64,000 nucleotides of DNA. It comes from Norana najaformis (lineage: Eukaryota > Annelida > Clitellata > Crassiclitellata > Hormogastridae). The translations under genes were made by a program, and so were the position numbers. Of the stretch, positions 1-64,000 are shown in pieces (the first letter of the stretch is position 1; every line of letters begins with the position of its first letter). The notes below the pieces were generated by a model. It made no database searches, had not been told where the DNA came from, and saw nothing but the letters and a program-made list of their open reading frames with translations. The DNA lies in assembly GCA_964023275.1 (NCBI GenBank), contig OZ029929.1, positions 6,363,935 to 6,427,934 on the forward strand, in the 5' to 3' direction.

Positions 1-830
1 AAGTTGAGTAAAAATTGATTTTTGGCAAAGTGGCATTGATGCAAAACAAGTTAAAAAGATTGGGAAAGTGACATCTGTTGTTAAGTAGCAATGGTGTAAC
101 TGGGCTTATTCTGGTAAATATGGCATTTGGATTTTTATTTTAAATGGTTTCATTTTAACGAATACAGTGTGAAACCAAGCAGATGTCTTTGCTGAAAGAG
201 AAACTTTTATTTAATAAATATGGCATTTTCCAGTGGTTTTTCTACTTTTGGACTTCTGTTGTACAAAATGTGGTATTTAGTTGGTTTACTGATAACAAGT
301 TTTGATTAAAAAGATACAGAGTTCCTTTTGCGTTGATTGTATTGAATTTAGACGTTGGCCAAGGTGATCTGTAAAGTCGTCAGATTCTCGGAAGATCAGA
401 CAAGGCTTGTCTTAGAAAAAGAGGATGCACGGAGTTCGGTAAGGAGTGGCACTGAGGATTTTGTCAAATCAATTCCAGTCTAATCTAATGCTTTATATGG
501 TGCCAGTATCTAACCGAAAGGCATCAATGGATGTCTGCCTGTTTGTCTGTGTCTGTCTGTGCCTTACTTTATATATATAATATATATATGACTGAATCCA
601 TATATCAGTAAATATATATTGTATATGTATCAATGGAGTTAACATATATGCAAGCCTCTATTTATATATATATATTAAATAATTTGATTACTTATTTAAC
701 TAATTTAAGTGCTGAAAGTTCTGCATCACCAAGAACCTTGTGGTTGGCTTTAAATAAGTTATTGCATTGGAGAGTTATATCCCCGTGGTCTTGGCAGTAA
801 ATTCTTGACTTTTTTGCAGGCAAAATTTCT
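1..830. other. AT-rich non-coding DNA, no gene seen
   Basis: No ORF with a recognisable family and no splice-bounded coding exon. It contains TA-rich simple sequence around 570-680. It could be intron or 3' UTR of a gene lying upstream of the window. Confidence 0.5.
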
Positions 831-834
831 GGCA

Positions 835-1180
835 TAAGACTGAAATTTGTTGGTTCCTCTGCACTGGATAAATTTCTTCATCGTAATTCTTCACCGTCTG
901 TCTTACAGAGGTACCTTTTCGTCCCGTAAGAAAGGCTGTCAAGGCTGTTGAATTGATACCATTCTTACATCGCTTTGGAAAGAGCGCTTTGATGTCTTTG
1001 GTCCAACTACATCTTTATCAATTTCTCTTGCATGGGGGATCCTTCCTGTCTGTTTTTGCTCAAGCCATGGTTCATCCTCTGCTAAACAAACCTGCTTTTG
1101 ACCCTGTTGACTTGTTTTATTACAGACCTATGACAACTTTAAATTTTGTGTCTAAAGTTGCTCATTACAATGACATTTAA
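835..1180 (+). mobile_element. L2/CR1-like LINE remnant (RT N-terminal part)
   Basis: Translation around 1,060-1,160 gives PLLNKPAFDPVDLFYYRP followed by FVSKVAHYND. This matches the conserved 'PLLKKP..DP.D...YRPISNLSF.SK..E' block that precedes the reverse-transcriptase palm of L2/CR1-type LINEs, and the intact copy at 21-22.6 kb has the same block. Flanking sequence is frameshifted, so this is a dead fragment. Confidence 0.7.
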
Positions 1181-1189
1181 ATAATTGGC

Positions 1190-1600
1190 TTCCCTGTATT
1201 TATAATATATAATATGTAGCATAAATATTTTTATGAAATTATTTAATAACAAATATGCATAATTAGATATCAATGTATTTACGTTAAGAGATTCATAAAG
1301 GCACTCACTGGGTACTTTGCATTATATTACGTTATACCCATGAACACTTGCATATATATTTAGTTAAGGGTGTTTCATCTAGTATTTGTTGTGCTGTTAA
1401 ATCCCAGCAGTAGACAACCAACAGGTTGTGTTTCCATTGCATGGCAGGCACTTGCAACCCTCCTGTAGTGACAGAGTTATCCTTTGCATGTCACCCTCCT
1501 TTCGGAGGCAAACCCCGATGACCACAAACCCAAAAGTGCCTCCCTTTGGCTTACCGCTGGTGCTGTGTAAAATTCCCAGTTACATGGATATGTCTGTATA
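1190..1600. other. Non-coding, no gene seen
   Basis: AT-rich sequence with no supported coding, RNA or repeat feature. Confidence 0.4.
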
Positions 1601-1607
1601 CACTGTG

Positions 1608-1890
1608 CGGTATGGTGGTCTACCAGTAACACGTTTGGTCAATGATCACGCGGTTGCGGGTTCGACTCCGTGTAACGACCCTGTGCAGGTTGTTTGTGCA
1701 CACCGTGCCTCTATCACCAAGCAGTATAATTTAGTACTGGCATAATCTGGGATGTAAGCAGCAAGTCCTGCGATGCACTGGCCCCGGCCCCATGTCCAGG
1801 ACCTGGGATTCGTCCATTGCCGGCTCAAGGGCCAAGAAAAGGAGATGAGTGCTTCCCCTACACCACTTGTTTGATACAGGATACTTTACT
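1608..1890 (+). repeat. tRNA-derived SINE, family S2
   Basis: The head contains a tRNA-like B box (GGGTTCGACTCC near 1,659) with A-box-like sequence about 40 bases upstream. A conserved body follows (CAAGCAGTATAATTTAGTAC, then CCATTGCCGGCTCAAGGG) and the copy ends in a TTTACTTACT tail. The same unit occurs reversed at 54.85-55.14 kb and as a fragment near 47.1 kb, so it is a dispersed family. Pol III transcription is inferred from the boxes. Confidence 0.8.
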
Positions 1891-2119
1891 TACTGCTTTC
1901 AATAGCCTCTCAAAAGAATTATGTTACATTACATTCGGTGACATAGTTTCTATGCATGGCTATGGCCAGTAAAGCGCTTCTGATAGTCTTAAATGGTGTG
2001 GTATAAAAATTGTGCTTTTGATATTGTCTTAAATGGTACATTATCCTGTAAGACACGTTTGATCGTCTGTTAAAAGGCACAGTGTAAGTCTTGTTACGTT
2101 ACGTCCGGCATTCTAGGCC

Positions 2120-2400
2120 CTAAATGCTCTAACGCCGTCCTTTCAGAGACACTGCTCCTACCACCAGGGGGGCGCTGGGTCTGCTGCCGCCTTGCAGGTT
2201 GGCGTCCGTGCGCCATCGACGCGTCGGCTGGCTATACAGAAAAGCCCGCCACCTGTCAGTTTGTAAAAGCCCTTCTAATTGGATGCAGCCGATGTTGTGC
2301 ACTGTATTCCGATTGGTCAGTGAATGCTGCTTCTGGTAGACGACGTCTTTGCTGTTTGTGTTCATTGTCCTGCATGAGTTTCATCATCCCGTGTCTTGTT
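2120..2400. promoter_or_regulatory. GC-rich patch with CCAAT-type boxes (possible promoter)
   Basis: This patch is markedly richer in G, C and CpG than its AT-rich surroundings. It carries two ATTGG (inverted CCAAT) boxes near 2,280 and 2,310. No adjoining coding exon was recognised on either strand, so promoter status is only a guess; a GC-rich transposon fragment is the main alternative. Confidence 0.25.
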
Positions 2401-3770
2401 GTTTTTCAACTTTGTACTAAAAACCTTATTAATTTCACTGACTTATAGGTTCAGTTCTACATATTCTGTTATGCTGTTGTAGTTTTGCATATTTGTTTTT
2501 TGTACAACAGAGCACTCCTTAGTAGTCTGCTGTGAAAATTTGTGTGAATTTATTTCTTACTTTTGATTTATAGAAATTTGTTTATGATTTCTGGAAATGT
2601 AATTCCTTATACATTCCTATATGCAAGTTTATTTTAAGATACAGTATTCTAATATGCCAATTCATTTCTTTATATTTGTGCAATTTTTAAGCATTTATCT
2701 AGAGATTTATGTAGCACCTTTCAAAGAACCTACCTAAGGCACTTTTATGACCATGTAATTTTCTATAGTTTCTCACCAAAACAAATTTTTCAAAGAAATT
2801 GAAAATCATTTCCTTCAATTGGGTAGTTTGATTGATCTGGGTTGATTGGCTGATCCCGTAACCCCAACCCTATGTACTTAAAAGCTAGCAACCCACAATA
2901 CCTAGGAGTACGTACCACAGATATAAACCCTCATCATTCTTTCAAGTTGTGGCGATCTATTATATTTACAGAGTACCCAATATTTGTGCCTGGTTGCATT
3001 TCAAAGTGATATGACTTGCTCTTTTAAATTGCTTCCATTGTGTTTTTGCTTTTTCCCAGGCAGTTTGTACTGTATATTTTTACTGTTTTCTTTTCCACGG
3101 TTGTTGCTCACTGTCGAACGAATCCTTCCAAAAGTTGCATCAAATTTTTTTAGATTGCATGGTGTTGAGATGTGCTTTGCCTGATGCAGTTTTTGTGACA
3201 CTGTTTGTGTTTCTGTGCCTTTTGTTGCTTCCTTGCCTTTTGATGATTCAATTCCTCTGAGTGTCTGTGTTTGTCTGTGTTCCCATTTCTGTTTATCTCT
3301 TCATCTTTGCCTTGAAAACATGTATGTATATTTACTTATTATGTCACTTATAGTTGATCTTAATGTTTTGATGTGTAGTGAAAGTGTTTGCAGAAATAGT
3401 AACGATTATATAAACACTTCTTGTTCTATTTTTATTAAAGGTTAATATTTTGAGTAATAGTTTGCTAGGATTGATTATTACCCACAGTATTTCCATAACT
3501 CTTTTTACAGTTTTAATATTAATATTGCTCAAAGTCATAACATTTTAAAATCTAAATATATATGCCTGTTGATTTGTTTTTGCCTCACTGTGTGTTGTAG
3601 AGTAATTTACCAATTTTAAATTTAAAAAAATTTTTGTTCTGTATTGTGATGAGCCACAATGCAAACGTAAAGCAGTTGTAAATGCTGCTCTTGCTTTATG
3701 TTTAGTCATCTGCTGCCTTCTCAAGAATGATTTGCTAAGTTTGAGGTATATTGTGTGTGTGTTATTGGCA
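2400..3770. other. Non-coding, no gene seen
   Basis: AT-rich sequence with only short spurious ORFs. A LINE/SINE-like 3' tail in reverse orientation (GTAGCACCTTTCAAAG near 2,710) is the only recognisable item. Confidence 0.4.
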
Positions 3771-3776
3771 TGGTAA

Positions 3777-4172
3777 GGGCCCATCGATATATTACGTATG
3801 CAAAAAAATCGTATTTTTATGCCCCCCTACCCCCTGTTGCACCTCTTACATTTTGTGGACCCCCTCCCCATGCGTATGTACAACCAAGCTTCTCTAACCT
3901 CCGTTTACAAAAGTTAATTAGCTAAAGTCATTTATAAGACATTTATTTCACCACAGGCTACTATTTATTTTTGTTACATAGGATTAATACAGGAGGACAA
4001 CTATAGGATAATACAGTGTTATAAGTAGTCTAATTTCGACGTCACAATTAGAAATTTATCTTGCGTTCGTACACATTTTGTCGAGACCCACCCCCTCACC
4101 ATACGCACCTGTACGCAAAATTGCCTAAATCCGATCACCCCCTCATTGCGTATGTAATATATGGATGGGCGC
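3777..4172. mobile_element. Non-autonomous PIF/Harbinger-like MITE
   Basis: Terminal inverted repeats of about 27 bp at 3,777-3,803 and 4,146-4,172 match at 23 of 27 positions by eye, starting GGGCCCATC and GCGCCCATC. TAA flanks the element directly on both sides (3,774-3,776 and 4,173-4,175), which fits the 3-bp TWA target-site duplication of PIF/Harbinger transposons. The interior is non-coding and rich in C and G runs. The superfamily call is inferred from target site and termini. Confidence 0.75.
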
Positions 4173-4439
4173 TAAGGTAATGTAATAAAAATATGCATGT
4201 ATTAAGAGACTTAATATAGCATGTTTTAAGTAGCTTACCGAGGCCCCGTACATCACCATTTCAAACAAACTTTTAACCGACAACAGAACAAAGGCAGGAT
4301 CGTCAAGATCATCTTGTCTTAGATTAATATGCAACCTGCTGACAGGTGATAGGTAGACTGACTGCAGCAAAAGCTGTTTAGTGGAATTTCGATAGGAGGA
4401 AAAAGTTGGTGTGAAGTCCTGTATGAAGGAGCGAAGATA

Positions 4440-4740
4440 TTTCAATTTATGGCACAATCGTCTGTTCTGCATTTGGTATAGGAAGAAAGGCCACTTTCAA
4501 TGCAATATAATAAGGAGGAGACAAACGAACTGGATTGATCACATACTAAATTGAAGTTCTCTACTGAGGACAGTGATTGAAGGAAGAATTGAGGGAAATG
4601 AATGAAGAATTGAGGGAAAGAAAGTTCCAGGAAGGCCAAAGAATATGCTGTTGGATAAAGGAAGAAGATGGGGCTACAAAGAAGTTAAGGAAAGTCACGG
4701 AACAGAGAAGAGTGGAGTTGTTGGATTCTTGGACCTGACT
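4440..4740 (+). mobile_element. RTE-like LINE remnant, C-terminal tail
   Basis: A frame interrupted by stops reads SLLRTVIEGRIEG then GKKVPGRPKNMLLD. This resembles the 'LL.TVIEG.I.GKR.RGRPR..LLD' C-terminal segment found downstream of reverse transcriptase in RTE/BovB-like elements. It is decayed. Confidence 0.65.
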
Positions 4741-4779
4741 GAGGGCAGAATACTGAAGAGAAGAAGGTCTGTTCTTTAG

Positions 4780-4890
4780 GATGCTGAGTCTGTAACACAG
4801 TGATTGCAGGTTCGAGCTTGCTGAGCGGACTCCATGTGATGAGTAACGTACTTGTCTTATGCCTCGGATTCACTCACACTGCATGCGTAA
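4780..4890 (+). repeat. tRNA-like SINE head fragment (doubtful)
   Basis: GGTTCGAGCTTGC near 4,810 resembles a tRNA B box and follows an A-box-like stretch. No second copy was identified in the window. Confidence 0.25.
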
Positions 4891-4899
4891 CGAGTGCAG

Positions 4900-6720
4900 T
4901 AAATGAATAAATGGAGAAGCGTGACCTATGACCTTGTTGGTGCTCAAGACAATTAGGAGAGCAGTTGCACATATGGCTGAGGTCAAGTCCTAGATTTCCA
5001 GAGTACATGTTCAAGCCTTCTGTCAGGTGGTGCTGTTTGATGACCTTTGCATGCATTTGCTCAGCATCACTGAATGATTCCTGCCGGTAGTCATTAGTTA
5101 CTGGTGCTACATAAATGCAGATGTAATACACATGATGACAATAGTAGGCAAACCACTGTAAAATGAGATGCTAAGATTGAGTCACGTTTTGTTTACTGGT
5201 ATAAAATATGATGCTTGTTTTTCTTATCATGGCTATTGCTTATATTGTTTGTTTATAGATCTGATAGTGATTTTGTTTACATTTGCATTTTCTTGTTTTA
5301 GATTTTCAGTCCTGCTCATAGGTAGCCATGATGGTGAAGATTTCACAGCAGAAGCCTGCTAACTTAGATGACTGAAAATGCCTTTTGAAGTTTTTCGTTA
5401 CTAACATCTTTGCCTTTAACCTACACTCAGTGTTTGCAATGGATATTAACAGCATTGAAGTCTTCTTTGAAATGAGGTGGATTTCATCTGAAGTTTATGC
5501 TTGATCTCTTTTGAGTGCTGAGATAATCAATGCCTGGGTTACTCAGACCATATTGTTGGCTGACAAAGGCCACATTAGTGTATCTGTATGCTTATTAGCT
5601 GCTTGGAATGCCTGCGGCAGTATAACTTTGTTGGTAATAGTTGTTAAGAAATGTTAATGTATTTTTACCCCACTTGGCTGCTTAGGAAGCAGATGGCTCT
5701 GAAATTATGTTCCTGTTAGATGCTTAGAAAGCCGTTAGGCAGTGGTGTCTACATGTGACTGTGATTGTGAAAACCCTCACAAAGTCGGAAAAGTTAATTT
5801 GCAAGAAATGCATCAAAAGGCAAATAGGCATAAAATTTATTAAAATTAGTTCTTTGCTTATTTATGTCGCTTGTGGTGTTAGCTATCAAACTATAAGTCC
5901 TTGTGTCACATTTTACTGAGTGCTTTTATTTCGATTTTATTAGGATGCCTAGCAATAAAACTTAAACATATCCCTTGGTGCCCTAATTTGAAGTTGTGTG
6001 GCTCAATTATATTGCAAATGATAAAGTCATGTAAATATTCAACTTAGCAGTTTTTATGGAGATTTCATTGATGGCAGCCTCAGAGGTGTATCAATGCACT
6101 CAAAATTTTCCCTAGTCATAAACATTCATGATCCCTATGCACAGCGACTTAGGTCTGGTCATAGTTATGGTTAACTTTGACTTGCCAATTCTCCGATGTA
6201 GCTGCAGAGAGACCGACGCTTTTAAAAACTGTAACTGTTTACTGTTTGTGATGAAAAACAAGCAGTTTTAACCTGCTTATTCAGCAGTACCAGCCTAATC
6301 CAGCGCAGCATCAAAGCAAGTTTTGATTTTTTCCGACTTCATGTGGGTTTTCGCAGGCACAGTCTCAGATGGAGTGCTGAGAAAGCAGATGTAGGTGAAA
6401 CTCTGTTCCTCTTTGCCTCTTAGAAGCACTTGTTGGTGCAACTTTAAAGCATCTGGGTTGCTGCTTTTAAAGCTTCTGGGTTGTGTAACTGTTTTTATTG
6501 GCTGATTACAAAGCAATGCAGTTTTGTCTCCCTTGGTGGCCTAGAAAGCCAGTGTTAGGGCAACTGTTCACTTTTTGACTGCGAAGAAGAAAAATCAAAA
6601 GTGTACACTCTTCTGGTTCCATTGCAAAGCAGCCCTTTAGTGCGAATGTGTTACAGTTCACTGTGCTGATAAGACCTTGCAATGGAACTATGTCCTGCAA
6701 TTGCACAGTTGCATTGTAAA
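4900..6720. other. Non-coding, no gene seen
   Basis: No family-like ORF and no supported exon. The sequence is AT-rich, of UTR or intron character. Confidence 0.4.
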
Positions 6721-6729
6721 GAATAACAA

Positions 6730-7500
6730 TAACAGAATCTGAGAAGGAATTACAAACACTGGTTGAAAGATTAGACAGAGCAGGAAGGAAATATGGAATG
6801 CGGATTAACACGGATAAAACAAAGGTCATGACAACAGCAGAAACCAGGTGTCAGATCAGCATAGGTCAGGAAACAGTGGAGCAGGTGAATACTTTCATGT
6901 ACTTGGGCTCGAGGATCGACAGGGACAGCGATTGTGGAGCAGAGATAAGGGTACGACTTGCAAAGGGATATGCAATGGCTACAAATCTTAAAAAAATATG
7001 GAAAAGCCATGGCATATCACTGGTAACAAAGATGAGGCTCTTGATGACATTAGTATGGCCGGTGGCACTGTACGGATGTGAGAGTTGGACTTTGAGGAAG
7101 GAGGAAGAGAGGAGGATAGAAGCATTCGAGATGAAATGTCTAAGAATGATCATGCAAATATCGTGGATGGAAATGCGGTCAAATGAATGGGTACTGGAAG
7201 CGGCTGGAGTAGAGAGGAATCTTTTGAAGACAGTAAGGAAAAGGAAATTGATCTATTTTGGCCACATCATGAGGAAGGAGGGAACATGCATCGAGAAGGA
7301 GATAATACAGGGCACAATACCGGGAGGACGGAAAAGAGGAAGACCGAGAATAAACTGGTTGGGCAACATCAGGGCATGGACTGGGCTAACAATGGAGGAG
7401 ATGCTCAGGCTGGTGGAAGACAGAGGACACTGGAGGAACATTGTGCATGATGCGGCCGAATCTCGGAACGAGGAAGGCTGAGAACAGAACAGAACAGATT
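6730..7500 (+). mobile_element. RTE-like LINE, 5'-truncated 3' end with 227-codon ORF
   Basis: An open frame (6,798-7,481) begins INTDKTKVM, continues with YLGSRID and CESWTLRKEEERR, and ends with RKRGRPRINWLGNI and EDRGHWRNIVHDAAESR. These blocks are typical of the region C-terminal to reverse transcriptase in RTE/BovB-type endonuclease-reverse transcriptases. The catalytic RT core is missing, so the copy is 5'-truncated. It ends in a short tandem AACAG repeat just after the stop, as expected for a LINE 3' end. The absence of internal stops suggests a fairly young insertion. Confidence 0.85.
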
Positions 7501-7504
7501 GTAA

Positions 7505-8990
7505 AGAACCCAAGCAGAGTACTTAGAAAATTTAGACAAATGTTACTTTATTTCCATTGGCTGCAGAGACATATGGTGGCAGTGCAACTGCTTGCCTGCT
7601 GGCAGAAGAGGGTGGCAGCATCTCTAGAACTACTGACAGGTCAACCATGTCCCAGGTCTTTCCATAGGAAACTAATGACAGTGCATTTGTACTTTTTAGC
7701 CTGTTTAAAAAATCAATGATGGCATCTGAGACCTTGTTGATTCTGTAGAAGGTCAATAGCAGCGTAATTTTGCCTTCGTCATCACATTTTTCTTTATTGA
7801 GAATTATTTTGCTTTGTCTATTTGCCAAGTTTTATGATGAACAATGAAACTGGACTTGGCTGTTGAGAAGCGAAGTGCATGGCAGAGAACAGAGAAAGTG
7901 CATTATAGCTATGTAGAAGTGTACATTCTGCTCCGTAGTTTTGACATCATCAGTTTTCTGTGTGAGACAGTGACGGTTTTTGATCAACGTCTGTCTTGTA
8001 ATGCAAAGCCTCTTCCGAGACATTCGCTATGCCCCATTCTTTTGCAAGTCTTTGGCGTGTGGTTGGTTAATGCCAGCAACTGACGATAAAAAATATAAGA
8101 AATTAAAGATATTGGTCACTGAAAATTGTATTTATGATGCACTTCTAATATTGACCTTGTTGCATTCCATTTTACTCTGATTTTCTTCTCAAAACTGAAG
8201 AATCATTTCTTCCCACTGCCTTGCACCCTTAATTTCCCAGTTTCAACCAGCCATTTAGGTTTCATTTTGGCTTGCCTTGATCACCACATTGTGGTGCTAC
8301 AAAAATTATAGGATAATGCTGTGGCAGTTGTAGTTTAACTTTACTCACATATATAAGAATTTAGGTTTAAGATTTTGCTGCTATTGTATTTTGTGCCAGT
8401 GCACTTTGATGGAGGTTATTTTTTGGTATGCACTGTACAGAATACTTGTCAACAAATGGGTTTCTTGCTGCTGATAGATTATAGTTAATACGATTGTACA
8501 TTAATGTAAAGCTAATATTTATAATACTAAGGCTAAACTAGGCTTAATCTTGGATAGACTAGAAAAAGACAGATTAATAAACATATATTTTATTGTTTCT
8601 GCTTCTTGCAAAGCAGCGTAAGTTGGTTGTCAGTTTAATCGGTCTGCCTGTGTTTCAGGGGGTCCAGCTCTGAACTTTGTGTTTCAGAGGAACACCTGCT
8701 GTGCAGAAATATTTTGATTTTAACTATTGTTTGAAAATCTTGTATTTCTGCCATTTAAATTGTCTAATTTTTTATATTTCGATGTTAATTTGTAAATTTT
8801 AACTGTGATTCTGTTCCTTGTGAATGCCGTCCCTTGTGAAGCGATTCATGTTCGGTAAATTTTAATAAAGATTTGTTTAGACAGGAATTGTGGTTTGACT
8901 TGCATGTAATTGATACTGGTGCTGATGCTTAAGCCTCTTCGATCCGTAGGTAGGGAAGGTAATGTAAAACTAACGCCATACGTTGTGAAT
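7505..8990 (+). other. Non-coding, possible 3' UTR with poly(A) signal
   Basis: No coding feature. AATAAA at 8,864-8,869 is followed by T/G-rich sequence, a plausible polyadenylation site for a + strand transcript whose coding part lies outside the window or was not recognised. Confidence 0.35.
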
Positions 8991-9034
8991 ACTTAGAATT
9001 TCTCAGTTGTGCTTGAAGCATGCACTAGTTCACA

Positions 9035-9125
9035 TGGTCTCAGTGGCTTAGAATTTAGACTTTCCTCTGGCATCGGGAGTTGGATGTCCGTGCTGAGTCA
9101 TTTGAAGTAAGTTACTTACAGTGGG
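9035..9125 (+). repeat. tRNA-like SINE head
   Basis: The sequence GTCTCAGTGGCTTAG ... CATCGGGAGTTGGATGTCCG has tRNA A-box and B-box spacing with mutated boxes. It is probably an old tRNA-derived SINE head rather than a functional tRNA. Confidence 0.4.
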
Positions 9126-9349
9126 CCCTAAACTTTGGCTTTTGAAGTCCAATTATACTATTAAACAAGGATTTATGGATTGAAGGATTTAATTATTCAG
9201 TTGAATTAATGCAATAAATAATTAAAGTATTAGAAACAAACTAAAGCAAACCAAACAACTTAAATTTTAAACCATCATTTAGTTCCTGTATTGTGTAAAG
9301 GTATTATTACATATAAATCTTGTGTAGTAGCCTTGCAGACTGTCCATCA

Positions 9350-9850
9350 AATACGTATGGTTTATAGTATCCAGAGAAGGCGAGGGCTGTAGAGGATCAG
9401 AAATGAACTAGTGAGGAGTAAAATCTCTTTACCAACATGTAGATGATGGTATTTATTTGTGGCAGATGTAAGGTAAGGGCAGAGAAGTTGAGGATCATGA
9501 CAAGTGCATTTGTAAGTGCTGACTGAAAGATTTGGAGGTGTGAAGATAGGAATTGTACCAAGGATTGTTAGAGTGGGAATAGGATTTGGTAATAATAGGA
9601 GCGCGTTTCTCAAGAATCAGGGAAAGAGTGATGTAAGAAGAGAGAAGGTCATAAAGGGAGGATGGGGGATTTAAAACAATGTCTGAACAGGAGATTCTTA
9701 ATTGTATGAAGGCTTCAATGTTTATTGAACTAATGCAGCGAAAAGAATGCAATACGGGATCCGGATGTAGAGTTGGCTGAATGTTAAGGCATATGAAGAT
9801 AGGGTAATGAATGGATGGTGCATGGGTGACCAGCCACAACTCTAAATGTA
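9350..9850 (-). mobile_element. L2/CR1-like LINE remnant (endonuclease-RT linker)
   Basis: The reverse strand reads LILEKRAPIITKSYSHSNNP followed by WYNSYLHTSK. This corresponds to the 'LLDKHAP...T..V..R....PW....L...K' linker between endonuclease and reverse transcriptase of L2/CR1-type LINEs. About 110 codons stay open in this frame and the surrounding frames are broken. Confidence 0.7.
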
Positions 9851-9894
9851 GAACAGATATGTCAATATAGAATGGTTCCCAGGTGAAAAAGGCA

Positions 9895-9975
9895 ATGCTC
9901 CTATCAGTGATGTTGCCAGGGTCGAGTCCATACGGTCGCTATAGAAAAACATTTACATTTTACATTTACCTTACG
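9895..9975 (+). repeat. SINE family S1, 3' end only
   Basis: GGGTCGAGTCCATACGGTCG followed by CTATAGAAAAACATTTACATT matches the 3' end of the S1 SINE seen reversed at 10.28, 55.28, 57.43 and 63.74 kb. The tRNA-like head is absent. Confidence 0.7.
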
Positions 9976-10274
9976 AGGTGCTACTTACTTATTCTTTTTA
10001 GTTGGCGTAGGTGCGCATGTGCTGGCGCCGATGAATATTAAATAACATATGGTTAGCAATAAGAGTTATCATCCCACCCGTAACAACGCCCGTAACATGA
10101 CCAAACATGATCGTGGAAAGTTAATTTTTTTTATTGTATTCGTGTATTAAGTTGATTTTTGAGATCAAGGTGAATGACATTTGATTTACATTAATTATTT
10201 GCGTGAGCGGCTAGTGCACAGAATCGCGGAATGCCGAAGAAGCATTAGGTTATCGGGACCCACATTATGGACCC

Positions 10275-10530
10275 TGAACGGAGGGTAAATGTAAATGCTT
10301 TTCTGTAGCGACCCTATGGCCTCGACCCTGCTCATTTTTCAATGATTTTATCGGGTGAGATCATTCACCGCCGCTGCCCGTTTGAATCTACACCCGTACC
10401 GGCGCCACCGCATTTGAGGTCTCTATGTACGGGCCGTGCTAGCCCGAGATTAAAATCTCTTAAATGTAAACACAATCGGTATCCTCACGCACGGAGGCGC
10501 TTTGACGTACGCGTCAACCGATGTAGTTAA
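10275..10530 (-). repeat. tRNA-derived SINE, family S1
   Basis: Reversed S1 copy: TAGCGACC.TATGGCCTCGAC (3' end), then the GAGATCATTCACCGCCGCTG body, then a degraded head (ATCCTCACGCACGGAGGCGC). Better-preserved copies carry a tRNA-like B box, GGTTCGCGTCCC on the element strand. Confidence 0.8.
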
Positions 10531-10765
10531 TTAGGAGGCTAGCGATGACGCTTTGGAGTCTGCACGTAATGTAATACTTTACCAATTTTAAGATGTGATT
10601 ATCGCTGAAGTGCAGTATCTCAGTTATATTAGCACATTATTTTGTGTTTGTTTTGATGTAGTTGTTTGAGGCAGAAAATTTTTCTTTAAAATTAAATAAT
10701 AAATGCGTAATAAATTCAGCCTGTTTTCTGTTTTAGACTGAAGATCTTGCATGAACTTATGAGCA

Positions 10766-13700
10766 ATGAGTGCACGACCTCGTCCTGTAACAGCCACTTT
10801 TCCTCCCCCGCCTCTAATCTCGCCCGTGCACCTCCGTCCTACAAGTCGTTCCCCATCGCCGCTCAACTCAACAGCCTCGCTGTTGTCCATTCTTGACCAC
10901 AACAGTTATGAGTCTGCCCACAACCGGATTTTGCATGATGAGACTGATGGGGACGAAAGCTACAGGGTCTACCTGGACAAAAATGCAAACAACAAGGCTA
11001 GCCTAGTTGAGGGAGGCAGTTCGTGGAACACTGGTCGGGATGAGAATGCCCTGGTGGCAAAGGACACTTCAAAAGAAACTGCAGATAACAGACGGAGGGT
11101 TGTGATGGCCAGAACAAAGTTAGTCACATTTTTAATAGTTTAACTAAAAAGATGAAGCTTGAAAATGTGCCAAAAAGTTATGTTACATTTCTGTACATTA
11201 TTTGGATGTAGTAAACCACCAGCTTATGATAAGATTGCCTATTTAGATCTGTTAGCAGTGTTTCAGCACCCTTGTGAGATTCTTAGAAGGTGCTATACAA
11301 AGTGTTCAGCTACATACATCTCTACATACGTACAGATGTGTGGTGTATTTGGAATAGGGAATGGTAGAGAGATGGCTGGTTGAGCACAGCATTCATTTAT
11401 TCTTGTTATATATGCTTTTGATTGAGCCTTCAAGTCATCATGTGATTCATATATCTGTTCACTGGCTTATTAATGCAGTGATTGCTTCACATACTGTTCC
11501 ATTCAGTCATTGATTAATTCATTCAGTGTGTCTATTCATTGATTGAATCATTCAGTGTCTGTTCATTGATTCATTCATTTCTGCTTGATCCAGTCATTAA
11601 TTATATCATTTATATCATCAATCCAACCATTGATTGATTGGTTGAGTGATTGATTGAATGATTATTCATTCGTGCATCCATGCATGCATTCATATTCATT
11701 AATGCATTTGTTTGTTCTTTCTTTCCAGTGTTAGTTCATCCATTCCTTCATTCATTCATTCCTGCATTCATTCATCTGTAGTATTTAAGAAGCATAATAT
11801 ATTTATTTATTACTTTTATTTGTTGATCCATTCATTGGTTTGCTAATTCAGCAATATATTAATTGATTTATAATATGACATCCAAGTGACTGTATTGTTA
11901 ATGTCCTGCATTGAGAGTTTTCTGGAAATGGTGCCAGATAAATGAATGTTTTATTTTGAGATTGAGTAATTGTGTCAATGATATCTTGATCTATTTTGAG
12001 GTTTAATGAACTTTTTGCTGTTTTTGTAATATTATGTTATGCCATGTAATTGGACATTTAGGTAAAGCACTTCGAATACGTGCATTTACGTACTTTGTTT
12101 CAGCTGCTCAGAGCTCCAGCGATCAAAATCGGTTGAGGCTTCAAAGCAGAATGATAAAAACATCCCTTCTGCTGATTCCTCCAAGGATGCTTCGTATGAA
12201 ACCAAGTCCTTTGAAGTTGGTTCATCTTTCGAAAAGGATATAAAGGATAGTTCAAACCAGTTGTCTGCATGGGAGTGTTGGATTGTACAGAAGGCCAAGG
12301 AGGACCGTGCAAGAGCAGAGCAGGAGCTTGAAAGGCAGAAGAAGTTACGTGAAGAGGAGGAGAGGATTCGAAAGGAAAAAGAAGAGAAGAAGAAGAATGT
12401 GGAAAAGGTCATCCAGGAGTGGGTGAAGAAGTACGATCTGAAGAAAAAGCAGGTGTCTGAGACTGAACTGCAAAAGAGTCAGGAGCTGGAGGAACTGAAG
12501 AAGAAAGAGAAGCAAACTGTGTCTGAGAAGGCAAAGGTGAAGTACGCTGTAAGTAAACGCAAAATATGAGTTTTTAAATTTAACGAGGAGCAAAAATAGT
12601 GTGGCAAGCAGGTAAGAGATGTGATGGCAGAATGCCTTTTGGAACCTTTGAATGTTTTAAAAGGTGCTTTACAAATGCTCTTAAACATGCACACGAACCA
12701 CAATCATATTTACCTTTATCGATCCTGTTAGAAAGCTGTACCATGAGTGTGGTGATGGTTAAACCAGTTTAAGTTGGACCATTGTGACCTTGGCAATACT
12801 CCTTCCAGGTCAGTCCTTGGACTCTTATGCCACTTCTCTGCATTCTGAACACTGCTGACCATATGGATATTGTTGCTGTTTTTGGTTCCAGCATGCATCA
12901 GAGTGCCTATGCCTTTGACCTATGCAAATATTTTGCATGCTTCCCGTTTGATGTTCTTGTACACATCTCGACTTTGAAGGCTGTCATCAAGGAATCTGTA
13001 TCGGTATCTGAACAATCAAACAAAGCATCTGTATCTAATCTAATGACTTCTGTAGCACTGTTATCATAATGTAATTGATGATTGCTTCAAGAGAAACTGT
13101 GATCAAAATTATAATCTATGACAGAAGTCCAGTCAAAATCTGGTAAGTCAGAGAAACCTGAAGTCAAAATATGGTGGCAATCTGAAACAGATGTGTTTGA
13201 AGTTTAGTTCTGAATTACACTAGAGAACTGACTGAATAGACGGTGCAGGGCAGTGAATACCAAAGCTTCAAAGCCCAACACTTCTGGTGCAAGGCACAGC
13301 AAGTGTCAAAGTATCCATTGATTGAGTGCAATGATTCAGTTGATTTACATGTAAAGCTTTTTAAACTAAAAGACAGATTTTAACTGAATTCTTTGCTCGA
13401 TGGGCGACCAGATGTAATGCAGTAATAGTATAATACAAAATGTAAACAAACCCTGTCGAGTCAAAGTACACATCTCAGTCCAGATTCAACTGCAGGTTGT
13501 GTTACAACGAATTGTGATAGATCAGAGTCACAGTGTGAACATTATCAGTTGGATCTGCTGTCCACTCTTTTGTTCTGGAGTGTCTATAAAATGTGCTGGT
13601 GTTCGTTTAGGTCTCTTTCACTTCTGGATTTGACAACTGTGGTCAGTACTTATTACTGGAGACTTGTTCTAATGTATCTCATTTTAAGATGAATTCTGGT

Positions 13701-15123
13701 ATAATACCATTAAGGACATGAATCCCAAAACTATGTCAGTGATAGAAAATAATCTCATGACCTATAATTCTTGATATGGCTCCAAATGATGGGTATAAAA
13801 CGAGTTTTCAGTTTATGCAGTACATGAACTCGGCCACTGCCTTACTCTGGTGGTGCCAGTCCCAAGCCTGGATAAAGGAGGATGGCAATGCTAATCATCT
13901 TCGTTATGACACAGCATCATTAAAGAGCCACTACACACACACACAGTAAATGAGTGATTGATTATGATTGATTTCTGCTTTCAGGATGGGGTGTTAAACG
14001 TTTAACTTTATATTTTTTGGCTATTGGTGACTAATTGAACGCTCTTTTTATTTGTTTTTATTTGTCTTTCTTAACAAGGAATGGGTTGAGAAGAAAGCAG
14101 AGGAGGAGGCAAAGAAGAAGAAGGAGTTGGCTGAAAAGAAGGAACAGGAACAGCTTGAGAAGGCAAACAGGCAGAAGAAGAGTGAGGAGGCGTTTGACGA
14201 ATGGTGCAAAAAGGCTCAGTCTCGTCCACGCACTGCACCAAGCAGCTATGGATATACTGATGGAAGACTCACGGGTATTCATTCATTCATTCATTCATTC
14301 ATTCAGAGCATTCATATAGCTCCCCTCCAAGATAAGTTTGGTTACCTCGTGTTTTCACATGCTGGTCCACATCTATGGAATTCACTGCTTCCAGCTTTGA
14401 GGGACCCTTCTCTTTCTCTTATTTCATTTTGCAAAAAACTGAAGACTTGTATTTTTCACAGCTACTCATGCTTTTGAGGTGAATTCATAAATTACCGCAA
14501 TATAAGTATCTGATTAATGATAGTAATAATAATAATAATTTAATCAAGCACTTCTAGCCCAGCCCTGGCAGAGAACGGTTTTCAAGTGTTTGTGATAGGT
14601 GTATGCAGCATCCCTGGCTGAAAGGACAAGCAGATCCAGTGGGAGCCTATTGCAGGTAAATGGCATGGCCAGCTAAAATGCACAATGTTGCCTTCAGGTG
14701 GCAAGTAGGAATAATTTAACTGTTCTGTTGCCATAATGTTTAATTATGCATTATGCTTCGAGAGGGAAAAAAGTGCCATATAAATTTAACATTAAATTAC
14801 ACATGTTTTTATGGTTCATTTCTTATATAAATAATGCAGCAGGTTCTAATAACAAGCGTTAGCACGAGGGAACAAAATTTTGTAATTGAAAGACTTGTTC
14901 GACATTTCTACCATAATAAAGTATTTCTTTATCGGTTAATTCTTTTGTTTTTCTTATAGGTTATTACGATACTGGTGCCTATCCTATTCCAAGCTACGTC
15001 AACCCCGTGCCATGGCATCCAATCGAAATTCCAAGGCCAAAATCTCACCTGAAGAAGAAGACAAACCCAAAGAGACGATATTATACAAGTAACTCTGGCT
15101 CAGGGAGATTTTCTGCCAGTTGA
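10766..15123 (+). CDS. CCDC34: Coiled-coil protein CCDC34 homologue (4 exons, 385 aa)
   Basis: Exons 10,766-11,118, 12,104-12,548, 14,079-14,274 and 14,960-15,123 join in matching phases (2, 0, 1) to 386 codons including TGA. Splice donors are GTTAGT, GTAAGT and GTATTC. The ATG is preceded by an in-frame TGA at 10,760 and by a possible acceptor at 10,737, so this start is likely. Residues 1-117 are a Ser/Pro-rich low-complexity region. Exon 2 brings the family signature LSAWECWIVQKAKEDRARAE, then a long Lys/Glu coiled coil. Exon 3 continues the coiled coil and ends with KPR-like and SYGYTDGRLTG blocks. Exon 4 encodes the Pro-rich YVNPVPWHPIEIPRPKSH tail. All these blocks occur in this order in vertebrate CCDC34, which is linked to cilia/sperm flagella. 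The homology call rests on remembered family features, not on a search. Confidence 0.9.
11440..11800. repeat. Degenerate ATTC/ATTG microsatellite in CCDC34 intron 1
   Basis: A long run of imperfect ATTCATTC, ATTGATTG and related tetranucleotides. No coding content. Confidence 0.85.
13030..13125 (+). repeat. 3' tail of a dispersed LINE family (T1)
   Basis: TCTAATCTAATGACTTCTGTAG (a 20-base core is shared), then TTGATGATTGCTTCAAGAG and a TCAAAATTATAAT tail. The same unit recurs at 42.19 kb (+), 56.22 kb (-) and 57.98 kb (-), sharing GACTTCTGTAGCGCC-like and TTCAAGTGAAATCGTAATC-like stretches. Confidence 0.6.
13140..14030. other. CCDC34 intron 2, nothing else recognised
   Basis: Intronic sequence with a short AC repeat near 13,930. 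A stretch at 13,845-13,910 (GTGCCAGTCCCAAGCCTGG) looks like part of a dispersed repeat but was not assigned. Confidence 0.4.
14275..14480 (+). mobile_element. ATTC microsatellite and LINE RT C-terminal remnant
   Basis: An ATTC run (14,276-14,305) directly follows the CCDC34 exon 3 donor. Next comes a frame reading VFSHAGPHLWNSLLPALRD and SFCKKLKTCIF, the 'AGP.LWNSLP..LR....FK..LKT.LF' end of L2/CR1-like reverse transcriptases. Confidence 0.65.
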
Positions 15124-15129
15124 CTCATT

Positions 15130-15725
15130 CCTTGACCATCTCAATGTGTGATATTATGTACAGAGAGATATTGTATTTACCGTTGTTTATATATTATGAG
15201 TTATATGCTACTGTAATCAAATTTTAATTGATATTTGGGAGTGGAAATAGTCTTTTTGCATTTTAGTTTTAAAGCTCAGTTTTCACTGTTATAATAGTTT
15301 AACAATCAAATATTTCAGTTTTCACATCCACCTAAATTCATCAACATCTGCGTTTCTATAAACTACTACATTTTAACAAAAAAATTACTGTTATCGTGAG
15401 TTTGTAGAAAAAGATGTTATGGTGCACAACAGACCATAAAATTCTGTGTTACATTCATTTGGACCATAATCTTGTGCAACACCAATGAAATTCATAATAA
15501 TATTATTATTAGATAATATTACTAAAATTAAGCATTATCGCGTAATAATATAAGTACTTTCTTTTTGACACTGACTTGAATGATGACTTGAGGAAATTAA
15601 AGACATTTTATAAGAACATATATTATCTTGACCAACATGACTGTGATAGGGATAATTTTTGTGGTTTTAGGACACTTGTTACCTTCTCCAGATCTGTAAA
15701 AGTTGAGCCTAAGTTCTCTTAAACG
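15130..15725 (+). other. 3' UTR/intergenic after CCDC34
   Basis: AT-rich sequence with no coding feature. An ATTAAA near 15,597 could serve as the CCDC34 poly(A) signal, but this is weak. Confidence 0.35.
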
Positions 15726-15734
15726 TTGGGGTCG

Positions 15735-16135
15735 CCCATTAAGGACGTTCGCAAAGAGGGGGAGGTGGGATCACCCAAATGCACAGAAATGAGAGGGGTT
15801 ATACCTGTTGCAGACGTGCAAATCTAATTTGGTACATAGATGTAGTTATTTCTGTACAGCTTGTGCCTTACACACCAACTTAAGTCGGACAACTTACAGT
15901 TTGTACTGCATTTGACATGATTAGAGTCCCTATGATGGATGCGAGTTTGTCAAAGTGCCCCGCTCTTTGTACAGTTAGCCCAGCAAGCTAAACAAGTATC
16001 TTAGTAGAAGCCTTAAGTACGCCGTTGCCATAGCAGTGCAGACGTCGTCAAGAGGAATGGGGAGGGTAAAGCCAAAAGGGGGGTAGGAGTCCAAAGTAGG
16101 ACATTTTGCAGACGTACTTCTAGGACGACTGCCTA
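15735..16135. mobile_element. Probable decayed MITE with GTCGCCC-like ends
   Basis: The left end (GTCGCCCATTAAGGACGTTC, then GCAAAGAGGGGGAGG) and the reversed right end (GGCAGTCGTCCTAGAAGTAC, then GTCTGCAAAA and a CCTACCCCCC run) are imperfect inverted matches. They have the same layout as the element at 3.78-4.17 kb: terminal match, ACGT.YGCAAA, purine-rich G runs. Target-site duplication is not clear. Confidence 0.4.
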
Positions 16136-16256
16136 CTTGATGTTGAACATGAGAAAATGTGCTTTGTCTCGACTATTAAAGTTTGTACTGATGTTATAAT
16201 TGTTGTCTGAACTTCAGTCAGTTAGAAAGATTTTACATTTACAAACATGTGACCTT

Positions 16257-16511
16257 TCAATAATGTAGAAAATTTGTAACTTCTGAAACTGAATTACATG
16301 CATCACTTAATATCAAGTTCATTTTATATGCATAACAATAAATATAAATTGCTAATGGAGCTGACTGTCTCACCAACTGCTGGACACCATTATTTACACT
16401 TGCACCATCATAACCATGACCTACTAAACATGAACTGATGATGCAAAGTATCCATAACGAGCCCTTAATATTCCTGCACATAAAATTCGTTTTAATATTT
16501 TGGTTCACCAA
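16257..16511 (-). mobile_element. hAT-type transposase remnant
   Basis: The reverse strand encodes LVGHGYDGASVNNGVQQLV and APLAIYIYCYAYKMNLILSD. This matches the 'GQGYDGA..MSG..GVQ..I....P.A.Y.HC.AH.LNLVL.D' block of hAT transposases of the ZMYM/THAP-associated kind. The catalytic His is replaced by Tyr (YCYA for HC.AH), so the fragment is dead. Confidence 0.75.
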
Positions 16512-19500
16512 AAATCATTATCTCCATTGTCCACGCCAAGGTTGACTGTTGTAATTGCCTTTTCCTTCACACTGAATCCACTCAAATTAAGCATCTTTGA
16601 CTCATCTAAAATTCGCCAGGACACCCAAGCATCATCAGTGTCACTACTATCATCCTGCCCTACCTGTTCATCCTCTAACCTGAATAACCTCACTATCGCC
16701 AATCCCTCTGTAACTACTCATTGTAAGTTCTTCAACCTATCAACAGACCACACTGCAACTCAAATATGGAACAATCTCCCTCCTAAATTTGCAATTTCTA
16801 TGTTACTTTATCCCTTCCGTCACTCACTCGCCATAATCTGTCTGAAGCCCCTTATACTACTCAGGCCTGCCATTCAAACTAAAGCGTTACATTTTCATAA
16901 AATCCATCCAATCTGCTCCTCTGTCCAATTTTCTCTGGTCTTTTGGCACCCGGACTTTGTTCTTCACATGATATCTGTGGACAACACCTCTGCCTTGACG
17001 TTGCGCTCGTGATACGCTGATGTCCTTCGTTTAGTGTGAAGTAGCGCTTCAGAAATTCTTTATATTTTGCGTCTAAACCCGATCTCTTGTGTGCAACAAA
17101 ATATGATGCATCGGTGACGTAGGAACAAGTGGGCCAAGTTTTCTGTTTTAATATTAGGTAAATATTGATTATTTAAAAAATTCTTTTTATTCAAAATGGT
17201 TTGTAAAACAACAATATACAGATCGCTTTGCTAGCGATCGCTTGAAAGAAATTTGAAAAGAATCATTTGAAATCATTCGATTGTTTGAAAAAATGTAATT
17301 TATGGTGAAGTCCAAGTTCGCCATATAAGTTAGGTTGCCAACCTCCCATTTTCGCATTACCTTATTGTTTTAACGTCCCAAATTATTTTATCGATTTTTT
17401 GTGCGCTGCCCATATAGGCCTATCGCAGATTACATGCCTTCTGGCAGAATGTTAAAATAAGCTTCTGGAGCAGGGTTAGCAATTTGCCAAGGCAAGGAAG
17501 TATTTTGCCGGACGGTGGAAATAACCAGTAAAACTAATAAAAACCCTGGCAGAAACTCACAGACTTCTGTTGTTGGCACCATGGCAAATTCCCAAAAACT
17601 AACAAAACTAAAAATAAACCACGATGCATCTGTCTGTATGTAGTAAAAATAAATATCCCAGCGTTACCTTTGGCTTAATAATTAATGAATGTGATTGCTT
17701 GATTTGTTTACGTTTTTGAAAGTGCTTCTCTAGTAGACCTATTCTCGTGAACAGCATTTCTTTAACATTTTTAAAGTTAATATAAAACAAATACATCATT
17801 ATCGCCTTTCCCAGCCATATTTCATGTGCCTAAACTTCTTTAGTCTTAGACTGTACTGTACAGAAAACCATGATAGCACAATCTACACAATCTCTGACTG
17901 TAATGAGGAAGATAAAGTAGTGTAATCCAGCTGTTCACTGAAAAAGCTGAAATGACTCAGTGTATATGTCATTCATCAGTACTTGTGCTTAATAAGTATC
18001 ATTGAAAAATTACTAATTTGACTAGTAAGTACTGCAAGTTAATATTCAACTAGTAAATGCTGATCATGTTGTGACTGTTATCAACTTATCAGGTGTCACT
18101 TAATCAGTGTTGCTACACAATGCACTACTCAACTGTCCATTTCATCTCTGAATAACTCCCAGTATTCTAACTTCAGTATCTGATGTACAAGCACCGTGAA
18201 GCATCAGAAGAATACAAGCTTTTTTGCTGTTTCATTGCCTCTGGGTGATTTCTAACTCAGAGTTAGAAAATATGCATTTGATAATTTATCGTTTGGCACC
18301 CCAAATTTATTTATACAATTAACAGTACTGCTTTCTTTGAGTGTACCAGTAAAAACGTAAAAATAAACCCACAAGATCAATCATTACCATTTAAACAGTA
18401 CTATTTTTTTCCAAAAATCACATTTCAAGTGCGTATGAACTGAAACATAACTTCCACTGGAAGCTGTAGTATCGTCACTGCATTTTATGTTTTCCTCTTT
18501 AATTGAATTTTTTTCTAGTTATTTTCTTTTCATTGAACATTGTATATTCTTGGATGTAACCACTACAGAGGTAAACAGTTGAAAAGAATTTGGGAGAGTA
18601 AAACAACACAAGTTAATGGCATCAGTTATTTGGGATGCTAAAATGATAAATCACCAGAAAGCAGTAATTTAGGAAGCTAGCATGAGTATATTGCAATATT
18701 ATTGCAAGAGTAGAATATGAAAATTAGTCTTTGTATGCAGGCTGCAGGTGGAATGTTGGGACCAAACTTGTGGAGCATTGAGTCCAACTGCTGATGTTCT
18801 GCTATTCTAAGTTTTAATTGCATCTCAAAGATCACATTCTAGTTACCGGTAAAACTATCAAATAGGTTATTAAAGCGGATTAACTATAAAAGTGTCCAAG
18901 AATTTAATCAATGCAAATCCAGATTATAGTGCTTATCTACAGGTCTAGGTGTAACATGGAATTATTTAAATCTAATTTAATGAGATCTTAGGCAAAGACT
19001 GAGACTTTTGCTGTGAGTTGCATGTCAAAGTGTTGATGGATATTTGATGTATTTTGCATGGTTAGGCATAATGGGTGACCCTAATTAAGTGGAATGCTGG
19101 TCCTTTCCAGGTCTGCCTTTTGTATCCATTAGCCTATTGTTTATTGTGACTAGTAGGCTGTTTTTATCCTTGAGATTCCAACAATTGCCCATTTCAGCCT
19201 ATTTCTGCTCAAAAGAGTATTGTTTTGTAAGTATCCATAGAGGAAGATCATCTTAGCCAGGAGATTTTCATGTATTTTATGAGGTAATCTGGGTAGTTTA
19301 GTTTTGATGAAGTTTATGAGCAAAGTAAAGTACTGAACAAGTGTTTGAATATTTTTCAGCAGTAAAGACTTGTGTGTCAGACAATGGCTGAAGGTGGGTA
19401 CTTTTAATGTATACATAACATTTCTAGTTGATTTATTTTGTCTTTGTGTAGATGAGGTGCATACATCAGTCAGGTGGGGGGCATGTCATATTGCATTGTA

Positions 19501-19635
19501 AAACTACTGCTGTCTGAAGAAAATTTAAATACCCAACCTGATCAAAGAGGATTCAGACAAATCCAGGGTGACTGTAGTTCCAATTAAAGAGTCAACGCAA
19601 TCGGACGTTATGGAGTGAAAGGTTGTATGTAATAA
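16512..19635. other. Intergenic/intronic, no gene seen
   Basis: Mostly AT-rich. An open frame at 16,500-17,012 (+) contains ATQIWNNLPPKF, faintly like a LINE RT C-terminus, but the rest has no family features. Confidence 0.4.
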
Positions 19636-19639
19636 ACTG

Positions 19640-20340
19640 GACTGTAAGAGTAAGGATTAGTGGGCAATTATTTTACCTTTGCTCATGAACCGTGGGCTGG
19701 ATGCTGATGACATGGCTAATTATCATCTAATCTTCAGTCTATCTTTTCTTTCAAAGATGATTTAGTTGAGAAGATTGTGTTCATGCAGTTGACTTGTTAT
19801 CTGGAGCAAATTCCCTCTTGCCTAGACAGTAATCTGGTTTTACTAGGTTCCATACCACAGAGTCTTATGGTAACGCCATCTATGCAGGTCTTTCTCTTTT
19901 TTGTATTAGCTAACCTCAGTTTGTTTTAAACACTGTAACTCAGTTAGTGGATTATATTCCAAAGTTCGGTCATATTTATACTTGCATAGGGATGAGCTGC
20001 ATTGGTTTAAAACCCTCTTGCTGATGTATAACTGTCTGTCTGGTTCAGCTCCATCCTATCCTAAGCAGCTATTTATTTCAGTGCCATCTGTCCCTGGCCA
20101 TAGATCACTTCGCTCTGCTGCACAAGGTGTTCTGGTTGTCCCACCACCCCATACTTCCATAATGTAACGTGGTAGCTTCACCACTGGTGGCCCTTTACTC
20201 TTGAACAATCAGCCATGCGACCTGCAACATGAGCTTCTTACCCTTACTCTGCCTCTATTCTACCAGCGATTGAAGATTATTCTATTTGATTGTGGTGTTG
20301 TGTTATCAGGTTGTGAGCACTTCTAAGTAGTTTTCTTCAA
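19640..20340 (+). mobile_element. Decayed L2/CR1-like LINE
   Basis: Collinear broken blocks match the intact copy at 21-22.6 kb: YHLIFSLSFLSKM (its YRPISNLSFLSK), then LLLMYNCLSGSAPSYPKQL (its LTLMRNCLIGSAPSYLKDF) and VPGHRSLRSAAQGVLVVP (its VPGRSTLRSASLGLLTVP). Stops and internal deletions are frequent. Confidence 0.8.
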
Positions 20341-20344
20341 GAGA

Positions 20345-21010
20345 TGATATACAAATGTGCAATTACGATATACAATGACAATTTAAAACGCATGTCACAA
20401 TTTAAGTGGCATCAACTTTTAACTCTGTATCATTGTTTTAGACTGATAGCTGTTGACATTTAAGTCTCTGTAATCCTGATGAGCTGATACGCCTCAGTTG
20501 CTATTCACAGGTGGAATGTTTCTTGTAACTTTTGTTCATTTTGCAGGTCTTGTGTCCTCACCGACAATGAAGGAGGTCAGAAGGCCAATAAATTGTATAT
20601 TTTGGTTATACATACATACATATATACATACTGGTACATACATAGATGCATACATGCATAACACTGACACTGGCTACACAACTGTGAGAATGAAATTGGA
20701 AAGAAGAATGGCACAATGGAAGACCATGGCAAGAAAACTGTATAGTTCTAGTTGATGTGCATGCCTAACTGTTCAGGTTGCAGAGAAATAAATTACTTCA
20801 CAGTTTATTCTCTGTAACCTACTTTGCTGTTTATTTCTCTGTAATCTAGACAGTTACACATGCATTTCTATGGAGTAGCCTATAACAACTGGTGACTTCA
20901 GCAGAGATACATACATTCATATGTAATACTTTCTATGAAAAGGGACCAAATGGCACATATTGAGTTATTCGTACTTCTGTGATCGGCCAAAAATCTGAAA
21001 ATGATGTATG
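20345..21010. other. Non-coding with a short CATA repeat
   Basis: Contains ACATACATACAT simple sequence near 20,610-20,660. A possible acceptor at 20,547 does not lead into a convincing exon. Confidence 0.35.
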
Positions 21011-21013
21011 ATG

Positions 21014-22580
21014 TATAGTGGGAGTAATTGTAATTGTAATTGTAATCTGACATTTATAAAGCGCCACTTCAAGAATAGACTCATCAGAAGCGCTCCCGAC
21101 CCGAACCAGTGAGACCACTGGCAAATAATACAGACTTCAGGCGCTTGCGAAACTGCGGAAGAGACAAACTGAGGAATACTAGCCGGAGCTCTCGGGAAAG
21201 GCGATTCCAGCTATTGGGTCCAACATAGGCAAAGCTTCTAGACTGCGCTGTAGCAGTGCGCATACGAGGGACAGTCAGAAGTCCAAGGGAGGCCGACCGG
21301 AGAGTGCTACGGCCTGGAACCAAGGAGACCGAAATGCAGAAGTCCTTAAGATATGATGGAGCAGAGCCAATGAGACAATTACGCATAAGCGTTAGGATCT
21401 TGAACTGGATCCGCTGCTGAATGGGAAGCCAGTGTAGAGTGTCCCGTATAAAGGAAGTTATATGGCCATACCTGGGGACGCCTCCAATAAGACGGGCAGA
21501 AGCATTGAGAACAGATTGAAGCTTGGAAATATTGGCAAGTGAGAGTCCAGCAAAGATAGCGTTACCAAAGTCCACCCTGGTGCAGATAAGGGCATGAATT
21601 AGAGTAGTAACAGCATGAAAGGAGAGGGAGCGGCGGATGGTACGAAGCTGACGAAGGTGGTAGAAGCATGAGCGGGAGACACTGTTAACATGATCGGTCA
21701 AGGAGAGTTCCCGGTCCAGAACAACCCCAAGATCACGGACTTTGGAACAGAATTGAATGTCCGGAAACCTCTGGCGTAAGGATGATGAATCTATCTTTGC
21801 CAGCTGAGCACGACCACCAAGCCAGATGAACTGGGTCTTAGCAGAGTTCAGTCGGAGGCGATTGGAGGACATCCAGAGACCAAGGGCAGATGTTGCGTCA
21901 AGAATACTCTCAACCAGAGAGGAAGCCGCTTCCGCTGGGCCATGAACGAAGGCCTGAGTGTCATCTGCATACTGATGGACAGCAACACCCATGGGAAGGA
22001 GAACCCGTGCCAGGTCGGCAGTGTACAGAATGTAGAGGAGAGGGGCCAGAACAGAACCCTGAGGAAGGCCAAAAGGTATAAGGGACCAGGCGGAACGTGT
22101 AGGCCCAAAGATAACAGAATGAGAGCGGTCTGAGAGGAATGACTGAAACCAAAGAAGGGCCGTATCATTAATGCCAAAAGATTTTTCCAGACGCTCCAAA
22201 AGGATAGAGTGATCCACAGTGTCAAAAGCAGCACTAACATCATAGAGGGCAAGAAGAGTAACATGTCCACGGTCAAAAGCTCCAAAGACGTCAGCCAGGA
22301 GACGTGTAATAAGTGATTCAGTAGAGTGGAACTTCCTAAATCCGGATTGAAGAGGAGGCATGAGGGAGTTAGAGTCAAGGTAGTCGACCAGTTGGACGGA
22401 CACACATCTTTCAAGAAGCTTAGAGAGGAAGGAAAGGTTAGAGATAGGTCGGTAGTTTGAGATATCAATGGGGTCAAGTCCCTGGCGCTTGAGAGAGGGA
22501 AAGACTACACCACGTTTGTGAGAAGCCGGGAGTGAACCCTGACCCAGGGAGGTATTACATAGCAAGTGTAAGAACGGAAT
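21014..22580 (-). mobile_element. L2/CR1-like LINE, 5'-truncated, RT domain open
   Basis: An uninterrupted 493-codon frame (22,565-21,084) encodes a reverse transcriptase. Blocks in order: DPIDISNYRPISNLSFLSKL, PLQSGFRKFHST, ALYDVSAAFDTVDHSILL (first catalytic Asp region), FGLPQGSVLAPLLY, the catalytic HQYADDTQAFVH box, KTQFIWLGGR, VRDLGVVLDRELSLTDHV, ARLIGGVPRYGHIT and the WNRLSRELR C-terminal block. The endonuclease domain is missing, so it is a 5'-truncated copy. The 3' end on the element strand runs into ATTACAATT-type tandem repeats at 21,014-21,050, typical of this LINE group. It sits in the interval between CCDC34 and the AAA-like exons. Related 3' ends lie at 43.04 and 59.54 kb. Confidence 0.92.
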
Positions 22581-22957
22581 TAAGTCATCTATAAAATCCT
22601 ATTGTGAGTATTGTGGCTTTAGATGTAAAATTTAGAACTTGTATGGGATTTTCAGTAAAACTCATTTAAAGTTGAGAAAGCCCACAGCACATCCACTTGT
22701 TGGAAATTATACAGCTTGCAATGTTCCATTTTCATGAATGCCAGTGAAAACCCAGTTTTGATACTTTGATGGATGACCACATTCAGAGGCCTGAATCTCA
22801 GCAAAATAAATCACGCAGTGTGATCCCTTTTCGTAGATTATTTTTATATGATTTTTTACATGAGGACAAGAGTTAGACTGGTTTAAAGAATTTTTAAAAC
22901 TTCTTAGACTGGAATAAGTAAAATGTACTAATGATGATTGCATTTATTATATTTCAG

Positions 22958-25813
22958 AATTTGTATACGAAAATCATCAATGTGTTCAAAAAGCTGTGCT
23001 TCTTGAGAGAACACTGGTCTGCAAGCAACGTCAAGCCAACAACAGGTTCAATATCAAAACTGGCAGAAAGTAAATATTTTAATGATAATGATAAATTATT
23101 CGATCAAGGCCTCTTGGGACAAAGCACAGCTTTCACACTTCTTGTAGCTTGAAGTAATTAGTATACATATATCTTGTCCATAGCCTTTGGGTCTGGGGGT
23201 CCAATCTTTCGGGGTGAAGGGCCATATTGCCATTTTATAAGGCTTCAGAGGCCAAACACAGAATTTCATAAATAACCAAAACAATGCAGTGCATCCTAAA
23301 AAACAACTTTATTTGCATACTTTAAGATCAGGTACCACATACATTTTTGCCAATTTTTTTGTAATGTTGGGATACCTGACAATCCTTTTGATTACACAAG
23401 TATTCGGGTTAGCAGTTCACAATTTTAGACATAAAAATCAATATTTTGAAAGGCTTGGTGGGCTGGATGAACTCATTCAGCGGGCTGGATCATGACCCAC
23501 AGACCGTATGTTGGACAACCCTGATCTGTGTCATCAAACTGTTTGGCAGTGGAATGTGCCAGCATCTCACAACATAGCAGGGGAATGTCACAGTTTAAGC
23601 CTCTCTTCAGATCAAACCTCTCTTTGGTTTTATATCAATTGGCTACATTTTAACTTCTTTTAGTATGATGCCACATATGCAGCCATGAATGTCATGATTC
23701 AGTCACTGTTTAAACACATGGAGAAGTTTATGAAAACCTACTTTTAGCATCATTAATTGGTGCCATGACACTGCTTAGTAATGCTATATGAAATCACTTA
23801 ATTGCAACTATGTAGCAGTTTTACATGTTTACCTTAGATGCATCATCTAAGTTTCGTATAAAAATTAAGACATTAGTTTTTGTATTTTAAACCCAAATGA
23901 ATTTAAATTTTTTAGTAACATAATAACTTCATTTAATTATTTTCCCCCTTGAAATGTCAACTCATTGGCTATGGAGTACACATAAGCTTTTCCATTCGTA
24001 CTTGCTTTTCACACAAAACTTGGCCGATGAAAGGATATCTAGTGCTGTTACCATTGTTCCTTACTATTATTGTCATCGTTATTAAAAATAAAAGTAATAT
24101 CAACAATTGTTGCATCATTGGCCTATTGTTACATTTCCAGGTATGGGTCTGTTAAGCTCCAATTGCCAAGTTTAATCCCCTGTGTATAGGTCAAAAGCTG
24201 GCTGGTATATATAAAACTATGTGCAAAGCATACAGTGTACATAAAAACTCTGAGCTGGCAGCGGGTGGTCAGAATTCGTTTAAAAGCTATGAAGCTTTTT
24301 TCTAAATCATGGTGAATTTAATTTGCCAAGAAAGCTGTTTCCTTTTCGTGCCAGTGTCCCTAATTATAGAATAATTTATGACATCGTAAAATTCCTATTA
24401 GAATTGATGCAAATCAAACAATGGCTCAGATGATAGAATTAATTGAACCATGCAGATATATGAACATATTACTATTTGATATCACCCTCTTTCCAAAGTT
24501 CAGAAGTGCTGACAAGACTATATACACAGCATCGATGGTTCTGAGCAACTTTTAATGAATGTATGTCCTTACATACATCAGTAACCACCTCAGGGCAAAC
24601 TAGAAAACATGCTCACTCAATTACAAGCTGATCACTTTAACCATTCAGCTACTGTAGAAAACACAACAGTTTCATGGGTGATTACTATTAGTAATGATGA
24701 TGATTGCATACCACTAGTTTTAAATTTTGTTGTGATGCTTTTGCTGTTTGTTCATTCTTACACTGTGGTGTTTACATTAATCTAATAGCATAAATATTTC
24801 TGCTATAGGCAAGTTAATTTCTTTATAGAGTCACAAGAATTGACTGTGCAAAAAGTGACTTCAGGGATTAAAGAAATCTATGGGGAAGGCAAAGTCTTTG
24901 TTATCAATGGAGCTGAAAGTGATGTGGAGGAATTTCTGGATGTCTCAGAGCATGTAAGTAAAGTATGAGGCGGTTAATGATGTATATAGGAACTTAGAGC
25001 ACTGGCCTAGTTAGCTACAATGGTAAACGCTTACGCCAAGGAACCTCTGTGCGTGAGGATCCCCGGGTTTGCAACTCGAAGGTGGCTTATTTCAAAGGTT
25101 TGAATCTTGGGCTAGCACATTCCGTACATGGAGACTTCAAGTGGCATGGCACCCATTCAGACAGGCACTGGTGGTGAAGGATCTCACCTGAGCAGGGGTG
25201 AGGCCATACATTCGCTGTAGAAATCTGTGTACATTTACATTTAAGTCTATTTCATTTGAAATTCTGTGATGCTGAAACACCTTTGCTTTTGTGTCTTCTC
25301 GTATGCTCATCTCGTTACGTGCTGCTATACATAGATTGTAATCACAGATTTATACGGCACTGCTTGAAGGGGGACACATCAAAGATACTGACAACAAAAG
25401 ACCAAGGAGTTCATGTGGTAGAAATTATGGATATTACCTTTACATATACAGCAGCCTAATTTTTGGCATGTGGACTGTTGTAAACTACCAACAATGGTGA
25501 TACAGGTTTTGATACAGTGCACTCTGTTATTGCAGTTCCGATATTTTCTTAAATAGTTTTGTTAACTAGTTTTTATTCTTTTCTTAAGGCGATCCAGGCA
25601 AGTCCAAGTATACTGATCCTAACTTGCTTGGACAAACTGTGTCCTAAGAAATCTGTGGACGTCCAAAACTGTACGACGATGGTGGAAACTCTGTTACATT
25701 TTGTCAACCGAGCCAGACGTGAAGGCTGCGTGCTGATCATTGGGTTGACAAAGAATTGGGGTTCAGTGAATGATGCACTGCTGTCCTCACAGCTGTTCAA
25801 GCGAGAGTATTAA
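22958..25813 (+). CDS. Degenerate AAA+ ATPase-like protein, C-terminal exons
   Basis: Three exons, 22,958-23,069 (donor GTAAAT), 24,809-24,953 (donor GTAAGT) and 25,589-25,813 with TAA, join in compatible phases (2, then 0). The first encodes VQKAVLLERTLVCKQRQANN, a basic amphipathic helix. The second and third read VFVINGAESDVEEFLDVSEH, then ASPSILILTCLDKLCPKKSV, then GCVLIIGLTKNWGSVNDALL and LFKREY. This follows the AAA order of sensor strand, Walker B strand, 'LCPKR' and 'VLVIGATN...LD.AL...F.RE'. The Walker B acidic pair is not canonical (ILTCLD) and the 'GATN' site is GLTK, so ATP hydrolysis is doubtful. Degenerate AAA modules of this kind occur in PEX6 D1, AFG2/SPATA5-like and IQCA/DRC11 proteins, and I cannot choose among them. 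Upstream exons, including any Walker A, were not found. The terminal GTATTA could instead be a donor. Confidence 0.6.
23187..23523. mobile_element. hAT-like non-autonomous element in the AAA-like gene intron
   Basis: The right end GCGGGCTGGATCATGACCC, CGTATGTTGGACAACCCTG has the form of hAT termini ('GGGCCGGAT...CCCGCGGGCC...TTGGACA.CCCTG'). The left end CTGGGGGTCCAATCTTTCGG is an imperfect inverted match. An 8-bp duplication was not recognised. Confidence 0.5.
25000..25250 (+). repeat. tRNA-derived SINE, family S1 (forward copy)
   Basis: The head TAGTTAGCTACAATGGTAAA contains an A-box-like segment and GGGTTTGCAACTC is a mutated B box 45 bases on. The body (TTATTTCAAAGGTTTGAATC, GTGAAGGATCTCACCTGAGC) and the GAGGCCATAC.TTCGCTGTAG end with a TACATTTACATTT tail match the S1 family. 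It lies in the intron between the last two AAA-like exons. Confidence 0.8.
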
Positions 25814-26140
25814 AGACATCATGCAACGTTTTTAGTTTGATTAGCTTTTACATTTTTCGTTGATGGTTAAATTGAAGTTCTTGTTACCTCAGACTCATTC
25901 CATTTCTGTTGTGCTTGGCTCTTGACAATTTATAGATCTGATATTGTAGTATGCGTTTTCAGTCTGGTTGTCTTTCTTTGCCTTGGGCTGGGTATTTGTC
26001 TTTAAATGTGGTGATAAATTACACACATGGCATTTAAGAGATGGTTATTTATATTTTAATTTTTTAAAGATTCTTAACTAGTTTTCCTACAGTGAAAACT
26101 AGTCTGTTAAATATAATTTTCTTTTGTATTTTATCCTTCT
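25814..26140 (+). other. 3' UTR of the AAA-like gene
   Basis: AT-rich, no coding feature, follows the TAA. Confidence 0.4.
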
Positions 26141-26440
26141 GTAAATAATAAGGGGCCAAGGATAGATCCCTGTGTGATACCAGCAGTGCAGGAAGCAGGA
26201 TCAAACCGAGTGGTACCAATGCCCACGTGCTGAGACCAATGGCAGAGGAAAGAAGTTAGCCAGTTTAAGGCAGTCCCAGACATAACAGAGCTGTTGCTGA
26301 TTCTAGAAAGAAGTAGTTGCTGGTCAGAAGAGCTGTTTCAATGAAGTAGTGATGAGTGATGTTGGTACGAAGTCCATCGGAGAGGATTTTAGGGGTAGTG
26401 TGATTAAGAAGAGACGTGAAGGATGTCATGGCAGTTGAAA
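26140..26440 (-). mobile_element. L2/CR1-like LINE RT remnant
   Basis: The reverse strand near 26,150-26,190 reads GITQGSILGP, the 'G.PQGS.LGPLLF' RT motif, surrounded by broken frames with the expected order. Confidence 0.6.
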
Positions 26441-26444
26441 TGAT

Positions 26445-27290
26445 AATCTCAAAATCCCTCTACATTTTCCACACTGGAGCCAATCTTCTGTTTACACTTG
26501 TTTCTTTTATATCACTTCCCTGAAGGTCACTTTCACTTGTACTTTACAGAAAAATTAAGACACATTACACTTCTGTAACCACAATGAGTGGCAGCATTTT
26601 TGATAATTTTGGATTTTTGTGTGGCTGATGTGTGATGGAAAGCCACAAACAAATGTGAATAATTTAGAACATTGTATACATTTACTTATGACTTGTTTGG
26701 TGATGAGTTGTGGATCCCAGATTACTTGGATATTGGGAATATTTCTTAAAGAATTATGCTGTTTTCAAAAGCAGTGTCCCTGCATCAGAAACAGTTCATT
26801 GCTGTCTTTTACAGCTTTTATGTCTGCTTTATAAAACAGTGTCGTTGAGGTGGATTGAAGGATTTTCACTGCTGCATTAGTCGTAACTAAAATCTGTGGT
26901 TTTCATTTAGTAAATGTAACTTGCCTGAGTAAGAACTGTATGGTAAGTAAAAGAACCACATTACAGGTTCTACTTTAATAATTAAATTCTGATGGCAAAC
27001 CTGCAGGTTGTAACAAGTTCAGTTGAGACCACAAGAGGAGGAGTATGGTAGTAGGCAGTGGACATAAATTTTGGTTAAATAGAATTGTCTTAATGTAGCA
27101 TGACTTGTGTTTTGTACCGATACTATGAACTATGATATTTTTATTGTCACGGTTGTGATTTCGGGAGCTTTTGCATTCCTGGTTGACATGTAACAATGTT
27201 GTAGCAACTGACGAAATGATTAGGCCAAAGAAACAACGTGTTTGCATTACAGTGCCTTGGTGCATTTTATTTCAATAAATGTTGAATATT
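26445..27290 (+). terminator. Non-coding, with poly(A) signal near 27,274
   Basis: No coding feature. AATAAA at 27,274-27,279 is a plausible poly(A) signal for the AAA-like gene, 1.46 kb after its stop. Confidence 0.35.
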
Positions 27291-27294
27291 TGTA

Positions 27295-27930
27295 CCAGTA
27301 TTCTGTCAGATTGATTTGTGTTGCCTCGGTAGACACTCGGTGGCGATATGCTAGGCACCTAAACACAACCTGTGCCATTGTTAGTAGATATTGTTAGATT
27401 TAAGCAATCATTGCTGAGCTTGGAGTTTGCTCCGAAGATACTGTAAGAACAGACTTTCATCTGAACAATGTGTATCACTCGATGCTGGATTTGTCCAATC
27501 TTCAAATTGATGCATTGCCTAAAGAAAACTCAATAATTTCTGGGTCACTCTCTTCATGTATGAGCAAACTTGTGGACATGAGGAGAACATAATGCCCAGA
27601 GCGGACGTCCTCATCTAGTTTTTGTTCTGTACAGTTAATTTGGTAGAGCTAGTGCAGTAAACACTAACTCCAGGCAGACAGTCTATTGCATTGGATCAAA
27701 TAGGGGATTCTGTGGAAGTGACAGAAATAGCGCGTTCACTACGGTTTACCCACTTCATATGCTGGCAGCTAGGGCTGCTTCGAGTACTAGATTCCAAAAA
27801 AGATTCCAGTAGCTTTTCAGTACTCAGGTACTTGAGAATTTCATCTGTGTTCTTTGTTATTATTTCAGTCAACTAAATGCAAATCCAGCACAAAGCCTCA
27901 GTGGAATGCTTTCAATGCCATCTGTTATCA
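27295..27930. other. Intergenic, no gene seen
   Basis: No supported feature on either strand. Confidence 0.4.
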
Positions 27931-27934
27931 GTTT

Positions 27935-28030
27935 CACATGGGGGACTTGAATCCAGGTTGCAGGGTTCAAAAGGCGACATGCAACCTGCCCTGCCACCGC
28001 GTCAACGGTCTCACATCTTAACGGCTTTAT
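27935..28030 (-). repeat. tRNA-like SINE head or tRNA pseudogene
   Basis: The reverse strand has GGTGGCAGGGCAGG (A-box-like) and GGATTCAAGTCCCC (B-box-like) about 45 bases apart. Arm pairing is imperfect, so this is likely a SINE head or a dead tRNA. Confidence 0.4.
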
Positions 28031-28317
28031 AAATGCATTGTTCTCCTTCCCGTTTTAAGTTTCCGATTCTATTATTTCGCTGCCATCTGTTTCTGACAGA
28101 TCTGCTAAACAGGGGCCCATTCGTTGGGGAGCTTGGTCTGTAACTAGTCTCTAAATTTTCGTGTTCATTTTGTGTGCTCAGTGCACAGTTTAAATAGTAT
28201 AATGTTTGAGAAAGAGAATGCGTAATGCTGAAGATTTATGCGAGTATTGCCGGAAGATAGTGATGAACGATGATCGACCCAGTGGTGGAGTTCGGATCAC
28301 GCAAGCACTGGCTTAAT

Positions 28318-28565
28318 AATAATAATAATAATTAGCAACTTTTAATGCGCCGGTGTCTAATGCACAAGACATCAACCGATGACTTAGCAAAGCCAAGCTG
28401 CAATCGGGTCATTTACCAGAAGGTTAGCCCACAAGACAGAGGCAGCCTACGGTGGATAGGGACCTAAGCAATTTGAAAATGGTAAGTTTTAACTTGAGAA
28501 CGAAATGACAGAAGCGACTGAGCAGAACGAACAGACGAAGGAAGGGCGTTCAATCATACCTATAT
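28318..28565 (-). mobile_element. L2/CR1-like LINE 3' end
   Basis: The reverse strand reads ERPSFVCSFCSVASVISF, the 'WNALPSSVRSA.S...F' RT C-terminal block with shifts, followed by a 3' UTR that stops at an AAT microsatellite (28,316-28,332). Confidence 0.55.
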
Positions 28566-28704
28566 AGCAAATATCTGATAGTAAAAATCCTTATATTTTC
28601 ACATCATTAATTTTAAAAACGTTTTCTCCTGATAGCCTTCAAGTCATTTCATCAGAAGCCATATCGAAACTGCTGATCGGGAACACAACATGAGATGAGT
28701 TTCC

Positions 28705-30570
28705 CTAAGTGTTGACAGATAATGACAGAGTACTTATCCTGGGTAAACTAATACCTAAGTGTGAGCCAATGCAGTCTGTTACCACTGCCCCACGCATGTG
28801 ATTCGAAGTCTGCGATTTCTGGTTCGTTATCTTCTGGCACGGCAGGAACGTTTCTAGTAATGCCTGTCGAAACTTTCTGCCGCTCACGAGGTACATCAGA
28901 AAGTCGAAGGCGTTGTTTGCGTAATAGAGCATGGTCACCACGGAGTACCCGAAATCGTATACTGCCTGATCCAGATCGCTGAACTCCGAGGTCCTGCGGT
29001 AGGCGTAGTAGATGATGAAAATGTCGAGGGGAAGAGTGAGTACGAGGAACATAAGACTGACCCCGATCAACATTGTAGTCGTGGACGTCATCTTGCCTTT
29101 ACGGCAAGAATTGGAACCCAGCTGTCTCAGTCGAGACGTGCTCGATCGAGTGATCTTGGTGACTGTGACGATGTTACCGATGATGACGACCGTAAATGGA
29201 AAGAAATCACAGAGGAAGGCGTCGATCCAACACCAATGGTCGTCGAAAAAGTGGAACCATTCGCTGCGGACGTTGCAGGCGTACGCGACAACACTCGTCG
29301 TATTGTTTCCGGAGGAACTGTCCTCCGCTGTCGGGAGGAGGTCGAAGCTCTCGAGAAAGAATGCATTAGCAGCAAAGAGAAGGACAGCGATGCTCAGCCA
29401 GGACAGCAGAATGCGACGCTTACTGCAGAGCTCCTTGCAGCGCAGGGGGCAGCAGACGGAAACAGACCGTTCGATCGTCAACAAGAGCAGGGTCCAGGAG
29501 GCGAGCTGGCGGAGGTAGTAGGTTAACAGGTTGTGGAACTTACAGCTGAAGCTCGACATATCGCGTATGTTGATCTTGAACGCGTATGTCAGCCAGACTC
29601 GCAGAAGCCCCGTGTTGAGGACTGCGACGTCCACCAGGGCAAGGGCGGTCAGGATGAATCCAGTGGACGAGGACCGAAAGAGACGGTTCTGGAGGATTAT
29701 GGCGGACAGCCCGTTTCCAACAGTTCCGCTGACGATCAGAATGGGTGAAACGTAGACGAATACGTCATTGTGGGCCTTGTGCTGCCAGTGAGTATAGGTG
29801 GAAGACAATACGTTATCATCTGTCGTTATTAAATGCGTGGTTGACTCTCTGGCTGGCTGGCTTGAAATTGTCTCACTGTTTAATATAACTCTAAAGGCCG
29901 CATCCGTTGTCAAGTACGATGAAACAAGACCACTTATTAATGTACCGTCACTTGTTGTTACCTTGCCGTCACTTGTTACCTTGCCGTCACTTGTTGTTAT
30001 CCTGCTGTCACTTGTTGTTACCTTTCCATCACTTGTTGTCACCTTGCTGTCACTTGTTGTTACCTTGCTTTCACTTCTCACCTTGCCGTCTCCCACTGTG
30101 GTGTCTTTTACCGAGAAATATGTGAAGCCCTTTTGAGTAATTTCACTTGCGTCCGTAAACATGGTTTCAGCGTCATGAAGATTCGTCGTTTCTCCGACCT
30201 TTTGGCTGAAAACAGAAACCTGCGTTACGGTAAACGAGACGTCATCAGTCGTGAGATCGTCCCCTTCGCTGGTCTTGTGTGTTCTTGAACAATTTTGCGT
30301 ATAGATTACATCATTAAACGTCATATCTTGATTCCCCGTTGTTTTCAGTATTTCCTTTCCAGTTGTGGATTCCAGTGCGTATCTGGCATAGTTGTTCTTG
30401 GTGTTCTGGTGGTCAGTCGACCGCGACGCGCTGGCCGCGTTGGATCCGGTTGCCATGAGAGGCGCGAAAGTCACGCAGTAAGCAACTGTCGCCATCAGAA
30501 GTTTTTGCCGAAGTGGTCTTAACAGTGACAGGGCCATAGTTGTCGAGAACCTGAAGCGGTATGGCTTCAT
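28705..30570 (-). CDS. Class A (rhodopsin-like) 7TM receptor, intronless, long Ser/Thr-rich ectodomain
   Basis: Single open frame of 621 codons. The ATG at 30,570 precedes a hydrophobic leader near residues 12-47; downstream Met codons at about residues 12 and 26 are alternative starts. Residues about 48-270 are a Ser/Thr-rich ectodomain containing TTSDGKV/TTSDSKV tandem repeats and several N-glycosylation sites. Seven membrane segments follow. Visible class A landmarks: GTVGNGLSAIIL (TM1 Asn), LTALALVDVAVL (TM2 Asp), FSCKFH (TM3 Cys), TIERSVSV in place of DRY, LLSWLSIA (TM4 Trp), a Cys in loop 2, LTLPLDIF (TM6 Pro) and NNAFDFLMYLVSGRKFRQAL at the NPxxY position. The frame and 7TM region match its two neighbours. 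It is probably a peptide-type receptor (FMRFamide/TRH/GPR139-like), with the ligand unknown. Confidence 0.92.
   Translation of the reverse strand: MKPYRFRFSTTMALSLLRPLRQKLLMATVAYCVTFAPLMATGSNAASASRSTDHQNTKNNYARYALESTTGKEILKTTGNQDMTFNDVIYTQNCSRTHKTSEGDDLTTDDVSFTVTQVSVFSQKVGETTNLHDAETMFTDASEITQKGFTYFSVKDTTVGDGKVRSESKVTTSDSKVTTSDGKVTTSDSRITTSDGKVTSDGKVTTSDGTLISGLVSSYLTTDAAFRVILNSETISSQPARESTTHLITTDDNVLSSTYTHWQHKAHNDVFVYVSPILIVSGTVGNGLSAIILQNRLFRSSSTGFILTALALVDVAVLNTGLLRVWLTYAFKINIRDMSSFSCKFHNLLTYYLRQLASWTLLLLTIERSVSVCCPLRCKELCSKRRILLSWLSIAVLLFAANAFFLESFDLLPTAEDSSSGNNTTSVVAYACNVRSEWFHFFDDHWCWIDAFLCDFFPFTVVIIGNIVTVTKITRSSTSRLRQLGSNSCRKGKMTSTTTMLIGVSLMFLVLTLPLDIFIIYYAYRRTSEFSDLDQAVYDFGYSVVTMLYYANNAFDFLMYLVSGRKFRQALLETFLPCQKITNQKSQTSNHMRGAVVTDCIGSHLGISLPRISTLSLSVNT
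29935..30105 (-). repeat. Coding tandem repeat in receptor ectodomain
   Basis: About eight imperfect units of roughly 21-24 bp (reverse strand AAGGTAACAACAAGTGACGG), encoding K-V-T-T-S-D-G/S. All are in frame, so ectodomain length can vary without frameshift. Confidence 0.85.
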
Positions 30571-30619
30571 CCGTTGCCACTCTGCCGTTGAAGGACAAGT
30601 GCCTTGAGTTTTCCACAGT

Positions 30620-31085
30620 AGCCTAAGGTTTTTACTCTGCCTAATCCTAGTTCAAGCCCTTTCCTTAAGTCACGCGTCACTTCGACTCTTCTCTCATAGA
30701 TACAAGCCTTTGTGCGAACGTGCAGCATTTCAGGCTAAGTCAGTTATGCCAGGAAGTCTAAGAATAATTTATACACACTATTCACACACACACACAACAT
30801 AGGCCTATATAAATATTATATATATATATATGCGTGTGTAGATAACGATTCTCTATGACACAATACAAGTTATTGGACTTACAAGGTGCAGTCCATGCAG
30901 CTATTCTTGATATCCTGAACAAGTTTTCGGTTTGTCCTTAGCACAGACCGACGACGAGCGAAAGGGACAGCATCTTCGCATGTCCCATGAAACGTACATT
31001 TGTTACATCATGTTGCTGTACGACAATTGATGCAATAGGAACCCCACTGCAGTTTCAGTCGGCCTACGCCCAAGTAGGCCTACCT
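30620..31085. other. Intergenic, small AC and TA microsatellites
   Basis: ACACACAC at about 30,785 and TATATATA at about 30,815-30,830. No gene seen. Confidence 0.5.
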
Positions 31086-31294
31086 AGAGTGCTCACGTTG
31101 AGCTGTGCCAAGGGGAGTATCTTCGATGTACGGTAATAGCCAACACAACTGTGGTCAGAACGTTGATTGGCCCACTGTGCGTGGCAAAATGTATACAAAA
31201 GCATGCCATATGCGGATTACAGCCAGACAGTCAGTGTGGCTTTTTATGGTATAGACACAGAAGCATTTCTGACTGTAAGACACAGCTGCAGCAT

Positions 31295-31300
31295 TTTATT
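31295..31300 (-). terminator. Poly(A) signal of receptor copy A
   Basis: Reverse-strand AATAAA about 480 bases after the stop. It is preserved in copy B at 43,302-43,307. Confidence 0.45.
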
Positions 31301-31778
31301 ACCAGACGTTAGTGTGTAAACTTATGGCCTTTCGATATCAGCTCTTACCAGTCATTGCTTGTGAGATGCCGGAGCTGTAGATGTTGCGTCAAATGTTTGG
31401 ATTAGATTAGAGTGAGCGATGACTGCACATGGGTCCGATTTATCATATATCGGCAGTGTGCAGAGAAAGATGAAAGACGATAACAACTATAAATTAAGGA
31501 AGCAAGAAAGCACCGTCCTGTGCGGAGTTGTTTCTCAACGTTATCGGATGGGTATACAAAGGATAGGGTTTCACGTTTTTCATTTACCCAACTGGTGACT
31601 AAACTCAGTGTAACGTAAGATGATGTAATGTAACAGCACATGCGAGCTATGTAGTTACTCTGTAATTATTCCTGGAACACCGATTTTTAAAAAGTTTAGA
31701 CCATTTCATACGGTATTAGCACAGGAAATGCGGTCTACTGAGTGAAACGCCTTAAGATAGACTTTATGCCATGTCCGC

Positions 31779-33431
31779 CTACCGCTCGGCGGAATTCGAT
31801 TCATGATTTCTGCAGCGTCTCTGGGTCGCTGCCTGTGAGTTTTGATTCGCGGTCTTTCGACAAGGTACAAACGTTTCTAGAAAAGCCTGTCTGAATCTCA
31901 TCCCGCTGACGAGATACATGAGAAAGTCGAAGGCATTGTTCGAGTAATAGGAAAGTGTGACGACTGCATAAGCCAAGTCGTAAATGGCCTGCTCATGGTT
32001 CTGAGGCAACACACTTCCTACATACGCGTAGTACAGGAACAAAATATCTATCGGGAGGCTGAGTATTAGAAACATGACGCTAACCCCGATCAACATGGCT
32101 GTGGTGGACGCCATATGTTTCCCGTTGGAGTTTGAGACTACGCCCATCTGTCTTTCGCGTTCCCAACGGGATTTCAGGATACCAATGATGGTGAGAATGT
32201 TCCCGATCAGCACGACTAAGAATGGAAAAAGATTTCCGAGGATAGCGTCAATGTAGCTCCAAGAAAAGTCGAAGAAATTATACCAGTCATCGCGGATTTG
32301 GCAGCTGTATTTAACTTGTGTTGTATTGTAACTGAAGTCGATTATAATCGGCCATAGATCGAAAGCTGAGAAAAAGAAAGCGTGTTCAGCAAACAGAAAT
32401 GTGGAAATAGTTAACCAGGAGATAACGATGCGTCTCTTGCTGCAAAGCTCTTTACATCGAAGAGGAAACCATACGGAAATTGATCGCTCGATCGTTAAGA
32501 GGATCAAGGTCCAAGAGGCTAACTGGTGCAAATAATAGGTTAAAAGAAAATGCAATTTACAGCCGAATCTCGTTAGATCACGAATGTTGATCCCAAACGC
32601 GTTCATAATCCAAAGTCGCATGAGTCCCGTATTGAGGACTGCGACATCCACAACGGAAAGGGCGGTCAGGATGAATCCAGTGGTTGAGGACCGAAAAAGA
32701 CGGTTCTGGAGAGTAATAACAGACATGGAGTTTCCGAGAGTTCCGAAGACGATCAGAAACGGAGAAACGTAGGTGAGCAGAATCACTGAGAGTCTTTCTT
32801 GCCAATAGACATCTAGGGGTGGTAAGACGGTAGAATTTCTTTGTGTTGAAACTGTAACATTTAATTTGGAATACAACTTGTGGCCTAGTTCCATGGAAAT
32901 ATTTTTTGGTAGGCCTAATCTCCTCGAGTCTTTGTCATTCCCGTACACAAATGTGGACAAATTATTTGCTGGAATGGTGTTGCTGTAATTGTCCGAGAAA
33001 CGCGTCGTACTGTTTCGAGAACCATTGGTTTCTATCTGTGCAGGCGCTCTGGTCACTTTGTCAACGAATGTTGTGGCATAAACTTCGGCAAACAGCTTCA
33101 ACGACTCCGTTATGCGTGAAGAGGCATTGGCGTCCATTACATTCTCCAGTCCGATAACATTAAAACTGGTTTGCGTTAAATTGAGTCCACTTTCGGTTAT
33201 ATCGTAATAGTCAGAAATTGAGACTCCCACGGACGTTCCTGTTCCTGTTTTCGATCCGTAGGTGCGAGTTGGGGCGCCTTGGGTGTTTCTAGGGCTGGAG
33301 TCAGCATCGATCAATGTAGATATAAAGTCGATGTTTGACCCAACGCTCTTTAAAGCCTCCACGCCAGCGAGGTATGTGAACATCGCCAGCAGATGATACC
33401 AGAGGAGTGGGATGTTGAAGATCATGGTCAT
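31779..33431 (-). CDS. Class A 7TM receptor, intronless (duplicate A)
   Basis: Single open frame of 550 codons from ATG at 33,431. Residues 1-27 (MTMIFNIPLLWYHLLAMFTY...) form a signal peptide. The ectodomain to about residue 210 has at least seven N-glycosylation sequons (NLT, NAS, NGS, NST, NYS, NLS, NIS, NVT). TM landmarks: GTLGNSMSVITL, LTALSVVDVAVLNTG, FGCKLHFL, TIERSISVWFPLRCKEL, IVISWLTI, Cys in YSCQIRDDW, FPFLVVLIGNIL, ILSLPIDILF and NNAFDFLMYLVSGMRFRQAF, with a short basic tail. NPxxY and DRY are replaced by variants shared with the other two receptors, which marks a common subfamily. It is the neighbour and paralogue of the 28.7-30.6 kb gene and a very close copy of 43.8-45.5 kb. 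The ligand is unknown; a neuropeptide-type role is inferred. Confidence 0.94.
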   Translation of the reverse strand: MTMIFNIPLLWYHLLAMFTYLAGVEALKSVGSNIDFISTLIDADSSPRNTQGAPTRTYGSKTGTGTSVGVSISDYYDITESGLNLTQTSFNVIGLENVMDANASSRITESLKLFAEVYATTFVDKVTRAPAQIETNGSRNSTTRFSDNYSNTIPANNLSTFVYGNDKDSRRLGLPKNISMELGHKLYSKLNVTVSTQRNSTVLPPLDVYWQERLSVILLTYVSPFLIVFGTLGNSMSVITLQNRLFRSSTTGFILTALSVVDVAVLNTGLMRLWIMNAFGINIRDLTRFGCKLHFLLTYYLHQLASWTLILLTIERSISVWFPLRCKELCSKRRIVISWLTISTFLFAEHAFFFSAFDLWPIIIDFSYNTTQVKYSCQIRDDWYNFFDFSWSYIDAILGNLFPFLVVLIGNILTIIGILKSRWERERQMGVVSNSNGKHMASTTAMLIGVSVMFLILSLPIDILFLYYAYVGSVLPQNHEQAIYDLAYAVVTLSYYSNNAFDFLMYLVSGMRFRQAFLETFVPCRKTANQNSQAATQRRCRNHESNSAER

Positions 33432-33651
33432 TCAAATAACAGATAAAAAATAAACAGTTGCAGTTCTCTTGTGTGAAGAATAGACTTTTCCTGTGCAAGG
33501 ATCAAACGAAGCCTGTAAAAATACATCTAAATTTTTCAAGTTCAAGTGGATTTGTTTGATTTTGTAAGTGCAATCTGGAATGAATTTTTATTCATATACG
33601 TTCTCATTTGATCACTGTTCTCTCCTTCATCAGCAAAATCAGCATATCACA

Positions 33652-33658
33652 GTCGTCG

Positions 33659-33691
<33 letters not shown>

Positions 33692-33692
33692 A
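33652..33692. repeat. TCA microsatellite (duplication copy A)
   Basis: ATCATCATC run, shorter in copy B at 45,670-45,692. A second TCA run at 34,548-34,575 corresponds to 46,523-46,570 in copy B, where it is longer. Confidence 0.9.
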
Positions 33693-34650
33693 CAACAACA
33701 ACATCATCATCCTTATAATCATGAAACACGTTATCCATAAAACCGTCATTCACTATTGCCCTACCGCAGCCCACCACCACTATAACCGTCCACAACCACC
33801 ACCACAACCACCATTATCAAAGCCACCTCCACCACGATCCACAACCGCAAGTCTCTCCTCATTAGCCTGTGTAGTTGTTTGGCTAGTCTCATTCATTGTG
33901 ACGTCCCTATAGAAATTCTATTCACAAAGGAATAGTCAGAACAAAATGTCGTTATTAGGCTTCTAGTAAAGCATGAGCACAAGAAGATATCATTACCTAC
34001 GCAGCACATGCGTCTTCTCTTTTGTTCACAGTTTTCGCTGCAGACAGTTCTAACAGTACGTAGCAATTCGAGCTTCTTAAATAACTCCTCTTCCTCTACC
34101 GAGAAACAGTCAGTTAAAATGGCTCGACGTTAAGCGTACAATCTCTGAGTTATTTCTGCGTCCAGCAGTGTTGTTCAGCTCCTTTTACAGTATTGATGCA
34201 TCGATTTGGAGCGAAGCCGCTCAATAAGATGCCAACAACCACCCTGATCGATATTGCTGACTGCAGGAATCCAAGGCGACCAACGATGGATGAATTGTTT
34301 TCGGTGGGAAAAGATAATCTGACAATTGGTGGCCAGTCATTGTTTAACGAATCAAGGATATCTTTTCCAGCGGTTGTCATGTGCGATTCTGTGTTTGCGT
34401 TCCTCCTTTTACTTGTTTCCAATTGAGAATAAGTTTAAACTTTGAATAATTTATGAGAATGATGTTAGCGATAACGATGATGATATTTACAACTTTGACT
34501 ACGACGACGACGATAATGATGATGATTATCTGATTATATGATTACCTCATCATCATCATCATCATCATCATCATTTTTTTTAATTTTTATCCCTCAGGAT
34601 TAGAAAAAGACTTTCTGATATTATTGTGTTGCATCCTTATTCCATTTATT

Positions 34651-35283
34651 ATGTTAGTATTATTTTTACCCGAGGTGAATTGCCTCAGGATTACAAAAAT
34701 TAGAGGAGAGTTGTTAATCAGAATAAAATTTTAAAAAGTAATAGTAGGCCTAATAATAATAGTAACAATTATTATAGGCTTAAAAGTAGTAGGCCTATAG
34801 TAGGCCTAGTAGTCGCAGTAGTAGTAAGTAGTAGTAGTAGTGGCAGTAGTGGGAGTAGTAGTGGTAGTACTAGTAGCAGTAGTTGGCCTGGTAGTGTTAT
34901 AATAAGTAGTAGTGGCAGAAGTCTAGTAAGATACCGTAACTCTAGCGTTTTAGGTTGTTTGTTTGACGTCACAAGTTTATTTGCTTCTATGACGCAAGGG
35001 TTGGAATTGGGGTCGTAGGAGGTCATGACGGAGACGTCGAATCATTATGGAACCGTCGGAGACGTTTGTCCGATGTTCTAATTAGGCCTAGCAGCCCCGG
35101 CAAACGGCATTCGCCCTCACAGGATAAGCGCTCCGACACCCGAGGATCATGTCGACAGGCGTAAGTATGATAAGAGCGTTCTGTTCCGATATGCAACTTT
35201 TAGCAGTAATCACAGCTATCATCGTCACTGGAAAATATTACAAGCGTTGTCACTCAATTACAGATGTGGCTCTACGTTCAGAA
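34651..35283. other. AT- and GTA-rich non-coding DNA
   Basis: Contains a degenerate GTAGTA/GTAGGCCTA tract (34,740-34,910). No gene. Confidence 0.5.
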
Positions 35284-35460
35284 CGACGATGTAATGTAAT
35301 GTAATGTAATGACGACAATTTATATAACATTGTAAGTAGTAGGCTACTTCTAGGGTGCTTTACCAAGTCAAAAGTCAGCCCAAGTACTAAGAGTTGTGGA
35401 GTAAATAGAATTTCAGCTGTTTTTAAAGAGGTTTTCGAAAAGGTGATACAACGACAATGA
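35284..35460 (-). mobile_element. LINE 3' UTR with CATTA tail
   Basis: Starts with tandem GTAATGTAATG, then ACGACAATTTATATAACATT and CAAAAGTCAGCCCAAGTACT. It is nearly identical to 60,236-60,370, where the same unit is joined to an RT C-terminus. It is therefore the reversed 3' end of that LINE family. Confidence 0.75.
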
Positions 35461-35519
35461 CGACACAACATTGCTAATAATGAGAATAATAAAATAGTCA
35501 TAATCATCTAATCAAGTTG

Positions 35520-35765
35520 ATCATTGCATGACTCCCATCATCATCGTCGTCATCTTCGTCATCGACGCCGTCATCGTCATTAATGTCCTCATTATCATTG
35601 TAATCATTGTCATCATTGTCCTTACAGTCGTCGCCCTCTTCTCATCATTTTAATCATAATCATCATAATCAATAGCATCGTATTCATCATAATCGTCGTA
35701 GTCGCCGCCTCAGCCACTGCAATCGTCAATAACGGCTTCGTCATCATGATCAATTAAATAAAAAT
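35520..35765. repeat. Degenerate TCA/TCG microsatellite
   Basis: A run of ATCATCGTCGTCATC-like triplets with interruptions. Confidence 0.8.
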
Positions 35766-35904
35766 AGCTATGGATGTGATAATGTTGCTGCCTATAAGCG
35801 CTCTAGCCCGGCTTCAAACACTGATACAAACTGCCGGCTACCTTTTGAATATCTGGCGCCGGCGCCCCGGTCGACATTAGTGATGAACTGACACAGACAG
35901 AAAA

Positions 35905-36075
35905 TGAATGCAAATGTAAATGTACGCATTTTTCTGTATCGACCGTATGGCCTCGTTCCAGGTCATTTTTCAACAATTTTTCAATATATTCATCGGGCAA
36001 AACACAGTGTCCCGTTGGAATATCCATTAAAGCACAATAGGCCTACACGTGACAGACAACTAATGTCTTTGACCT
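35905..36075 (-). repeat. SINE family S1, partial
   Basis: AATGTAAATGTACGCATTTT, TATCGACCGTATGGCCTCG and CCCGTTGGAATATCCATTAA match the 3' two thirds of S1 reversed. The tRNA-like head is missing. Confidence 0.65.
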
Positions 36076-36786
36076 CAAATACATATACGGCCTTCACTGT
36101 TCAGTGGCGAGATCCAGGAGTTGAATAAATATGGAGGGGACAGTTCATCAAGGTTGCGGGGTTTTATGGCGGAATGTTTCTGACGAACCTTTGGTCATCA
36201 GGTTTTTGGGAAAGAGGAACTACTTTCTGAGGATCTGTTTTTGCAGTCACACTACTTTTGGACCCGACGTCAAGTTTTCAAGTTCCTGAGAAAACTGATG
36301 ACCTTTTCTAGTTTTCCGCCTTTTCGGCTGGGGATGTACCACATTTGGATGACTTCTCAATCGCGTTGCTTTTGATTTCTCAAATTTTCCTGTTCCTTAT
36401 TCCACTTTCGCGCATTCCTCCACGATCTTTTCGCTTCAGCACTCCTATCGGAAAACCAGAAAATGTAATCTGTTTTGGGTTCTGACAAGAGTCATTCTTC
36501 GCTTGCTTTAGCTGTATTATCATCGCCTTCTTAATCTACAGTTTCTGTAGGCATCCTTAGCCAAAACCGGTCTGAAGCAACTGGCGGCTCCAAAATGAAG
36601 GTCGGATTTTCTCCATAGATCCGCCCTTGTGCCTGTTTTGCAACAGAACACACTCATCCTGGCCCAAACTCAGGCGTCTTTTTCAGAATAGGCCTTCCTT
36701 GTAATAACGCACTTATTTGCTGGACGTAGGCAGGTTACCTCAAGCCCTCTGGTAACTTTGGCTTCCATTTTAGGCCTCCGTTTTAG
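36076..36786. other. Non-coding upstream of RSPH1, no exon recognised
   Basis: The 5' exon(s) of RSPH1 should lie upstream of 36,881 but none could be identified here. Confidence 0.35.
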
Positions 36787-37557
36787 GTTTTAGCTTCACT
36801 AACTCATGTACTTTGACCGTCATCAAAAAGCTTCTCTGAAAAATTTCTCTTTTTTTGTGTTGAATATGCTGTGATGACAGGAGTATCGCTACATGGGTGA
36901 CTACAATTCCAAGAACCAACGCCATGGATTCGGCCGAGCGTTCTTCAAGAACGGCGACTCCTACGAGGGTTACTATGAGAACGGAAAGCGACACGGGCAT
37001 GGCGTCTACAGGTGGGCTAATATGCGTGGAGACGGGGTCTCATAAGACTGCCATGGCAACGGTAGGAATCTGATGCCGAAGAACACAATGACTAGGAATC
37101 CATCCGTTCACTAATATATCCCTATTTAAAAGTATGCTTCTCAATATCTATCTTTCTATTCACTGACCTTTCATCCACTCGCTCGAACGTTGTTTCTTTG
37201 TCGATGTCAAGCGATCTTTGACCTCTTAAGAGATAAGCCATTACCTAACATTGCCTTACCTTACCTCGATTCACCTTGCATTTACTTACCTACATTACCT
37301 TACCTCATCTTACCTTACCTTCCTTATTATACCTTATCATACTTTACCTTCTCAAGGTTCACAAATGGAGCGGTCTATGACGGTCAGTGGCAGCACGGAA
37401 TGAAAAACGGCCTCGGAGTCTTTGTCTATCCAGACGGATCCAAATATGACGGTAACCCCAACTGAACCGTACTCGATTTGAATAGACTGTAGACTAGACT
37501 TGTCCTAAAGTAGAATAGATTACAATACACTGAAATAAACTGGGACGCGTTAGTTGT
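36787..37557 (+). repeat. Segmental duplication block 2, copy A
   Basis: From TTTTAGCTTCACTAACTCAT through RSPH1 exons 1-2 to about 37,557. It matches 47,828-48,600 almost base for base. Sequence outside these limits differs. Confidence 0.9.
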
Positions 37558-40500
37558 TTTCAGTGTTTTTGAGTAAAAGACCATCGCAGAAACTGAAAGA
37601 GGTGAAGTGAGTTCGTATGATAATAAGGTCTCGGGAAGAAAGTCCGAGACATATTCCTGCAGCCTGGTGAATGGCTCTGGTTAGACGAAGCAGCGTGCAG
37701 TCGGAAAGACCATAGACTATTGAACAGCAACAGTCGAGTCCTGTGAGAATATTGATGATTCAGGGATCGTTCTCGGTCCATCGTGCAGGTAACTGGTTGG
37801 ATGATCAACGCAATGGTCGCGGGGTCTACACCTATGTCAACGGAGACAAATACGACGGACACTGGCGCTACCATGTGAGGCACGGACAGGGCAGGTACAT
37901 CTACGTCAAGGCCTGTCTCCAGCTCCAGGGCACGTGGAACGACGGAAAGAGGGAGGGCACTGGACAACTGCTTAACTACGACGATTCCGAAGAAGGACAA
38001 CTCGACTTGGTATGTAGATGTAGCTGAACATTTTACAGCACCTTCTAAATGCTTCTCCATGGCATTATACTTATATGCTGTGTAGATATATCTTCAACGC
38101 CAAACATTGACAGTTCAACGCTTCAGTGTAGTCGCATTTCGCAATGAAGTCCCATTGTCCCTAGTGGAACGTATGGAAAGCGTTCATGTATCGCTCTTCA
38201 GCGCTTGACCTGGCAATGTATGTATGTATATGCATGTATGTATGCATCAGATATTTGTATAGCGCTGTTAGCGAAGGTCACTGCAATCACTGCATGGCAA
38301 AACAACAACATCAATTCAACAGCCTATAAAGATTCACTTATGGAAGTGACGGGTGATATGTATGCATGTATGTATGTATGCATGCATATACTGTATGTAG
38401 GTATATGGTTGTATGTACCTGTATGTGTCCTGCACACATGACTACCTAACTGATCTGGACAAGTGCGTCTTAAGGTAATTTGAAAACATATGCTGAACAG
38501 ATTCTCGTGCTATAATACGCATGTAAAATGGAAGACTGTTCCAAGAGGAAGGTCCAATTCAGGAGAAGGCATAATGGGCTCTAGATGATCTGCGGAAGCG
38601 CTGCGCCTGCATATCTCCGTGGGCAGGAGAACGCAACGATCGCAGACCCTGTTGAATCGAGACTGGAATGCAGAGCTCCCTGATGTAAGCCTTTGCGAAG
38701 GGCCACCAACGACGCCTGTCCCAGGAAAAGCATCAGCTAGTGGTCGAATTGGATCAGATTTGATCCAGCAAGACTCGCCTTGATGCAAACTGATCCATTT
38801 TGAAAATTTTCTTTGGCAGCAGACTGACAGGATTGAATTTGATCATGACCTTGAGACTGGCCAACAAGAAAAACAGGAACAAGAACGAAGGCGCCAAACC
38901 GAACAATTGCTAGACCATGACAAGAGATATGGTCGTGAAGAACAACTCCTGTATGATCAAAGTCCTTCAGGTGAGCGTAATTGGTTCCAGTGATTAATTG
39001 CATGCATACATAAACACATACATAAATACATACATAAATACATATACATATACATATATAGTTATACATACATACCCGCCTACATACATGTACATGCATA
39101 CATACATACATACATAAATACATGCATGCATACATAATTATATGCATATATATACATACAGCTTCAGTTGTGCTGAGTAAATACTGACTCACAGCCTGAT
39201 GAGCGAACTGAGCAGACTGTAACCATCGCAGACGCAAGCTGATGCTTTTTAATCCACCACTTGTAAATATTACGACTGGACTCTCCGCTTGAAATTAATT
39301 TAGGAAAGTTTTTAATTGTTTAGCTTTTAATACTTTCTCCAGTTTCAGTTGGTGCCAGGCACATCGAATGCCATTACTGGCCAAAAAACGAAATGACAGG
39401 TAATATTACTTTCGATATTTGGATTCAAAGGATAACTCAAAAGAAGCAGCGCCGTCTCATTGTGACGACACTTCCAAAAAGCTTAGTAATGATTTTTCCT
39501 CGCATTTCAGATGTGATGGTTCCAGGTTCGGAGGGAGCTACTGAGGCTGGTAAGTTTAAGTTTGAAATTATTACCATCACATTATACAGATACAGTTTCT
39601 CACGTACGTACGTAGTCTACTTTGTATGTATGTATGTATGTATGTATATACGTATTTATATATGTATGTATGTATGTATATACGTATTTATATATGTATG
39701 TATGTATGTATATACGTATTTATATATGTATGTATGTATGTATATACGTATTTATATATGTATGTATGTATGTATATACGTATTTATATATGTATGTATG
39801 TATGTATATACGTATTTATATATGTATGTATGTATGTATATACGTATTTATATATGTATGTATGTACCAAGTTCCCTTGCGGCGTGTATTAGTGGCACGG
39901 TGGTCAGACATCTTCACTTGACGCCATTTAACTTTGAACCCAGTGACCTTACAACGTATCACATTGTTTGCCTGCGTTACTTTTCAGAAGGTCGCGCTGC
40001 ATGGTGGGAATCACAGGAACTAAGACAGCATGAGGGTAAGGCATTTTCATGACACCTTTCGTATTCAAAATCACTGGCATACTCCACAAAGTTAGTATAA
40101 AGTGAGTTAAGGGAAAGGTAAGTAGAGGTAAGGCAAGGTAGGATGTACGGTAAGATAATTAAGTTGTGATAAAGTAATATAAAATAAGATAATATTTTAC
40201 AAGCAAAATTTAGCATGTAGTCATATAGACTTCTCGGGTCTTATGAAAACGAATGGTTAACAGACAGACAGAACGATAGACAGACAGACAGACAGACGAC
40301 AGACAGACAGACAAAGTGTATGTACGCCAAACAGAGACATGTAGAAAGAATGACTCTCCTGAAGTCATTCCTATTTCTAGGCATTTTTCACATTCAACTT
40401 AGCAAAGTCGGTGATTACGCTGACGTTTGTTTAACCTTGTCTACAGGAATTGAAAGTCATCATGATATTCAAGGTCATCCAGATGATGGTCACGAAGATG

Positions 40501-41321
40501 AAAGTGAAAGTCACAGAGATGAAGGTCAAAAGGATCGAAGTGACGGTCATCTGGAGAAAGGTCAGGATGACCAACACGACAGTCATCGGGATCTGACTGA
40601 ACGTGATCAGAACGAAGGTAATATTGATCAGAATGAAAGTCAACAGAATGAAGGTGATAAGGATCAGAATGAAAGTCATCAGAATGAAGGTAATACCGAT
40701 CAAACTGAAAGTCATCAGAATGAAGGTGATAAGGACCAGAATGAAAGTCAACAGAATGAAGGTGATAAGGATCAGAATGAAAGTCATCAGAATGAAGGTA
40801 ATACCGACCAAACTGAAAGTCATCAGATTGAAGGTGATAAGGACCAGAATGAAAGTCAACAGAATGAAGGCAATACCGACCAAACTGAAAGTCATCAGAT
40901 TGAAGGTGATAAGGACCAGAATGAAAGTCAACAGAATGAAGGTGATAAGGATCAGAATGAAAGTCATCAGAATGAAGGCAATACCGACCAAACTGAAAGT
41001 CACCAGAATGAAGGTGATAAGGATCAGAATGAAAGTCATCAGAATGAAGGTAATACCGATCAAACTGAAAGTCATCAGAATGAAGGTAATACCGATCAAA
41101 CTGAAAGTCAGCGGATGGAAGGTGATAAGGATCAGAATGAAAGTCATCAGAATGAAGGTAATACGGATCAAACTGAAAGTCACAAGAATGAAGGTAATAA
41201 GGATGAAAATGAAAATCATCACAATGAAAGTACTACGGATCACGATAAAAATTATCAGAATGAAGGTAAAACGGATCAAAATGAAAGTCATGAAAATGAA
41301 GGTAAGAGAGATATCGAATGA
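36881..41321 (+). CDS. RSPH1: Radial spoke head 1 homologue (MORN-repeat protein) with minisatellite-encoded tail
   Basis: Eight exons with agreeing phases: 36,881-37,011, 37,357-37,451, 37,789-38,009, 38,820-38,970, 39,349-39,399, 39,511-39,549, 39,988-40,035 and 40,447-41,321 (TGA). They total 1,611 nt, giving 536 aa. All introns are GT-AG. Exons 1-3 (residues 1-149) encode about six MORN repeats, e.g. GDSYEGYYENGKRHGHGVYR, WQHGMKNGLGVFVYPDGSKY and YDGHWRYHVRHGQGRYIYV, in the order and spacing of RSPH1. RSPH1 is a structural protein of the radial spoke head in motile 9+2 axonemes. Exons 4-7 are short and polar. Exon 8 (residues 246-536) is an acidic Gln/Asn/Glu-rich tail with about 19 copies of a 12-residue unit. 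The true start is probably in an unseen upstream exon; the first Met here is at 36,893. Vertebrate RSPH1 also has an acidic tail, but not this repeat as far as I recall. Confidence 0.92.
38215..38440. repeat. TATG/CATG microsatellites in RSPH1 intron 3
   Basis: GTATGTATGCATGTATG-type repeats around 38,217-38,250 and 38,355-38,420. Confidence 0.85.
38460..38735 (-). mobile_element. L2/CR1-like LINE RT C-terminal remnant
   Basis: The reverse strand reads YIRELCIPVS, LRSLRSPAHGD and RFRRSSRAHYAF, then LPLGTVFHF. This is collinear with the YLKDFCISVS...RSTLRSA...RTATAQSRSFA segment of the intact LINE at 21-22.6 kb, diverged and shifted. Confidence 0.6.
39005..39160. repeat. CATA microsatellite in RSPH1 intron 4
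   Basis: Imperfect ACATACATAAATACATAC run. Confidence 0.9.
39625..39868. repeat. Higher-order 32-bp tandem repeat in RSPH1 intron 6
   Basis: About seven near-perfect copies of a 32-bp unit made of eight tetranucleotides: four TATG, then TATA, TACG, TATT and TATA. The unit is not a multiple of three, yet all three forward frames stay open for about 90 codons because no stop occurs in any phase. Confidence 0.93.
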
Positions 41322-41395
41322 AAGTCATTAAGATGAAGGTATGAGAAATCAGAATGAAAGTCATTAAAATGAAGGTCATAAGGATCAAAAGAAGT
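40605..41395 (+). repeat. 36-bp coding minisatellite (RSPH1 exon 8)
   Basis: About 19 tandem 36-bp units encoding DQNESHQNEGDK or DQTESHQNEGNT-type 12-mers, alternating in a higher-order pattern. More diverged units lie upstream (from about 40,450). Decayed units continue past the TGA to about 41,395, because one extra base at 41,308-41,322 shifts the frame into that stop. Confidence 0.95.
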
Positions 41396-41424
41396 GTAAA
41401 TCAACTGTTTAACTTAATTTAACT

Positions 41425-41631
41425 GGATCTCAGTCTTCAATTTAGGGCCATAAAGTGCGTCCAGTTCTCTGAAACGATCGACAGTTTCGACTCGGAGGCC
41501 AAAAACCACCACCAAATCACGGGGAAAACCTTGAAAACTTTCAGGGACATGAAGAAGAACTACTCTATAAAAATGATTCGGATGAATAACCTGAACTGGA
41601 AGCTGGTGAACCAAAAATTCGAAACATAGGC
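41425..41631 (+). other. Possible unassigned terminal exon
   Basis: After a possible acceptor (GGATCTCAG at 41,425-41,433) one frame stays open to TAG at 41,629. It reads AIKCVQFSETIDSFDSEAKN, then RDMKKNYSIKMIRMNNLNWK, with many C or G third positions. No family is recognised. It requires a donor leaving two bases of a codon, and none is evident in RSPH1 exon 8. The reverse strand is open too. Confidence 0.25.
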
Positions 41632-41639
41632 CTGATTAA

Positions 41640-42185
41640 CATAGAAGTGAATAGGGCCCTACATTTAAAATACCATATTTCTTGAAAACTGATTGGACCT
41701 CAGCCAAGACTACACCAGGAAAGCCGAAGACTCTAGTCATCCTACAGACCCAGCTTAGGTCTACACGAAAGAAACTTTGACTAGCCAGGCACATCAGCAT
41801 TAGAAATTAATAATACTCCAATTCTCAATGATGTAAGATAAGATGTTATAACATAAAGATGCACACACAACATCTTTTCCTCGATTATTTACATTGCTGC
41901 AATTACCATTACGATTTTACAACACAGAATAAGTAGACCTAAACAATTTTGTAAGAGGCCGGTTTTGACAGGATTCTTAGCAATTAGGAATAACGGCTTA
42001 ATTGAGCAGAATCGTCACTCCGTGATGATTATGCACGTTTTCTTCTGCTTTCTAAAGGCAGTGAAAACGTCAACATTAAAACATTTCAGACGGTATGCAG
42101 GGTGATAACGACAACGTCGACAACCCCACAAAACTTCCTCGTCTCTCAAGACCGAACCGGCATACATTAAGCAGCTCTGTGCATG
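41640..42185. other. Non-coding, no gene seen
   Basis: AT-rich sequence between RSPH1 and the LINE remnant. Confidence 0.4.
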
Positions 42186-42189
42186 AGCG

Positions 42190-42540
42190 CCCGCACATCT
42201 AATCTAATCTAATGACTTCTATAGCAAGGCATCGATCGATGGTCGCTTCAAGTCAAAATCGCAGTCAAAAGTCATACGCCGTTGGAGAAGCCGGGTCGAA
42301 TTCCGATGGGTTAGAGAAACCAGAAGCCAGGTAGGTAAGCGAGTTGAAAGAGAGGTATCTCAATCTTAGACCTGAATGACGTCATAGAACTGACCAGACG
42401 AATAGAACTTGGCAACGAATTCCAAAGCCGTGGACCAGCAACCGAGAATGCTCTGGAGCCAAACACTGTCCTCGTACGAGGGACAACAAGAGTTGTAGTG
42501 TAAAGGACCTGCAAACTTATTTAGGCTCGCATCATCACCA
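42190..42540 (-). mobile_element. L2/CR1-like LINE 3' end (family T1)
   Basis: The reverse strand encodes VPRTRTVFGSRAFSVAGPRL and WNSLPSSIRLVSSMTSFRSK, the standard RT C-terminus. It then runs into the T1 tail ending in tandem TCTAATCTAA at 42,198-42,212. Confidence 0.85.
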
Positions 42541-43035
42541 GACGATGTGCCCGGTTTCGTGTTTGGCTCCTCCTGCCCAAAATTTATATGGGCGTCCATT
42601 GCTCTGTGTTCTAACCTCGCATTAGCTGGGTCGGTGATTAAATAGCGGGAAGAGGCGTGGTCATGATCATCATTAGTATGAAGAGAACGGCGCAAGTAAA
42701 GGCGCACATATTGGACTGACTGCTTTGCATAAAGACTGACTAAGTCGCAGACTTACCAACTCTCTCTGTGTGGATTTCTGACCAGGACAGACGCCACTTT
42801 ATGCTTTTAAAAACTACACACATGCTAAACGTTAGCCTATGCATGTGCAGTCGCACATGCATTACATTTATTAGAACGATTACATAAATATTTGAAAGTT
42901 TACAACACTGGCAAATATAGCAGACAAACACGCACGATTAACTAAAGATACATCGATTCCCAAAACTACTTTTAAACACTTTAGAATGAACAATAGGAAA
43001 CAAGAAAGGTAACATGACTGACAGAATAATACAGT
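42541..43035. other. Non-coding, no gene seen
   Basis: No supported feature; only short spurious ORFs. Confidence 0.4.
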
Positions 43036-43039
43036 AACT

Positions 43040-43095
43040 TTGAAAGTGGTTTCGCTGGCCTGGGTCGGAAGCGCTTCTGATGAGTTTATTCTAGG
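43040..43095 (+). mobile_element. LINE 3' fragment at the duplication edge
   Basis: TTCGCTGGCCTGGGTCGGAA followed by GCGCTTCTGATGAGTTTATT matches the last coding and 3' UTR bases of the 21-22.6 kb LINE family. It abuts the left edge of duplication copy B. Confidence 0.7.
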
Positions 43096-43298
43096 CTGCT
43101 CACGTTGTGCTGCGCCAAGTGGAGTATCGTCGATGTACGGTAGTACCCAACACAGCTGTGGTCAGAACGTTGATTGGCCCACTCCGCGTGGCAAAATGTA
43201 TACAAAAGCATGCCATATGCGGATTACAGCCAGACAGTCAGTGTGGCTCATTATGATATAGACATAGAAGCATTTCTGACTGTAGGTCACAATTACAA

Positions 43299-43352
43299 TA
43301 CTTTATTACCAGACATTAGTGTATTTACACAATAATGTCTGGTAATAAAGTA
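43299..43352. repeat. Perfect 20-bp inverted repeat, 14-base loop
   Basis: Arms at 43,299-43,318 and 43,333-43,352 are exact reverse complements (left arm TACTTTATTACCAGACATTA). Copy A has the left arm but not the right one, so the right arm was gained in copy B. Confidence 0.95.
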
Positions 43353-43799
43353 CTACAAGTACCTATAGCCATTCGATGTCTGCTCTTACCAATCATTGTT
43401 TGTAAGATGCGGAGCTGTAGATGTTGCGTCAAATGTTTGGATTAGATTAGAGTGAGCGATGACTGCATTTGGATCCGATTTATCATATATCGGCAGTGTG
43501 CAGAGAAAGATGAAGGACGATAACAATTTTAAAGATAGCAAGAAACCGCAGTCCTGTGCAGAGTTGTTTGTCAACGTTATCGGATGGGTATACAGACGAT
43601 AGGCTTTCACGTTTTTCATTTACCCAACTGGTGACTAAACTCAGTGTAACGTAAGATGATGTAATGTAACAGCACATGCGAGCTATGTAGTTACTCTGTA
43701 ATTATTCCTGGAACACCGATTTTTAAAATTTTTTGACCATTTCATACGGTATTAGCACAGGAAATACGGTCTACTGAGTGAAACGCCTTAAGCTAGACT

Positions 43800-45467
43800 T
43801 TATGCCATGTCCGCCGACCGCTCGGCGGAATTCGATTCATGATTTCTGCAGCGTCTCTGGCTCGCTGGCTGCGAGTTTTGATTCGCGGTCTTTCGACAAG
43901 GTACAAACGTTTCTAGAAAAGCCTGTCTGAATCTCATCCCGCTGACGAGATACATGAGAAAGTCGAAGGCATTGTTCGAGTAATAGGAAAGTGTGACGAC
44001 TGCATAAGCCAAGTCGTAAATGGCCTGCTCTTCGTTCTGAGGCAACACACTTCCTACATACGCGTAGTACAGGAACAAAATATCTATCGGGAGGCTGAGT
44101 ATTAGAAACATGACGCTAATCCCGATCAACATGGCTGTGGTGGACGCCATATGTTTCCCGTTGGAGTTTGAGACTACGCCCATCTGTCTTTCGCGTTCCC
44201 AGCGGGATTTCAGGATACGAATGATGGTGAGAATGTTCCCGATCAGCACGACTAAGAATGGAAAAAGATTTCCGAGGAAAGCGTCAATGTAGCTCCAAGA
44301 AAGGTCGAAGAAATTATACCAGTCATCGCGGATTTGGCAGCTGTATTTGACATGTGTTGTATTGTAACTGAAGTCAACTATAATCGGCCATAGATCGAAA
44401 GCTGAGAAAAAGAAAGCGTGTTCAGCAAACAGAAGGATGGCGATAGCGAACCAGGAGATAACGATGCGTCTCTTGTTGCAAAGCTCTTTACATCGGAGAG
44501 GAAACCATACGGAAATTGATCGCTCGGTCGTTAACAGGATCAAGGTCCACGAGGCTAACTGGTGTAAATAATAGGTTAAAAGAAAATGCAATTTACAGCC
44601 GAATCTCGTTAGATCACGAATGTTGATCCCAAACGCATTCATAATCCAAAGTCGCACGAGTCCCGTATTGAGGACTGCGACATCCACAACGGAAAGGGCG
44701 GTCAGGATGAATCCAGTGGTTGAGGACCGGAAAAGACGGTTCTGGAGAGTAATAACAGACATGGAGTTTCCGAGAGTTCCGAAGACGATCAGAAACGGCG
44801 AAACGTAGGTGAGCAGAATCACTGAGAGTCTTTCTTGCCAATAGACATCTAGCGGTGGTAAGACGGTAGAATTCCTTTGTGTTGAAACTGTCACATTTAA
44901 TTTGGAATACAACTTGTGGCCTAGTTGCATGGAAATATTTTTTGGTAGGCCTAATCTCCTCGAGTCTTTGTCATTCTCGTACGCAAATGTGTACAAATTA
45001 TTTGCTGGAGTGGTGTTGCTGTAATTGTCCGAGAAACGCGTCGTACTGTTTCGAGAACCATTGTTTTCTATCTGTGCAGGCGCTCTGGTCACTTTGCCAA
45101 CGAATGTTGTGGCACCAGCTTCGGCAAACAGCTTCAACGACTCCGTTATGCGTGAAGAGGCACTGGCGTTCATTACATTCTCCAGTCCGATAACATTAAA
45201 ACTGGTTTGCGTTAAATTGAGTCCACTTTCGGTTATATCGTAATAGCCAGAAATTGAGACTTCCACGGACGTTCCTGTTCCTGTGTTCGATCCGTAGATG
45301 CGAGTTGGGGCGCCTTGGGTGTTTCTAGGGCTGGAGTCAGCGTCGATCAATGTAGACATCAAGTCGATGTTTGACCCAACGCTCTTTAAAGCCTCCACAG
45401 CAGCGAGGTATGTGAACATCGCCAGCAGATGATACCAGAGGAGTGGGATGTTGAAGATCATGGTCAT
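43800..45467 (-). CDS. Class A 7TM receptor, intronless (duplicate B)
   Basis: Single open frame of 555 codons from ATG at 45,467, a close paralogue of the 31,779-33,431 gene. It has the same signal peptide, glycosylated ectodomain, ERS in place of DRY (here LLTTERSISV), TM6 LSLPIDILF and NNAFDFLMYLVSGMRFRQAF. It ends five codons later (SADMA) because the stop differs. By eye there are about 18 differences in the first 213 residues and 17 in the remaining 337. Five of the latter cluster in TM4, WFAIAILLF against WLTISTFLF in copy A. The frame is intact, so it is presumably functional. AATAAA lies on the reverse strand at 43,302-43,307. Confidence 0.94.
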   Translation of the reverse strand: MTMIFNIPLLWYHLLAMFTYLAAVEALKSVGSNIDLMSTLIDADSSPRNTQGAPTRIYGSNTGTGTSVEVSISGYYDITESGLNLTQTSFNVIGLENVMNASASSRITESLKLFAEAGATTFVGKVTRAPAQIENNGSRNSTTRFSDNYSNTTPANNLYTFAYENDKDSRRLGLPKNISMQLGHKLYSKLNVTVSTQRNSTVLPPLDVYWQERLSVILLTYVSPFLIVFGTLGNSMSVITLQNRLFRSSTTGFILTALSVVDVAVLNTGLVRLWIMNAFGINIRDLTRFGCKLHFLLTYYLHQLASWTLILLTTERSISVWFPLRCKELCNKRRIVISWFAIAILLFAEHAFFFSAFDLWPIIVDFSYNTTHVKYSCQIRDDWYNFFDLSWSYIDAFLGNLFPFLVVLIGNILTIIRILKSRWERERQMGVVSNSNGKHMASTTAMLIGISVMFLILSLPIDILFLYYAYVGSVLPQNEEQAIYDLAYAVVTLSYYSNNAFDFLMYLVSGMRFRQAFLETFVPCRKTANQNSQPASQRRCRNHESNSAERSADMA

Positions 45468-46532
45468 TCAAATAACAGATAAAAAATAAACAGTTGCAGT
45501 TCTCTTGTGTGAAGAATAGACTTTTCCTGTGCAAGGAACAAACGAAGCCTGTAAAAAATTTCAAGTTCTTAGATTGTTTGATTTTATAAGTGCAATGTGG
45601 AATGAATTTTCATTTATATACGTTCTCATTTGATCACTGTCCTCTACTTCATCAGCAAAATCAGCATGTCATCGTCATCGTCATCATCATCAACAACAAC
45701 ATCATCCGTAAAATCATGAAACATACATTGTCGATAAGATCACCATCCACCATTGCCCTCATCGCAGCCCGCCACCTATATAACCGTCCACAACTACCAC
45801 TACAACCATCACCATTACCAAAATCACCTCCACCACGATCCACAACCACCAGCCTCTCCTCATTAGCCTGTGTAGTTGTTTGGCTAGTCTCATTCATTGT
45901 GACGTCCCTATAGAAATTCTATTCACAAAGGAATAGTCAGAACAAAATGTCGCTATTAGGCTTCTAGTAAAGCATAAACATAAGAAGAACATAATTACCT
46001 ACGCAGCACATGCGTCTTCTCTTTTGTTCACAGTTTTCGCTGCAGACAGTTCTAACAGTACGTAGCAATTCGAGCTTCTTAAATAACTCCTCTTCCTCTA
46101 CCGAGAAACAGTCAGTTAAAATAGCTCGACGTTAAGCGTACAATCTCTGAGTTATTTCTGTGTTGCTCAGCTCCTTTTATTGATGCATCGATTTGGAGCG
46201 AAGCCGCTCAATAAGATGCCAACAACCACCCAGATCGATATTGCTGACTGCAGGAATCCAAGGCGACCTACGATGGATGAATTGTTTTCGGTGGGAAAAG
46301 ATAATCTGACATTCGGTGGCCAGTCATTGTTTAAGCGAATCAAGGATATCTTTTCCAGCGGTTGTCATGTGCGATCCTGTATTTGCGTTCCTGCTTTTAC
46401 TTGTTTCCAATAATACACTGAGAATAATTTATGAGAATGATGCCATTGATAACGATGATGACGTTTACAACGATGACAAAAAGAACGATTACGACGACGA
46501 TAATGATTATCTGGTTATACGATTACCTCGTT

Positions 46533-46571
<39 letters not shown>

Positions 46572-46640
46572 GTCTTTCATTTTTATTCCTCAGAATTAGA
46601 AAAAAATATTGTATTATTGTATTACATATTTATTCAGTTT

Positions 46641-47075
46641 ATAACTAGTACAATTAACGTCTGGCTTACTTGTGGAGATTTCTGGAAGCCTTTACCGGCT
46701 TCAGTTACTAATGCTTCGGTGAGTCGTATCCGTCCATTAGGCTTCATAAAGCTAACAAGAAGACTAGCATATCTGCACTGCGTGCTGCGCTAATGCAGTC
46801 GTTGGCTCATGTTTAATATGCCTCGTTGAGTCGTGCACTGCGATTCTTTCAGTGTGAAACCGGCCATCATATTAAATATCAAATAGCCGTCGTATGATGT
46901 ACAGCCATTAGCCACGGGTTCCTTTATTACCCTACCCAGGTGGCACCATCTTCATTAACACTTTGACGTATGTTCAATAATAGTCCTAATATCAATTGAC
47001 CATATGCTTCCACAGTACGATTCTGACCCACAATGGCCGTCCTAGACAAAAAATTTGGTCCAGTTTTCATGAAAT
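46641..47075. other. Non-coding, copy B specific
   Basis: No gene seen; does not match the corresponding interval in copy A. Confidence 0.4.
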
Positions 47076-47079
47076 AGGT

Positions 47080-47230
47080 TATAGTCACGGTGGTCTATTT
47101 AGGTAGCGGGCTGATCTATAATCAGGGTCGCGCATGGTGCGTGGATTGGGATATACTATCAGTGGAAAGTTGTTTGCTCACGCGTGCCTCGGTCACCAAG
47201 CAGTATAATTTTGTACCTGCACGCAGTATT
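47080..47230 (+). repeat. SINE family S2 fragment
   Basis: Contains CACGGTGGTCTATTTAGG (A-box region) and GTGCCTCGGTCACCAAGCAG followed by TATAATTTTGTAC, as in the S2 copy at 1.6 kb. The B box is degraded. Confidence 0.6.
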
Positions 47231-47827
47231 CCCTCTCATTTTTTCGCCGTGCGCTTTGGCCTACCTATAGCGTGGCAAGTAACATATGATACCTGCGCTC
47301 TAGTCCGACCAAGACTAGGATCTAAACTAAAAGGCGTTAAAACTGTGTTGTAATAAATAGGATTAAGGTCAAGTTAAACTTATACTGGAGTGTCTCTACT
47401 TGTCTGAATGCGATTGCCAACAATCATGCACAAGCTATGATCTAGGGCTCTAGGTTGATTGTTTGACCACAATTAAACAATCTAGATTCAAATCAGACAG
47501 TCCAGGCGGTCAACCTGAAGTCCACCACTCATTTTAGCCTTCAGTACACCACAAGGCTGAAGCCGAACTCACACTTCACACCAGATGCCTGAAATTTTTT
47601 ATTATGTGCAAGATATGCCTAAATAGATAAATTAATCTAATGCTGCATTTTATGGGCCAGGCTGGGTCTAGGCCCCCTTGCATAATTGAAATGATATAGC
47701 CCCCAAAAGGGTCCCAATCAGACTCTGACAGCGTCTGTGTCAACATTTTCATATTAACACCTCTGTAACATCATCACTTCAGTATATGCATTCTCCAAGG
47801 TCTTGCGAGCCCATGCAACTTGGCAGT
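47231..47827. other. Non-coding, no gene seen
   Basis: No recognisable feature. Confidence 0.4.
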
Positions 47828-48600
47828 TTTAGCTTCACTAACTCATGTACTTTGACCGTCATCAAAAGGCTTCACCTGGAAAATTTGTCTAACCGCTGTG
47901 AGGAATATGCTGTGATGACAGGAGTATCGCTACATGGGTGACTACAATTCCAAGAACCAACGCCATGGATTCGGCCGAGCGTTCTTCAAGAACGGCGACT
48001 CCTACGAGGGTTACTATGAGAACGGAAAGCGACACGGGCATGGCGTCTACAGGTGGGCTAATATGCGTGGAGACGGGGTCTCATAAGACTGCCATGGCAG
48101 CGGTAGGAATCTGATGCCGAAGAACACAATGACTAGGAATCCATCCGTTCACTAATATATCCCTATTTAAAAGTATGCTTCTCAATATCCATCGTTCTAT
48201 TCATTGACCTTTCATCCACTCGCTCGAACGTTGTTTGTCGATGTCAAGCGATCTTTGACCTCTTAAGAGATAAGCCATTACCTAACATTGCCTTACCTTA
48301 CCTTACCGCGATTCACTTTGCATTTACTTACCTACATTACCTTACCTCATCTTACCTTACCTTCCTTATTATACCTTATCGTACTTTACCTTCTCGTAGG
48401 TTCACAAATGGAGCGGTCTATGACGGTCAGTGGCAGCACGGAATGAAAAACGGCCTCGGAGTCTTTGTCTATCCAGACGGATCCAAATATGACGGTAACC
48501 CCAACTGAACCGTACTCGATTTGAATAGACTGCAGACTATATTATGTCCTAAACTAGAATATATTGCAATACACTAGTATACACTGGGACACAATAGTTG
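47828..48600 (+). repeat. Segmental duplication block 2, copy B
   Basis: Copy of 36,787-37,557 with few substitutions and small indels. Confidence 0.9.
47922..48494 (+). pseudogene. Partial RSPH1 duplicate (exons 1-2 only)
   Basis: Exons 47,922-48,052 and 48,400-48,494 have the same lengths, phases and encoded MORN repeats as RSPH1 exons 1-2, with GT-AG sites kept (the acceptor changed from TCTCAAG to TCTCGTAG). None of exons 3-8 follows. Reading on past the second donor gives GNPN and a stop. The next plausible acceptor (48,673) is out of phase and would stop at once. The exon sequences are almost unchanged, so the duplication is recent. It is probably non-functional, or a short MORN protein. 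Confidence 0.8.
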
Positions 48601-48673
48601 AGAGTGTCAGTATTATTTCACCAAAATAACATCATCTGCGTTGTGCTGGTTATGATCTTTTGTTTTATTCAGT

Positions 48674-48804
48674 GTGAAGATTTTAGAGACGAGCAAGAAC
48701 TACCCCACAAGGAGTCTTCGGTAAAAGCAGAGCGTGAAGAAGACCACGGTCATCAAAATACCCCTCACGAACACAAAGACACTGACGTTGAGCACGCTGA
48801 ATGA
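48674..48804 (+). other. Exon-like acidic/His-rich segment
   Basis: After a good acceptor (TTTTGTTTTATTCAG) one frame encodes DEQELPHKESSVKAEREED then GHQNTPHEHKDTDVEHAE and TGA. Its composition (Glu, His, Asp, Gln) recalls the RSPH1 exon 8 tail. It fits phase 0, whereas RSPH1 copy B exon 2 ends in phase 1. Function unknown. Confidence 0.3.
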
Positions 48805-49156
48805 ACCACATGAACACAGTCCTCGTGAAAAGTATTCCGCTTGCAACCATACCATTCGGAGGCATGAAAAATCTAGTTGTCGAAACCCATCCAGAGATGA
48901 TGTCGTAGTCCCAGTACTTAACTTGCGTTTCAGCCACTGATTATACACTGAACAACAAATTTTTACAAAAGTCATGTTACTGAAATGAAATTAGTCAGTT
49001 CTTATCAATTTGTATGTGCTGAACACGAATATGACAGTGAAAATGCCGAATTGGCTCTAGTTTTTTTGTAATCTGAAATGAAGTAATTTTATATCGCACA
49101 ATGCATGCCAATAGTGATACACTTACAGTTAATATTTGTAAAAACCAGGTCATAGA

Positions 49157-50854
49157 CTAGTTCTTAGATTTTTTTGCCTGTCTCTTGTACAGCTGTTCGG
49201 GAGCATCTCTGCGGAGTGTCCAGCAGTAGTCAGCCAACATTGTAGTGGACCATTTTCCCTGGTACCTTTGCTCCATTGTTGCGATATCTTGATGAAAACG
49301 TTCGCCATGTTCGTCACTAACCATACCACAGTTGTCAGGGAAGAAATCCAGATGGGAATGAAGGAAATGCATCTTCAGAGACATATTGCAGCGAAATTTC
49401 TGGTACTGCTTGAGCATGTCTTCTACTAGTTCCTTGTAGTTTTCTGCCCTAACATTCCCCAGAAAGACTGTAGACACTAGACGAAAAGCATTCCATGCTT
49501 GTTTCGCATCACCCTCCAGCAAGTTGTTGAAGCGGTCATCTTTGAAGAGTTCTCTAATCTGAGGACCCACAAAAACTCCCTCTTTAATCTTTGCTTCGCT
49601 GAGTCGAGGGAATTTTTCATGCAGGTATCGGAAAGCTGGCGAAGTGCGGTCCATGGCTTTCACGAAGTTCTTCACCAAACCTAGTTTGATGTGAAGGGGT
49701 GGTAGTAGGATTTTGTGAGCCTCGACCAGAGCTGGGTGCTGGATATTCTTCTGTCCAACTGCCATGTTTTGTCTGGGAGTCCATTCCTTCCGCACGTAGT
49801 GCAACTCTCTTGCTCGGCTATCCCACTCACACAAGAAACACATACATGTATATTTTGTATATCCTTGCTGCAGTCCCATTAAAATGGCAACTACCTTCAA
49901 ATCACCACACAGGTGCCATTTGTACCTGTTATAGTCAATGGAATGCAGTAGCTGTTTTAGGTTATCGTATGTCTCTTTCATGTGGACAGCATGCGCTAAT
50001 GGAATAGATGGAAGACGGTTTCCATTGTGCAAAAGCACAGCCTTAAGACTCAGTGTTGAAGAGTCTACAAAGAGTCTCCATTCTTGTGGGTCATGAGTGA
50101 TCTGTAAGGCATTCATGAGGTCGTCAATGTTGGAACAGAATACCAGATTACCTTCCTTCATAAAGAAAGGTTCCAACTGCTGATCGCGCTTTCTATATGA
50201 AGTAATTGTGACATCTTCTTCTAGAAGATTCCATTGTTGGAGTCTTGATCCTAGCAATTCTGCCTTGTTTTTGGATAAGTCCAAATCACGAACAAGGTCA
50301 TTTAGTTCTTCCTGTGTTATTCTGTGTGGGGTTGATGATGCACCACAGTGAAAATCGGGATCACTGCACGCTGACGGACCAGGAGAAGAACATGTCGGCT
50401 CACCCTTGTCCTCATCAGATGAATCAAGGAAAATATATTCTGCTGGAGGTTCTGGAATAGGAAGTCCATCACCATGTGGAACTGGTCTCAATGCTGACGG
50501 AATGTGTGGGTAGACTATTGTCGACTTCTTTTGCTTCGTTATTCCACCGGAAAGAGGAGGAACCAAGCAGAAGTAACAGTCATCTACGTGGTTGCTTTGC
50601 TCTCTCCACTCCATGGGAACTGCAAACGGCATTGATGGTCTTTTGCCATTCAACCACTGTGAAAGCTGTGTTGTACATGTAGCACAGCATATATGCGGGG
50701 CCCATGGCTTGTCTTGGTCACCAACCTTGCATTCGAAGTAAGCATGATATGCCTTCTTGACTTGATAAGTGATACTTTTCTTCTGGTTGGCAAATGTCAC
50801 TTCCCCACAAATGTAACAAAAGTTGTCCACAGTATTTACGCACTTCCGAGGCAT
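49157..50854 (-). CDS. Uncharacterised 565-aa protein, candidate transposase
   Basis: Intact intronless frame from ATG at 50,854. Residues 13-60 hold Cys pairs CYIC ... ECKVG ... HICCATC, a zinc-finger-like N-terminus, and CYFC follows at 93-96. Residues about 140-180 are acidic and Ser-rich. The C-terminal two thirds are dense and conserved-looking: EWRLFVDSSTLSLKAVLLHN (Asp 264), WHLCGDLKVVAILMG (Asp 318), CMCFLCEWDSRAR (Cys 339/342), LLPPLHIKLGLVKNFVKAMD, FVGPQIREL, FLHSHLDFFPDNCG and VSDEHGERFHQDIATMEQRY (Glu 515/518). Proteins of this type recur as uncharacterised repeated ORFs in many invertebrate genomes, as I recall. Asp 264, Asp 318 and Glu 515 or 518 could be a DDE-type triad, but that is a guess. 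The flanking TIRs favour a transposase; a domesticated gene is the alternative. Confidence 0.85.
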   Translation of the reverse strand: MPRKCVNTVDNFCYICGEVTFANQKKSITYQVKKAYHAYFECKVGDQDKPWAPHICCATCTTQLSQWLNGKRPSMPFAVPMEWREQSNHVDDCYFCLVPPLSGGITKQKKSTIVYPHIPSALRPVPHGDGLPIPEPPAEYIFLDSSDEDKGEPTCSSPGPSACSDPDFHCGASSTPHRITQEELNDLVRDLDLSKNKAELLGSRLQQWNLLEEDVTITSYRKRDQQLEPFFMKEGNLVFCSNIDDLMNALQITHDPQEWRLFVDSSTLSLKAVLLHNGNRLPSIPLAHAVHMKETYDNLKQLLHSIDYNRYKWHLCGDLKVVAILMGLQQGYTKYTCMCFLCEWDSRARELHYVRKEWTPRQNMAVGQKNIQHPALVEAHKILLPPLHIKLGLVKNFVKAMDRTSPAFRYLHEKFPRLSEAKIKEGVFVGPQIRELFKDDRFNNLLEGDAKQAWNAFRLVSTVFLGNVRAENYKELVEDMLKQYQKFRCNMSLKMHFLHSHLDFFPDNCGMVSDEHGERFHQDIATMEQRYQGKWSTTMLADYCWTLRRDAPEQLYKRQAKKSKN

Positions 50855-50969
50855 TACTGTTCTGTATTGTATCTAAATGCATAAAGTAATAATAGTTTTA
50901 TAAAACAGTAACTTAAACTGTCTCGCACAAAGTCTGTAATATTGTAAATGCTCAACCGTTCCGACTCGC

Positions 50970-51050
50970 TTTATATAGTACACTGCTGACGTCATCTTAC
51001 GTCAGCAGCCGACTGGCTGTAGTTTTACATTGCATCAGAAAATGACGTAA
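50970..51050 (-). promoter_or_regulatory. TATA box and three CRE-like sites upstream of the 565-aa ORF
   Basis: Reverse strand: CTATATAAA at 50,978-50,970, about 120 bases before the ATG. Upstream of it are TGACGTCA (50,987-50,994), a second ACGTCA half-palindrome (50,999-51,004) and TGACGTAA-type (51,043-51,050). The first two form an inverted repeat, GCTGACGT...ACGTCAGC. This is a plausible compact core promoter inside the element. Confidence 0.55.
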
Positions 51051-51249
51051 TCAACTGTGCATGATGTGTCCATGATGGGATTATGCAATGAGGTGGACTA
51101 TTACATCATTCTAGACTTATTTAGGATATTGTCGCAGTCCTACTGCATAAATTTACATGGTGAAACATAAAAAATGAACTATATGAAATATTTTCAAAAC
51201 GAGAGCCAATAAAAAAATTTTATGGTTATATTCGTGTTCAGCACACCAA

Positions 51250-51955
51250 GATGCTACACATTAGGGCCTTTTCCAGTCAGTAACGATTTCTATGTTGACC
51301 AGTGTTATGGAAAGCTGCCCCCGCCGGTCGGTGTAACCTTCTCACAGTTAAACCCACCGGGTATTGGTAACCGACTGTATGCGCAAATCCGTGGACCAGG
51401 AGAACATAATACAGTATAGGCTTGGCTAATATTGTTGGAGAAAAAGTGAAACGGTTTCGACGATCCATATGCTATGGTGATTTTTCCATTCATTATATTT
51501 CTGCCTAAGTGTGTCTCTCCTACTGCTTCCAACAACAAATCGCGCTCTCTTCAAATATACATATATATACATATATATATATATATAAAGAGAACGCCAT
51601 ATACAGTACATAGCGAATAAATTATATTGAATATAACTATGTGTCACGTGGTTCAGACTTCAGAGGGTGTGTGAAGCGTTAATATGTAGGAGTCTCCGTC
51701 TGATCTGGATGAGGGAGATTTTCCAAAGAATTGGAGCCATGAAGAAACTCAGTGACGTCACTCCAAGTATCAGCAAGTACACCTAGAACATTTGCAAATA
51801 TTATTGCCACTGTAGTTACTCTACTACTTCTACCACTATTCCCACTCACACAACTTCTACTACTGTTACTTCTACTCCTACCAACACCACCAATACCGCC
51901 AACGCCGCTGCTGCTGCTACTACTACAATTACTACTGATGATGATGATGAGTTCT
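51250..51955. other. Non-coding with TA and CTA microsatellites; doubtful TMCO3 last exon
   Basis: ATATACATATATATAC at about 51,556-51,587 and ACTACTACT-like tracts at 51,815-51,930. On the reverse strand 51,820-51,679 reads VTTVAIIFANVLGVLADTW and ends in a stop. This faintly resembles the last membrane helix of TMCO3 but has a poor acceptor, so it is not counted as an exon. Confidence 0.4.
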
Positions 51956-51959
51956 CTGC

Positions 51960-52150
51960 CCGAAGGCAGGTCCATTGGCTTAATGCCACCTGGGGATTAG
52001 ATGAGCGAGGTGGTTTCCCGTTGCCTTCCTCACAGACAATTGTGGGTGAGCAACTTGTCCAATGTCGCTACGCAGTGGCTTGAGGCAGATTCGAACCCGC
52101 GACCCTCCGGTTACGAGGCAACGACCATACCACTACAACATCGAATCCCA
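51960..52150 (-). repeat. tRNA-derived SINE, family S3
   Basis: The reverse strand carries TAGTGGTATGGTCGTTGCC (A-box region) and CGGGTTCGAATCTGCC (B box), then a body with GAAGGCAACGGGAAACCACC. Both Pol III boxes are well preserved. Only one copy is in the window. Confidence 0.65.
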
Positions 52151-52479
52151 CACTACTACTACTACAACAAGGAAGCAGCGTTCTGAGAAAATACGGCTTG
52201 GATAATAACAGACTCTTCAGAGCGGACCAGCGCAAACCATTGTAATACACTATATTGAAATGTGTTGTAATGTATGGTATTCTGTTGTGCTTCATTGCAA
52301 TCAGTTGTAATGCACTGTGTTGTATTGTAATCACTCTAATGGACTTACTGAACCGTGTTATATTGCTTTATACTGTAGTAATACTCTACTTCATTACGCA
52401 GGCTCTATTTTATTATATTCCATGTAGAAAGACAGGTAGGTATCGTCTAAGTATGTACCTCTCTCGATATTAGTCCGAG

Positions 52480-52750
52480 CTTTCGCGCGCGGCTGCCAAG
52501 TACGAAGGAACATTCAGAGACCTGGGCCAGTGCAGGAGGCACCAACCAACGGACATACGATGAAGATGGATGGACGAGAAGATTCAGCGAGAGGAAGAAT
52601 AGAACATACTACAGAAGGAAACAAACCATGTCGAAATATGCTGGCACCAAAACCGCGACTCATGGTACGCGACTCTGATGCATGCATTCGTGTGCACAGA
52701 GATGCTTGAAAGGTGCTATATAAATGCTTTTTACATTACATTACATTAAA
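52480..52750 (+). mobile_element. LINE 3' end with TTACA tail
   Basis: CTTGAAAGGTGCTATATAAATG then tandem TTACATTACATTA, the 3' end form of several local LINE copies. The sequence before it has the Arg-rich, Trp-containing look of an RTE-like C-terminus but is decayed. Confidence 0.5.
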
Positions 52751-52789
52751 GAGGTTGACTATAGTTGCCCATAAAAGCCGCAGATCTTG

Positions 52790-53215
52790 AACTCAACAGG
52801 CTTCAACAAATTCAAAATTCCCTGCTCGTGTAGTGCTGCATGCACCTCCTCGTACAAACTCCTTAACCATACTCAGTCAGCTGCATTGGCTTCCTGTAGA
52901 GTTCGGGGTAGCATTTAAACTGGCCTGTCTGTTATCCCTCTCCGCAGCCTGCAGTCTTGGGGTATGGGTCTTGGCTGAGCCACGATGCTGAACTATTATG
53001 GGATCTCGTGCATTCAACGCAGCTGTCACCAAGGAATGGAACCCCCTACCGGTGTTTATGCGATGTAGAACTCTTCTCTTCTTTCAATAAACACTTTAAA
53101 GCTCACTATTTCTCACTGGCTTTCAAACATCTGGATATCTAACTGCATTTTACCTGGCGACCGACTAACTGCTCCTCAGACTGTGACTCTGAGTGCATTA
53201 AAAAGTTTAATAATA
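52790..53215 (+). mobile_element. L2/CR1-like LINE RT C-terminal remnant
   Basis: Reads ARVVLHAPPRTNSLTILSQL, HWLPVEFGVAFKLACL, then SRAFNAAVTKEWNPLP with stops. These are the 'LHWLPV..R..FK' and 'GSRAF..AA...WN.LP' blocks. It ends at an AATAATAA tail. Confidence 0.75.
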
Positions 53216-53219
53216 ATAA

Positions 53220-53535
53220 ACATATCCTCGAGGTTATAAAATGAGCATGATCACAAATATAAATACGAAAACTGCAAGTATGCATTAGGAGAACGTTCAC
53301 TCAGTTGTTTCTTAGTTGGACTACGAATTGCTGATTCCCTCTGTACATCTTGACCTGGAACCGAACCCTTTTCCCTATCGATTTTGTTTTGACTGAGCGC
53401 CTGTGAATAAGCTGGTCCCCGTGACGTTGCTTTCGTTGGGCGCTGTAGAAATGTCGGAATTACGATTACGATTAGGAAATTGTTGATTAATGCAATGTAT
53501 CATGGTGGAACGTATTGGCGAAAAATGAAAGGAAG
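53220..53535. other. Non-coding, LINE 3' UTR-like piece
   Basis: Includes TACAGCGCCC/CGTAATCGTAATC-type tail sequence (53,435-53,475) like other local LINE 3' ends. No exon seen. Confidence 0.4.
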
Positions 53536-53539
53536 TTAC

Positions 53540-56500
53540 CTTAGAAAAGACTGTAGCAACCGTCAACGTTACAACGACCATCAACTCTTGAGCCAGAAAC
53601 TGAGGATAAATATGAAGACCTGTACACAATGGTAAAAGCGCGTCATATAATAAGCTGGACATGTACGTAGTGTTAAAAAAATTAGCAGACGATGCTATAG
53701 ACTTGTATGCAGTGGCCAAGAACAGAACAGTCTTCTGTTGCAAATACTTCTGATATTTGGCTCCCATCAGTATACATGTCAAACCAGCTAAAAACAGTAG
53801 TCGTTTAGATTGGTTAGAGAGCTATGCATGCAGCGCTTTTGTGAGGTTATGAGAGGAGCAAAAAGAATTAAATTCATACATACATATATACATACATACA
53901 TACTTACATGCATATATGCATCCATATAATACATACATACATACATACATAGATTCATACATACATACGTGCACACATCCATCCATCTAAACATACATAT
54001 ATGCATACATACAAACATCCATACATACATACAGTCACACACTTACATACATAATCCATCCATCCATCCATACATACATACATACATACATCCATATATA
54101 CGAACGTACATGCATACATACATATATACATACATACATACGTACATGTATACATACATACGTACATGCATACATACATACATGATTACATACATTCATA
54201 CATACATCCATCCATTCATACCTACATACATACATACATACATTCACAATTTCACACACATACATTCACAAATACATACATCCATCCATACATACATACA
54301 TTCACTGACCTATAGTAGCAAAGAAGAGACAACCAAAGAGGTCTCTGAGCGGTCGGACAATGTCGGACACTTCCTCAGCCAATGCTTGACTGTGAAAACT
54401 GACCACAAGACCAGCAAGGAAGCATCCAAGTTCCATGGAGACATGTAGGTGTTCCGTCACCTGCCATCACAAAAAAAACAAAGTTTAAACATTTTGCTGA
54501 AATTACGCCCTTAATGTTAAAGAAAATCAATGACAAAACTTGAAACCTAAAATAGGTAAAACCCATTTACTGTCTCTTGCTTACCATGAGGAATGCGAAG
54601 AGCAGAGACGCCAAACTGACTACGCTCAGTTCGTGATGCCGGTGTTTCTGCAATCGATCCAAGATTCGAGAGTCATGGAATCGGGAAGAAATGAACAGAA
54701 TAAAGGCGAACGCCAGAATCACTACAACAACATAGGGCAAGACAAAACAGGTTAGTGCAATGGAAAGAAAGACCCTGTAGTTACTACACTTTGGCGTTTC
54801 ACACCCTCTTATCCGCGATCGCTTCGCACCCTTTGACTCTTTATCAGTAAGTAAGTAAAGTATCCCATATCCCACAAGTCAGACTTAGGGGCGGCGCTCA
54901 TCTCCTTTTCTTGGCCCTTGAGCCGGCAATGGACGAATCCCAAGGTCCTGGACCCGGGGCCAGTGCATCGCAGGACTTGCAGTTTACTTCCCATCTTACA
55001 TCGGTACCAAATTATACTGCTTGTTGACAGAGACACGGTGTGCACAAACAACTTGGCGAGGGTCGTTATACGAAGTCGAATCCGCAACCGCATGATCATT
55101 GAGTAAACACGTTACCGATAGACCATCCTGCCGCACTTTGAACATTCCCACCACGGTAATGTAGGCATTGCCTACAGGCAAAAGGTTTTTGGAATTATAG
55201 TTTGTATGACCTGTGGTTATCAATAACAGTTACAGAAGTGCGAGCAAAAAGGTCGTTAGAATTGTGTTCTGTATGAGATTAAATAAAGGTAAATGTATAG
55301 GTTTTAAATAGCGACCGCATGGCCTCGAACCTGCTCATTTTTCCAAGGAATTTATCAGGTGAGATCCTTCACCATCGATGCTCGTTTGAATGGGAGCCAT
55401 GCCATTTAAGGTCCCCAAGCACGGACCGTATTAGCCAGAGATTTAAATATTTGAAATAAGCCACGATAGGGACGCGAACCGCGGATCCTCACGCATAGAG
55501 GCTCCTTGGCGTACAACATTTTATAGATCCACCCCTGCAAGCGAACGAGGAAACGAACAATCTAACGTAGGAACAAAGTAACGAATTAACGAGGAAACGA
55601 ACAAGCAAGCGCATCAACGAAATCCCAAATGAAAGAACGAGTGAACAGTTAAACGAAAGGACGAATAAACGAAAGAGTAAAGAATGAAAGCTTCAACGAC
55701 TAACCCATAGATACGTAGAGACAAACATAAAAGGGATCTGCTAACATCGTTGTCTGAGACTCAGCCATGTTAGGTAGAACTGCCATCATCGTTCCCATAA
55801 AAACCTTTTGAATAACAAGGACGCCGACAAGAGTGTTGCGGCAATCCAAGTGTATCTCTGAAAGACAGAAAAGCCAAGGTTTGTATGAAGGTATCTAACG
55901 AAATAAGCATTTTATAGCTTGAAGGCCTAGCAACCATAATCTACGGCTGTTTTCTACTAGGCGGACGACTTTGGCGTTCTTTTCCTCGGTACTTACTTCG
56001 GTACTTGTTAAATATTTGATCTTATCTCTCGAGTTTAATTATGCAAAGACTCGCTGCAGAATGTTCGGTGGATCTTGCTTAAGGTAATTAGACTTACGTT
56101 AATAAGCACACATTCTGTTAATTTTTTTATTAAGGTCGGGCATCAATAACATCCACTCTAGGCCTAATGAACAGAAGCCTTAGCTAATCTGCATGCTGGC
56201 CATAAAGAAGATTTTGATCATAAAAATGCATTCTTTTATTACGATTTCACATGAAGCGACCATTGATTGATGACTTGGGCATTGTGATAAAGGCGCTGTA
56301 GAAGTCAATAGTAGGCGACGGGCTTCAAGTATGAATCCCGCAGATATATGAGTGGATAGTGCTTGCTTTGTTGAGCGATAAAATCTAGCTTTGACCGAAA
56401 ATATTTAGGTTATAACGAACCTTTGAACTGGTAATTGTTTATTCATTGACCGCATCGGTTATATATGTGAACGTTGTTTAATAATACCTTCTTTGATCGT

Positions 56501-59500
56501 AGGCTCTTTGGGCCATATTGGGCCAAATCTGGCCACCAGTGACCCGTCTGGGAGTTAGAATTATAGGCAGCCCCTGGTATAAAACCAGTATTGCTAATCA
56601 TAGAAGGGATTATACCAGCTCAAAATGACAAAATCATCTGTCGACCGCAAACCGCTTCCTTGAACCTCCAAGCCTTCCTTTACCACTATGTAGGAAAACT
56701 TAGTCCGCTACCTTTTGGTGTTATACCTGCTTCCGTTGTGCTGCATGTTGAACCAAGAAACCGGAAGACAAGCGAGGAACTGGAGAGGGAGAGGCACGAG
56801 GCAACAAAGACGCATTCGCTGACGGAGACATTCCACGGAAGACCAAGCAGCAGAGCCAGAACGGAAAGAAGAACCGTCGTAAACAGAGTACTCAGAGCAG
56901 ATACTTTGAAAACCTGTTCAACAATGCAGTGTACTATAATGTAATGTATTCTTCTTCTTCTTCTTCTTCTGCCTCCTCCTCCTTCCCCTTCGTCTTCCTC
57001 TTCGTACTTCTCCTCCTCCTCCTCCTTATCATCATCATCATCGTCGTTATTATTGGGCCTATAGGCATTTTAGTTTAATGGCCCTTAGAGCCTGCCTGGG
57101 ATATCAAGGACTTGCTCGTTAATGTAGTGTAATGTAATGCAATGTAACGTAGCGTAATTTAACGTAACGTTGTGTAACCAAGTAAGTAAGTAACATGTTA
57201 TGCAATGCTATGCAACGTGTCTTTGCTGCGATCAAGTAATGAACAGGTGAACTGGTTACCACAGACCCAATCAGAATATGACTGCAGTAGGTAGCTGCGT
57301 GGTGCAGGTCATGCTGTATGTAAAGTGTGAACAAAAGGTTGTTGGAATTATAGTTTGTTTGATCTATGGTTATCAGTAACAGTTACAGAAGTGAGAGCAA
57401 AAAAGGTCGTTAGAATTGTGATCTGCATGAGATTTAAATAAACGTAACTGTATAAGTTTTATATAGCGACCGTATGGCCTCGACCTTGCTCATTTTTGCC
57501 ATAAATTTATCGTGTGAGATCCTTCACCACCGCTGCCCGTTTGAATGGGAGCCACGCCATTTAAGTTCCCCGTGCATGGACCGTACTAGCCGGAGATTCA
57601 AATCTCTGAAATAAGCCACGTTCGGGACGCGAACCGCAGATCCTCACGCAAAGAGGCTCTTTGGAACACGCATTTACCGATGCAGTTAACTAGATTATTT
57701 TTGGCTTTCGTTAACAGCTACAGAAGTGTGGAAAAAGGGACAGGCGGTTCACACCTAGCAGCTGAACGAAGTGCTTTAAGGCTCAACAGCCGATTAAATC
57801 AATTAACTGGTGAGAAGGGTGATAAAAATTTCACACCTTTTTAGCAGCACTGGTGGAAAATTCCAATCCACCTGTGAATAAAATTAAGAAGATGCCGAAT
57901 TCTCCGAACGTCTCCACCTGAACGATGCACTGCAAAAGTCGACAGCAATCATTTACTCAACACATGGATTCTTCAAGAGATTATGATTTTGATTACGATT
58001 TCACTTGAAACGACGATCGATTGATTCCTTAGGCATCATGATAACGGCGCTACAGAAGTCACTAGATTATAATTATTAGACTGGACTCTATATTACATCG
58101 AGTAGTCTCTCTTCGACGGTTAATCCGGCGAAGCTTAGTTTTGCAGATATTTTCTCAAAGAACTCTAAAATAGGCCTACACAAGTCTTACACGAGGCTGA
58201 GATCGGAGTCTTATGTAAAGACAGCTTCAGGGGCACTCATAAAATGTGCTATACAAATTTTTCATAAGGTTACATTAACCATTGCAAAGGATATACCAAC
58301 AAACTGCCTATGGCTTAGCCTTTCAATAAATCTACAGTAGAATTTTGTTTTTCTTTGGGTGAATCAATAATAACGATTATGATTCATAAGTGAATGGTTC
58401 TTTTGTTTGTTTTCTTTGAGTGAATCAATAATAACCGTTATGATTCACGAGTGAATGGTTCATTTGTTCAATAATTCGCTAATTCTTTCGTTCGATCAGT
58501 CTGTAAGTAGGTCAGACTGTCAGTATTTTCTAAATTCATTTCAAGCGCCCTTGTCTCGAGTCTTTGCTTACGACGCCAATTAAGTTGTCTGAATAATAAT
58601 AATAATAATAATATAATTAAATATAACAACAATAAAAATAATGCACCTTTTTTACCAAGCTAAACGTTGACAGACTAGTTACTCCAGAACAACGCTCCCC
58701 TAATCGTTCTACTAATAGTAAGAGTAATAGTAGTAGTAGTCATGTCATCATCATCATCGTCATCATCATCATAGTGAACTGAATCGCAGGTCTACTTGGA
58801 TGCGGCTGAAAACGGCAGGTCCTAGGATCATTCCGCTGAAGACGTAGCCAAGGACTGACGGAAGATGAAGGTTGGAGCAGATCCATCCACTTACAGTAGC
58901 CACCGTCCACAGTAGAATCAGATCCTAGAATAAAGATAATGTATGTGTAGGTATGTATGCGTGTATCTCGACATTTGTATAGCGCCCTTCGACGGCTCCT
59001 CACAGGCCGTGGAATCAGACTATCACTGGAGACTTTAACACATTCCTTATCAACATATCCTTCGACTGCTGAATGCACTAGTGAAAGTTCAGCATCTTTT
59101 TTCGACCTCGAATAGTGCTATATAAATTGTATTATTATTATTATTATTATTATTACTATTATTATTATTGTTATTGTTGTTGTTGTTCGTTTAGCTCTAA
59201 TTTTAATGTCCTTAACTAAATAGTGACAATAATTGGATACCTGGCGGATAACTATAATATGTAGTTACCTGTATGAGATATCGGTCGTCTTGTGGCATTG
59301 TGGAATCTTTTCCTCTTGCCAAAACAAACTGATTCTCATTGGAATCAATCAATCGAACAGGAACGGATTGAGCCTTCCGACCTCCTCCCACTTCCTGACG
59401 ATTTCGATCGTACGGAACCCGAATCACAGTTTCAATATCCAAACCATTAGCCTATAATACGAAGCCATATAAGTGCATATAGTCTGCATACCAAACAGCC

Positions 59501-62046
59501 ATCGACCTATAACCTGAATCCATTCTTGGCTCTGCTCCCTTTTACCTCATTGACTTCTGTACTTGGTCTCCTCGTAGCCGGGCCGTAGCATCCTTCGCTC
59601 GGCCACTCAGGATCCCCTGTTTGTCCCTCGAATGCGCACCGCTACTGCCCAGTCCAGAAGCTTCGCCTACCTTGGGCCCACTTGCTGGAATCGTCTCCCT
59701 CGAGAACTGCGACTTGAGCTCCTTTCTCTCCCCCTCTCAGTGTTCCGCAGGCGCCTGAAGACTGTACTGTTTAACAGTGATTTTACTCCTTCGGGTCGGA
59801 AGCACCTCTGTTGAGTTTATCCTCTAGGAGGCGCTTTATAAATCTCAAATTACAATTACAATTATAATTCACATAAAACACATTCAGACACAGAGTTAGC
59901 AAATGAGCTCATGCACACATAAATACATGCATGTATCAAATTCATACATACATGCATGCATCCCGCAAACAAACAAGCATACATACATACATACATATAG
60001 ACACGCATACATACACATACAAACATACATACATGCATACATTCATGCATCCATCCATAAATACATACGTACGTACATACATATGCATGCACCCCATAGA
60101 ATCACCGAAAAATAATTAGGGCTAAAATTATTAGGGGCGCCAGAAAAAAGAACTGTAAAAACATTATCGATAGCTGCCAGTTTTTGGCGAGGCCAGTATC
60201 ATTTGATTGCGAAATAGTCTGGAGTCATTACACATGTAATGTAATGTAATGTAATGACGACAATTTATATAACATCGTAAGTGTCAGGCTACTTCTAGCG
60301 TGCTTTACAATGTCAAAAGTCAGCCCAAGTACTAAGAGTTATGCAGTAAATAGAATTTCTGCTGCTTTTCAAAAACAGGTCGACACTTTTTGACTCCTGA
60401 ATGGATGCCGAAAGGCTGTTCCAGGCACGCGGGCCAGCGACCCGAAAGGCCCGATCACCCATTCTAGTCTTAGATGGTACACGGGCCCATTAGTAACAAT
60501 CAGTTGGCAGGGTTACATCGTATACTGTCATAGTGGCGCTACATAAGTTCTTTGAGTGTAAATCAATGCCTACGTGTACGGATTCGTTTGTGTGAACGGC
60601 GTCCTTGAAGATGTGTTCGTCGACCTTGGCCTCAAGGTCATCTGCTACGTTGGACACTTCGTGCAGGAAGTCATCGATGACGCCTTTGACGTGTGTGTGA
60701 TTTACCTTCTGCATGTTCTCCTGCAGACCACAATAAACTCTTCCTTATGGCCGTCGAAATTCATCATAGTCATCGTTATAGTTGCAATCACCATAATCAT
60801 CGTCGTCGTAATCATCATCATTTCTGTCGTCGCCGTCGTAGTTGTTATCATTATCGTCACATTTTAAAATTAGTTGGCCGTTGTTATTAATGCTAATGTT
60901 TTCAAGACCATGATCATTGCCAGGAGGGCGATATCAGATTCATTATCCTCATTGTTATGATATGATTTTCAAGACGTTCCCAGTCCGGAACAGAGTGAAT
61001 TGAACTCTTTAGCACATTGCTCTATATTACCAAGTATGTGAAGCCACATCTACTCTTAGTTAGACAAAAGTGTCTGAATTCGTGCCTCAGATTCAGATTT
61101 ACTGATCTTGTGCGCGTAATAAATGCCAAATAATACTAATAATAATTATGTTGCGACTATTTTCTTATGTGGCTACCACTACATGAGATGAAGGTCTCTG
61201 TTTCTGTTATGTTTACACTACAGAGTTATGTAGCTACCTCTACCGCTAGTTAGATGTAGTTGTTTCTGTCATGCTGCAACTATCTTGTTATGTAGCTACC
61301 ACTAAGTGAGATTGATATCACTGTTCCCATCACGTTTCAATACATAATTATGTAGCTACCGCTACTGCTAGTAAGACATCACAGTTTCTGACATACCGCA
61401 ACTATTCTGCTATGTAACTAACACCATTCTAAGTAAACTGCGCTGCTTCCGTTATATTACATAACTGGCCAGTGTTTTGGACAGACGCGGGTGATGTCCA
61501 TACCTCGGCCTTGACTAGAGCAATATACTCCTCCTCTTCTTTGAGCGTCGCATGCCGCAGAGCGTCCAGCCTCTTCCAGGCGTTTCCCGTCAGACTTAGA
61601 ACGCTGCTGTAGTCTCCGCCACTGAGCACGTCCTCCAGCCACCGGATCGACTGCCAGATCATCGACTCCGTCTCGTCCAGCTCCTGCACGAGAATCCGAA
61701 GGGCGTCCGCCTGCAGGTGGCGCATTGGTCTTCGGTGCGAGTCCGTTTCGTCGTCCGGCTCCAGCTCCCCGATTCGCTTCTCAATCCGGCGAATTGCCAT
61801 CGTCTTCTTCTGGATGAGTACGGTCAGCTTCTGGCAGGTCCTGTAGTCCCAGACCACCTGTCGCTGTTTAGCTCGAGGAACGCCCCCGCCGCCGCCACCT
61901 GCAGCTGTCGCAGCCTGTGGCATCGCACGCGAACTGATCCGTCTGACGTCATAACTGATGACGTCATCCTTGGCCCTGTCAGGCCTTTCAAGGGACGCAG
62001 TGAATAGGGACGAAAGCACAAGAATGAGCGTAACCAGAAACTGCAT
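53540..62046 (-). CDS. TMCO3: TMCO3 homologue: CPA2-type cation/proton antiporter with coiled coil
   Basis: Exons in gene order: 62,046-61,504 (signal peptide MQFLVTLILVLSSLFTA, then coiled coil); 60,720-60,580 (GVIDDFLHEVSNVADDLEAK); 59,451-59,269 (LIDSNENQFVLARGKDSTMP); 58,924-58,796 (first transport helix, SGWICSNLHLPSVLGYVFSG then MILGP); 57,917-57,837 (VETFGEFGIFLILFTGGLEF); 55,857-55,705 (TLVGVLVIQKVFMGTMMAVL); 54,721-54,585; 54,460-54,310 (HVSMELGCFLAGLVV); and 53,619-53,540 (GLHIYPQFLAQELMVVV). All have GT-AG sites and adjoining exons agree in phase. A 97-nt candidate at 57,313-57,217 (ILIGSVVTSSPVHYLIAA) would supply part of the missing core in the right phase. The helix before it and the C-terminal exons were not found. 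The block order equals that of vertebrate TMCO3, a probable membrane Na+/H+ exchanger. Lys replaces the usual Asp after Gln in VIQKV. Confidence 0.88.
53865..54308. repeat. Long CATA microsatellite in TMCO3 intron
   Basis: About 440 bp of ACATACAT with TCCA and ACGT interruptions. It begins directly beyond the 54,310 exon donor. ORFs in it (Tyr/Val/Met/Cys or Ile/His/Thr) are repeat artefacts. Confidence 0.95.
54845..55135 (-). repeat. tRNA-derived SINE, family S2 (reversed)
   Basis: Full-length relative of the 1.6 kb copy: AGTAAGTAAAGTATCC tail, GGACGAATCCCAAGGTCC body, and the B box as GTCGAATCCGC on the + strand near 55,075. It lies in a TMCO3 intron. Confidence 0.85.
55193..55505 (-). 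repeat. SINE family S1 plus shared flank, copy 1
   Basis: S1 occupies about 55,275-55,505. The 80 bases before it (GGAATTATAGTTTGTATGAC...) are also present before the S1 copy at 57.43 kb. Confidence 0.8.
55510..55700. other. Degenerate ACGAA-rich tandem sequence
   Basis: Repeated GAACGAGGAAACGAACAA-like motifs (55,535-55,685), an irregular short-period repeat in a TMCO3 intron. Confidence 0.6.
56225..56315 (-). repeat. LINE tail family T1 (reversed)
   Basis: TTACGATTTCACATGAAGCG, GATTGATGACTTGGGCATTG, then GGCGCTGTAGAAGTCAATAG matches 57,985-58,070 and, reversed, 13.03 and 42.19 kb. Confidence 0.65.
56320..56945. other. TMCO3 intron, no exon recognised
   Basis: Contains an Arg/Glu-rich open frame at 56,591-56,944 (+) that looks like decayed LINE C-terminus (TSEELERERHEATK). 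No supported gene. Confidence 0.4.
56950..57050. repeat. TTC/TCC microsatellite
   Basis: TTCTTCTTCTTC and CCTCCTCCTCC runs followed by ATCATCATC. Confidence 0.9.
57335..57690 (-). repeat. SINE family S1 plus shared flank, copy 2
   Basis: S1 at about 57,430-57,690 with intact GGTTCGCGTCCC B box (reverse strand), preceded by the same 80-base flank as the 55.2 kb copy. Confidence 0.85.
57980..58080 (-). repeat. LINE tail family T1 (reversed)
   Basis: TTATGATTTTGATTACGATT, TCACTTGAAACGACGATCGA and GGCGCTACAGAAGTCACTAG, as in the other T1 copies. Confidence 0.7.
58085..58735. other. TMCO3 intron, no exon recognised
   Basis: AT-rich, with an AATAAT run near 58,590-58,620 and a near-duplicated 60-base stretch (GAGTGAATGGTTC at about 58,390 and 58,450). 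Confidence 0.45.
59130..59190. repeat. TTA/TTG microsatellite in TMCO3 intron
   Basis: ATTATTATTATT followed by GTTGTTGTTGTT. Confidence 0.9.
59530..59870 (+). mobile_element. L2/CR1-like LINE 3' end
   Basis: Encodes MRTATAQSRSFAYLGPTCWN and RLPRELRLELLSLPLSVFRR to a stop, close to the C-terminus of the 21-22.6 kb LINE. A 3' UTR with tandem ATTACA repeats ends at about 59,868. The copy is 5'-truncated. Confidence 0.88.
59885..60095. repeat. CATA/CATG microsatellite in TMCO3 intron
   Basis: Imperfect ACATACATGCATACAT tract. Confidence 0.92.
60236..60485 (-). mobile_element. L2/CR1-like LINE 3' end with CATTA tail
   Basis: The reverse strand reads GDRAFRVAGPRAWNSL and SIQESKSVDLF, then a 3' UTR ending in tandem CATTACATTA at 60,236-60,256. 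The 3' UTR is nearly identical to 35,284-35,460. Confidence 0.85.
60890..61430. other. TMCO3 intron 1 with loosely repeated 70-base motif
   Basis: TTATGTAGCTACC with CACTACTAG/GTTAGA-like context recurs at about 61,165, 61,225, 61,290, 61,345 and 61,410, an old irregular tandem array. No coding content. Confidence 0.55.
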
Positions 62047-62164
62047 CTCATCTCAACGGATCAGCATAAGACCTGCGTGAAAAATACCAATAGACTTGCA
62101 AATACAATCGCTTGTGACTAGGCCAGATACAAACATACCTTTTATTGTGGCATGACCAGTGCAT

Positions 62165-62540
62165 GTCACTCTTAAAAGTATATATGTACGCAGACATACA
62201 TACATGTATTATTCACAGATGTATGTTTGTATGTATGTATGCTAGTATGTGTATGTATGTGTATGTATGTACGTATGTATGACATGTATGACGTATGTAT
62301 GTAAGTATATATGATATACATACATACATACTAGCATACATACATACATCCGTGCATAATACATGTATGTACGTACGTACGTATGGATATATGTATGTAT
62401 GTATGTATGATATACATACATACATACTAGCATACATACATACATACATAAATACATACATCATACATACTATGTATGTATGTATGTATGTATGTATGTA
62501 CGTACATATGGATGTATGTGTATGTATGTACGTAGCTGTG
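62165..62540. repeat. TATG/CATA microsatellite with inverted symmetry
   Basis: TATG runs and CATA runs alternate (62,215-62,315, 62,315-62,350, 62,380-62,415, 62,415-62,460, 62,470-62,530), so adjacent blocks can pair as hairpins. Confidence 0.92.
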
Positions 62541-62544
62541 CCAG

Positions 62545-62875
62545 TCGAATTTTCGACTGAAGCGCACAGCTGACAAACTGGGTTGAACTACGTTGCCAAC
62601 TTTCCATAATTTTGTTCTCGAACTAGGTTATCAACTTAGTTCAATACTGTTCTTGTTGTAAATCAATTAAAGGCTATCGATTGTACTCCAAACTAAATGT
62701 ATCTAGGCAGGGCGGAATTTGAATAGGCCTAATTATGTGGCTATGTTTACAATAGAATAGGTTGTTTGAAGTCGTTTAGAATAATACAAAATGTATTTTC
62801 AATATTTCTGACAATCTAATATATTAATCTTTAATTTAAGGCATCCAATCGGGTGTAACTAGCGAGAAAGAACAT
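62545..62875. other. Non-coding upstream of TMCO3
   Basis: No gene seen. The TMCO3 promoter is expected between here and 62,046 but no core element was recognised. Confidence 0.4.
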
Positions 62876-62879
62876 CAAG

Positions 62880-63070
62880 AAATCGCTACCCTAATCTAAT
62901 CCAAGCTGGTTCAGTCTAAGCTTATCTGGTCTCATCTAAGATGAGTCGATCTAATCTAATCTATTTTGACCTGATCTAAATTGATCTAAGCAATGATCTT
63001 ATCTGGTATAATCTGATCTTATCCTGCTCTAGATTATACCAGATAAGATCAGGTTAAGATCAGATTATAT
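62880..63070. repeat. TCTAA-type repeat containing a 21-bp hairpin
   Basis: Irregular CTAATCTAAT/GATCTAA repeats. Arms at 62,994-63,014 and 63,031-63,051 are exact reverse complements around a 16-base loop. Confidence 0.9.
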
Positions 63071-63730
63071 CACTCGACGATGACGACGACGACAATGACG
63101 ATGGGCACAAGAATGAAGACGACGACGACGACTATAATGATGACGATGATGACGAAGCTGATAATATTACTTACAACACGACTCATTGAAGAAGTAAATC
63201 CACCTGGTTGCGAGCAGATCTATTCCATTCCCGAAAACACAGATCACGGTTGAGAAAGTAAGTAAGCTACGTGATTTATGTAGCTCTAAACGGCAAATCC
63301 TTTTAATACGTGGCCATTCAAGTTACCTATAGTAATGTTGGAATGTCACGTCAATGACGACACAGTCCTGAATGTGCTCGATGACTGGCTGTCTACGCCT
63401 GTAAGCCCAACAACCTGCGCTAGGTCTATTTCGCAGGCCTACAAGGCCTATAACTGCAGGAGAAACTAGGGCACGAAGGCCTAAAACGTGTATATCGATC
63501 AGCAGTGTTTAAACTATTGACTGATTCGATAAATAAATAAAATATAGCTCACGCATTAATAATATTACCCGTGACATGTAAGCTACCTACGGTCTCTTGG
63601 CATTTATACACGGATCTCTACGTAACAGCAACTGGACTGATCGATGGCCGTCTAGAGATTCTTCTCTAGTAGGCTAGTAACTGCACCCAAAACCAAACCA
63701 TAGAATAGTGCAAAACTGACCGGCCACAGC
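63071..63730. other. Non-coding, GAC triplet repeat, no gene seen
   Basis: ATGACGACGACGAC tract at about 63,078-63,160. The rest is unremarkable. Confidence 0.45.
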
Positions 63731-63734
63731 TAAG

Positions 63735-63960
63735 TAAATTGTAAATTGTACACGTTTTTCTATAGCGACCGTATGGCCTCGACTCGATCGGTGAGGTCCT
63801 TCACCATTGCTACACGCCATTTAAGGTCCCCATGCACGGACCTTGCTAGCTCGATATTCAAATCTCTGGAATAAGCCACGACCGGGACGCGAACCGGGGA
63901 TCCTCACGCACAGAGGCTTCCTTGGCGTACAGACCGCTTGGTTGAGAGCTCGCCTTGACA
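63735..63960 (-). repeat. tRNA-derived SINE, family S1 (reversed)
   Basis: TATAGCGACCGTATGGCCTC end, GGTCCTTCACCATTGCTACA body, and the CGGGACGCGAACCGGGGATC head. An internal deletion removes the GCTCATTTTTC segment found in other copies. Confidence 0.85.
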
Positions 63961-64000
63961 CATGGATTCGAGCTTCCTCTGTAGAAGCAGCTACTGAGTC

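Follow-up and report, generated by a model that had tools for sequence, protein, structure and literature searches.

A 64,000-nucleotide stretch of DNA from the annelid Norana najaformis (the window, to which all coordinates refer) contains an intact open reading frame (ORF) of 565 amino acids enclosed by inverted repeats, raising the question of what this protein is and which element carries it. An earlier note had taken the 2.23-kb unit delimited by the repeats for a complete, young autonomous DNA transposon whose protein fits no transposase family. The analysis of related copies supports a young autonomous transposon with one ORF, and revises both its limits and its classification.

Extent and ends of the element

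The ORF lies at 49157-50854 on the minus strand, single and of the length first reported, and the inverted arms stand where they had been described, at 49015-49064 (plus strand) and 51196-51245 (minus strand), 50 nt long, 78% complementary and identical over their outer 18 bases. These arms, which the note had called terminal inverted repeats, are however not the ends of the element. Copies with preserved ends extend beyond the arms, as far as about 48945 on one side and 51305 on the other, leaving the ends first proposed short by 69 and 59 bp. The note's own refuting condition, a mismatch between the stated ends and the breakpoints in other copies, thus went against those ends, but solely for the reason that the real termini are farther out. 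Among 28 loci aligned to the window, homology starts and stops at these two positions in nearly all, the exceptions including end-truncated copies; CACTG and CAGTG stand at the breakpoints. With its termini at these breakpoints, the window element therefore spans 48946-51304 (2,359 bp, no strand assigned), and its reading as a complete Chapaev3-type element draws on the breakpoints, on the CACTG/CAGTG ends, and on the 3-bp duplications and empty sites of other copies. The left outer terminus, CACTGAACAACA (48946-48957, plus strand), reads CACTGGACAACA in the 2,353-bp majority sequence of 24 copies, and the right outer terminus reads CACTGGTCAACA inward (51293-51304, minus strand); both were placed by the breakpoints and the majority ends. 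The 2.23-kb unit as the whole element was rejected by the breakpoints of copies beyond it.

Relative to the majority sequence, the 18-bp repeats are subterminal: the left one begins at base 70 and the right one, 10 bp nearer to its end, at base 60, each counted from its own end. The left block continues from its 18 exact bases into ATTGGCTCT.GTTTT, and the inner layout is equal on both sides, with 17 bp to ATTGGCTCT. The 30 bases flanking the repeats on each side are common to the first eight loci, apart from the right side of L006, which is truncated there. Could the 2.23-kb unit still be a transposon nested in a larger repeat? Its 18-bp repeats are exact, and one truncated copy, L070, has its left end only 2 bp beyond the left repeat, while on the right it reaches the outer end. 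Full-ended copies nevertheless break at CACTG/CAGTG with target duplications, and among the 60 distinct copies with ends read none has the two 18-bp repeats as its limits, so that nesting appears extremely improbable.

Both ends are bipartite, combining an outer CACTGGWCAACA with the inner 18-bp repeat (48946-49032 and 51228-51304). The spacer between the outer and inner blocks is 57 bp long on the left side and 47 bp long on the other, so that the two differ by about one helical turn, which recalls the unequal spacers of RSS and ProtoRAG. In one copy (L017), flanked by an exact TTA duplication, the left spacer has lost 10 bp, which makes both spacers equal. The subterminal blocks are putative transposase binding sites, and the bipartite layout suggests two contact blocks; we infer a role for the inner repeats, and the unequal spacers may matter as well.

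A transposase with Chapaev3 features

The identification of the ORF as a transposase gene draws on the reading frame, its homologues, the structure model and the match of that model to RAG1/Transib. The homologue search found 1954 sequences; among the best 120, which were listed, the named ones come from a frog (60% identical), the beetle Pyrocoelia (60%) and a moth (56%). The window protein was aligned with 43 of these 120, leaving out the other 77. The motifs D, D, C(2)C, LH, H(4)H and E are present in all 44 aligned sequences, in which the N-terminal Cys and His residues are invariant or almost so. The acidic residues that had been singled out as lying in conserved-looking blocks are invariant (44/44) and likely catalytic: D264 (codon 50063-50065), the probable first catalytic Asp, lies in predicted strand 259-265; D318 (49901-49903), the probable second, follows predicted strand 314-317; and E515 (49310-49312), which begins predicted helix 515-530, is the probable third catalytic residue, E518, likewise invariant in 44/44, being the alternative. 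The same invariance (44/44) holds for C339xxC342 (49829-49840), corresponding to C(2)C, and for H496 and H501, separated by four residues (49352-49369), corresponding to H(4)H. All these codons are on the minus strand.

The predicted fold is RAG1/Transib-like, bearing out the suggestion of an RNase H-like transposase, here of DDE/RNase H type. The match was obtained with a second-look structure aligner and not with Foldseek, which gave no match under E 1e-3 against the PDB and viral models. By sequence, the transposase had no match in the PDB. Pfam returned none for the window protein and only weak matches across the 44 members, zf-AD in three (best E 0.0017) and RAG1_imp_bd (PF12560) in one (E 0.54). 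No relatives were found on viral contigs with patterns from two short peptides only, and a literature text search did not find a conserved transposase peptide.

The element and its protein fit a published family. In the portions of PMC4079192 used here, Chapaev3 elements are described with CAC..GTG ends, 3-bp TWA duplications, insertion between A and T reported as invariable, the motifs C(2)C, LH and H(4)H, mostly one exon, and repeated horizontal transfer among animals; one of them, Garfield, measures 2,289 bp and encodes 556 aa. Like Garfield, Merrow and Conan, the present element has CAC..GTG ends and a mostly TWA 3-bp duplication; its size is similar (2,353-2,359 bp and 563-565 aa versus about 2.3 kb and about 556 aa), C(2)C, LH, H(4)H and DDE are shared, and relatives occur in distant animals (PMC4079192). 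Excerpts from further papers mention an N-terminal Chapa zinc finger and a relation to Transib (PMC4411706), list Chapaev3 copies in a fly (PMC3630058), and treat Chapaev3 as a sublineage of Chapaev and C(2)C and H(3-4)H as shared across the CMC/CMCT clade (PMC12730594). The element differs in having one ORF where Garfield and Merrow have two exons, in an apparent bias where the A..T context is reported invariable, and in its inner 18-bp repeats, which are not in the published description as far as the compared portion goes (PMC4079192). We conclude that it very probably represents a young, recently amplified Chapaev3 family of DNA transposons (CMC group), encoding a DDE transposase with a predicted RAG1/Transib-like fold. 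Membership is judged from published features; none of the best 120 matches of two homologue searches bears the name Chapaev3. Speaking against the assignment are the missing match to PF06918, a fold match that comes from the second-look aligner and not from Foldseek, the 16 of 40 end-to-end copies and the window copy without an exact duplication, the non-TWA duplications, and the A..T context as a bias. Within this genome, the element is a family of its own.

Another CMC/CMCT lineage, EnSpm/CACTA or an unnamed sister, might merely resemble Chapaev3. CACTG fits EnSpm-like ends, and seven of the 24 exact duplications have a sequence other than TWA. According to the consulted part of PMC12730594, EnSpm also has 5'-CAC..GTG-3' ends and 3-bp duplications, and the signature motifs are clade-wide, common to EnSpm/CACTA and Mirage. 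The mostly TWA targets, the 2.35-kb length, the single 563-aa ORF and a putative N-terminal zinc region nevertheless fit Chapaev3. In addition, no EnSpm, Mirage or TNP2/Transposase_21-type model is among the Pfam matches of the 44 members, a weak argument given that distant members could escape Pfam. We regard this alternative as improbable and retain the Chapaev3 assignment.

Other systems share some of these features. PF06918 (DUF1280), assigned to Chapaev in the part of PMC3985635 compared, is matched at E <= 10 neither by the window protein nor by the 44 members, against a place in Chapaev sensu stricto. The RAG1-like catalytic fold, predicted here, is common to Transib, ProtoRAG and RAG1, whereas Transib/RAG duplications are 5 bp long and those of the present element 3 bp. 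This 5-bp length is given for ProtoRAG in PMC8289069, where its ends, too, have a bipartite layout of unequal size (27 and 31 bp). The present element, with spacers of 57 and 47 bp, has no second long ORF. PIF/Harbinger transposons also use TWA targets and carry two genes, including one for a Myb-like protein, a layout not found in this element with its one long ORF.

Copies, age and insertion sites

Copies were collected by DNA similarity (40 scored of 1200 first-look candidates) and by protein similarity (77 scored of 6559 candidates, with 30 loci cut out and 47 not). The protein-match set contributed 20 copies absent from the DNA set, giving 60 distinct copies with ends read; BLAST pieces shorter than 150 bases were skipped in the analyses of ends and duplications. 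All 40 scored DNA matches show 98-100% identity and are spread over 13 of 17 contigs, more than chance would give. The 77 scored protein matches are 99-100% identical, 74 without an internal stop and three with one TGA. The 24 full copies differ by 0.04-0.38% (substitutions) from the majority sequence, and 81 of the 94 variable columns in their alignment are singletons. This star-like divergence is that of a recent burst, an age estimated from the best-scoring copies, in which older copies are not represented. A host gene domesticated from a transposon could also maintain a conserved, intact ORF, yet the copies are numerous, almost identical and equipped with ends and target duplications, which leaves that explanation next to no credibility.

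In the DNA set, 25 of the 40 copies align from first to last base and 16 of these 25 have an exact 3-bp duplication; in the added set, the figures are 15 of 20 and 8 of 15. In all, an exact 3-bp duplication is present in 24 of 40 end-to-end copies and absent from the other 16. Exact duplications are TAA or TTA in 17 of 24, the rest being CTA, CAA, TAG, two TAT and two ATA. At junctions of several full copies inspected by eye (L001, L011, L018, L036, L039 and L040), 1-4 extra AT-rich bases separate the target duplication from the element end; these could be palindromic additions or carried-over donor bases. Among 15 copies with an exact duplication, also examined by eye, an A precedes in 12 and a T follows in 11, so that the A..T context appears here as a bias, not as an invariable feature.

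Empty sites were found outside the extracted copy loci, within which there were none. When the flanks of L022 were joined with a single TAA, they matched a repeat, of which 40 scored candidates, 90-93% identical, continued through the insertion point, and the single relative of this site that was fetched (L072) has one TAA and no gap, as an empty site. The case of L027, inserted in an older repeat, is weaker because its two fetched relatives align across the point with small gaps nearby and lack the TTA.

The window copy is itself a poor type specimen, ordinary intact copies being found elsewhere. A 6-bp insertion, TACATG (49843-49848, no strand assigned), adds two residues just before C339 and is absent from the 23 other copies of the 24 aligned. 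Its flanks, TTATA and TTATG, hold no exact duplication; the left flank (48941-48945, plus strand) probably consists of a target TTA and two extra bases, and the right flank TTA (51305-51307, plus strand) is the probable duplication. Nearby, the window contains another dispersed repeat (53347-53489, about 90% identical), also present near L004 and L010, and, left of the element at about 48400-48510, a coding-like stretch with apparent MORN-type repeats recognized by eye.

In the mechanism that we propose, the 563/565-aa transposase would bind the element ends and cut adjacent to CACTG through its DDE RNase H domain, of predicted RAG1/Transib-like fold; the excised DNA would then insert preferentially at TWA, generating the 3-bp duplication. 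We infer both catalysis and present activity of the element. RAG and Transib form a hairpin on the flank, and by analogy this transposase may do the same.

End-truncated copies with long target duplications

In 14 of the 60 distinct copies, a loss of more than 5 bp affects one end. Twelve of these (L006, L008, L012, L015, L029-L033, L045, L046 and L051) carry at the broken end a second copy of the target DNA that adjoins the intact end, over 10, 11, 15, 15, 19, 26, 32, 46, 51, 72, 76 and 78 bp; the two without such a repeat are L034 (7 bp lost) and L070 (67 bp lost). The left junction of L070 falls 2 bp outside the inner 18-bp repeat, with no long target duplication. Eight of the 12 repeats are letter-exact and flush, and those of L030, L031, L032 and L033 deviate by a single additional base, by a gap or by a few mismatches. 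No exact flush repeat of at least 9 bp was found among the 46 full-ended copies (30 + 16), of which L060 and L064, lying in microsatellites, have approximate matches only.

The length of the duplication grows with the number of element bases lost (n = 12, Spearman 0.92, slope 0.235, none of 20,000 shuffles as high), for losses up to 305 bases in two copy sets picked for high scores. The correlation is seen separately in left-truncated (n = 7) and right-truncated (n = 5) copies, and a value of 0.90 is obtained from the first set by itself (nine pairs); L029, with 169 bases lost and 11 duplicated, is an outlier well off the line. The junctions show 0-5 bp of microhomology, at least 2 bp in 8 of 12, as raw counts. 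The intact end adjoins TAA, TTA or CTA in 10 of 12 copies; it adjoins CAA in L015 and none of these in L045, where one base is lost.

The pre-insertion site of L046 lies in a repeat, and 24 relatives at least 90% identical align across its joined flanks without interruption, over 287-313 bases. These relatives have room for the 76-bp segment once, whereas L046 holds two copies of it (query 1-150 and 73-300); the duplication therefore most likely arose with the insertion, as judged from this sequence comparison.

A likely origin of the truncated copies is that a single end underwent strand transfer, the free end was eroded and microhomology served for joining, a reading that does not extend to the proportionality. 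A wider reading, which we put forward tentatively, is that they are one-step failed Chapaev3 integrations rather than products of decay, with the duplication coupled to the loss at about 1:4, and that the bipartite ends act like RSSs, as an asymmetric pairing signal, for a RAG1-fold transposase that lies outside Transib. One end would join normally, mostly at TWA, while the free end would be eaten back and the target opened asymmetrically; joining at 0-5 bp of microhomology would then close the gap. The target duplication, growing by about one base for four element bases lost, would record coupled resection and synthesis. A search of literature outside subscription journals, at the level of titles and the openings of abstracts, gave no earlier account of long duplications that scale with the loss in truncated DNA transposons.

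Taken together, these results give a mobile-element identity to a widespread ORF that had no Pfam name, and provide as a resource a Chapaev3-type family that amplified recently, retains intact copies, has defined ends and is predicted to encode a RAG1-like fold. Because its copies are many and near-identical, end-joining events can be read from them, and the proportional duplications form a natural archive of the possible outcome when a transposon integrates by one end only.
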